DNA of 37,764 nucleotides. It comes from Chloroflexota bacterium. GTDB taxonomy: Bacteria > Chloroflexota > Anaerolineae > Caldilineales > Caldilineaceae. A program made the position numbers and the translations under genes. The stretch spans positions 1 through 37,764 of the forward strand of contig JAJRVT010000109.1 of NCBI GenBank assembly GCA_024277175.1, written 5' to 3'. Below the pieces are notes generated by a model that was given only the letters and a program-made list of their open reading frames with translations, searched no databases and was not told the DNA's origin. Shown piece after piece: positions 1 to 37,764 of the stretch; the stretch's first letter is position 1, and each line of letters starts with the position of its first letter.

Positions 1-212
1 GGTTCATCGTCCAGCAGGAGCTCGCCCTGGTCCGGCCGGTGGATGCCGGTCATGATCTTGATCAGGGTGGACTTCCCTGCCCCGTTTTCGCCGATGAGCG
101 CGTGGACCTCGCCCGGATAAAGGGTCAGCGAGACGTCGTCCAGGGCCTGGGTGGCGTCGAAACGCTTGAAGACATGTCGGATTTCCATGACGGGCGTCTG
201 CCCTGTAGTCAT
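1..212 (-). CDS. Sugar-type ABC transporter ATP-binding protein, N-terminal part (runs off the left edge)
   Basis: The minus strand reads from an ATG at 212-210 into the first 70 residues of an ABC ATPase. The Walker A motif GENGAGKST is seen, preceded by a typical ABC beta-strand start ([10 protein letters not shown]). The GENGAGKST form and the following [13 protein letters not shown] are typical of the first half of RbsA/MglA-type sugar importer ATPases, which carry two ABC domains; this assignment is from family knowledge. AAGGA lies about 8 bases upstream of the ATG. A second in-frame ATG at 188 is possible. The gene lies downstream of the DeoR regulator on the same strand, separated by a hairpin repeat, so control of sugar uptake by that regulator is plausible but inferred. 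Confidence 0.85.
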
Positions 213-261
213 GCTGGCCTTCCTTTACGTGATCCTGAACTTGACTTTTTTGCGAGTGCGA

Positions 262-353
262 TTGAAACGCGGATCTTCCCGGATGGAGCCGGATTTTCAC
301 GGATTACAAATCTGTGAAAATCCGCTCTAATCAGCAGAAATCCGCGTTCTAAT
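262..353. repeat. Hairpin repeat, family 1, copy A
   Basis: Imperfect palindrome whose ends are AACGCGGAT on the left and ATCCGCGTTCTA on the right. The centre has CCGGATTTTCACGGATT pairing partly with a TGTGAAAATCCG arm. This is the most degenerate of the six clear copies in the window. It lies between the DeoR gene and the ABC ATPase gene, just downstream of the DeoR stop codon. Confidence 0.75.
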
Positions 354-364
354 TTTGCTCACCC

Positions 365-1135
365 TTAAACGATCGTCACTTCCACGCCCTGCCGGCGCAC
401 GGCGTCGACCAACTCAGCCGGCGCGTCCCGATCGGTAATGATCTGGCTTACCTGTTGAAGTGGAGCGAAGGTGATCACGCCCACCTGACCCCATTTGGTA
501 GCGTCCAACAGCGTGATCACGCTCCGACAGCTTGCGACCATGCGTCGCTTCCATTCCGCCTCTTCCAAATTGACGTCGGTCAGTCCCTGCTCCAGGGTGA
601 CGCCCCGAGCGCCGAAAAAACCCATGAGCAGGTGGATCTGCGCCAATTCCTTATGCTCGTTTGGCCCGACCAGCGAGATCGAATCCCGCCGCAGACGACC
701 GCCTGGCATGATCACGTTGACGTGGCGGTTGCGCAGAAGACCCATAGCCGCCTTCAGGCTGTTGGTGACCACCGTGAGGTCGCGTCGGTTTTCGAGATAG
801 GGGATCATGGCGATGGCTGTGGTGCTGGCGTCCAGGGCGATGGCGTCGCCATCCTGAACCAGGGCCGCGGCCGCGCGACCGATGCGTGTTTTTTGTTCGG
901 CCTGTTGCTGTTGGCGGATGTCGAAGGATAGCTCCGGTTGGGCCATGACCGCGGTGGCCCCGCCCCGGGTGCGCACCAGCAAGCCCTGCCGGCTCAGCGC
1001 GCGCAGGTCGGTGCGGATCGTCACCTCGGAGACGCCAAAATGGGAACTCAACTCGGCGACCGAAAGCTGCCCGGCCCCGTCGAAGGCGGTCAGTATGGCC
1101 TGTCTGCGTTGGGCGAGCCGGTGTTCTTTCCCCAA
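365..1135 (-). CDS. DeoR-family transcriptional regulator
   Basis: A 256-residue protein of normal length for the family. An N-terminal winged helix-turn-helix (about residues 8-60) contains HFGVSEVTIRTDLRAL, followed by LLVRTRGGA, the usual DeoR wing. The rest (about 75-235) is the DeoR C-terminal sensor domain, related to sugar-phosphate isomerases, which normally binds a phosphorylated sugar. The start is a TTG at 1135-1133: AGGAG sits 7 bases upstream, and the nearest upstream ATG is out of frame. A strong promoter and operator-like repeats lie upstream (1194-1262), which suggests autoregulation. A sugar ABC ATPase gene follows on the same strand, so it probably controls a carbohydrate uptake operon; the sugar is unknown. 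Confidence 0.92.
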   Translation of the reverse strand: MGKEHRLAQRRQAILTAFDGAGQLSVAELSSHFGVSEVTIRTDLRALSRQGLLVRTRGGATAVMAQPELSFDIRQQQQAEQKTRIGRAAAALVQDGDAIALDASTTAIAMIPYLENRRDLTVVTNSLKAAMGLLRNRHVNVIMPGGRLRRDSISLVGPNEHKELAQIHLLMGFFGARGVTLEQGLTDVNLEEAEWKRRMVASCRSVITLLDATKWGQVGVITFAPLQQVSQIITDRDAPAELVDAVRRQGVEVTIV

Positions 1136-1211
1136 GCCGGGTCTCCTGGCATGCTGTTGGCTTTAGCGGGTATGCGCATGGTTAACTGTCAAACGAAAGG
1201 GAATTGAAGCT

Positions 1212-1240
1212 ATTGTAGTATGGAAAACCTTCATTGTCAA
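1212..1240 (-). promoter_or_regulatory. Sigma-70-type promoter of the DeoR gene
   Basis: Reading the minus strand, TTGACA (1240-1235) and TACAAT (1217-1212) are separated by exactly 17 bases. This is a near-consensus housekeeping promoter, with a predicted start near 1205 and a leader of about 70 bases to the TTG start codon. Confidence 0.8.
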
Positions 1241-1244
1241 GGGG

Positions 1245-1262
1245 TTTCGTAAAAAAACGAAA
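1245..1262. promoter_or_regulatory. Probable DeoR-family operator (TTTCGT dyad)
   Basis: Perfect inverted repeat TTTCGT-6 bases-ACGAAA, placed just upstream of the -35 box. A further half site (TTTCG on the minus strand, 1198-1194) lies just downstream of the predicted transcription start. TTTCG/CGAAA half sites are common in operators of DeoR-family regulators (established family knowledge). Flanking of the promoter by these motifs fits repression of the regulator's own gene. Confidence 0.6.
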
Positions 1263-1326
1263 GAAATAGAAGATTTGCTGTTAAGGGTGGCAAAGGTATG
1301 GGAGCGCACACTACAAACGCATCGGC

Positions 1327-2979
1327 TCAGGCGCGCTCGACAGCGACGCTCTGCTTTCCGATCCGGTAGGCGCCGTTTCGGGCCAGGACCTGACCCACGA
1401 AGCGTTCGGGCACATCCACCAGCGTACGGTCCTGCTGAATACGAATCTTGCCGATGGCGTAGCCGGGGATGTTGGCGTGGCGGGCGATGGTGCGCACGAT
1501 GTCATTGGCGCGCACGCCATGGATCTGGCCCAGGCTGAGCGAAAGCCGCACCATGTCCTTGTCCTGGAACTTCCGACCCTGGCCGCGGCCGGGCTGGGCC
1601 GATCCCCGCCGGTCGTCTCGTTTTCCCTTGTACGATGCTGATTTACGCTGACGTCCGGGGCGCACCTCGCTGATGGGCGCAATCGGGCGCTGCCGATCGT
1701 CGACGCGCGCCAGCTTGAGCGCCACTGCCGCGATCTCCACCGGATCGTGGCCTTCCATCATCAACGCCGCCACCATCTCCCGCTCGCGGCTGCACCGTCC
1801 CCGCTGGAGCCAGACCATGACCTGCTCTTGCAGGCGCTCATCCCGCCGGGCCTGGATCTCCTCTACTGTGGGTAGGACAGCGAGCGCGATCTTGTGTTTC
1901 GTGTAGCCCTCGATGCGGTTCAATCGCCATTGCTCTGAGGGCGTCAGCAGGGTGAGGGCCACGCCCGTCTTGCCGGCCCGCCCCGTGCGCCCGATGCGAT
2001 GGACGTAGACTTCTGGCTCCGGCGGCAGGTCGACGTTGAACACGTGGGAGATGTCGTCCACATCCAGCCCGCGCGCGGCCACGTCGGTGGCCACCAGCAC
2101 GTTGAGCTTTTTGTTGCGGAAGCGGGCCAGCACCCGGGTGCGTGCGTCCTGGCTCATCTCACCGCTCAGCGGCTCAGCCGCGAAGCCCCGCTCGGAGAGA
2201 GCGTTGGCCAGCTCGCCGGTGCGGGCGCGCGTGCGCACGAAGATGAGCGCGCTGCTGATCTCTTCGACCTCGAAGAGGCGGGTGAGCGCGGCCAGCTTGT
2301 CGGTCTCGTTGACCAGGTAGTAGCGCTGGTCGATGGCGGCCACCGTCATCTGTTTGTGCTGGATGGTAACGGATTCGGGTTCGTGCATGTACTGGTCGGC
2401 CAGTTTGCGGATCGCGAAGGGCAGCGTGGCCGAGAAGAGCGCGGTCTGGCGGGCGGTGGGCGTCTGGCTGAGGATGGTTTCGATGTCCTCGATGAAGCCC
2501 ATGCTCAGCATCTCATCGGCCTCGTCCAGCACCACCGTGTTGACCTGACTCAGGTCCAGCGCCTTTTTTTCGATCAGGTCGATCAGCCGGCCGGGCGTGC
2601 CGACCACGATGTCCACGCCCTGGCGAAGCTGGCCGATCTGGCGGCCATACGACTGGCCGCCATAGACCGCAAGCACGTTCACGCCCAGGGAGCGCCCGTA
2701 CTGCTCCATGGCCCGGGCCACCTGCATGGCCAACTCGCGCGTGGGCGCGAGGACCAGGCACTGGACATGGCCCAGCCCCACGGTCAGGTTCTGGAGGATG
2801 GGCAGCGCGAAGGCCGCGGTCTTGCCTGTACCGGTCTGGGCCTGGCCGATCACATCGCGGCCACTCAGCATCAGCGGGATCATCTCGGTTTGGATGGGTG
2901 TGGGGTCGGTGTAACCGCGCGCGGTCACCGTCTGCACCAGCAACGGGTGCAGGCCTAACTGGGTAAATTCGGTTGTCAT
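1327..2979 (-). CDS. deaD: DEAD-box ATP-dependent RNA helicase (DeaD/CsdA type)
   Basis: A 550-residue RNA helicase. The N-terminal core has the Q motif region (PTPIQTEMIP), Walker A AQTGTGKT (47-54), PTRELA (79-84), the DEAD box (152-155) and SAT. The second RecA domain has the ATDVAARGLD and HRIGRTGRAG motifs. A basic, Arg/Lys-rich linker precedes a C-terminal DbpA-type RNA-binding domain (about 475-548), as in CsdA/DeaD. These proteins unwind RNA in ribosome assembly, RNA decay and cold adaptation (family knowledge). The ATG at 2979 is preceded by TTAGGAGCTATCTG, a good ribosome-binding site. Its leader of about 185 bases carries two hairpins, one followed by a U run. Confidence 0.96.
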   Translation of the reverse strand: MTTEFTQLGLHPLLVQTVTARGYTDPTPIQTEMIPLMLSGRDVIGQAQTGTGKTAAFALPILQNLTVGLGHVQCLVLAPTRELAMQVARAMEQYGRSLGVNVLAVYGGQSYGRQIGQLRQGVDIVVGTPGRLIDLIEKKALDLSQVNTVVLDEADEMLSMGFIEDIETILSQTPTARQTALFSATLPFAIRKLADQYMHEPESVTIQHKQMTVAAIDQRYYLVNETDKLAALTRLFEVEEISSALIFVRTRARTGELANALSERGFAAEPLSGEMSQDARTRVLARFRNKKLNVLVATDVAARGLDVDDISHVFNVDLPPEPEVYVHRIGRTGRAGKTGVALTLLTPSEQWRLNRIEGYTKHKIALAVLPTVEEIQARRDERLQEQVMVWLQRGRCSREREMVAALMMEGHDPVEIAAVALKLARVDDRQRPIAPISEVRPGRQRKSASYKGKRDDRRGSAQPGRGQGRKFQDKDMVRLSLSLGQIHGVRANDIVRTIARHANIPGYAIGKIRIQQDRTLVDVPERFVGQVLARNGAYRIGKQSVAVERA

Positions 2980-3072
2980 CAGATAGCTCCTAATTGGCTA
3001 TGGTCATGCCCCATTTGCGGCAGCAGACCCGTCCCAATCCCGTTCAATCTGTAGGAACCTGTCCGATGCAAC

Positions 3073-3102
3073 AAAAAACGCCCGACATATTTTGTCCGGG
3101 CG
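3073..3102 (-). terminator. Hairpin plus U run in the helicase leader (terminator or attenuator)
   Basis: On the minus strand, CGCCCG (3102-3097) and CGGGCG (3084-3079) form a GC-rich stem extended by a short AC/GT pairing, followed directly by TTTTTT (3078-3073). This is a standard intrinsic terminator shape. It lies between the predicted helicase promoter (3171-3179) and the helicase start at 2979, so it may attenuate the helicase. It could also simply end transcription from the lipoprotein gene upstream. Confidence 0.65.
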
Positions 3103-3170
3103 CCGATCTGGAGTACACAAAACAAAATGAATATACGATTTGGCCCCGCATGTGCGGATGGCCGAAGAAG

Positions 3171-3179
3171 AGTATAGCA
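3171..3179 (-). promoter_or_regulatory. deaD: Extended -10 promoter for the helicase gene
   Basis: Minus-strand TGCTATACT (3179-3171) matches the extended -10 pattern TGnTATAAT at all but one position. No good -35 box is seen, which is usual for extended -10 promoters. The transcript would begin near 3164 with a GGCC...GGCC hairpin (3163-3142) at its 5' end. The same TGCTATACT motif recurs at 27607-27599. Confidence 0.55.
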
Positions 3180-3262
3180 TAGTTAGCGGGTTTTGGGTAT
3201 TTTTCTCTCAAAGCATGGGCAGAGGAAGCTGAACCGGAATACGCATCAGGTCGACTATGATT

Positions 3263-3760
3263 TCACCGCCCCCCACCAAGGTCGCCCAGTGACCAGAAAA
3301 AGACCTGATTTTGGGCTTCATCGACGGCGAGATAGGCGGAGTTGCAACCATAGAAGACGTAACGCGGAACGGCCGTATCAGCCCACTGTAGATCGTCGGG
3401 CCACCAGGATGCCGATAGCTGCTGGGGAAAGTCTGCTGCGGTCAGATCAGCCGGCGCGCATTGGCTCAGAAAGTCATCCATCTCCGCCGGGTCGAACTGA
3501 AACGTCAGCATGATTTCATTGGTGTCGATGTCATACTTCAGGTTGATGTCCGAGGCTGATTCGGGCAGATATTCGGGAATCCAGCCCCGTTCTATCATGT
3601 CAGACGCCTGGGCGGCCTTGTAATCAGCATAGGCGTATGTCTGTTGATCGGTGAAAAACAGGCGCGCAGAAGCACAGCCAGTCACCAGGAACAAGGCCAC
3701 CGAGATGGCCAGCATGGCGGTCAGCCTCGCGCTCTTGCGTCGCCCTGTCTCGCTCATCAT
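3263..3760 (-). CDS. Small predicted lipoprotein, unknown function
   Basis: A 165-residue protein with a basic N-terminus, a hydrophobic segment and a lipobox LVTGC (cysteine at about residue 29), so it should be exported and lipid-anchored. The mature part is acidic and rich in Trp, Tyr and Asp, with YKAAQASDMIERGWIPEYLP near its start and two further cysteines. I do not recognise a named domain. The start is at 3760 or at the adjacent ATG at 3757; AAGGA lies about 9 bases upstream of the first. It is divergent from the large lipoprotein gene at 4131, and there is no sign of shared function beyond location in the envelope. Confidence 0.75.
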   Translation of the reverse strand: MMSETGRRKSARLTAMLAISVALFLVTGCASARLFFTDQQTYAYADYKAAQASDMIERGWIPEYLPESASDINLKYDIDTNEIMLTFQFDPAEMDDFLSQCAPADLTAADFPQQLSASWWPDDLQWADTAVPRYVFYGCNSAYLAVDEAQNQVFFWSLGDLGGGR

Positions 3761-4130
3761 ATTGTCTTTTCCTTCGACTGCTGAATTTGTTGATATGCAT
3801 CTTCAACATTGACGAAAAAAACGGTATATAGTTCCAGTTTTGCCGCCGCGCGTTGGCTTCCGTCTGAGGGAATCCACTCTTTTCCCACTTCATCGACAAA
3901 CGGTCCGACTTCTAAATTCATCTTCTGTTATAATTTCAATAGGGTGCATGGCGGCCGGAGTTGGCGCGTCCAGGATCGACCATCTGTCACGCCAGCGCCA
4001 GCCACCATCATCACGCACATCAACGCAACAAAACCACCCAGAGCGACGTCACCAATGTGGACCCGATGTCATGGTTTACGTTTCACGTCTTTAACACATC
4101 ACGTTTTCACGCATCATTCGGAGTGTTACG
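3761..4130. other. Divergent intergenic region of 370 bases
   Basis: No convincing gene is present. An extended -10 promoter (TGTTATAAT, 3926-3934) points at the large lipoprotein gene. The last 60 bases hold imperfect repeats of ACGTTTCACG and CACGTTTTCACGC (about 4078-4112), which resemble, in reverse complement, the GTGAAACGTGAA repeats at 12262-12300. The rest shows nothing that I can assign. Confidence 0.5.
3926..3934 (+). promoter_or_regulatory. Extended -10 promoter for the large lipoprotein gene
   Basis: TGTTATAAT is a perfect extended -10 element (TGnTATAAT). No good -35 is present at 17 bases. The predicted transcript would start near 3941 and carry a leader of about 190 bases before the ATG at 4131. 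Confidence 0.55.
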
Positions 4131-7100
4131 ATGAAAATCGACCAATCTCCAATCGCCAATTTCCAATCGCTTTCTCGCACCGGGCTGCTCGTCGCCACGC
4201 TGGGCCTGCTTGCCCTGCTGCTGGCCGGCTGCAACCTGCCCATCGCGGCCGCTCCGCCCAACCCGACGCCGGCGCTCATTCCGGTGAACGCACCCGTCAT
4301 CGCCGTGGCGCCCACTTCCGGCGGCCCCGGGACCACGGTGGAGGTCTCGGGCGCGGGCTGGCGGGCGGACGAGGTCGTCTATATCAAGCTAGAGGCGCTG
4401 GTGGATGAGCAGGTGGAGGAAGCCACGGTCGCGGTCGCCACCGCCGGCGAGAACGGACGTTTCGCCACCTCCTTCCTCTATCCCCTCACCGGCGTCTGGC
4501 CCCAGCAGAGCGCCGTCCAGATCCTGGCTGAATCGCTGAAACGGGAGCAGCCGGCCGTGGCCTCCTTCCTGGTCGTGGAAGAGGGGACGGTCACGCCTAT
4601 AGCCACGCCGACCCTGTCCGCTATGCCCGCAGCCACATCCGTGGCCACGCCGCCGGCTGGCCAGCCAGCGAATGTGGCCCGCGTCACCTCTTCGGCCCTC
4701 AACCTGCGCAGCGGACCGGGCAGCAGCTACGCCATTATCCGCGCCCTGCCCCGGGGAACCCGCATGCTGGTCCTGGGCCAGAGCGCCAACGCCTACTGGC
4801 TGTTGGTGCGTCTGGATGGCGGCGTAGAAGGCTGGGTGGCCCGCCCCTACACCGACTATCGCGGGCAGGCTCCGGTCGTTCCCGTGGCCACCCGTCCTGT
4901 GCCCGTTTATACGGCCACGCCTGTGGCCCCCTATCCGACCTCGACGCCGTCTATCAGCCCCTGGCGGGGCGAATATTACGCCAATATGGACCTGCTGGGC
5001 GCGCCGGCGCTGGTGCGCGACGACCCGGCCATCAATTTCAACTGGGGCTATGGCTCGCCGGCTTACGGCTTCCCCGCCGACAATTTTTCCGTGCGCTGGA
5101 CGCAGTCGAGTTACTTCGGCGGCGGGACCTATCGCTTCTACGCCAACGCGGATGACGGCGTGCGCATCTGGGTGGATGGCCAGCTGATCCTGGATCAGTG
5201 GCATCCGGCCACCGGGCGCACCTACAGCGTGGACCGCACCTTGAGCGTCGGCCCCCACACCGTGATCGTAGAATATTATGAGGCCACGCAGGTGGCCAAG
5301 ATCAAGGTGTGGTGGGAATATGTGGGCGGTGGCCAGCCCGACTATTATCCCGACTGGCGAGGCGACTACTACCGCAACAAGTCCCTGTCTGGCGCGCCGG
5401 CGCTGACCCGCAACGATTCGGCCATCGACTTCAACTGGGGCTACGGTTCGCCCGCGCCGGCGATCCCGTCCGACTACTTCTCCGTGCGCTGGACTCGCAC
5501 CCTCTATTTCGACGAGGGGCGCTATCGCTTCAGCGGCCGCTACGACGACGGCATGCGCATCTATGTGGACGGCCACCTGGTGGTGGACGACTGGACCGTG
5601 GGCAGCGTGCGCGAGCGCTCAGGCGAGATCTATCTCTCGCGCGGCAGCCACAACCTCCAGGTGGACTACTTCGAGAACACGGGCGAGGCTCAGGCCAGGG
5701 CCTGGTGGCAACGGGTGGATGATCAGCCTGACCACTTCCCGGACTGGAAGGGCGAATACTGGACCAACCCCAGCCTCTCCGGCAACCCGCGCCTGGCGCG
5801 CAACGATCGGAACATCAACTTTAACTGGGGGACCGGATCGCCCGATCCCCGCATCCCCGCGGATAACTTCTCGGCCCGCTGGACCCGCACCTTCGACTTC
5901 AGCCCCGGGATCTATCGCTTCTACGCCCGCGCGGATGACGGCGTGCGCGTCTGGGTGGGCAATACGCTGCTTATCGACGAGTGGCATGACAACCGCGCTG
6001 GTTTCTATTACACTGGCGACATCTATCTCGACCGGCGGGAGCAGGTCAAGGTGGAATACTACGAGCATCTTGGCGGGGCGTTGATTCACGTCTACTTCGA
6101 GCGCATCGCGTCCGGCACACCTACGCCCACGCCCACCTATACGCCCACGGCGACGCCAACCTTCACGGCGACGCCCACGAATACGCCCACGCCCGTGCGC
6201 CCCACCGCCCCCTATGCCGAGGTGCGGCCCGGTTTCGGCGGCGCAGGGACCCAGGTGACGGTGGGCGGCGGCGGCTTCCCGGCCAATACCCAGGTGACGG
6301 TCTACCTGGGTGCGACGGTTCGGGCCGCGCAGCGCGACCAAGCCAATGCCCGGCGCTACGCCACCACAACCACCGATGGCCAGGGCGAGTATGTGGCCAC
6401 TTTCACCATGCCCGCGACCTGGCCCGACGGCTCGCCCATCCAACCCGGCCAGTTGCTGATCCTGGTGGCGACAGACAATTTCGTGACCTCGGCCTCAGCC
6501 CTTTTTGATTACCAGGTTGCGACCCAGACTCCGGCTGCGCCCGTTCCCTCTGCTCGGATCGATCCCAACCGGGGCGGTCCCGGCGCCCAGGTGACGGTCA
6601 GCGGCGGCGGCTTCCCGGCCCGCGTCACGATCAACGTCTATCTGGCCGGGGTGGCGAACGCAGCCCAGACCCGGGAGACCGAACCTGCCCGCTACGCCAC
6701 CACCACGACTGACGCCAATGGCGACTATCAGGTCTCGTTCACCATGCCCGACCGTTGGCCCGACGGCTCGCCTATCCAGACCGGCAAGCTGGCGGTATTG
6801 GTGGCTACGGATGACTTCGGCGTGGAGGCCGGCGATTTCTTCGACTACTTCACCGAACGCCCGAATCCGTCTCTGGACGTCACGCCTCTCTTCGGCGGCC
6901 CGGGGACCCAGGTGCGGGTGCGGGGCCAAGGCTTCCCGGCTCGCGTCCACATCAACCTGCTCCTGGCCACGTTGGATGAGCAGATCGGCTCCGGTGACAA
7001 CCCGGAGGTCTACGCCACAACCACCACCGACCGCAACGGCGCTTTCGCCATGGTCTTCACCATGCCCGATCAGTGGCCGGATGGGTCGCCCATCGGGGCC

Positions 7101-7658
7101 GGCGAGTTGGTGATCGTGGTGACGACCATCGACTACAGCGTGACCGCTAGCACGGTCTTCGACTTCGTCCCGGTCGCGCCGACCGACACGCCTCCGCCGC
7201 CCACAAATACACCGGCCGCGCCCACGCCCACCTTTACGCCGGCCCCGCCCGCGTCCGCACCCAGCGCGCAGATCAGCCCCGGCTCGGGCGCCCCCGGCGT
7301 GAGCGTGACGGTGAGCGGCGACGGCTTTCCAGCCAATGCGAGCCTGACCGTCTTCTTGGCCCGCTTCGACGCTTCCGGCGGAGCCGGCGCGCCGGAACGT
7401 TACGCCACCACCACGTCCGACGGCGGCGGGGCCTACAGCGTCACCTTCATCATCCCGGATCGCTGGCCCGACGGCTCCCCCGTGACCGATGGACGCCTGT
7501 TGATCCTGGTGGCGACCAATGACTTTCAGACCCAGGCGACGGCCACCTTCAAGGTGACGGGCGCAGCCAAGCAGCCCCAACCTCTGGCATCGCCCACCAC
7601 GCCTCCTGACGGGCCGGGGACGATCCCGCCGGCCCCTGATCAGGAAGGCGGAGGATAA
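4131..7658 (+). CDS. Large multidomain surface lipoprotein (SH3b, three PA14-like domains, Ig/TIG-like repeats)
   Basis: This 1175-residue protein has a lipobox LLAGC (cysteine 34). In order: a divergent Ig/TIG-like repeat (about 55-150), a bacterial SH3 domain (about 181-245, with LNLRSGPGSSY), a Pro-Thr linker, three PA14-like domains starting near 278, 409 and 539 (each with W-x-GEYY/DYY/EYW, INFNWG and a DDGVR/DDGMR-type motif), a Thr-Pro linker near 660-690, then four close copies of a repeat of about 100 residues near 697, 807, 915 and 1044. Each repeat contains YATTTTD or YATTTSD and RWPDGSP-like motifs. PA14 and SH3b domains usually bind glycans or cell wall, so an adhesive or glycan-binding role at the surface is likely. 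No catalytic domain is seen. GGAG lies 7 bases before the ATG. The first 15 residues are encoded by CCAATC-type repetitive DNA. Confidence 0.9.
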   Translation: MKIDQSPIANFQSLSRTGLLVATLGLLALLLAGCNLPIAAAPPNPTPALIPVNAPVIAVAPTSGGPGTTVEVSGAGWRADEVVYIKLEALVDEQVEEATVAVATAGENGRFATSFLYPLTGVWPQQSAVQILAESLKREQPAVASFLVVEEGTVTPIATPTLSAMPAATSVATPPAGQPANVARVTSSALNLRSGPGSSYAIIRALPRGTRMLVLGQSANAYWLLVRLDGGVEGWVARPYTDYRGQAPVVPVATRPVPVYTATPVAPYPTSTPSISPWRGEYYANMDLLGAPALVRDDPAINFNWGYGSPAYGFPADNFSVRWTQSSYFGGGTYRFYANADDGVRIWVDGQLILDQWHPATGRTYSVDRTLSVGPHTVIVEYYEATQVAKIKVWWEYVGGGQPDYYPDWRGDYYRNKSLSGAPALTRNDSAIDFNWGYGSPAPAIPSDYFSVRWTRTLYFDEGRYRFSGRYDDGMRIYVDGHLVVDDWTVGSVRERSGEIYLSRGSHNLQVDYFENTGEAQARAWWQRVDDQPDHFPDWKGEYWTNPSLSGNPRLARNDRNINFNWGTGSPDPRIPADNFSARWTRTFDFSPGIYRFYARADDGVRVWVGNTLLIDEWHDNRAGFYYTGDIYLDRREQVKVEYYEHLGGALIHVYFERIASGTPTPTPTYTPTATPTFTATPTNTPTPVRPTAPYAEVRPGFGGAGTQVTVGGGGFPANTQVTVYLGATVRAAQRDQANARRYATTTTDGQGEYVATFTMPATWPDGSPIQPGQLLILVATDNFVTSASALFDYQVATQTPAAPVPSARIDPNRGGPGAQVTVSGGGFPARVTINVYLAGVANAAQTRETEPARYATTTTDANGDYQVSFTMPDRWPDGSPIQTGKLAVLVATDDFGVEAGDFFDYFTERPNPSLDVTPLFGGPGTQVRVRGQGFPARVHINLLLATLDEQIGSGDNPEVYATTTTDRNGAFAMVFTMPDQWPDGSPIGAGELVIVVTTIDYSVTASTVFDFVPVAPTDTPPPPTNTPAAPTPTFTPAPPASAPSAQISPGSGAPGVSVTVSGDGFPANASLTVFLARFDASGGAGAPERYATTTSDGGGAYSVTFIIPDRWPDGSPVTDGRLLILVATNDFQTQATATFKVTGAAKQPQPLASPTTPPDGPGTIPPAPDQEGGG

Positions 7659-7702
7659 ACTGGCCATCTGGCCAGGTGAAAAACCGATCTGACGACCAGC
7701 TT

Positions 7703-7745
7703 AAAATCCCCCCTGATGTCGGGCGCATCAGGGGGGATTTTCTTT
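7703..7745 (+). terminator. Intrinsic terminator after the large lipoprotein gene
   Basis: A perfect 16-bp inverted repeat, AAAATCCCCCCTGATG with its complement, has a 7-base loop (7719-7725) and is followed by TTTTCTTTT. With A and T runs on the two sides it could work in both directions. Confidence 0.9.
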
Positions 7746-7807
7746 TATAGTGAAGAAGAAGAATTCCGTCTCTGGATGAATGGTGAACACACCAAGGAGG
7801 TATGTCT

Positions 7808-8455
7808 ATGTTGGTACGTGATCGCATGACTTCGCCGGCGGTGACCATCGCGCCTGACACGCCTTTCCAGGATGCGGTGAAGTTGATGCGCGAGCATGGC
7901 TTCCGCCGTTTGCCTGTCGTCAGCAAGCATGGAGAATTGGTTGGCATCGTCTCCGAGCGCGATCTTCTCCACGCTGCGCCCTCGCCGGCCACGTCACTGA
8001 GCGTGTGGGAAATGAATTACCTGTTGTGGAAACTCAAAATCGATGAACTGATGACCCACAAGGTCGTCTCCGTGTCGCCGGATACGCCCATTGAGGAAGC
8101 GGCCCATCTGATGGTGGATCGCAAAGTGGGGGGCCTGCCTGTGGTCGACGACCAGAATCATGTGGTCGGCGTCATTACCGAAACCGACATCTTCCGCGCC
8201 TTTGTGGAGATGTTGGGCAGCGGCGAGAAGGGGGTGCGTCTTTCCCTGGATGTCCCGACGGGTGCAGGCGTTCTGGCCAAGCTCTCCCAGACCATCTATG
8301 CGCTAGGGGGCGTCATTATGAGCGTCGGCTCCTGGGATTCGGAGGCCAATGAACGTCGCCGCATCCTGATCAAGGTGCGCAACGTAGGCAAAGATCAGTT
8401 GGTCGATGCGCTCGAAGCCCTGGGAGACCATGTGGTGGACGTCAGCGAAGTCTGA
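7808..8455 (+). CDS. CBS-pair protein with C-terminal ACT-like domain (AcuB type)
   Basis: A 215-residue cytosolic protein with two CBS motifs (about residues 5-60 and 80-135, each with RRLPVV/GGLPVV and a [15 protein letters not shown] strand) and a C-terminal ACT-like region (about 145-215). CBS pairs bind adenine nucleotides and ACT domains bind small ligands such as amino acids, so a sensor of energy or metabolite state is likely (family knowledge). The start was set at 7808, because AAGGAGGT (7794-7801) abuts the first ATG at 7802 but is correctly spaced for the second. It lies between two terminators, directly upstream of nifJ. Confidence 0.88.
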
Positions 8456-8480
8456 CATTTTATGGTCCATGCGTCCGGCC

Positions 8481-8563
8481 AGACGGGCCGGGACGCTAAC
8501 GCCCCGATACAGAATCGATCGGTTAGATCGATTCTGCGCGCGTTGTCCCCGGCCCGTCTTTTT
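8481..8563 (+). terminator. Branched intrinsic terminator between the CBS-ACT gene and nifJ
   Basis: An outer stem pairs AGACGGGCCGGGAC (8481-8494) with GTCCCCGGCCCGTCT (8545-8559, one bulge) and ends in TTTTT. Inside it, AGAATCGATC (8511-8520) and GATCGATTCT (8526-8535) make a perfect second hairpin with a 5-base loop. A nested stem of this kind is longer than an ordinary terminator needs. Confidence 0.8.
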
Positions 8564-8598
8564 ATTGAGGTCGGTCCACATATCACTTTTGTCCTCAA

Positions 8599-8635
8599 TC
8601 ATCCACAACCCGCCATCCAATGGATTGTGGGATGA
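8599..8635. repeat. nifJ: Small inverted repeat in the nifJ leader
   Basis: TCATCCACAA (8599-8608) pairs with TTGTGGGATGA (8625-8635) with one bulge and a loop of about 16 bases. It lies about 60 bases before the nifJ start codon. It may be a leader structure or an operator; nothing in the sequence tells which. Confidence 0.4.
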
Positions 8636-8695
8636 ATGCCCACCTAGCAATGCATGTCAAATCAGGAGCCTTTCGCTCCGCCAGGAGAATCTGTT

Positions 8696-12259
<3,564 letters not shown>

Positions 12260-12261
12260 GA

Positions 12262-12345
12262 CGTGAGGCGCAGGGCGTGAAAACGTGAAACGTGAAGCGA
12301 CACAGACGTTCGGTGTGTTTTTACGCCCTTGTCCATTACGCATTG
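12262..12345. repeat. GTGAAA-rich imperfect palindrome downstream of nifJ
   Basis: Repeated GTGAAAACGTGAAACGTGAAG units are followed by an ACAC/GTGT hairpin. GGGCGTGAAAAC pairs with GTTTTTACGCCC (ending near 12328), closing a larger stem. The second part has CATTACGCATTGCGCATTG. Similar ACGTTTCACG units occur, in the opposite orientation, at about 4078-4112. It may end nifJ transcripts, since the inner hairpin is followed by TTTTT. Confidence 0.55.
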
Positions 12346-12404
12346 CGCATTGTCGGGTCGAATATTACAGAGGACTCACGTCTTAATCTAAAGGAGTTGA
12401 ACCC

Positions 12405-13424
12405 ATGATTGACCTTACGACGACTTATCTGGGGCTGGAACTGAAACACCCGGTCGTCCCGTCAGCCTCGCCGCTTTCTGAGAACCTGGATGGCATCAAA
12501 CGGCTGGAAGACGCCGGCGCCGCCGCGGTGGTGATGCACTCGCTCTATGAAGAACAGATCCTTGGCGAAAGTCACTTGCTCGATCATTACCTGACCTACG
12601 GCGTCAACAGCTTCGCCGAAGCGTTGGACTATTTCCCGGAGATGGATAGCTTCGATGTCGGTCCTGAATCCTATCTGGAGCAGATCCGGCAGGCCAAGGA
12701 AGCGCTGGACATCCCTATTATCGGTAGCCTGAACGGCGTCTCCACCGGCGGCTGGATCGACTATGCATGTCGCATCCAGGAAGCCGGAGCTGATGCGCTG
12801 GAACTCAACATCTACTACATCCCCACCGATCCCGCCATGACCAGCGCTGAGGTGGAGCGGATGTATTTGGATGTGGTGCGCGACGTCAAACAGTCGATTT
12901 CGATTCCCCTGGCTGTGAAAACGGGGCCGTTCTTTAGCTCTTTCGCCAACATGGCCATGCGTTTCCAGGAGGCCGGGGCCGATGGTCTGGTGGTTTTCAA
13001 CCGTTTTTTCCAGCCAGATATCGATCTGGAGCGGCTGGAGGTGGTGCCCAACCTGGTCTTGAGCAGCGAATATGATCTGCGTTTACCCTTACGTTGGGTC
13101 GCCGTTCTCTATGGCAAGGTTCCTGTGGATTTTGCCATCACTCGCGGCATTGATTCCCATGAGCAGGCGATCAAGGCGTTGATGGTCGGCGCTAAGGTGG
13201 CGATGGTGGCGTCTGAGTTGCTGCGCAACGGCGTAGGCCGTATCGGCGAAATCGTAGATGGTATGACGACGTGGATGGAAGAGCACGAGTACGAATCGGT
13301 CCGCCAGATGCAGGGAAGCATGTGCCAGCAGAATGTGGCCGAACCGGCTGCTTTCGAACGCGCCAATTATATGAAGGTCCTTCATTCCTGGCGACACGAT
13401 CCTACTGGCCGCTTGATTCGTTGA
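12405..13424 (+). CDS. Dihydroorotate-dehydrogenase-like flavoprotein with altered active site
   Basis: This 339-residue TIM-barrel protein aligns by eye with the class 1 dihydroorotate dehydrogenase family: N-terminal [27 protein letters not shown], an AVKTGPFF strand with the FMN-type lysine, and [11 protein letters not shown]. The family's catalytic loop, usually N-x-S-x-PN-(S/T/C)-PG, reads NIYYIPTDP here, so the catalytic Ser/Cys and substrate-binding Asn appear to be lost. It is therefore unlikely to be the pyrimidine enzyme; a flavin-linked redox role next to nifJ is an inference. An excellent ribosome-binding site (AAAGGAG) precedes the ATG. Confidence 0.85.
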
Positions 13425-13465
13425 GGCGCTGCTGGGAGATTCATGTCCCCGGCATTGGCCACGAA

Positions 13466-13559
13466 ATAGACCGTAGATTTGACGGATTGGGCGGATTCTC
13501 GCTGATGGTTTTGAAAGAATCCGTGAAAATTCGCCCAATCCGCTCATCCGCGTTCTATT
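13466..13559. repeat. Hairpin repeat, family 1, copy B
   Basis: The right end CATCCGCGTTCTATT matches the family consensus. The left end has drifted to ATAGACCGTAGATTTGACGG. The middle arms GATTGGGCGGATT and AATTCGCCCAATC are still complementary apart from one base. It lies between the DHOD-like gene and the stress-protein gene. Confidence 0.8.
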
Positions 13560-13602
13560 GTTTCAATCTCGAACCTCGAATTTGTGGCGAAAGGAGGCTG
13601 CG

Positions 13603-15000
13603 GTGAAGAAACGAAAAGTGTTGATTCCCCTCGACGGCTCCGAGTTCAGCCGCCAGATCGTGCGGGTGGTGCGCGGCTTCCTTGCCCACGAGGATGTGAC
13701 ATTGGTCCTCTTTCGCGCCGCCCTTCCACCTCCTTCTTCGGCTGGCGCTCCTGTTCAGGATGTGGACGTCTTTGTGGGCGGCATGCCTATGACCGGCGTG
13801 TATGGAACACACCTTCCTGCGCAGGAAGCGGACGCAGACGTCATCAGCCAAGAGCGGGAGCGCTATCGCACTGAACTCCGGGACGCACTGCGCATCGAGG
13901 CCGACCGCCTGCGGGTGGATGGCTACACCGTTGCTATCGAGGTCCGCTTCGGCGACCCGGCTCAGGCCATCATCGACTATGTGCGCGAGAGCGATGTAGA
14001 CCTGGTGGCCATGACCACCCACGGACGCAGTGGCCTGGGCCGGCTGGTCCTGGGCAGCGTGGCCGAACGGGTCCTGCGGGGCGTGGGCGTGCCTGTGCTC
14101 CTGATGCGCGCCTCTGAGGAGGCGGAGCGTTCGTTGACGCCCGGTGAACTGTTGGCCAAAAACCTGGGCAACGGCGACAAACTTAATATCGCGGTGACCA
14201 CCGATGGCTCCGTTTTCGGCAAACAGGCCATCGCCCTTGCCAGCGATCTAACCGGCGCGCTTGGCGCTGATCTGACTTTGCTGGTGGTGGCCGACGAGCG
14301 CAAAGGCGCGGTCCATGCACAGAAGGTGATGGAGGAGGCCTGTAAGTTCGTCCAGCGTTTGGAGCCGCGCCCCAAAGCCGAACCGTTGGTGGGCTATGCC
14401 GACGAGGAGATTTTGCATTATGTAACTGCGCATCCGGTCGATCTGTTGGTCATCGGCGCGTTCAGCGATCGGGGAGCTGGATCTATGACGGCGATCGGCG
14501 CAACCGCCCAGCGAGTGGTGCAACACGCGCCCACCTCCGTGCTTCTGACCAAGGGCCGCAGCGCGAAGATCCGCCGTATTCTGGCCTGCGCCGCGGTGGA
14601 CGACACCGTCGCAGTGGATGTGGCCACAGGGTTGGCCAGGGCGCTGGACGCCCAGTTGGAACTGTTCCACGCCGTCCCGTTCTCGTTGGCGGCGCGCGCC
14701 GGTGCGCCTGACGCCGCCGTGATCCCCCTGGACGACGCCCTCGCGCAGGGAAGCCGTTTATCCGCCGTCATCCAGGATTGGATCGACCGCCTGGCTCGCC
14801 AAGGCTTTTCCCGGGACGTCATCGTCATTCGGCGGGGCGGCGCGCCTGAGGCCATCCTGGAAACGCTTCACCGGGGCGCATACGACCTGGTGGTGGTGGG
14901 GAGCCAGTCCGGGCCGGGCCACTTTCTGGGCAGCGTCGCCAATGCCGTGGTGCGTTTCGCCGGGCAGTCGGTTTTGGTCGTGCGTACGCGAACGGAGTAG
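13603..15000 (+). CDS. Triple-domain universal stress protein (UspA family)
   Basis: A 465-residue protein made of three UspA-like domains (about residues 1-165, 185-320 and 325-465). Domain 1 begins KVLIPLDGSEFSRQ and ends with THGRSGLGRLVLGSVAERVL, close to the ATP-binding G-x9-GS signature. Domain 2 begins LNIAVTTDGS and lacks a clear ATP signature. Domain 3 ends VVGSQSGPGHFLGSVANAVV. Most Usp proteins have one or two domains, so the triple form is unusual. The start is a GTG at 13603 with AAGGAGG five bases upstream; an in-frame ATG at 13558 lies in the preceding hairpin repeat and has no ribosome-binding site. It sits with CBS proteins around nifJ, suggesting a stress or energy-state role. 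Confidence 0.88.
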   Translation: MKKRKVLIPLDGSEFSRQIVRVVRGFLAHEDVTLVLFRAALPPPSSAGAPVQDVDVFVGGMPMTGVYGTHLPAQEADADVISQERERYRTELRDALRIEADRLRVDGYTVAIEVRFGDPAQAIIDYVRESDVDLVAMTTHGRSGLGRLVLGSVAERVLRGVGVPVLLMRASEEAERSLTPGELLAKNLGNGDKLNIAVTTDGSVFGKQAIALASDLTGALGADLTLLVVADERKGAVHAQKVMEEACKFVQRLEPRPKAEPLVGYADEEILHYVTAHPVDLLVIGAFSDRGAGSMTAIGATAQRVVQHAPTSVLLTKGRSAKIRRILACAAVDDTVAVDVATGLARALDAQLELFHAVPFSLAARAGAPDAAVIPLDDALAQGSRLSAVIQDWIDRLARQGFSRDVIVIRRGGAPEAILETLHRGAYDLVVVGSQSGPGHFLGSVANAVVRFAGQSVLVVRTRTE

Positions 15001-15053
15001 AGCGCGTGGCAAGCGGTTGACTCTGTGTTTCTATTGTGGTAGGTGGAGGAAAA

Positions 15054-15479
15054 ATGGGAAGACGTAAAACGCTCGTTCAGGATATTATGACGCCCGATCC
15101 CGTCACGGTGTCACCGGACGCGACGTTGGCTGACGCCTATGACCTGATGGTTGATAACGAAGTGCGGCGTTTGCCGGTCGTGACCGAGGAACTGGTTGGC
15201 ATGGTGACCCTCAGCGATATTCTGGGGAGCATCCCCACCATGCTGGCCGAGACGGACGTGGAGACCCGGCTGCTACTCTCTGCGCGCAAGGTGCGGGATG
15301 TCATGGCCTGGGGGCCGGTCACCATCGCGCCGGACGACACCATCCAGGAGGCTGCGGAGCGGATGTTGGAATACCAGGTCAGCGGTTTGCCTGTGATCGA
15401 AGGCGGGGGCAAGGTGGTCGGCGTCATCACTGAATCGGATATTTTTCGGTTGGTGGTGGAGTCCTGGGCGGAAGCGTAA
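15054..15479 (+). CDS. CBS-domain pair protein
   Basis: A 141-residue protein consisting of just two CBS motifs (about 8-60 and 78-137), each with the usual [14 protein letters not shown] / [14 protein letters not shown] helix and RRLPVV / SGLPVI strand. Stand-alone CBS pairs bind AMP, ATP or related ligands and act as energy sensors (family knowledge). The ATG at 15054 follows GGTGGAGGAAA, a good ribosome-binding site; a GTG 18 bases earlier is less likely because it overlaps that site. It is probably co-transcribed with the stress-protein gene 53 bases upstream. Confidence 0.88.
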
Positions 15480-15602
15480 GACGGGCTACGTGAAAATGTG
15501 ACGGGACGTCTCCTGGATGCCCTCTCTGGCTCTCCGTGCGGTCTTTTGCGGACCTCTGCGCTCCTGTTTTTCGGGCGGGCGGCCTGGGCGCGAAAAAGCG
15601 AT

Positions 15603-15632
15603 TTGCATTCAAACGCCCTTTCCTGCTAAGAT
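15603..15632 (+). promoter_or_regulatory. Promoter of the ECF transporter genes
   Basis: TTGCAT (15603-15608) and TAAGAT (15627-15632) are 18 bases apart, and the -10 is preceded by TGC, making it an extended -10. The predicted start is near 15639, about 55 bases before the GTG start of the ATPase gene. No riboswitch-like fold was recognised in this short leader. Confidence 0.55.
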
Positions 15633-15693
15633 ATTCCTCACTTCCCCTCCAGTCTGGCAATAACCTCAACAACATCGCTGCAAGGACAGGCGC

Positions 15694-17466
15694 GTGCAAC
15701 CTATCATCCGCCTTGAGAACGTTCATCATACCTACAAACCAGAGAGCAATCATCCGGTCAAAGCCCTGAACGGCATCGACCTGACCGTGTATCCGGGCGA
15801 GTACCTGGTCATCCTCGGTCACAACGGCTCCGGTAAATCCACCCTGGCCAAACATCTCAACGCGTTGCTCCTGCCCACCGAGGGCGACGTCTGGGTGAAG
15901 GAGTGGAACTCCAAATATGCCGAGAATTTCCGTTCGATTCGCTCTACCGTGGGCATGGTTTTCCAAACGCCGGACAACCAGATCGTCTCCACCATTGTGG
16001 AGGAGGATGTAGCCTTTGGCCCCGAAAATCTGGGCGTGCCCCGGGACGAGATCGTCCGCCGGGTCGACTGGTCGCTGGAGCAGGTGGATATGACTTCTTT
16101 CCGCCACCGCGCTCCTCATCTCCTTTCCGGGGGGCAGAAACAGCGGGTCTGCATCGCCGGCATGTTGGCCATGCAGCCGGATGTGCTGGTGCTGGACGAG
16201 GCCACGGCCATGCTCGATCCCCTGGGGCGCAAGGAGGTGCTGGAGGTCGCGCAACGCCTCAACAAACAGGAAGGCGTGACCATCATCGCCATCACCCACT
16301 TCATGGGCGAGGCCGTCCACGCCGACCGGCTCATCGTCATGGATGAGGGGCGCATCGCCATGGAGGGGACGCCCCACGAGATCTTCGCCCAGGTGGAGCA
16401 ACTGGAAGCCCTGCAACTGGGCGTTCCTCAAATCACCCAGGTGGCCCAGGCTCTTCACCGGCGCATGCCGGCCTTCCCGCCTGACATCCTTACCGTGGAT
16501 GAATTCGTTGACGCCTTCGCCGAGCACGTGGGACCGGCGCAGGCTCCGCCCTCTCTGCCGAACGGGAATGACGCCACGGCTGACGCGCCTCGGGGAGAGA
16601 CGGCGGCGGTTATCGAACTGCGGGACGTGGGCTACAACTACATGCACGATACGCCCCTGGAAGTCAAGGCTATCGAAGATGTCAACATGGCCATCTATCC
16701 GGGCGAGGTGGTGGGCGTGATCGGCCACACCGGTTCCGGGAAATCGACCATCATCCAGCATTTCAACGCCCTGCTCCGCCCCCACGAGGGCGTGGTCACC
16801 GTCTTCGGCCAGGACACGTCCGCCTCCACCACGGACGTGCGCGAGGTGCGTCGCCGGGTGGGGCTGGTCTTCCAGCAGCCGGAAGCCCAACTCTTCGAGC
16901 GCTATGTGGGCGACGACATTGCTTTTGGACCCCGCAACCTGAAGCTTTCCAAAGAGGAGGTGCGCGAGCGGGTGCGGCGGGCCATGGAGCGGGTGGGGCT
17001 GGGCTTCGAGGAGTACAAGGACCGCATGACGTTTGGCCTCTCCGGCGGGCAGATGCGGCGGGTGGCCCTGGCCGGCGTGCTGGCCCTGGAGCCGGAGGTC
17101 CTGGTGCTGGACGAGCCCACGTCGGGCCTGGACCCCCAGGGACGCCGCCAGTTGATGAGCCAGATTCTCGATCTGCATGGCCAGGGAACGACCCTGACCA
17201 TCATCTCCCATAACATGGAAGAGCTGGCCGAGATGTGCGATCGCCTCTACGTCATCGCCGACGGCACGACCTACATGCACGGCTCTGTGGATGAGGTCTT
17301 CGCCCATCGCAATGATCTGCGCAAGATGGGGTTGGATGCGCCCGGCGTCACCGCCGTCCTGGATGCGCTGGCCGAGGCCGGGCTGATCGATCGGGAGCAG
17401 ACGGCGGTCTACACGGTGGCCGCCGCCATCGAATTGTTGGGAGGCCTTGTGGATGCAAAACTTTGA
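15694..17466 (+). CDS. ecfA: ECF transporter ATPase, A and A' subunits fused in one chain
   Basis: A 590-residue protein with two complete ABC ATPase domains. The first has Walker A GHNGSGKST (42-50), signature LSGGQKQRV and Walker B VLVLDEATAM. The second has Walker A GHTGSGKST (about 343-351), signature LSGGQMRRV and LVLDEPTSGLD. The glutamate-alanine change after Walker B in the first half (DEAT) and the HNG/HTG P-loops are typical of energy-coupling-factor ATPases, which power uptake of vitamins and other micronutrients with EcfT and an S subunit. Usually EcfA and EcfA' are separate genes; here they are fused. The GTG start has AAGGA 7 bases upstream. The end overlaps the EcfT gene by 14 bases, so coupled translation is likely. 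Confidence 0.94.
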   Translation: MQPIIRLENVHHTYKPESNHPVKALNGIDLTVYPGEYLVILGHNGSGKSTLAKHLNALLLPTEGDVWVKEWNSKYAENFRSIRSTVGMVFQTPDNQIVSTIVEEDVAFGPENLGVPRDEIVRRVDWSLEQVDMTSFRHRAPHLLSGGQKQRVCIAGMLAMQPDVLVLDEATAMLDPLGRKEVLEVAQRLNKQEGVTIIAITHFMGEAVHADRLIVMDEGRIAMEGTPHEIFAQVEQLEALQLGVPQITQVAQALHRRMPAFPPDILTVDEFVDAFAEHVGPAQAPPSLPNGNDATADAPRGETAAVIELRDVGYNYMHDTPLEVKAIEDVNMAIYPGEVVGVIGHTGSGKSTIIQHFNALLRPHEGVVTVFGQDTSASTTDVREVRRRVGLVFQQPEAQLFERYVGDDIAFGPRNLKLSKEEVRERVRRAMERVGLGFEEYKDRMTFGLSGGQMRRVALAGVLALEPEVLVLDEPTSGLDPQGRRQLMSQILDLHGQGTTLTIISHNMEELAEMCDRLYVIADGTTYMHGSVDEVFAHRNDLRKMGLDAPGVTAVLDALAEAGLIDREQTAVYTVAAAIELLGGLVDAKL

Positions 17467-18331
17467 ACTGTTGCGCAACGTCACCATCGGCCAATATATT
17501 CCCATCGATTCGCCGATCCACCGGCTGGACCCGCGCACCAAAATTCTGGCCGCCACCTTCTTGATCGTCGGCATTTCATTCAACTCCGCCGTCATCGCCA
17601 ACGTTATTTTTTTGCTGGCGGTTCTGGCCATCGCCTTGATTTCCAGGGTTCCGTTGAAGTATGTCATGCGCGGCTTTATTCTCGGACTGCCCATCCTGAT
17701 CCTGATCTTTGTGATGCAGTTGTTCTTCCAGGGGTGGGTGGAGCCTTCGGGCCGGGTCTACTTCGAATGGGGTTTCATCCGCGTGACGCGATATAGCATT
17801 CAGTTGATGGTCATCAGTCTGATCCGCGTCGTCGCCTTCATTTTCCTGACCAGCCTGATCACCATGACGTCGACCACCACCGAGTTGACCCACGGCATGG
17901 AGCGACTGCTTGAACCGTTCCGGCGTATTGGCCTCCCCTCCCACGAACTGGCCCTGGTCATGATGATTGCGCTGCGCTTCGTGCCCACCCTGGCCGAGGA
18001 GATGGAGCGCATCATGAAGGCCCAGGCCAGCCGGGGAGCCGATCTTGGAACCCGTCGCATGTGGCGACCGGACAAGGCGGCTAAAAACATTCTGCCCTTG
18101 ATCGTTCCCCTCTTCATGAACGCATTTCGTCGCGCCGAGGACCTGGTCCTGGCCATGGAAGCCCGCTGCTATGTGAGTGGTGAGGGGCGCACCAAATACG
18201 TGGAACTCCATAACTCCGTTGTGGACTATGCGGTCATCGCCGCGACGTTTGCTTTCATGCTCTTGATGATGTTCTATCCATGGCCCTCCCTCCATTCGGT
18301 CCTGGCTGGCTACGGTTTTGACTGGCTCTAG
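17453..18331 (+). CDS. ecfT: ECF transporter transmembrane subunit EcfT
   Basis: A 292-residue membrane protein with several hydrophobic helices. Before the first is the typical EcfT N-terminal SPIHRLDPRTKI. The cytosolic coupling region contains QASRGAD (near 190-196), the Ala-Arg-Gly type coupling motif, and a second AMEARCY motif (near 236), both used by EcfT to contact the two ATPase halves (family knowledge). The ATG at 17453 was chosen because GGGAGG lies 8 bases upstream. It overlaps the ATPase gene by 14 bases. No S subunit is directly next to it; the candidate S subunit lies 2.7 kb downstream. Confidence 0.92.
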   Translation: MQNFELLRNVTIGQYIPIDSPIHRLDPRTKILAATFLIVGISFNSAVIANVIFLLAVLAIALISRVPLKYVMRGFILGLPILILIFVMQLFFQGWVEPSGRVYFEWGFIRVTRYSIQLMVISLIRVVAFIFLTSLITMTSTTTELTHGMERLLEPFRRIGLPSHELALVMMIALRFVPTLAEEMERIMKAQASRGADLGTRRMWRPDKAAKNILPLIVPLFMNAFRRAEDLVLAMEARCYVSGEGRTKYVELHNSVVDYAVIAATFAFMLLMMFYPWPSLHSVLAGYGFDWL

Positions 18332-18366
18332 CTCTAAACTGGAATCTCGACGAGATCACAAGTTCT

Positions 18367-18430
18367 GCATTCCGGGAATGGGACAGAAATGTCTGGGTGC
18401 CGAGGTTGTTGCGTCCCATTCCCGGAATGC
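18367..18430. repeat. Perfect 18-bp inverted repeat built from TTCCSGGAA dyads
   Basis: GCATTCCGGGAATGGGAC (18367-18384) is repeated as its exact complement at 18413-18430, with 28 bases between. Each arm itself holds a smaller near-palindrome CATTCCGGGAATG. No U run follows. It lies between the EcfT gene and the M20 peptidase gene. It could be a pair of operator sites, an RNA hairpin or a mobile repeat. Confidence 0.7.
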
Positions 18431-18558
18431 GGTCGTCAAAGAAACCCATGCTTTCAACTCAGTGTCAGTTTAGTCGGCGGACAACGGGTAGATGATTGGA
18501 GGAACCGGATTTTTGTCAAAGACTCAGTTTCAGCCTCGATCAGAAGGATGCAACTACC

Positions 18559-19788
18559 GTGGTTACAGCGCAGGAACAGGCGGTCCTGGACCGCATCGAT
18601 GATGAGGAACTGATCCGCTGGGTGCAGGAATTGACCCGCATCAACAGCGTCTGGCGACCGGAAGAGGGGCTGGGCGAAGAGGAGGCCGCGCGCTGGGTGG
18701 AGGCCCGCTGCCTGGAAATGGGCCTGGAAACCCATTTCGAGGTGGTCCAGCCGGGGCGACCCAACGTGGTGGCCATCTACGCCGGCGCGGACGAAGACGG
18801 CCCCACGCTCATGTTCGAGGGCCACACCGACGTGGTGACGGCCGGCGACCCGGATCTGTGGACCGACCCGCCCTTCAGCGCCACCATCCGCGACGGGCGC
18901 ATCTATGGTCGCGGGGCCAACGACATGAAGGCCGGCCTGGTCTGCGCCCTGATCGCGACCAAGGCCATCGTCGAAAGCGGCGTCAGACTGGGCGGTCACA
19001 TCCTCATCGGCGCGGTCTGCGATGAGGAAGAGCAGATGATCGGCATCAAGGACTTCGTGGACCGGGGCTGGGCCGATCGGGTGGACGGGGCCATCATCTG
19101 CGAGCCGGAAGAGAACCACCTCTGCATCACCCAAAAGGGCGTCATGTGGATCCGGGCGCGTATCGAGGGCGTCATGAGCCACGGCGCCATGCCCCTGACG
19201 GGCGTCAACAGCGCCTATCCCATGGCTCGCTTCCTGACCCTGGTCCATAGCCTGGAGGAACGGGAGATCGTCCGCCATGGCCGCGATGAGTTCCTGGGCC
19301 AGCCCAGCATCACGCCCACGATTCTGCGCTCGCCCGTCTCCGGCGAACCCCAGAACAACGTCATGCCCGGCTCCACCGATGTGACCCTGGACTTCCGCCT
19401 CATCCCCGGCCAGGACCCGGACTGGCTGGCGCAGCAGGTGGAGACCATGCTCCAGGCCGTCACCGCGGTGGACCCCCGATTGAGCTATCAGATGGACGTG
19501 CTGGAGGTGCGCCACCCCACGGCCACGGACCGGGACGATCCCGTGGTCACCACCCTGGCCGGGGCCTATATGGACCTGACCGGCGACCCGCCCATCTACG
19601 GCGGCGTGCCCGGCTCCACCGACGGCACCATCCTCAACGCGCGCAAAGGCGTCCCCATCGTCACCTGTGGCCCGGGCGACATCTACATCCCCCACCACAT
19701 CGACGAATGGGTCAGCATCGACGAGATCAAGACCGCGGCGCGGATGTATGTGCTGGCGGCCATGCGGTACTTGGAAATTAAAGATTGA
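18559..19788 (+). CDS. M20-family metallopeptidase (ArgE/DapE type)
   Basis: A 409-residue zinc amidohydrolase. Visible family motifs are the first metal-binding histidine in FEGHTDVV, the bridging aspartate in YGRGANDMKAG, the Glu-Glu pair in CDEEEQMIG and a late metal-region histidine in YIPHHIDEWV. The dimerisation lid lies between. The family removes acyl or amino-acid groups from amide-linked substrates such as N-acetylornithine, succinyl-DAP or peptides; the true substrate is not shown. The start is probably the GTG at 18559 with AGAAGGA upstream; a TTG at 18496 would add 21 residues. The last four codons and the stop lie within the left ITR of repeat family 2. It follows the ECF genes and precedes a P1-family hydrolase. 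Confidence 0.9.
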   Translation: MVTAQEQAVLDRIDDEELIRWVQELTRINSVWRPEEGLGEEEAARWVEARCLEMGLETHFEVVQPGRPNVVAIYAGADEDGPTLMFEGHTDVVTAGDPDLWTDPPFSATIRDGRIYGRGANDMKAGLVCALIATKAIVESGVRLGGHILIGAVCDEEEQMIGIKDFVDRGWADRVDGAIICEPEENHLCITQKGVMWIRARIEGVMSHGAMPLTGVNSAYPMARFLTLVHSLEEREIVRHGRDEFLGQPSITPTILRSPVSGEPQNNVMPGSTDVTLDFRLIPGQDPDWLAQQVETMLQAVTAVDPRLSYQMDVLEVRHPTATDRDDPVVTTLAGAYMDLTGDPPIYGGVPGSTDGTILNARKGVPIVTCGPGDIYIPHHIDEWVSIDEIKTAARMYVLAAMRYLEIKD

Positions 19789-19874
19789 GGATTAAAGATT
19801 GGGTGGCGGAGTTGGCGGGTTATTATGAGCAGTCGGGTGTGCGGACCGATCTTTAATCTTCAATCCTCAATTTT
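19773..19874 (+). mobile_element. MITE-like element, family 2, copy 1
   Basis: The ends are inverted repeats of the GAAATTAAAGATTGAGGATT / CTTCAATCCTCAATTTT type, about 25 bp each. The core (TTGGCGGGTTATTATGAGCAGTCGGGTGTGCGGACC, here given as positions 19812-19847) matches, in reverse complement, the core of the copy at 20883-20976. This copy has about nine extra bases (a near-duplicate of the TTGGCGG region). No ORF is inside. It overlaps the M20 stop codon and ends right before the first ATG of the next gene. Confidence 0.75.
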
Positions 19875-19898
19875 ATGTTTTTTCTGAAACGGCGAACC

Positions 19899-20867
<969 letters not shown>

Positions 20868-20882
20868 GATATTGGGGGATTG

Positions 20883-20976
20883 GGAAATTGAAGATTGAAG
20901 ATTAAGGATTGGTCCGCATACCCGACTGGTCGCTATGACCCGCCAACCAATCTTTAATCTTCAATCTTCAATTTCT
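20883..20976 (-). mobile_element. MITE-like element, family 2, copy 2 (inverted relative to copy 1)
   Basis: The inverted ends are GAAATTGAAGATTGAAGATT and AATCTTCAATCTTCAATTTC. The core carries GGTCCGCATACCCGACTGG, the reverse complement of the core of copy 1. The two copies therefore flank the P1 hydrolase gene in opposite orientation. Bases at the right end of this copy form the likely -35 region of the EcfS gene promoter. Confidence 0.78.
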
Positions 20977-20988
20977 CCCAACTATAAT
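20960..20988 (+). promoter_or_regulatory. Candidate promoter of the EcfS gene, partly inside the MITE-like element
   Basis: TATAAT (20983-20988) lies 17 bases after TTCAAT (20960-20965). The -35-like hexamer is within the right ITR of the element, while the -10 is just outside. The predicted start is near 20995, 36 bases before the ATG. Confidence 0.5.
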
Positions 20989-21030
20989 TCATCGTCGTCC
21001 GTCTCTTTCCATTCACAAGGAGGATTCATC

Positions 21031-21852
21031 ATGCAAACTGCGAACCAACCTGCTTTTGGCGTACGTCGTATCGTCATTACCGGCATCCTGGCTGCGGTGG
21101 CGATTTTGTTAGGCGCCACCCGGCTGGGCTTTCTCCCCGTGCCCAACCCGTCTGGCAACGCCACGATCATGCATGTCCCGGCCATCATCGCCGGGATCAT
21201 CGCCGGTCCGATTTCGGGTCTCATCGTCGGGGGAATTTTTGGCCTGTACAGTTTCCTGACCTCGGTGACCCCCTTCTTCAAGGATCCGCTGGTCGCGATT
21301 TTGCCCCGTCTTTTCATCGGCGTGACCGCCTACTACTCTTATCGGTCGCTACGCGGTATCAATCGCAACACCGGCTATACGCTCGCTGCCATCATCGCGG
21401 CGTTGGTGGCCGTGTTACTCTATATTTCGTTCACCAACATTCCCGGCGCCGCGGACGCGTCGCTGGTCTACCCGCCGCCGAATCCGGATCCGGCGGTGAC
21501 GTCGCGCAGCCTCATCAACTTGCAGGGGACGGCGGCCGTGCGCGCCTACCAGGCCATCGCGGTCATCATCGGTCTCATCGGGATCGCGGTCGTAGTCGTG
21601 CTGATCCGATTCGTCCAGCAGGATAAGATTGAGATGCTGGCGGTCAGCACCGCGGCCATCGTCGGCACCCTGACCAACACAATCCTGGTGGTCGGCATGT
21701 TGATCGTGCGCGGCTGGTTCCCCGCCGCCGTGATCATTCCCGCCGTCCTGCCCCAGGCGTTCGCCGAAATTGTGATCGCGGTCATTGTTACGGCTGCGGT
21801 TGTGGCCGGGTGGCAACAGCTTGACTCTGATCGAGGGGGATCGTCGGTTTAG
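21031..21852 (+). CDS. ECF transporter substrate-binding (S) subunit, unknown specificity
   Basis: A 273-residue, very hydrophobic protein. The N-terminal half has the S-subunit pattern: RRIVITGILAAVAILLGATR, then HVPAIIAGIIAGPISGLIVG and PLVAILPRLFIGVTAYYSYR. The C-terminal VSTAAIVGTLTNTILVVGML also matches S subunits. Helices are estimated at about 10-33, 44-75 (two), 85-105, 113-133, 168-190, 197-222 and 235-262. Ordinary S subunits have six helices in about 180-200 residues; this one has an extra loop (about 134-167, Pro-rich) and probably an additional helix. AAGGAGG lies 6 bases upstream of the ATG. The stop is 4 bases before the next hydrolase start. Placement between two hydrolases suggests that it imports their substrate. 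Confidence 0.82.
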   Translation: MQTANQPAFGVRRIVITGILAAVAILLGATRLGFLPVPNPSGNATIMHVPAIIAGIIAGPISGLIVGGIFGLYSFLTSVTPFFKDPLVAILPRLFIGVTAYYSYRSLRGINRNTGYTLAAIIAALVAVLLYISFTNIPGAADASLVYPPPNPDPAVTSRSLINLQGTAAVRAYQAIAVIIGLIGIAVVVVLIRFVQQDKIEMLAVSTAAIVGTLTNTILVVGMLIVRGWFPAAVIIPAVLPQAFAEIVIAVIVTAAVVAGWQQLDSDRGGSSV

Positions 21853-21856
21853 GGGA

Positions 21857-22960
21857 ATGAAAAAATCTCCCCAATCTCTCAATCTCCACCACTGGACCCT
21901 CCCCCCTGGCCCGCTCGACGCCATCACCGATGTGGCCGGGGTGCGCGTGGGTCACGTGACGCTCATCGACGGAGAGGGACCGCTGCGGCCTGGGCGGGGT
22001 CCGGTGCGCACGGGCGCGACCGTGATCCTGCCCCATGGCGGCAACCTCTTCCGCAATAAGGTGCGGGCCGCGGTCCACACCATCAACGGCTTTGGCAAGG
22101 CCTGCGGCTTCGAGGAGGTGCGGGAGCTGGGCGTCATCGAAGCGCCCATCGTCCTTACCAACACCCTCAACGTCTGGCTGGCGGCCGATGCCGTGGCTCA
22201 GCGCATGGTGGCGCAGAACCCGGAGATCGGCGTCCGCACCAGCAGCGTCAACGTGGTCGTGGGCGAGTGCAACGATGGCTATCTCAATGACATGCAGGGG
22301 CGGCACGTGCACGCCGAGCACGTGTGGGCGGCCCTGGACGCGGCCTCCGACGGTCCGGTGACCGAGGGCGCGGTGGGCGCGGGGACGGGGACCTCCTGCT
22401 TCGGCTGGAAGGGCGGCATCGGCACGGCCAGCCGGGTCCTGCCGGGGGAGGGCGGCGGCTTCACCGTGGGCGCGCTGGTCCAGTCCAACTTCGGCCGGCC
22501 TTGGCAGTTGATGGTGGGCGGCGTGCATGTGGGCGCGCGCCTGCGCCCGCCCGACGCGCCGCCCTCCCCATCGCCTGAACGGGGCTCCATCATGATGGTG
22601 CTGGCCACCGACGCACCCCTGACCTCCCGCCAGCTACGCCGGCTGTGCGTGCGCGCCGCGGCCGGCATCGCCCGCACCGGCAGCCACATCGGCCACGGCA
22701 GCGGCGACTTCGTCATCGCCTTCAGCACAGCGCATCTTCTTCCCCACCGCATTGGCGACGAGCCGGTTCCTCTGGTCGCGGACGCGCCTACGATCCTGGA
22801 CGAGCCGCGGGCCATGCAGTGGCTCCTGCCCGCGGTGGTGGAAGTCATCGAAGAGGCTGTGCTCAACTCCCTCTGCGCGGCCGTGACCATGACGGGGCGG
22901 GACGGACACATTCGCTACGCCCTGCCCCTGGACGAGGTGCGGGCCATGCTCAGCGGATGA
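21857..22960 (+). CDS. P1-family (DmpA/BapA-like) aminopeptidase, serine nucleophile
   Basis: A 367-residue Ntn-type hydrolase, normal length for DmpA/BapA. Motifs: ITDVAGVRVGHVTLIDGEG at the start, VLTNTLNVW, VVVGECNDGYLND, EGAVGAGTGTSCFGWKGGIG, and the nucleophile motif ERGSIMMVLATDAPL with Ser244, equivalent to the DmpA Ser at the self-cleavage site. Such enzymes release N-terminal D-, L- or beta-amino acids from peptides and amides. It starts 4 bases after the EcfS stop codon, with AGGGGA immediately before the ATG, so it is probably translated by coupling. Residues 2-10 derive from CAATCTC-type repetitive DNA. The neighbouring Thr-type paralogue suggests a two-step or two-substrate pathway (inference). 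Confidence 0.9.
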   Translation: MKKSPQSLNLHHWTLPPGPLDAITDVAGVRVGHVTLIDGEGPLRPGRGPVRTGATVILPHGGNLFRNKVRAAVHTINGFGKACGFEEVRELGVIEAPIVLTNTLNVWLAADAVAQRMVAQNPEIGVRTSSVNVVVGECNDGYLNDMQGRHVHAEHVWAALDAASDGPVTEGAVGAGTGTSCFGWKGGIGTASRVLPGEGGGFTVGALVQSNFGRPWQLMVGGVHVGARLRPPDAPPSPSPERGSIMMVLATDAPLTSRQLRRLCVRAAAGIARTGSHIGHGSGDFVIAFSTAHLLPHRIGDEPVPLVADAPTILDEPRAMQWLLPAVVEVIEEAVLNSLCAAVTMTGRDGHIRYALPLDEVRAMLSG

Positions 22961-23020
22961 ATACTCCTTCGTTTGCTTCCGCGCGCCGGAACGGCTAGAA
23001 TTGATCTCAGCGATTATCCG

Positions 23021-23117
23021 TGGAACGCGGATTTTACCAGAGTGAGCCGGATTTTTACGGATTTTTCTGAAAAATCCGTAAAAATCCGGCTCACTCCGTG
23101 CAGATCCGCGTTCTACT
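23021..23117. repeat. Hairpin repeat, family 1, copy C
   Basis: The ends are GGAACGCGGAT and ATCCGCGTTCTAC. The inner arms (23041-23066 and 23070-23095) are a perfect 26-bp inverted repeat with a 3-base CTG loop. It separates the second P1 hydrolase from the alcohol dehydrogenase and could end transcription of the ECF operon, although no U run follows. Confidence 0.9.
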
Positions 23118-23157
23118 GGAACCTACTCAACCAGCCACATCATAGAAGGAGAAAGAA

Positions 23158-24333
23158 ATGATCGATCTGCGTTCGTTCGAAGTGCCAACCGTGGTTAAGC
23201 ACGGTCTGGGCGCCATCGCCAACCTGGCCGACGAGGCCCGCAAGCTGGGCATGACCCGCCCCATGATCGTCACCGATCAAGGGTTGGTCCGAGCCGGGAT
23301 CGTGGACGAGGCCACCAACGTGCTGAAGGCCGATGGCCTGGATTACGTTCTCTTAGACAGCGTCATCGCCAACCCACCCATTTCCCTGGTGGATGGCGCC
23401 GCAGACATCTATCGGGAGGAGCGCTGCGACGGGCTGATCGGCCTGGGCGGCGGCAGTTCCATGGATACGGCCAAGTCCATCGGCGTGGTGGCGGTCCATG
23501 GCGGCTCCATCCGCGACTACGAGTGGGATGACCCGAATCCCCTGGTCAAGCCCATCCCGCCCATGATTGCGGTCCCCACCACCGCGGGCACGGGCAGCGA
23601 GGTGACTCTGTGGGCCGTGATCACCGACCCGGACCGGCACATCAAGTACAACGTGGGCGGCACGGCCCTGATCGGCCCCAAGGTGGCGCTGATCGACCCG
23701 CTGCTGACCCTGGGCCTCCCGGCCCACGTGACCGCGGGCACGGGCATGGACGCGCTGGCCCACGCTGTGGAGTGCTACACCTGCGCCTACGCCCAGCCCT
23801 GGCCCGACGCTGTGGCGCTCATGGCCATGGAGTATGTGAGCGACTACCTGCGCATCGCCTACGCCCAGGGCCACAATCAGGAGGCTCGCTACAAGATGTC
23901 CATGGCCGCGATGCTGGGCGGCATGGCCTACGGCACAGAGAGCGCGGGCGCGGCCCACGCCATGAGCCAGACCGCCGGCGGCGTACGCGACAACGTCCCC
24001 CACGGCCCGCTGACCGCGTGGCTGCTTGGTCCGGTCATGGAGTACAACTACATGGGCGAGCCTGAGAAGTTCGCGCGCATCGCCAAGGCCCTGGGCAAGG
24101 AGACCCGCGGCCTCTCCGTCTGGCAGGCGGCTGAGTTGGCGGTGGAAGGAGTGTACGAACTGATCCGGGACCTGGAGATCCCGTCCTTGCAGCAGTTGGG
24201 CTTCGACGAGTCGGAGATCCCACTGCTGGCCAAGCTGGCCGCGGCCGATCCCCAGACCATCGGCAACCCCCGGGACATCGATGAAGCCGGCTACGTCAAG
24301 GTTTATCAACGGGCGTTTGACCTGGGGAAGTAA
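23158..24333 (+). CDS. Iron-containing (type III) alcohol dehydrogenase
   Basis: A 391-residue NAD(P)-dependent enzyme of the iron alcohol dehydrogenase family. GGGSSMDTAK (97-106) is the nucleotide-binding signature, VPTTAGTGSEVT follows, and the metal ligands fit Asp198, His202 (DALAH), His267 (GAAHAMSQ) and His282 (VPHG). The length is standard. AAGGAG lies 8 bases upstream of the ATG. Possible roles include reduction of aldehydes or oxidation of alcohols such as 1,3-propanediol or lactaldehyde; the sequence does not choose. A hairpin repeat on each side separates it from its neighbours, so it may be transcribed alone. Confidence 0.95.
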   Translation: MIDLRSFEVPTVVKHGLGAIANLADEARKLGMTRPMIVTDQGLVRAGIVDEATNVLKADGLDYVLLDSVIANPPISLVDGAADIYREERCDGLIGLGGGSSMDTAKSIGVVAVHGGSIRDYEWDDPNPLVKPIPPMIAVPTTAGTGSEVTLWAVITDPDRHIKYNVGGTALIGPKVALIDPLLTLGLPAHVTAGTGMDALAHAVECYTCAYAQPWPDAVALMAMEYVSDYLRIAYAQGHNQEARYKMSMAAMLGGMAYGTESAGAAHAMSQTAGGVRDNVPHGPLTAWLLGPVMEYNYMGEPEKFARIAKALGKETRGLSVWQAAELAVEGVYELIRDLEIPSLQQLGFDESEIPLLAKLAAADPQTIGNPRDIDEAGYVKVYQRAFDLGK

Positions 24334-24355
24334 GATTTCCCGGAGCGGAGGAAGG

Positions 24356-24448
24356 ATAGAACGCGGATTTACCGGATTTGGCTGATTTTTACGGATTTTC
24401 AAAGAAAATCCGTAAAAATCAGCCAAATCCGGTAAATCCGCGTTCTAT
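24356..24448. repeat. Hairpin repeat, family 1, copy D (perfect 45-bp stem)
   Basis: 24356-24400 and 24404-24448 are exact reverse complements with an AAA loop. The ends are ATAGAACGCGGAT and ATCCGCGTTCTAT. TTGTTTTT follows on the plus strand, so in this convergent gap it would work as a strong terminator for the alcohol dehydrogenase gene. Confidence 0.97.
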
Positions 24449-24453
24449 TGTTT

Positions 24454-25665
24454 TTAATCCCAGCTCCGCCTATCCACAATCTTCCCCGCATCATCGCCGA
24501 CAGAGTCTACGAATGTCAATGCATCCAGCTTGAGACGGCAGATCTGGCGGAAAGCGGCCTGCACCTTTTCGATATACCCTTTATCGCCCACCTGATCCGC
24601 GGGGGCCACGATCTGGAGGGTGAGGATGTCGCGCACGTCCGGACGCTCGACGATGGCGGCGAAGTCGCTCACGCCCAGGGGAGCCAGGGCCGCGCGCACC
24701 TGGTTGGGGTGGACGAACATGCCCCGCACCTTGATGGCGTCGCCCACCCGGCCCACCAGGCGGATAGAGCGCTCGCCTTGGCGGCTCTCGCCGGGTGCGG
24801 GATCGATGTTCATGGCCAGGTCGCCCGTGCCCAGGCGGACCAGCGGATAGGTCATGTTCAGGTTGGTCACCACCACCTCGCCCACATCGCCGGGACCCAC
24901 CTCCTGGCCCGTGTCCCTGTCCACAATCTGAACCACAGGCGATTCCACCAGGCGCATGGCGGGATCGCCCACCATGTCATAGGCCAGCATACCCAGCTCC
25001 GCGGTGGCGTAGGCGTTGATGACCTTCATGCCGTACTCATCGGCCAGATAGGCCCGATCGCTGGCGGCTAGAGGCTCGGCCGAGACCAACGCATAACGAA
25101 GCCCGATCTGCTCCCGGGGGACGCCCATCTCGTCGGCCTTGCGCAGCAGGGTGAGTAGCCAACTTGGCGTGCCCGCGTAGCCCGTAGCCTTCAGGTCCAC
25201 CATCATCTTGATCTGGAGATCGGCGTTGCCCACCCCCACCGGGATCACGGCCGCGCCGAGCTGGCGCAGGATGCCGTCCAGCAGAAAGCCGCCGGAGGCC
25301 AGGTGGTAGTTGAGCGCGTTGAGCACCACGCTATCGGCGCTGAAGCCGGCCTGGCGCAGCATCTCCGCTCCCGTCTCCTGCCAGTCGCGTTCGTCGCAGT
25401 GGACCTCGTAGAGGGGACCGGGCGAGATGAAGATGCGCGCCACCTGGCTCATGGGGACGCCCAGGAAGCCGCCAAAGGGTGGGTCCGCGGCCTGCAACTC
25501 CACCAGCTTGTCCTTGGTGAGCACAGGGATGCGATTGAGATCGGCCACGCTTTTGATGTCCTCCGGCGCGACGCCGGCCTGGTCCAGCCAACGCTTGATC
25601 CCCGGCGCTGCGGCATAGGCCGCGGGCACGAATTCAGCCACCCGGGCATCGAGATCAGTGGTCAT
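24454..25665 (-). CDS. Phenylacetate-CoA-ligase-like adenylating enzyme (PaaK family, atypical P-loop)
   Basis: A 403-residue acyl-adenylate-forming protein. NRIPVLTKDKL at the N-terminus, AYATAELG (about 217-224), YPLVRLGTGDL and RVGDAIKVRGMFVHP match the PaaK/CapK branch of AMP-dependent ligases, with a C-terminal swivel domain. The usual phosphate loop (SSGTTG) is replaced by ISPGPLYE (80-87), so ATP binding may differ. Such enzymes activate aromatic or other carboxylic acids, usually to CoA thioesters. The second ATG (25665) was chosen: AGGAG is 7 bases upstream of it but only 1 base from the first ATG at 25671. Hairpin repeats lie on both sides. Confidence 0.88.
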   Translation of the reverse strand: MTTDLDARVAEFVPAAYAAAPGIKRWLDQAGVAPEDIKSVADLNRIPVLTKDKLVELQAADPPFGGFLGVPMSQVARIFISPGPLYEVHCDERDWQETGAEMLRQAGFSADSVVLNALNYHLASGGFLLDGILRQLGAAVIPVGVGNADLQIKMMVDLKATGYAGTPSWLLTLLRKADEMGVPREQIGLRYALVSAEPLAASDRAYLADEYGMKVINAYATAELGMLAYDMVGDPAMRLVESPVVQIVDRDTGQEVGPGDVGEVVVTNLNMTYPLVRLGTGDLAMNIDPAPGESRQGERSIRLVGRVGDAIKVRGMFVHPNQVRAALAPLGVSDFAAIVERPDVRDILTLQIVAPADQVGDKGYIEKVQAAFRQICRLKLDALTFVDSVGDDAGKIVDRRSWD

Positions 25666-25707
25666 GGGCATGCTCCTTTGCTGAATGTTGAGATAAGAAC
25701 AAAATGC

Positions 25708-25803
25708 AATAGAACGCGGATGTACCGGATTGGACGGAAACTGTCAGATTTTTTAGAAAAAATCCGTGTGAATCCGTCCAATCCGGTACATCCGCGTTCT
25801 ATT
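25708..25803. repeat. Hairpin repeat, family 1, copy E (perfect 31-bp outer stem)
   Basis: 25708-25738 and 25773-25803 are exact reverse complements, beginning AATAGAACGCGGATGTACC. The inner part pairs less well. On the minus strand, the terminal TAG of the right edge (25801-25799) is the stop codon of the methyltransferase gene. Confidence 0.95.
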
Positions 25804-26398
25804 CTTCCTTTCGCCAGATCCACCAATCCGAGCCGCGCTGGCCGTGGAAGCCAGGCTGGCGTTCGAGCAGGTGGAAGCGCGCGCTGAAGAGGGCCATGAT
25901 GGCGTCCGGCTCCACGCCCGGCGGGCCGTCCTCCTCGCCTGCGGGTCGGGGGTGGGCGGCGTAGAGTAGGTAGTAGCCACCGACTGCCAACCGCCGATCC
26001 AGTGCGGCCGCGTAGGCTTCCCGATCTTCTCCGTCCAGCCCGTGGAAGCAGCCCACATCAAGGGCCGCGGCCAGTTTCACCCGGAAGAGGTCCAGATGGG
26101 TCACGCTCCCCTGGACGCCCACCCAGGGCAGGCCTTCCCGGCGGGCTGCGTCCCGGGCCTTCTGAATGGCCACCAGGGAGAGATCGATGGCCGCCACCCG
26201 GTAGCCGTTGCGGGCCAGCTCCCGCCCGTGGGTCCCCGTGCCGCAGCCGATGTCTATGGCCCAGGCTCCCTTTCCCGGATGCTCGCGGGCGAACTCGATG
26301 ATCTCCGGCGCGACCGTTCCGCGATCCCAAGGGGTGGTCCCGTCCCGATAGCGGGCGTCCCACCAGTCTGCATTAATGCGTTTGACGTTCTCGTTCAT
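25799..26398 (-). CDS. SAM-dependent methyltransferase (class I, TPMT/TehB-like)
   Basis: A 199-residue Rossmann-fold methyltransferase. Motif I is AIDIGCGTGTHGREL (near residues 47-61), preceded by the TTPWDRGTVAPEI segment found in thiopurine methyltransferase/TehB-like proteins. RVAAIDLSLVAIQKAR is the acidic-loop region binding the ribose. The substrate is unknown. The stop codon is the TAG at the edge of the hairpin repeat E. The upstream side is another hairpin repeat. A decayed copy of its N-terminal third is at 30345-30511. No convincing ribosome-binding site precedes the ATG at 26398. Confidence 0.9.
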   Translation of the reverse strand: MNENVKRINADWWDARYRDGTTPWDRGTVAPEIIEFAREHPGKGAWAIDIGCGTGTHGRELARNGYRVAAIDLSLVAIQKARDAARREGLPWVGVQGSVTHLDLFRVKLAAALDVGCFHGLDGEDREAYAAALDRRLAVGGYYLLYAAHPRPAGEEDGPPGVEPDAIMALFSARFHLLERQPGFHGQRGSDWWIWRKEE

Positions 26399-26421
26399 GT
26401 TATCGATGCCTTTAAACTACG

Positions 26422-26528
26422 ATAGAACGCGGATTGGGCGGATGGCGCTATGCGCCCACTACGTGATCGTCACAGGTTTTTCAAAATTCGCGAAAATCCG
26501 TTCAATCCGTCATATCCGCGTTCCATTC
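26422..26528. repeat. Hairpin repeat, family 1, copy F
   Basis: The ends are ATAGAACGCGGAT on the left and ATCCGCGTTCCAT on the right; the family's final CTA has become CCA. The stem is imperfect and contains a small inner GGCGC/GCGCC hairpin. The right part encodes the last residues of the alpha/beta hydrolase on the minus strand. Confidence 0.85.
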
Positions 26529-27437
26529 CATGATCGCATCCACCACCGCGCCCGGCTGCTCCTGATGGATGTTGTGGCCGCCGTCGGGGATGATGACCAA
26601 GCGCGCGCCGGGCTGGAGCCGGACCAGTTTGTATGCGTTCTCCACGGGGTTGAGCGGGTCCTTCTCCCCCCAGATAGCCAGGGTGGGGACCTGCAGCCCG
26701 GCCAGATCCTGGGGCAGGGTCTTCTGCCGGCGAGGGAGTTCCCGGGCCATGCTGCGCAGGATGGAGAAGAACGCCCGGCGCTGGTCATCGTCCCAGACCC
26801 GCTCGTTGACCCGCTGGTAGAGGAACTCACGCTCGGCCGCGGGCAGGCCGTCCAGGTCCTGGTAGAAGGGGGCAAGGCTGCGGTAGGCGGCCTCCGGGTC
26901 CTTGCGCAGGCGGTTGTATTGCCACTCGCCCACACCCGGGATCAGGAAGAGGAGCATGCCCAGGCTGGGCCGTCCGCCGACCGAGACCAGGGAGCCGTCC
27001 AGCAAAATCAGGCGCTCCACCCGCTGGGGCCGGGCCAGGGCCATACTGTGGGCGATGATCCCGCCCAGGGAGTGGCCGACCAGGATGACCCGGTCTATGG
27101 CCAGCGCATCCAGCAATTCGAACAGGACATCCTGGTAGAAGGCCAGGGTGTAGGCGCGTTTGGCCTTGTCGCTGCGCCCGAAGCCGGGCAGATCCGGCGC
27201 GACGACCCGCCGGTCCGCGGCCAGGGGCGGCAGCACATAGCGCCAGGCGTCGGCCTCATCGCCCAGGCCGTGGATGAGGAGCATGGGCGTCTCGGTTTGG
27301 GGCGCGACGTCCGCCTGTCCGGTGTCGTAAAGGAAGAGGCGCGCTCCGCTTTCAGACAGGTTTATTTCGCGGACATATGGCTCGAACGGCGGCCAGGGCC
27401 GCATGGGACCGGGGTAGGGGTTTGCGCGCGTCGTCAT
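26502..27437 (-). CDS. Alpha/beta hydrolase
   Basis: A 311-residue alpha/beta-fold hydrolase with the oxyanion segment LLIHGLGDEAD, the nucleophile elbow GHSLGG (Ser123), an acid in WGEKDPLNP and a histidine in DGGHNIHQE. The family covers esterases, lipases and C-C hydrolases; no substrate can be named. The start ATG overlaps the stop of a 41-codon upstream ORF as ATGA, so translation is probably coupled. The last residues (from NAD to the stop) are encoded by the hairpin repeat F and look like a readthrough extension past a lost stop codon. A fragment of a decayed paralogue is at 30600-30715. Confidence 0.93.
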   Translation of the reverse strand: MTTRANPYPGPMRPWPPFEPYVREINLSESGARLFLYDTGQADVAPQTETPMLLIHGLGDEADAWRYVLPPLAADRRVVAPDLPGFGRSDKAKRAYTLAFYQDVLFELLDALAIDRVILVGHSLGGIIAHSMALARPQRVERLILLDGSLVSVGGRPSLGMLLFLIPGVGEWQYNRLRKDPEAAYRSLAPFYQDLDGLPAAEREFLYQRVNERVWDDDQRRAFFSILRSMARELPRRQKTLPQDLAGLQVPTLAIWGEKDPLNPVENAYKLVRLQPGARLVIIPDGGHNIHQEQPGAVVDAIMEWNADMTD

Positions 27438-27559
27438 GGTGATGCCGGGCGGCCGAAATCCCGTGGTTGAAAGCGGTTATCGTTGCGGAATCGTTCGTCA
27501 GTCTCTTTGAACAGCTTCCAGACTTCATCGAGGGTCACTTGGCCAGCTTGCTCACTCAT
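27434..27559 (-). CDS. 41-codon leader ORF coupled to the hydrolase, DUF3782-like N-terminus
   Basis: MSEQAGQVTLDEVWKLFKET and the following DERFR resemble the N-terminal coiled coil of DUF3782 (PD-(D/E)XK-related) proteins, which typically repeat ETDRRF-type heptads. After this the sequence departs and ends at residue 41, so it is probably the remains of a longer gene. It has an excellent ribosome-binding site (GAGGAGG) and a good promoter upstream, and its TGA overlaps the hydrolase ATG. It may therefore serve mainly to carry ribosomes to the hydrolase gene. A longer frame upstream with a start at 27721 has no support. Confidence 0.6.
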   Translation of the reverse strand: MSEQAGQVTLDEVWKLFKETDERFRNDNRFQPRDFGRPASP

Positions 27560-27598
27560 AGATGCCTCCTCTGCATCAGGGGAAAATGCCGTGGCTGG

Positions 27599-27627
27599 AG
27601 TATAGCACAGCCGGACGGGATGTTCAA
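27599..27627 (-). promoter_or_regulatory. Promoter of the leader ORF-hydrolase unit
   Basis: On the minus strand, TTGAAC (27627-27622) and TATACT (27604-27599) are 17 bases apart, and TGC before the -10 makes it an extended -10. A copy of this promoter region, with a 9-base insertion in the spacer, remains in the decayed duplicate at 30747-30784. Confidence 0.75.
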
Positions 27628-27730
27628 CGGGGTGGACCGCATCCCGGAACGCCAGCCGTCGCCAGCAGATCCAGGCTGAGGCTGCGCGCGTTGCCTTCCA
27701 GCCGGGTAATTGTTCGTTCATGGGTGCGTT

Positions 27731-28217
27731 TCATCCCCGTTTTTCTTCGACCATGCGCGTGAAACGCGCTCCGGTCTCATACGCCTGTCTCAGGAACGCC
27801 TCTTCCGTCTCGATGCCGATGTTTTTGATCACCACCTCCATGCTGATGGGTTTGTGATAGGCGGACTGTGCGATGAGGCCTGCCAACCGTTCCCAGTCTA
27901 TCGCGTCTGAAAAGATGAGCCGGTGGTGAATAGAGCGCAAAAAGCCGTCCGATCTTGGCGAAGTTGTCCCCGGACTCGGTCGTGGTGACCACCCCTGCTT
28001 GGAGCGCGGGCGAGTCGATTAGGTTTTCGACCGCGATGCAGACGCCGCGCGCCCGGGTGTAAGGCTCCAGTTCATCCAGACTACGGCGTAGTTGATCCCA
28101 GGCCACGGCGTTGAAGGGCGCGTATGCCGGTGCAACCGTATCCGGATAGACGTGCATGATCACTACATCAGCCCCCAGCCTGGCCGCGAAGTCGATGCGG
28201 TTCTTCACCAGTTCGAC
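27731..28217 (-). pseudogene. Sugar-phosphate isomerase/epimerase-like TIM barrel, fragment
   Basis: The first part, beginning [19 protein letters not shown] with MHVYPD and GVCIAVENL, matches AP-endonuclease-2/xylose-isomerase-like TIM barrels. After about residue 90 the frame is lost and a central piece is missing. Another frame resumes with [20 protein letters not shown] and runs to the family's C-terminal end (27731). The N-terminal strands are also absent because the fragment is joined to a dppF fragment at about 28217. The metal-binding residues of the middle strands are gone, so it cannot be active. Confidence 0.7.
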
Positions 28218-28364
28218 CCCCAGGGTCTCGCCGCGGTTGATGGTGAGGGTGATATCGTCCACCGCGCGCACGTATCCCTGGACGCGGCCGAAGATCCCTT
28301 CGCCCCGGATGGGGAAATAGACTTTGAGGTTCTTCACTTCCACCAGTAGTTGTTGATTCGACAT
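28218..28364 (-). pseudogene. Oligopeptide ABC ATPase DppF/OppF, first 49 codons only
   Basis: The start [20 protein letters not shown] and the continuation to INRGETLG are the N-terminus of a DppF/OppF-type ATPase. The sequence switches to the epimerase frame exactly where the Walker A motif should begin, so all nucleotide-binding motifs are missing. It starts 3 bases after the dppD stop codon, the usual D-F order. The fused reading frame stays open across the joint. Confidence 0.8.
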
Positions 28365-28367
28365 GGT

Positions 28368-29360
28368 TCAGGTCGCTGGCTCCGGTTCGTAGAGGAAACA
28401 ACTGACGCTATGGGTGGGGGAGACCTCGGTCACGCCGGGCGCGCGCTGATCGCAGACCCCGATGATGCGCTGCGGACAACGGGTGTGGAAAAGGCAGCCG
28501 CGGGGGCGCGCCAACGGGCTGGGAATATCGCCCTCCACAGGCGTGAGGCGCTGGTCCAACTGATCCAGCCGGGGGATGGCCTTGAGCAGCCCCTGGGTGT
28601 ACGGGTGCTGTGGCGTGCGGATGATCTCGCGCGTCGTCCCCCGCTCCGCGATGCGCCCCAGGTACATGACCGCCACCTCGTCCGCGATCTGGGCGATGAC
28701 GCCCAGGTCGTGGGTGATGAAAATGATGGCCATGGCGAACTCGTTCTTGAGATGGCGCATGAGGTCCAGAATCTGGGCCTGGATGGTCACGTCCAGGGCG
28801 GTAGTTGGCTCGTCGGCGATGAGTAGGGACGGTTCGGTGGAGAGCGCCAGCGCGATCATGGCGCGCTGGCGCATGCCGCCGGACAGCTCGAATGGGTACT
28901 GATCGACGCGCACCTCCGGGTTGGAGATGCCCACCCGCTTGAGCATGCCGATGGCCAGGACGCGGGCTTCGCTTTTGCCGATGTCCCGGTGCTCGCGCAC
29001 GGCTTCGATGATCTGGTTGCCGATGGTGTAGACCGGCGAGAAGGAGGCCATGGGCTCCTGGAAGACCATGGCGATCTCATCGCCGCGAATCTCGCGGATG
29101 ATCTCGCTTTTGGGGTCCAGCGTCGCGATATCGACGATATGGCCGTTGCGGCGCTGGAAGATGATGGAAGACTCTTCGTTCACCATCGCGGTGTCCGGCA
29201 ATAATTGCATGATCGTCTTGACGCTCACGCTTTTGCCGGAGCCGCTCTCGCCCACGATCCCCAGCGTGCGCCCGCGATGGACGTCGAAATCGATGCCATC
29301 CACCGCAGTGATCACGCCCTCGTCGGTGCGAAAGGCCACCTTCAAGTTGCGGACGCGCAA
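28368..29360 (-). CDS. dppD: Oligopeptide/dipeptide ABC transporter ATPase DppD, start region lost
   Basis: A 330-codon frame with all ABC ATPase motifs: Walker A GESGSGKS (37-44), signature [13 protein letters not shown], Walker [13 protein letters not shown], and the C-terminal oligopeptide-ATPase extension with CLFHTRCP. Nothing in the domain is broken, but no ATG or ribosome-binding site precedes it. The first possible codon is a TTG at 29360, and the upstream DNA is a truncated dppA read in another frame. The permease genes dppB and dppC, normally between dppA and dppD, are missing. With dppF also cut, it has no partners here and is probably a recent relic. Confidence 0.8.
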
Positions 29361-29371
29361 CAGCGCATCGC

Positions 29372-30281
29372 TGAAAATATGGTCTGGCCCACCGCATTGC
29401 CCAGGGCGACGCTGTAGCCGCCGTTTTCCTCATTCTCGCCCAGGCTCATACCCGTTTCCTCCATAGCCTGATCGAAGAAGTGTTTGGGCTGGAAGGGTTG
29501 GATATAGGTGGTGGCGAAGAAGCTGAGAATGCCGGGCGTCGGCGTGGGGAGGGTGAATTTGACGGTGGCGTCGTCAATGGCTTCCGCGGTCATGGTCCCG
29601 TCGCCGAACGTGGCCCAGCCAGGCGTCTCCGGATAGACGTCGGGGTTGAGGATGATCTCGTTCATCCAGAACTCCACGTCGGCGGCAGTGAAAGGCTCAC
29701 CGTCGGACCACTTGTGTCCTTTGCGCAGGAAGAAGGTCACTTCGGTGAAGTCATCGTTCCATTCCCAGCCCTTGGCCACGTTTGGCTCGATGGTCGGTAA
29801 TCCTCGCCGTAGCGCACCAGGTTGACGTGGCGCGTGCTCAGGAAGTCGGATGTGCCGGCCTCCGTGGCGTTGGAGAGGGCGTGGAACTGGCCGCCGTATG
29901 TTCCGATGGCCTCATAGGGCACGATGACCAGCGGCTCTTCAGGCAGCCGTTCATCCACCGGCGGCAGTTCGGAGTTGCGGGTGATGCGGGCGTTCAGGTC
30001 GCTGATGGCGGGATTCTCGCTGAAGCTCAGTTCGCAACTGGCCGCGTCCTGGAACTCGGCCAACTCGTATTGGCGGAGATATTCGCCCGGGGCCACGTCC
30101 ATGCGATCGGCCAGGGTCACCGTGGGGCAACCGCCGTCGGCCGCGGCTTCAGTCGTCGTCGCTCCTTCCTGACTTGCCGCCGGGGCAGCTCTTCGGCCGG
30201 GGCGCCGCCGCCGCAGCCAGCCAGGATCAGCAGCGCTGTCAGGCCAATGATCAGGAGCCAGGTTCGTTTCATTCGTCTCAT
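29372..30281 (-). pseudogene. Peptide-binding lipoprotein DppA/OppA (SBP family 5), frameshifted and truncated
   Basis: From the ATG at 30281 (GAGGAG upstream), the signal peptide MKRTWLLIIGL...LILAGC is intact with a lipobox. A one-base loss near 30190 moves the frame to ATTTEAAADGGCPTV and on to RYGEDYR. A second one-base loss near 29796 shifts again to VAKGWEWNDDFTEV, then the family-5 hallmark LRKGHKWSDGEPFTAADVEF. The protein breaks off around SVALGNAVGQ (near 29380), where it meets dppD. About half of a normal SBP is present. Confidence 0.85.
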
Positions 30282-30344
30282 TTTTTCTCCTCACGAGTAG
30301 GGGGGAGCAGGGGCGGAAACGGAATACGATGCGCTAAAAGCGGT

Positions 30345-30511
30345 GCATTGCGGTGTATGCGTTATTGTCCATGGCTCAGGCGTTCCCGTTCGGATGTCAG
30401 TGGGCGAATCCGATGAGATCCGGCGCGGCCATTCCTTTGTCCCAGGTCATGATCGCCGCGCACTGGCGGACGTCATGCCACGCGGCATCGCCGGGCTTGA
30501 TGTTTTGTTCA
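30345..30511 (-). pseudogene. Decayed copy of the methyltransferase N-terminus
   Basis: After a one-base shift close to the ATG at 30511, the minus strand reads NIKPGDAAWHDVRQ...TWDKGMAAPDLIGFA, which lines up with NVKRINADWWDAR...PWDRGTVAPEIIEFA of the methyltransferase at 25799-26398. A further shift follows, with HPNGNA resembling HPGKGA; then similarity ends before motif I. The DNA around the ATG, including ACTACGATAGA, also matches the functional copy. Confidence 0.75.
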
Positions 30512-30599
30512 TGTTGTCGATAATCTTGGAACTACGATAGAGAACGCGCGTGGAGCGGACTGGCTTACGCGCGTTTTTGCGGAACTGGGAGCTTTCTCT

Positions 30600-30715
30600 G
30601 TGTCGGACGATCAGGGTGGAGGCCTGCAATCCGGACAGATTTTTGGGCAGCGTTTTCGGCTGACAGGGGTGATCCCGGGCCACGCTGCGCAGAATGTCGT
30701 CCAGATCACAAGCGC
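30600..30715 (-). pseudogene. Decayed fragment of an alpha/beta hydrolase paralogue
   Basis: The minus-strand peptide MARDHPCQPKTLPKNLSGLQ corresponds to MARELPRRQKTLPQDLAGLQ in the hydrolase at 26502-27437. Both flanks are missing. A ribosome-binding-site-like AAGGAGG and a TGCTATACT promoter copy lie just upstream (30729-30752), in the same order as in the intact locus but with the leader ORF and most of the hydrolase deleted. Confidence 0.8.
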
Positions 30716-30800
30716 CTCCTTTTTTTCAGGGAAAATCCGTGGGCGGAGTATAGCACATTCAATTGGGACAATTGGGATGTTCAACCGGGAAAAATCCACC

Positions 30801-30902
30801 GGGTGCATTCTCTGTTGGGGGCGAAATTCCCGTGCCTCGAACGTGCCGGGGAGTTCGGAACTCCCCGGCACATGCCTGCGACCCCCAAATCAGAATGCAC
30901 CC
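30801..30902. repeat. Large two-stem hairpin repeat
   Basis: Outer arms GGGTGCATTCT (30801-30811) and AGAATGCACCC (30892-30902) are exact complements, followed inward by GGGGG/CCCCC tracts. The inner stem GTGCCGGGGAGTT (30843-30855) with AACTCCCCGGCAC (30859-30871) is a perfect 13-bp hairpin with a CGG loop. It lies just downstream of the secreted FnIII-like protein gene and may end that operon. It is the only copy in the window. Confidence 0.85.
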
Positions 30903-30935
30903 AAATCCACCCAAATTCTTCTGGGCGAGAGGGGG

Positions 30936-31385
30936 TTACCTGTCGCTGTTTGCGCGTGCGGTCGCCATCAGGGGCAGATAGAGGCAAGTGGGTTTAGCCG
31001 GGTTAGCCAGAACGATCTGCTGGGCCAGGGAGAGACGAAAAGAGGCGTCGAAGGCGTAGAGCCGGTAGAGGTAGCGACGCCCCGGTCCAGCCTGGGCGTC
31101 CAGCACTTTATATTCGCCCGGGCCGTGGGCGGTCAGGGGGATGGGGTTGACCCAGCCGTTCTCCTGTTGGCCGTCCAGACTGAGGCGATGCACTTTGTAA
31201 CCGACCACGCCTTCCTCATATGACGTCGTCCAGGAGATGACCAACAACTCGGGGTTGCACTGCATGGTCAACTGGTGCTCGGTCAGCGTCACCTCCACGG
31301 ACCGGGCGGTAGCCCCTTGCACCGGCCCGCGGCCCAGCAGCATCCAGAGGAACGCACTGGCGGCCAGCAGAATGCGCCCGCTCAC
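30936..31385 (-). CDS. Secreted protein with an FnIII-like domain
   Basis: A 149-residue protein with a signal peptide (residues 1 to about 26, ending GPVQGATA). The mature part reads like one fibronectin type III domain: SWTTSYEEGVVGYKVHR, then YKVLDAQAGPGRRYLYRLYA. The C-terminus is short and hydrophobic. The GTG start overlaps the stop of the alpha/beta hydrolase as GTGA, so the two genes form a translationally coupled pair. The function is unknown; such domains usually bind other proteins or glycans. Confidence 0.78.
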   Translation of the reverse strand: MSGRILLAASAFLWMLLGRGPVQGATARSVEVTLTEHQLTMQCNPELLVISWTTSYEEGVVGYKVHRLSLDGQQENGWVNPIPLTAHGPGEYKVLDAQAGPGRRYLYRLYAFDASFRLSLAQQIVLANPAKPTCLYLPLMATARANSDR

Positions 31386-32260
31386 CCGTCACCGTCCGGA
31401 CCGATCTCGTCCTCTTCCGTTTGGCCTCGGATCTGCCCGTAGGCGGCGTAATCTTCGGTCACGAAGTCGACGATCAGCTCCGCCAGACGCAGGGGGGCCT
31501 CGATCGGAGGGCTGTGGCCCACGCCCCGCATGACTTCCAGATTGTTGGCCCCAGGGATCGCGATCAGGGTGCGGGTCACCGCATCCCGGTTGACGAGCGC
31601 GTCTTGGTCGCCCCAGATGATGACGGTGGGCAGGGTCAGGGCTTGAGCGTCAGCGAAGCGATTCCACTGATTTAGCGCGCCGGCCGTGGCTGTGAAGGCT
31701 GCCGGCGCCTGTTCGGCCGCATCCTCCACCAGTTGCGCAAAGAAATCTGCGGCTGCTTCGTTACCGGGCGTCCGTTCCCGGGGGAAGGTGGGGGCCATTG
31801 CGATCAGCCCCTGCTCCAACAGCGCCCGGTCCGTCTTCATTTTCTCCAGGGCCACGACGCCATCCACGGGGGTGAATATCCCCTCGACCGGAACCGGGTT
31901 GATCAGGATAAGGGTGGAGGGGCTATCGGGGTGGGTGAGCGTATATTCCACAGCGATGGCCGCGGCGCTGGAGTGGGCGACCAGGTCGAAGCCGCGCAGG
32001 TGCATGGCCTCCACAAAGGCGTGGAGGTCCGCTGCTTGTTCTTCGATGGCGTAGGCGTGTTCATCGCCTACGCGTTCACTCCGGCCGCAGCCACGCAGAT
32101 CGGGGGCGATGGACAGGATATCGGCCGGCAGCAGATCCATGAACGGGACCCACCAGCGGCCGCTGGCGAAGCTGCCGTGAAGCAGCAGCATGGGCGACCC
32201 TGCGGGGTCGCCATGGGTGCGGTAGTAAAAGGTCATGCGGGGGGTGTCGATAGCGTGCAT
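31382..32260 (-). CDS. Alpha/beta hydrolase with atypical nucleophile elbow
   Basis: A 292-residue alpha/beta-fold protein: LLLHGSFASGRWW (oxyanion segment), PDLRGCGRSE, an acid in WGDQDALVNRD and a histidine in RGVGHSPP. The nucleophile elbow is AHSSA (Ser97) instead of the usual G-x-S-x-G; small residues are kept, so activity is still possible. The C-terminal 20 residues are acidic. Closest overall pattern is epoxide-hydrolase/haloperoxidase-like esterases. An ATG at 32236 is an alternative start. Its stop overlaps the start of the FnIII-like protein gene. Confidence 0.88.
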   Translation of the reverse strand: MHAIDTPRMTFYYRTHGDPAGSPMLLLHGSFASGRWWVPFMDLLPADILSIAPDLRGCGRSERVGDEHAYAIEEQAADLHAFVEAMHLRGFDLVAHSSAAAIAVEYTLTHPDSPSTLILINPVPVEGIFTPVDGVVALEKMKTDRALLEQGLIAMAPTFPRERTPGNEAAADFFAQLVEDAAEQAPAAFTATAGALNQWNRFADAQALTLPTVIIWGDQDALVNRDAVTRTLIAIPGANNLEVMRGVGHSPPIEAPLRLAELIVDFVTEDYAAYGQIRGQTEEDEIGPDGDG

Positions 32261-32346
32261 ATATTCAGGGATCCTTGGGAAGTGTCAGATAACCAACGGG
32301 ACAGGGCGAACGGCGGGTGCGTCCGCAAGTAAACGGCTGTTCTTTA

Positions 32347-32376
32347 CATTTATTTCGCGTAGTCATAAACAGTCAA
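32347..32376 (-). promoter_or_regulatory. Candidate promoter of the hydrolase-FnIII pair
   Basis: On the minus strand, TTGACT (32376-32371) is followed after 18 bases by TAAATG (32352-32347). The surrounding 60 bases are notably AT-rich compared with the genes around. The leader to the ATG at 32260 would be about 80 bases. Confidence 0.4.
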
Positions 32377-32417
32377 CAACAAATAAATCAAAAAATCACC
32401 GAACCATCCCATATCCG

Positions 32418-33242
32418 TCAACGTGGAAGGATGGCCGGAAAAATCTGCCGATAGATGTCTTGATTGGCGGCGGCCAAAGACGGATACGCGTGGGAAAGAT
32501 AATCATGGCGCACGAACGGCGTGGGAAAAATCGGCCCTCCGTCCAGGGTGGTGAGCAGGGCGCCGGCCTCAGACAGGATAAGGGCGACGGCGGCCAGGTC
32601 CCAGATCTTAGGCGTGGTCTCGATGCCAGCCAGGGCGGTGCCGTCCGCTACTTTGGTCATGTGATAGGCCGCGGACCCCAGAATGCGGGCCTTGAGAGGC
32701 GTCTCCACACGGTAGCGGCGTACGGTGCGCGTGCACTGCATGATCAGTTGCTGGTCACCAGCTTTTTTGTCAGATGCGCTTTGGATTTTCTCGCCGTTTC
32801 GTGTAGCCGAATGACCGATCATGGCCGCATAGGTCTCCTGGAGCAGGGGGAAGTGGACCACGCCGACCACAGGCTGGCCACGGTGAAGCAGGGCGATGCT
32901 TACGCCCCAAATCAGCAGACCGCGCGCGAAGTTGGTGGTGCCGTCGATGGGATCGATGACCCAGGTAAACTCGTTGATCGGGTCGTAGACCGTATCCTGT
33001 TCTTCGCTGAGAACTGCGTGATCCGGGTAGACCGCTTTGATCCCCTCGGTGATCGCCTGGTCGTTGCGCTCGTCGGCAAGGGTGACCAAGGTGCCGTCTC
33101 CCTTGCGCCGCGCGGCGCTGTGACGAAAGGCGTCGGCCGCCAATTGGCCGGCCTCCAACGCCAGTTTCAATGCCAATTCATGGAAAGCGGTCAGTTGCGA
33201 TCCGGTCAAGTCTGTTTGAGTCGTCTCTAGCGGTTGGGGCAT
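32418..33242 (-). CDS. Inositol-monophosphatase-family enzyme
   Basis: A 274-residue Mg-dependent phosphatase of the IMPase/FBPase/CysQ superfamily. Metal ligands are seen in LSEEQD (Glu80-Glu81), in DPIDGTTNFARG (Asp98, Asp101) and in IWDLAA near residue 220. The family hydrolyses inositol phosphate, fructose-1,6-bisphosphate, PAP or histidinol phosphate; which one cannot be told. The ATG at 33242 was chosen because AAAGGA lies about 6 bases upstream; a TTG at 33260 would overlap this site. DNA just upstream (CAATCTTCAATTTC) is like the ITR of repeat family 2. Confidence 0.93.
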   Translation of the reverse strand: MPQPLETTQTDLTGSQLTAFHELALKLALEAGQLAADAFRHSAARRKGDGTLVTLADERNDQAITEGIKAVYPDHAVLSEEQDTVYDPINEFTWVIDPIDGTTNFARGLLIWGVSIALLHRGQPVVGVVHFPLLQETYAAMIGHSATRNGEKIQSASDKKAGDQQLIMQCTRTVRRYRVETPLKARILGSAAYHMTKVADGTALAGIETTPKIWDLAAVALILSEAGALLTTLDGGPIFPTPFVRHDYLSHAYPSLAAANQDIYRQIFPAILPR

Positions 33243-33271
33243 GCGGTATCCTTTTCTCAATCTTCAATTTC

Positions 33272-34246
33272 TCACAAAAGCGCCACAACGCGCACAACCC
33301 ACTGATAGAGCCGCCGTCGCACGTCAGCGATGCGCTCCATGTTGGGAGGCTGAACGGGCGTGTCCGCGGTCTGATCGCCGATGAAAAGGCCGCGGTTGAC
33401 TTCGATCAACATGCCCGGTGGCGGGTAGGCGCCGCCGTTGGGGCTGAAGGGCGGTGCGGCCAGGTATCCGGGGCGGGAATATTCGCGGATGATATAGCCC
33501 CCCAGAAAAGGCCAGTTGATGGCCACCCGGGGCGCAATGACGCCGGGCGCCGGCTCCAGCAGACAGAGATCGTCGAACAGTTCGGCGGCGATGCGGGCCG
33601 CCTCCCGGATCAACTCGCCGGAACAGCTTGTGTGGCCGCCGGGCTCTCGAGGCTCGCCGTTGGCGTCCCCCATGTTGGAGAGGCCGATCAGGGGGCGAAT
33701 CGCGCCCGGATAGGCGTAGGCCGCCGGCCCGCGCTGGGCCATGCTGTGACAGTCCAGGAAGAGTTTGGTGCGGCCTGCGTAGGTTTGTTGGGCCGTGTTC
33801 AGGCGCAGGTGATAGCTCCACCAGTAATGTTCGAGCAGATCCACCTGCTGCCGGTAGCTGATGGGATCCTTATAGATCGGGCGTCCGTAGCTGGTGCGGG
33901 TCTTCACCGGGCCATCGGGATTGGCCAGGTCATCTGGGTGGCGGTTGACATCAATGAGCGCGCGGGCGATGGGCATGGTCACCATTTCCAGCGTGCCCGG
34001 CTCGTGACCGGGCGGGATCAGATCGCTTAGGTCGGGGTGGCTGAAATCGTAATGTATATCCGCCCACAGATCGGCGTCATTGCTGAGATCGACCTCGGAG
34101 ATCGCCAAGCTCTGCTGCACTTCCGGGGGAACGCCCAAGCCGGCGTGGGGGCAGCTTTGGATGATGGGCAGTGGGCCGTGCAGCGACGAGGTCTGGGGCG
34201 CAAGGCTGGACAGTGATTGGCGAACGGAGTGTGAACTGTTGGACAT
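33272..34246 (-). CDS. N-formylglutamate-amidohydrolase-family enzyme
   Basis: A 324-residue protein with the family pattern: IIQSCPHAGLGVPPE, DADLWADIHYDF, ARALIDVNRHPDD, LFLDCHSM and near the end MLIEVNRGLF. These hold the zinc ligands and catalytic residues of N-formylglutamate deformylase (HutG type), which is related to zinc carboxypeptidases. No other histidine-utilisation gene is seen nearby, so the substrate may be another N-acyl amino acid. Only a weak ribosome-binding site precedes the ATG. The gene is 20 bases downstream of trkH and 29 bases upstream of the phosphatase, suggesting one transcript. Confidence 0.85.
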   Translation of the reverse strand: MSNSSHSVRQSLSSLAPQTSSLHGPLPIIQSCPHAGLGVPPEVQQSLAISEVDLSNDADLWADIHYDFSHPDLSDLIPPGHEPGTLEMVTMPIARALIDVNRHPDDLANPDGPVKTRTSYGRPIYKDPISYRQQVDLLEHYWWSYHLRLNTAQQTYAGRTKLFLDCHSMAQRGPAAYAYPGAIRPLIGLSNMGDANGEPREPGGHTSCSGELIREAARIAAELFDDLCLLEPAPGVIAPRVAINWPFLGGYIIREYSRPGYLAAPPFSPNGGAYPPPGMLIEVNRGLFIGDQTADTPVQPPNMERIADVRRRLYQWVVRVVALL

Positions 34247-34266
34247 AAGTAAACGCAGCTTCCAGG

Positions 34267-35802
34267 CTACCCCAGAATGATCGGCTCTTCGGGATAACGA
34301 ACGAAATTCGGCTGTTGGCGTTGGGCCAACGCAATCACAACGGTCAAGGGACCCAATCGTCCCCAGAACATTGTAAACGCGATCAGGAATCGACCAAAAC
34401 CATCGAGACGGCTTGTGAAGTCCAACGAGTAGCCGGTGTTGGAGAACGCACTGACGACCTCGAATCCCACGGTGAATATCTGACCTTCATGATTCAGCGA
34501 CAGGAACATGGTGATCGCCACCACCACCAACGTGCTGACGGTCATGATCGCCACGGCTTTGGCGATGGTCTCGGTGGGGATGGTGCGTCTGAAGGCCACT
34601 GATTTATCATGGCCGCGCGCTGTGGCGATAACGGCGAAGAGGAGTACGGCCACCGCGCTGGTGGAGACGCCGCCAGCCATGCTCGCCGGGGAGCCGCCGA
34701 TGAACATCCACAGCATGATGACGAGTTGGGTGGCCTCGCTCAACTGGTCGACGGGCAGGATCGTCAACCCGGCCGTGCGCGCGGAAACGATGGAGAAAAA
34801 CGCAACCGCAAAGCGCCGGTCCAGGGGCAGGTGCTGTAAAACGGTTTTGTGAAAGACCGGATCCGCCATGAAGATCGCAATGCCAACCAACGTCAGCACC
34901 GCGGCCATGATCAGGGTGAACCGGGTGTTGAGCCCCAGGGTGCGGTCGAAAGGGTAGCTCCATATATCCCAAAGCACCGTGATGCCAAAGCCGCCCAGGA
35001 GGATCAGCGTGCCCATGACCGCCAGGGTGTACCAGTCGTCGCCGAAGCCGAAGAGCACGCCCTTGCCCGCGCCTGAAAATAGATCGAAACCGGCGTTGCA
35101 ATAGCTGCTGATGGAGTGGAAGATGGCGTACCAGAGGGCCTCGCCATCGGGCATCTTGGTGCGCCAGCGCAGCCAGAGCAGGAGCGCGCCCGTCCCCTCG
35201 ATGGCCAGGGTCACGCCCAAAATGTAGATGGCCAGACGCAGTGCGCCCGTGACCTGGTTGACGCCCAGGCTTTGCTGGATAATGAAGCGGTTTTGAAGGT
35301 TGATGCGTCGTCCAACCAGGCGGAAAAGAAGGACGCTGAAGGCGATAAAACCCACGCCCCCCACTTGGAGCAGAAACAAAATGACAATTTCGCCGAAAAA
35401 CGAGAAATCATTGGCCGTGTTGCGCACAGCCAGCCCGGTCACCGTCACCGCGCTGGTGGCGGTGAAAAGTGCGTCACTCCAGCTGATGTGGACGCCAACC
35501 TCTGCGGCCCAGGGTAATTTGAGAAGCGCGCCGCCGATGAGGATGATCAGGGCGAAGCCGGCGATCAGCACCCATGGTCCCTGATGAAATGCAGGGCGGC
35601 GCCGCAACTCCCGCGGCCACATGCCGGCGTCTGCGCTGATTGCCGCCATTTCCTGGACATCTTCGACGGCCGAAGAGAGGTCGATTTTTCGCCCGTAAGG
35701 CGGCGCCTCATCGATTGGCCGTAGTGGCCGGCCTGAACGCGTCTCCCGTCCGCCTTGTTTGCGTTCGTCCGGCTGGGGATCCACTTCCTGTTCATGATTC
35801 AT
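34267..35802 (-). CDS. trkH: Trk/Ktr-type potassium channel subunit (TrkH/KtrB)
   Basis: A 511-residue membrane protein with four M1-P-M2 units. The four selectivity-filter loops read TVTGLAV, CNAGFDL, RTAGLTI and NTGYSLD, each with the conserved glycine that lines the potassium pore. The gating-loop region GGSPASMAGGVSTSA is also clear. It mediates K+ uptake driven by ion gradients, normally with a cytosolic TrkA/KtrA ring; no such gene is in the window. The N-terminus has a hydrophilic extension of about 75 residues, longer than in most KtrB. No ribosome-binding site is evident before the ATG at 35802. The 279 bases upstream hold no gene. Confidence 0.94.
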   Translation of the reverse strand: MNHEQEVDPQPDERKQGGRETRSGRPLRPIDEAPPYGRKIDLSSAVEDVQEMAAISADAGMWPRELRRRPAFHQGPWVLIAGFALIILIGGALLKLPWAAEVGVHISWSDALFTATSAVTVTGLAVRNTANDFSFFGEIVILFLLQVGGVGFIAFSVLLFRLVGRRINLQNRFIIQQSLGVNQVTGALRLAIYILGVTLAIEGTGALLLWLRWRTKMPDGEALWYAIFHSISSYCNAGFDLFSGAGKGVLFGFGDDWYTLAVMGTLILLGGFGITVLWDIWSYPFDRTLGLNTRFTLIMAAVLTLVGIAIFMADPVFHKTVLQHLPLDRRFAVAFFSIVSARTAGLTILPVDQLSEATQLVIMLWMFIGGSPASMAGGVSTSAVAVLLFAVIATARGHDKSVAFRRTIPTETIAKAVAIMTVSTLVVVAITMFLSLNHEGQIFTVGFEVVSAFSNTGYSLDFTSRLDGFGRFLIAFTMFWGRLGPLTVVIALAQRQQPNFVRYPEEPIILG

Positions 35803-36081
35803 AATCGGTTTTAGCCCGTTGTGTCATGGTAAATTTCGTTTCCCGATTATGCACCGGCCCCGGTTTGTGGTCAAACCCGCGCCATCCCGGCAGGCTGTCG
35901 GGGGAGAATAGGGCTATAGACTATCCAACCCAATTCGTTTACCCGTGGTCTATGTGACGAATCTTAGGCTGATTGGTGGAATAGACTGTTTTGTGGTAAA
36001 AATGGGGAAGCTATATCTGCAAGCAACAGCCGTTCCAATGTCCGTCTCATCTTTACACAACCTGATTGGGGAGTTTTCGAG

Positions 36082-36288
36082 ATGCAATTTTGGTTTGGCG
36101 TGGTCGCTGGCCTGTTTACCGGCTGGATATTCGAGTACTTTTTCGGCTGGCGCTCGCGCAGCGAACGCCGTTCTCCAGCCCCTACCCAGCCCCTAGGGAC
36201 GCCAGAAACGCCGGCCCAAACGCCTGACTCCACTCCTCAACATGATGGCGAACCCTCTCAGGAAAACGACGGGGAAAGCAACGCATAA
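36082..36288 (+). CDS. Small single-span membrane protein
   Basis: A 68-residue peptide: an N-terminal hydrophobic, aromatic-rich segment (MQFWFGVVAGLFTGWIFEYF) followed by a basic stretch and a Pro/Gln/Glu-rich, acidic tail. GGGGAG lies 8 bases upstream of the ATG. It is unrelated to anything I recognise. It is followed 39 bases later by a larger membrane-anchored protein, with which it is probably co-transcribed; the two may act together at the membrane. Confidence 0.75.
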   Translation: MQFWFGVVAGLFTGWIFEYFFGWRSRSERRSPAPTQPLGTPETPAQTPDSTPQHDGEPSQENDGESNA

Positions 36289-36327
36289 ATCATTCATCAC
36301 AACCATCCACGGTAAAGGTGTTTAGCG

Positions 36328-37764
36328 ATGTCGTCCAGACGCACCCCGGACCAAATCACATGGTATGACCGGGCCAAATATGTGGTTGCCATTCTTCTGG
36401 TCTTATTCATCACCCTGCTCTTCCTCGCCAACATGTTGCGGCACATGGGGGAACCGGGCCGGGCCGCGCTGATCACCCTTGTGACCCCGGTCCCCACTTA
36501 CACAGTGGACGCCGCAGCCCTGGCCGCGGCGCGCGCCATCGAAACCGCGGAGGCCGCGGCCCCCGTTGCGGAGGCGACTGAAACGCGGGTGTCTGAGCGC
36601 GCGGCGATTACTGAAACCGCGGCTATCACGTCCGGGGGCAAGATGGCCGGCGAGGTCGCCGTCACCGCGACCGAGGCCATCACCACAACTGGGGCGATCT
36701 CCCCGCTCGAACCCATTTCGCCCACGATCGTGGCGTCCGAAACCGCGCCTGTAGGCGAAATCGCGAGTGGAACGGGGATCACCGAAACCGCACCCGTGAC
36801 CGCGACGGAGATGATCACGGCTGCGCCCGGCATTACCGCTGCGGAGGCCGTCGCGCCTGAAACCACGCCGCCCGCCATCGATGTGGAAGGCCTGGCGGGG
36901 GACCTGTCCACCGGTCCGATCGCCTTCGCCGGCGTCAGCGAGCCGGGTGCGAAGGTGACCCTCCTCCTGGACGGCGCACCTCTGGGGCGGGCCACGGCCG
37001 ACGAGGAGGGCCGCTGGACCCTGGATGCGACTTTGCTCAAGCTCGGCGAATACACATTGCGCGCCCAGACCGACGGCGCGATGAGCGAGCCGGTCGCCAT
37101 CACCGTGGTCGCAGCGCCCGCAGGCGAAGCCATCACCGGTGGGGCTGCCATCACCGAGACCGCTGCCATCACTGCGACGGAGGCGATCACGGCTGCGCCC
37201 GCCATTTCGCCGGCGGAAGCCATTACCGTTGCCGGATCCGTCACCACAACCGAAGCCATCACCGTCGCCGGAGCGATCACGGCTGCGCCCGCCATTTCGC
37301 CGGCGGAAGCCATTACCGTTGCCGGATCCGTCACCACAACCGAAGCCATCACCGTCGCCGGAGCGATCACGGTTGCAGCCGGTATTTCGCCCACGGAAGC
37401 TATTACTGAAACCGCGCCTATCACCTCTGGGGAGGCGCTGACTGTGACGCCCGCCATCACCGCCGCAGGAGGACTTACGCCCACCACCGCGCTCACCATC
37501 GCTATCCCCACCCGTCCCGGGGGAGCCATTACGATCGCGGCTCCGGTGACGGCGACTGTCTCGCCCACCTCCTCCACGGTCATCACCGGCACCCCAGTCA
37601 TTACTGAGACCGTCGAACTAACCGGCAAGGGGGGTGCGGTCACCGAGACGGGCGTGCTGACCATGACCCAGCCGATTACTGAGACTGCCGGGATCACCGC
37701 CGCGGCTCCTGGAGAGGAAGCGCCCCTGCTGGCCCCCTTGACGGTGGAAAAAGTGGCGGTGGAC
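36328..37764 (+). CDS. Membrane-anchored repeat-rich protein with an Ig-like domain (runs off the right edge)
   Basis: The frame from the ATG at 36328 (AAAGGTG upstream) stays open for 479 codons to the window end. A short cytosolic part is followed by one transmembrane helix (about residues 20-40, VVAILLVLFITLLFLANML). Then come long Ala/Thr/Ile/Glu-rich stretches built of ITETA, ITATEA, ISPAEAITVAG and VTTTEAITVAG units, interrupted near residues 190-255 by a bacterial Ig-like domain (EPGAKVTLLLDGAPLGRATA, then GEYTLRAQTDG). It resembles a wall-spanning stalk. The C-terminal part, which may hold the functional domain, is outside the window. The long open frame on the opposite strand here is an effect of codon composition. 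Confidence 0.85.
   Translation, partial: MSSRRTPDQITWYDRAKYVVAILLVLFITLLFLANMLRHMGEPGRAALITLVTPVPTYTVDAAALAAARAIETAEAAAPVAEATETRVSERAAITETAAITSGGKMAGEVAVTATEAITTTGAISPLEPISPTIVASETAPVGEIASGTGITETAPVTATEMITAAPGITAAEAVAPETTPPAIDVEGLAGDLSTGPIAFAGVSEPGAKVTLLLDGAPLGRATADEEGRWTLDATLLKLGEYTLRAQTDGAMSEPVAITVVAAPAGEAITGGAAITETAAITATEAITAAPAISPAEAITVAGSVTTTEAITVAGAITAAPAISPAEAITVAGSVTTTEAITVAGAITVAAGISPTEAITETAPITSGEALTVTPAITAAGGLTPTTALTIAIPTRPGGAITIAAPVTATVSPTSSTVITGTPVITETVELTGKGGAVTETGVLTMTQPITETAGITAAAPGEEAPLLAPLTVEKVAVD
37183..37362 (+). repeat. Exact 90-bp tandem duplication within the repeat-rich protein gene
   Basis: 37183-37272 and 37273-37362 are identical by eye, each encoding 30 residues that include AAPAISPAEAITVAGSVTTT. 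A third, diverged partial unit starts at 37363 (GCGATCACGG). Identity at third codon positions points to a recent duplication. Confidence 0.9.

Follow-up and report, generated by a model that had tools for sequence, protein, structure and literature searches.

The intact locus and its partial copy

The window, by which we mean the whole stretch of 37,764 nucleotides analysed here, carries an intact hydrolase-methyltransferase locus on the minus strand (27627-25799; copy A) and, beyond a run of peptide-transporter gene remnants, a fragmentary version of it on the same strand (30366-30784; copy B). Along the minus strand, copy A reads promoter, AGGAGG, a 41-codon ORF, hydrolase gene, hairpin and methyltransferase gene. 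Copy A and the DNA between the copies contain the following features.

25799-26398, minus strand: intact methyltransferase (TPMT-like; PF05724 TPMT, E 1.9e-14; also PF13649)
26422-26526, no strand: dispersed hairpin in the hydrolase/methyltransferase gap (inverted repeat I5)
26502-27437, minus strand: intact alpha/beta hydrolase (PF00561, E 2.5e-38)
27434-27559, minus strand: ORF of 41 aa ("leader"), its two ends matching a single ORF on contig C418
27599-27627, minus strand: promoter, TTGAAC, 17-bp spacer, TATACT, read directly from the sequence, with no mini-transposon beside it
27777-30294, minus strand: peptide-transporter (dpp) remnants between the copies, from Pfam profile matches

The 41-codon ORF had been called a leader in an earlier note on this DNA. 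Its two halves correspond to the beginning and the end of a single 144-aa reading frame on contig C418 (E 0.016 and 0.097), which has only weak, nuclease-like Pfam matches. Because both halves point to the same ORF, an internal deletion is suggested, and the reading frame is probably what is left of a gene for about 144 aa rather than a leader peptide. The hairpin is a dispersed palindrome of about 95 bp (AATAGAACGCGGAT...ATCCGCGTTCTATT), of which at least 40 copies were scored in the genome, and is thus not specific to the locus; members of the family in the window lie at 25708-25803, 26422-26526 and about 24349-24452. Between the copies, the solute-binding protein gene is truncated (SBP_bac_5 profile positions 6-101 of 368), one transporter ATPase is nearly complete (ABC_tran plus oligo_HPY), and the start of a second ATPase is joined to a TIM-barrel isomerase fragment (partial AP_endonuc_2 match). 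These transporter remnants (27777-30294) show several internal deletions, one of which created the ATPase-isomerase fusion. The dpp remnant lies between the copies today and may or may not have been in place at the time of copying; the earlier note had proposed that the block was duplicated on both sides of it.

Copy B is made up of the following parts.

30366-30512, minus strand: remnant of the methyltransferase 5' end, aligned to 26251-26398 (69%, E 1e-14)
30513-30572, minus strand: remnant of intergenic sequence and one arm of the dispersed hairpin, with AACTACGATAG(AG)AACGCG common to 26414-26442
30612-30696, minus strand: remnant of 28 hydrolase codons (ILRSVARDHPCQPKTLPKNLSGLQASTL), 78% identical without gaps to 26679-26763 (E 3e-15)
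30715-30720, minus strand: copied ribosome-binding site AGGAGG, matching 27565-27570 of copy A
30747-30752, minus strand: -10 box TATACT, hexamer identical to 27599-27604
30760-30777, no strand: perfect 9-bp tandem repeat, CAATTGGGA twice, read directly from the sequence
30779-30784, minus strand: -35 box TTGAAC, hexamer identical to 27622-27627; similarity to copy A ends just past the box

Comparing 30300-30900 with 26200-27750 by BLASTN returned three collinear plus-strand blocks, namely 30366-30564 against 26251-26446 (69%, E 1e-14), 30612-30696 against 26679-26763 (78%, ungapped, E 3e-15) and 30714-30789 against 27564-27632 (74%, E 1e-7). The similarity stops at 30366 and includes roughly 50 codons from the start of the methyltransferase. 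When the whole genome (5.2 Mb) was searched with the copy B stretch, 27564-27632 was the sole match besides the stretch itself (E 1.7e-4). These results bear out the earlier note, which had described 30345-30790 as a decayed and internally deleted copy of the methyltransferase-hydrolase locus with its pieces in the order of 27627-26270; we found the order collinear with 27627-26251, and all of the listed pieces are there, i.e., the promoter, the additional spacer bases, AGGAGG, KTLPKNLSGLQASTL, AACTACGATAGAGAACGCG and the methyltransferase start.

Decay and origin of copy B

Copy B carries the lesions of a pseudogene: a frameshift, two TGA codons, large deletions and a promoter spacer of 26 bp. 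Its methyltransferase part starts with ATG at 30512-30510 and then runs into the frameshift and both in-frame TGA codons, giving the translation HEQN...MTWDKGMAAPDLIGFAH*HPNGNA*AMD, as compared to ...TPWDRGTVAPEIIEFAREHPGKGAWAID in copy A. The first large deletion extends from the start of the "leader" ORF to about codon 222 of the hydrolase, and the second took the end of the hydrolase together with much of the hairpin. On the plus strand, the promoter reads GTTCAA/AGTATA (TTGAAC/TATACT on the minus strand), and its spacer is longer than the 17 bp of copy A because CAATTGGGA is perfectly repeated; the nine extra bases recorded previously are exactly this second repeat unit. The hairpin remnant that had been reported is also present (AACTACGATAGAGAACGCG), but it belongs to the dispersed family described above and is no signature of the locus.

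In the 28 hydrolase codons, copies A and B differ at 7, 4 and 8 first, second and third codon positions, respectively, corresponding to dN 0.21 and dS 0.45 (NG86; dN/dS about 0.46). Polarising the replacements with two outgroup hydrolases from other genomes of the same class placed six as derived in copy B and one in copy A, and left four unplaced. Both measures are weakly resolved because the segment comprises only 28 codons; they fit what would be expected from one constrained and one neutral branch.

Taken as a whole, copy B is very probably the pseudogene remnant of a duplicated block of promoter, hydrolase and methyltransferase start, with a mini-transposon, most likely of the kind mobilised by ISKra4-type transposases, inserted separately at its edge (see below). 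The comparison gives good support to a duplication with later erosion, because the copies agree in the order of their parts and share intergenic sequence, no other homologue of the stretch was found in the genome, and the changes lie on copy B. The dispersed hairpin would have inserted between the hydrolase and methyltransferase genes before the block was copied, since it occupies the same position with the same flanks in both copies. Copy B would then have decayed by two large deletions, small indels, stop codons and, in its promoter, the disabling 9-bp tandem duplication.

Alternatively, copy B might descend from an old second hydrolase-methyltransferase pair, acquired for example from another strain, and not from a local duplication. 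This is an unlikely origin, although the copies have already diverged by about 22-30% and no tandem junction is visible, as such a history would predict. It has to contend with the identical hairpin position, intergenic sequence and promoter of the two copies, and also with the distance of all other hydrolases: the nearest intact homologues, found in two other genomes (G037 and G010), are 58-60% identical at the protein level and occur as single copies in unrelated gene settings, and for this reason they provide no synteny. The intact second copy in relatives that the earlier note had proposed to look for was found neither in this genome nor in 60 relatives, a set that includes no genome of the same genus; none of the 60 carried the locus in synteny, and no relative emerged when the hydrolase by itself was used to query 84,980 genomes.

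A remaining function of copy B, e.g., through a regulatory RNA or by encoding a small protein, has in its favour a 78-codon open frame at 30447-30683, which carries the hydrolase segment. We consider this very improbable, because the promoter spacer measures 26 bp, a good start next to the ribosome-binding site is missing from the frame, Pfam detects no domain in it, and the changes fall on all codon positions. Finally, a chance similarity of GC-rich sequence has a negligible probability even though some of the smallest blocks are near chance level, since the blocks are collinear and their chained alignment scores 245, far above 100 dinucleotide shuffles (121±11, maximum 158) and other segments of the window (117±11), which settles the check for alignment beyond chance that had been suggested previously.

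A mini-transposon and its distance to promoters

The outer edge of copy B is occupied by an element which was absent from the earlier note.

30792-30800, no strand: left target-site duplication AAATCCACC, identical to 30903-30911
30801-30902, no strand: mini-transposon (MITE) of 102 bp with the ends GGGTGCATTC...GAATGCACCC; further near full-length copies have 9-bp duplications
30903-30911, no strand: right target-site duplication AAATCCACC, identical to 30792-30800

The element is palindromic, with terminal inverted repeats of 21-nt arms (86% complementary; I9) and GGGTGCATTC ends, and it lies upstream of copy B's -35 box, from which it is separated by exactly 16 bp. About 18 more near full-length copies are present in the genome, about 19 in all (L028-L046), each flanked by a different 9-bp duplication of its own, and a longer form of about 193 bp has the same ends. 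The ISKra4 group (p-MULT 4) is defined by inverted repeats of 18-39 bp with a conserved terminal C/G and by direct repeats of 8-9 bp, and the 102-bp element shows all of these features, the direct repeat being AAATCCACC here and other 9-mers at the other copies. The inner palindrome GTGCCGGGGAGTTCGGAACTCCCCGGCAC (30843-30871) also occurs alone at about 20 sites of the genome and once in the genome G011.

Nearly all 102-bp copies are accompanied by a sequence of the type TTGACA, about 17 bp, TATAAT that starts exactly 16 bp from one end of the element. A promoter-like -35/-10 pair stands at this offset in 23 of the 57 distinct ends of this genome, as compared to at most four ends at any other offset (0-4 at the neighbouring ones) and a background of 0.36% for pair scores of at least 8, determined by random sampling. 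At the other end of the 102-bp form, no such pair was found. We rejected general promoter density as its cause, because the 72 ends of the hairpin family, used as a control from the same genome, show no register, with at most two ends at any offset. One of the target promoters lies directly before a tRNA-Thr gene. The promoter of copy A is the same but has no element beside it, which shows that the -35 box is part of the target site and is not supplied by the element. The insertion distance falls within the 15-17 bp upstream of a sigma70/sigmaA -35 box that is known for the ISKra4 group; copy B, with the spacing of its promoter now disturbed, fits the set only imperfectly.

The same ends were found in other Chloroflexota MAGs by a pattern scan. 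An independent MAG, Gw_SlDig_bin_20, contains a 286-bp form with 9-bp duplications, and promoter-like pairs occur there in 12 of 78 ends at offset 16, in 7 of 78 at offset 15 and in at most three elsewhere, the -10 box being clearer than the -35 box. Another genome (G063) shows a -10 box at 39±1 in 9 of 30 ends, and two more (G062 and G064) gave single in-register sites, their ends being too few or too weak overall. In MAG-265 (Anaerolineae), we found a full-length element of 1368 bp (L265, 1575-2942) with matching ends GGGTGTATTYGGAAATGGGGGCAGAA; it is flanked by the target duplication TGATCACGG, and a -10 box, TACACT, lies in register. It encodes a probable ISKra4-type transposase distributed over two ORFs. 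These match NF033572 with E values of 1.2e-14 and 1.4e-53, but owing to the split the scores fall short of the curated cut-off. The genome to which the window belongs, which is incomplete, gave no transposase of the ISKra4 type, and a search there for a full-length mobile element by ends and transposase yielded only the 102-bp and roughly 193-bp forms and fragments. One candidate for a full element (L195) was rejected, as it has no transposase inside.

From these data, the non-autonomous 102-bp element would have entered its site, 16 bp upstream of the -35 box in copy B, in an event separate from the duplication. The enzyme that moved it was most likely a transposase of the ISKra4 type (prokaryotic Mutator-like). 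The placement of the element relative to the -35 box makes it probable that the promoter could still be recognised when the element arrived, either because the 9-bp duplication had yet to occur or in spite of it. The register might also have arisen by selection removing all other insertions rather than by a transposase choosing promoters, and insertions into genes would indeed be removed. We regard such purging as most improbable, since it would not produce a register exact to about one base at offset 16, and the same 16-bp distance has been published for related transposases (PMC3942029). As to how a transposase would choose promoters, we tentatively consider that it may read them via bound RNA polymerase and not via a DNA motif; this possibility, somewhat short of an even chance, is suggested by the second genome, where the -10 box is in register and the -35 box is poor. 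If it is true, every insertion would be the fossil trace of a once-active promoter, including the broken one of copy B.

Relation to known pseudogenes and promoter-targeting elements

As a pseudogene, copy B is ordinary in kind. It shares collinear remnants, frameshift, stop codons, deletions and a broken promoter with other pseudogenes formed by duplication and deletion and shows no essential difference from them; the hairpin and the mini-transposon make its history easier to read, and it serves mainly to illustrate how a locus is duplicated locally and then decays.

Promoter targeting by such elements has been described before, so we dropped the idea that the register is unprecedented. Guerillot et al. 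(2014; PMC3942029) reported that TnGBS/ISLre2 and several ISs of the ISKra4 group insert 15-17 bp upstream of the sigmaA -35 region and create 8-9-bp duplications; they proposed that orientation is set by dissimilar ends and that a contact between transposase and polymerase complex may be involved. The one-sided promoter position and the two differing ends of the elements in this genome fit that orientation model. Because they share the features described there, the elements are most likely ISKra4-derived MITEs, judged by their ends, duplications and insertion sites, and would fall within the promoter-targeting group already described. They add Chloroflexota MITEs to this group, and such elements can mark promoters, dead ones included. 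Their many copies in several genomes represent a natural set of insertion sites for asking what sets the 16 bp, with the -35 box, the -10 box and bound polymerase as the candidates.

The closest known system is the ISKra4 group itself (p-MULT 4; PMC3942029), which likewise has ends starting with GGG, makes 9-bp duplications and inserts at a distance of 16 bp from the -35 box on its upstream side, and the relative with matching ends in MAG-265 encodes a probable transposase of this type. The copies in this genome differ in being non-autonomous derivatives of 102 or about 193 bp, and in having the promoter on one defined side; promoters at both ends were described for ISKra4 elements whose repeats are near-perfect (PMC3942029). 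TnGBS and ISLre2 (p-MULT 3; PMC3942029) are alike in their oriented insertion 15-17 bp upstream of the sigmaA -35 region, but their transposase is of a different lineage, and they are large conjugative elements or ISs found mainly in Firmicutes. Among MITEs, the parts available of a review on prokaryotic elements report an intergenic preference and no fixed promoter distance (PMC10969869). MITEAba12, as far as the available part of its description extends (PMC6382973), is also a non-autonomous element of about 110 bp with 9-bp target duplications, but it prefers AT-rich sites and has internal promoters, and a fixed distance to host promoters is not reported there.
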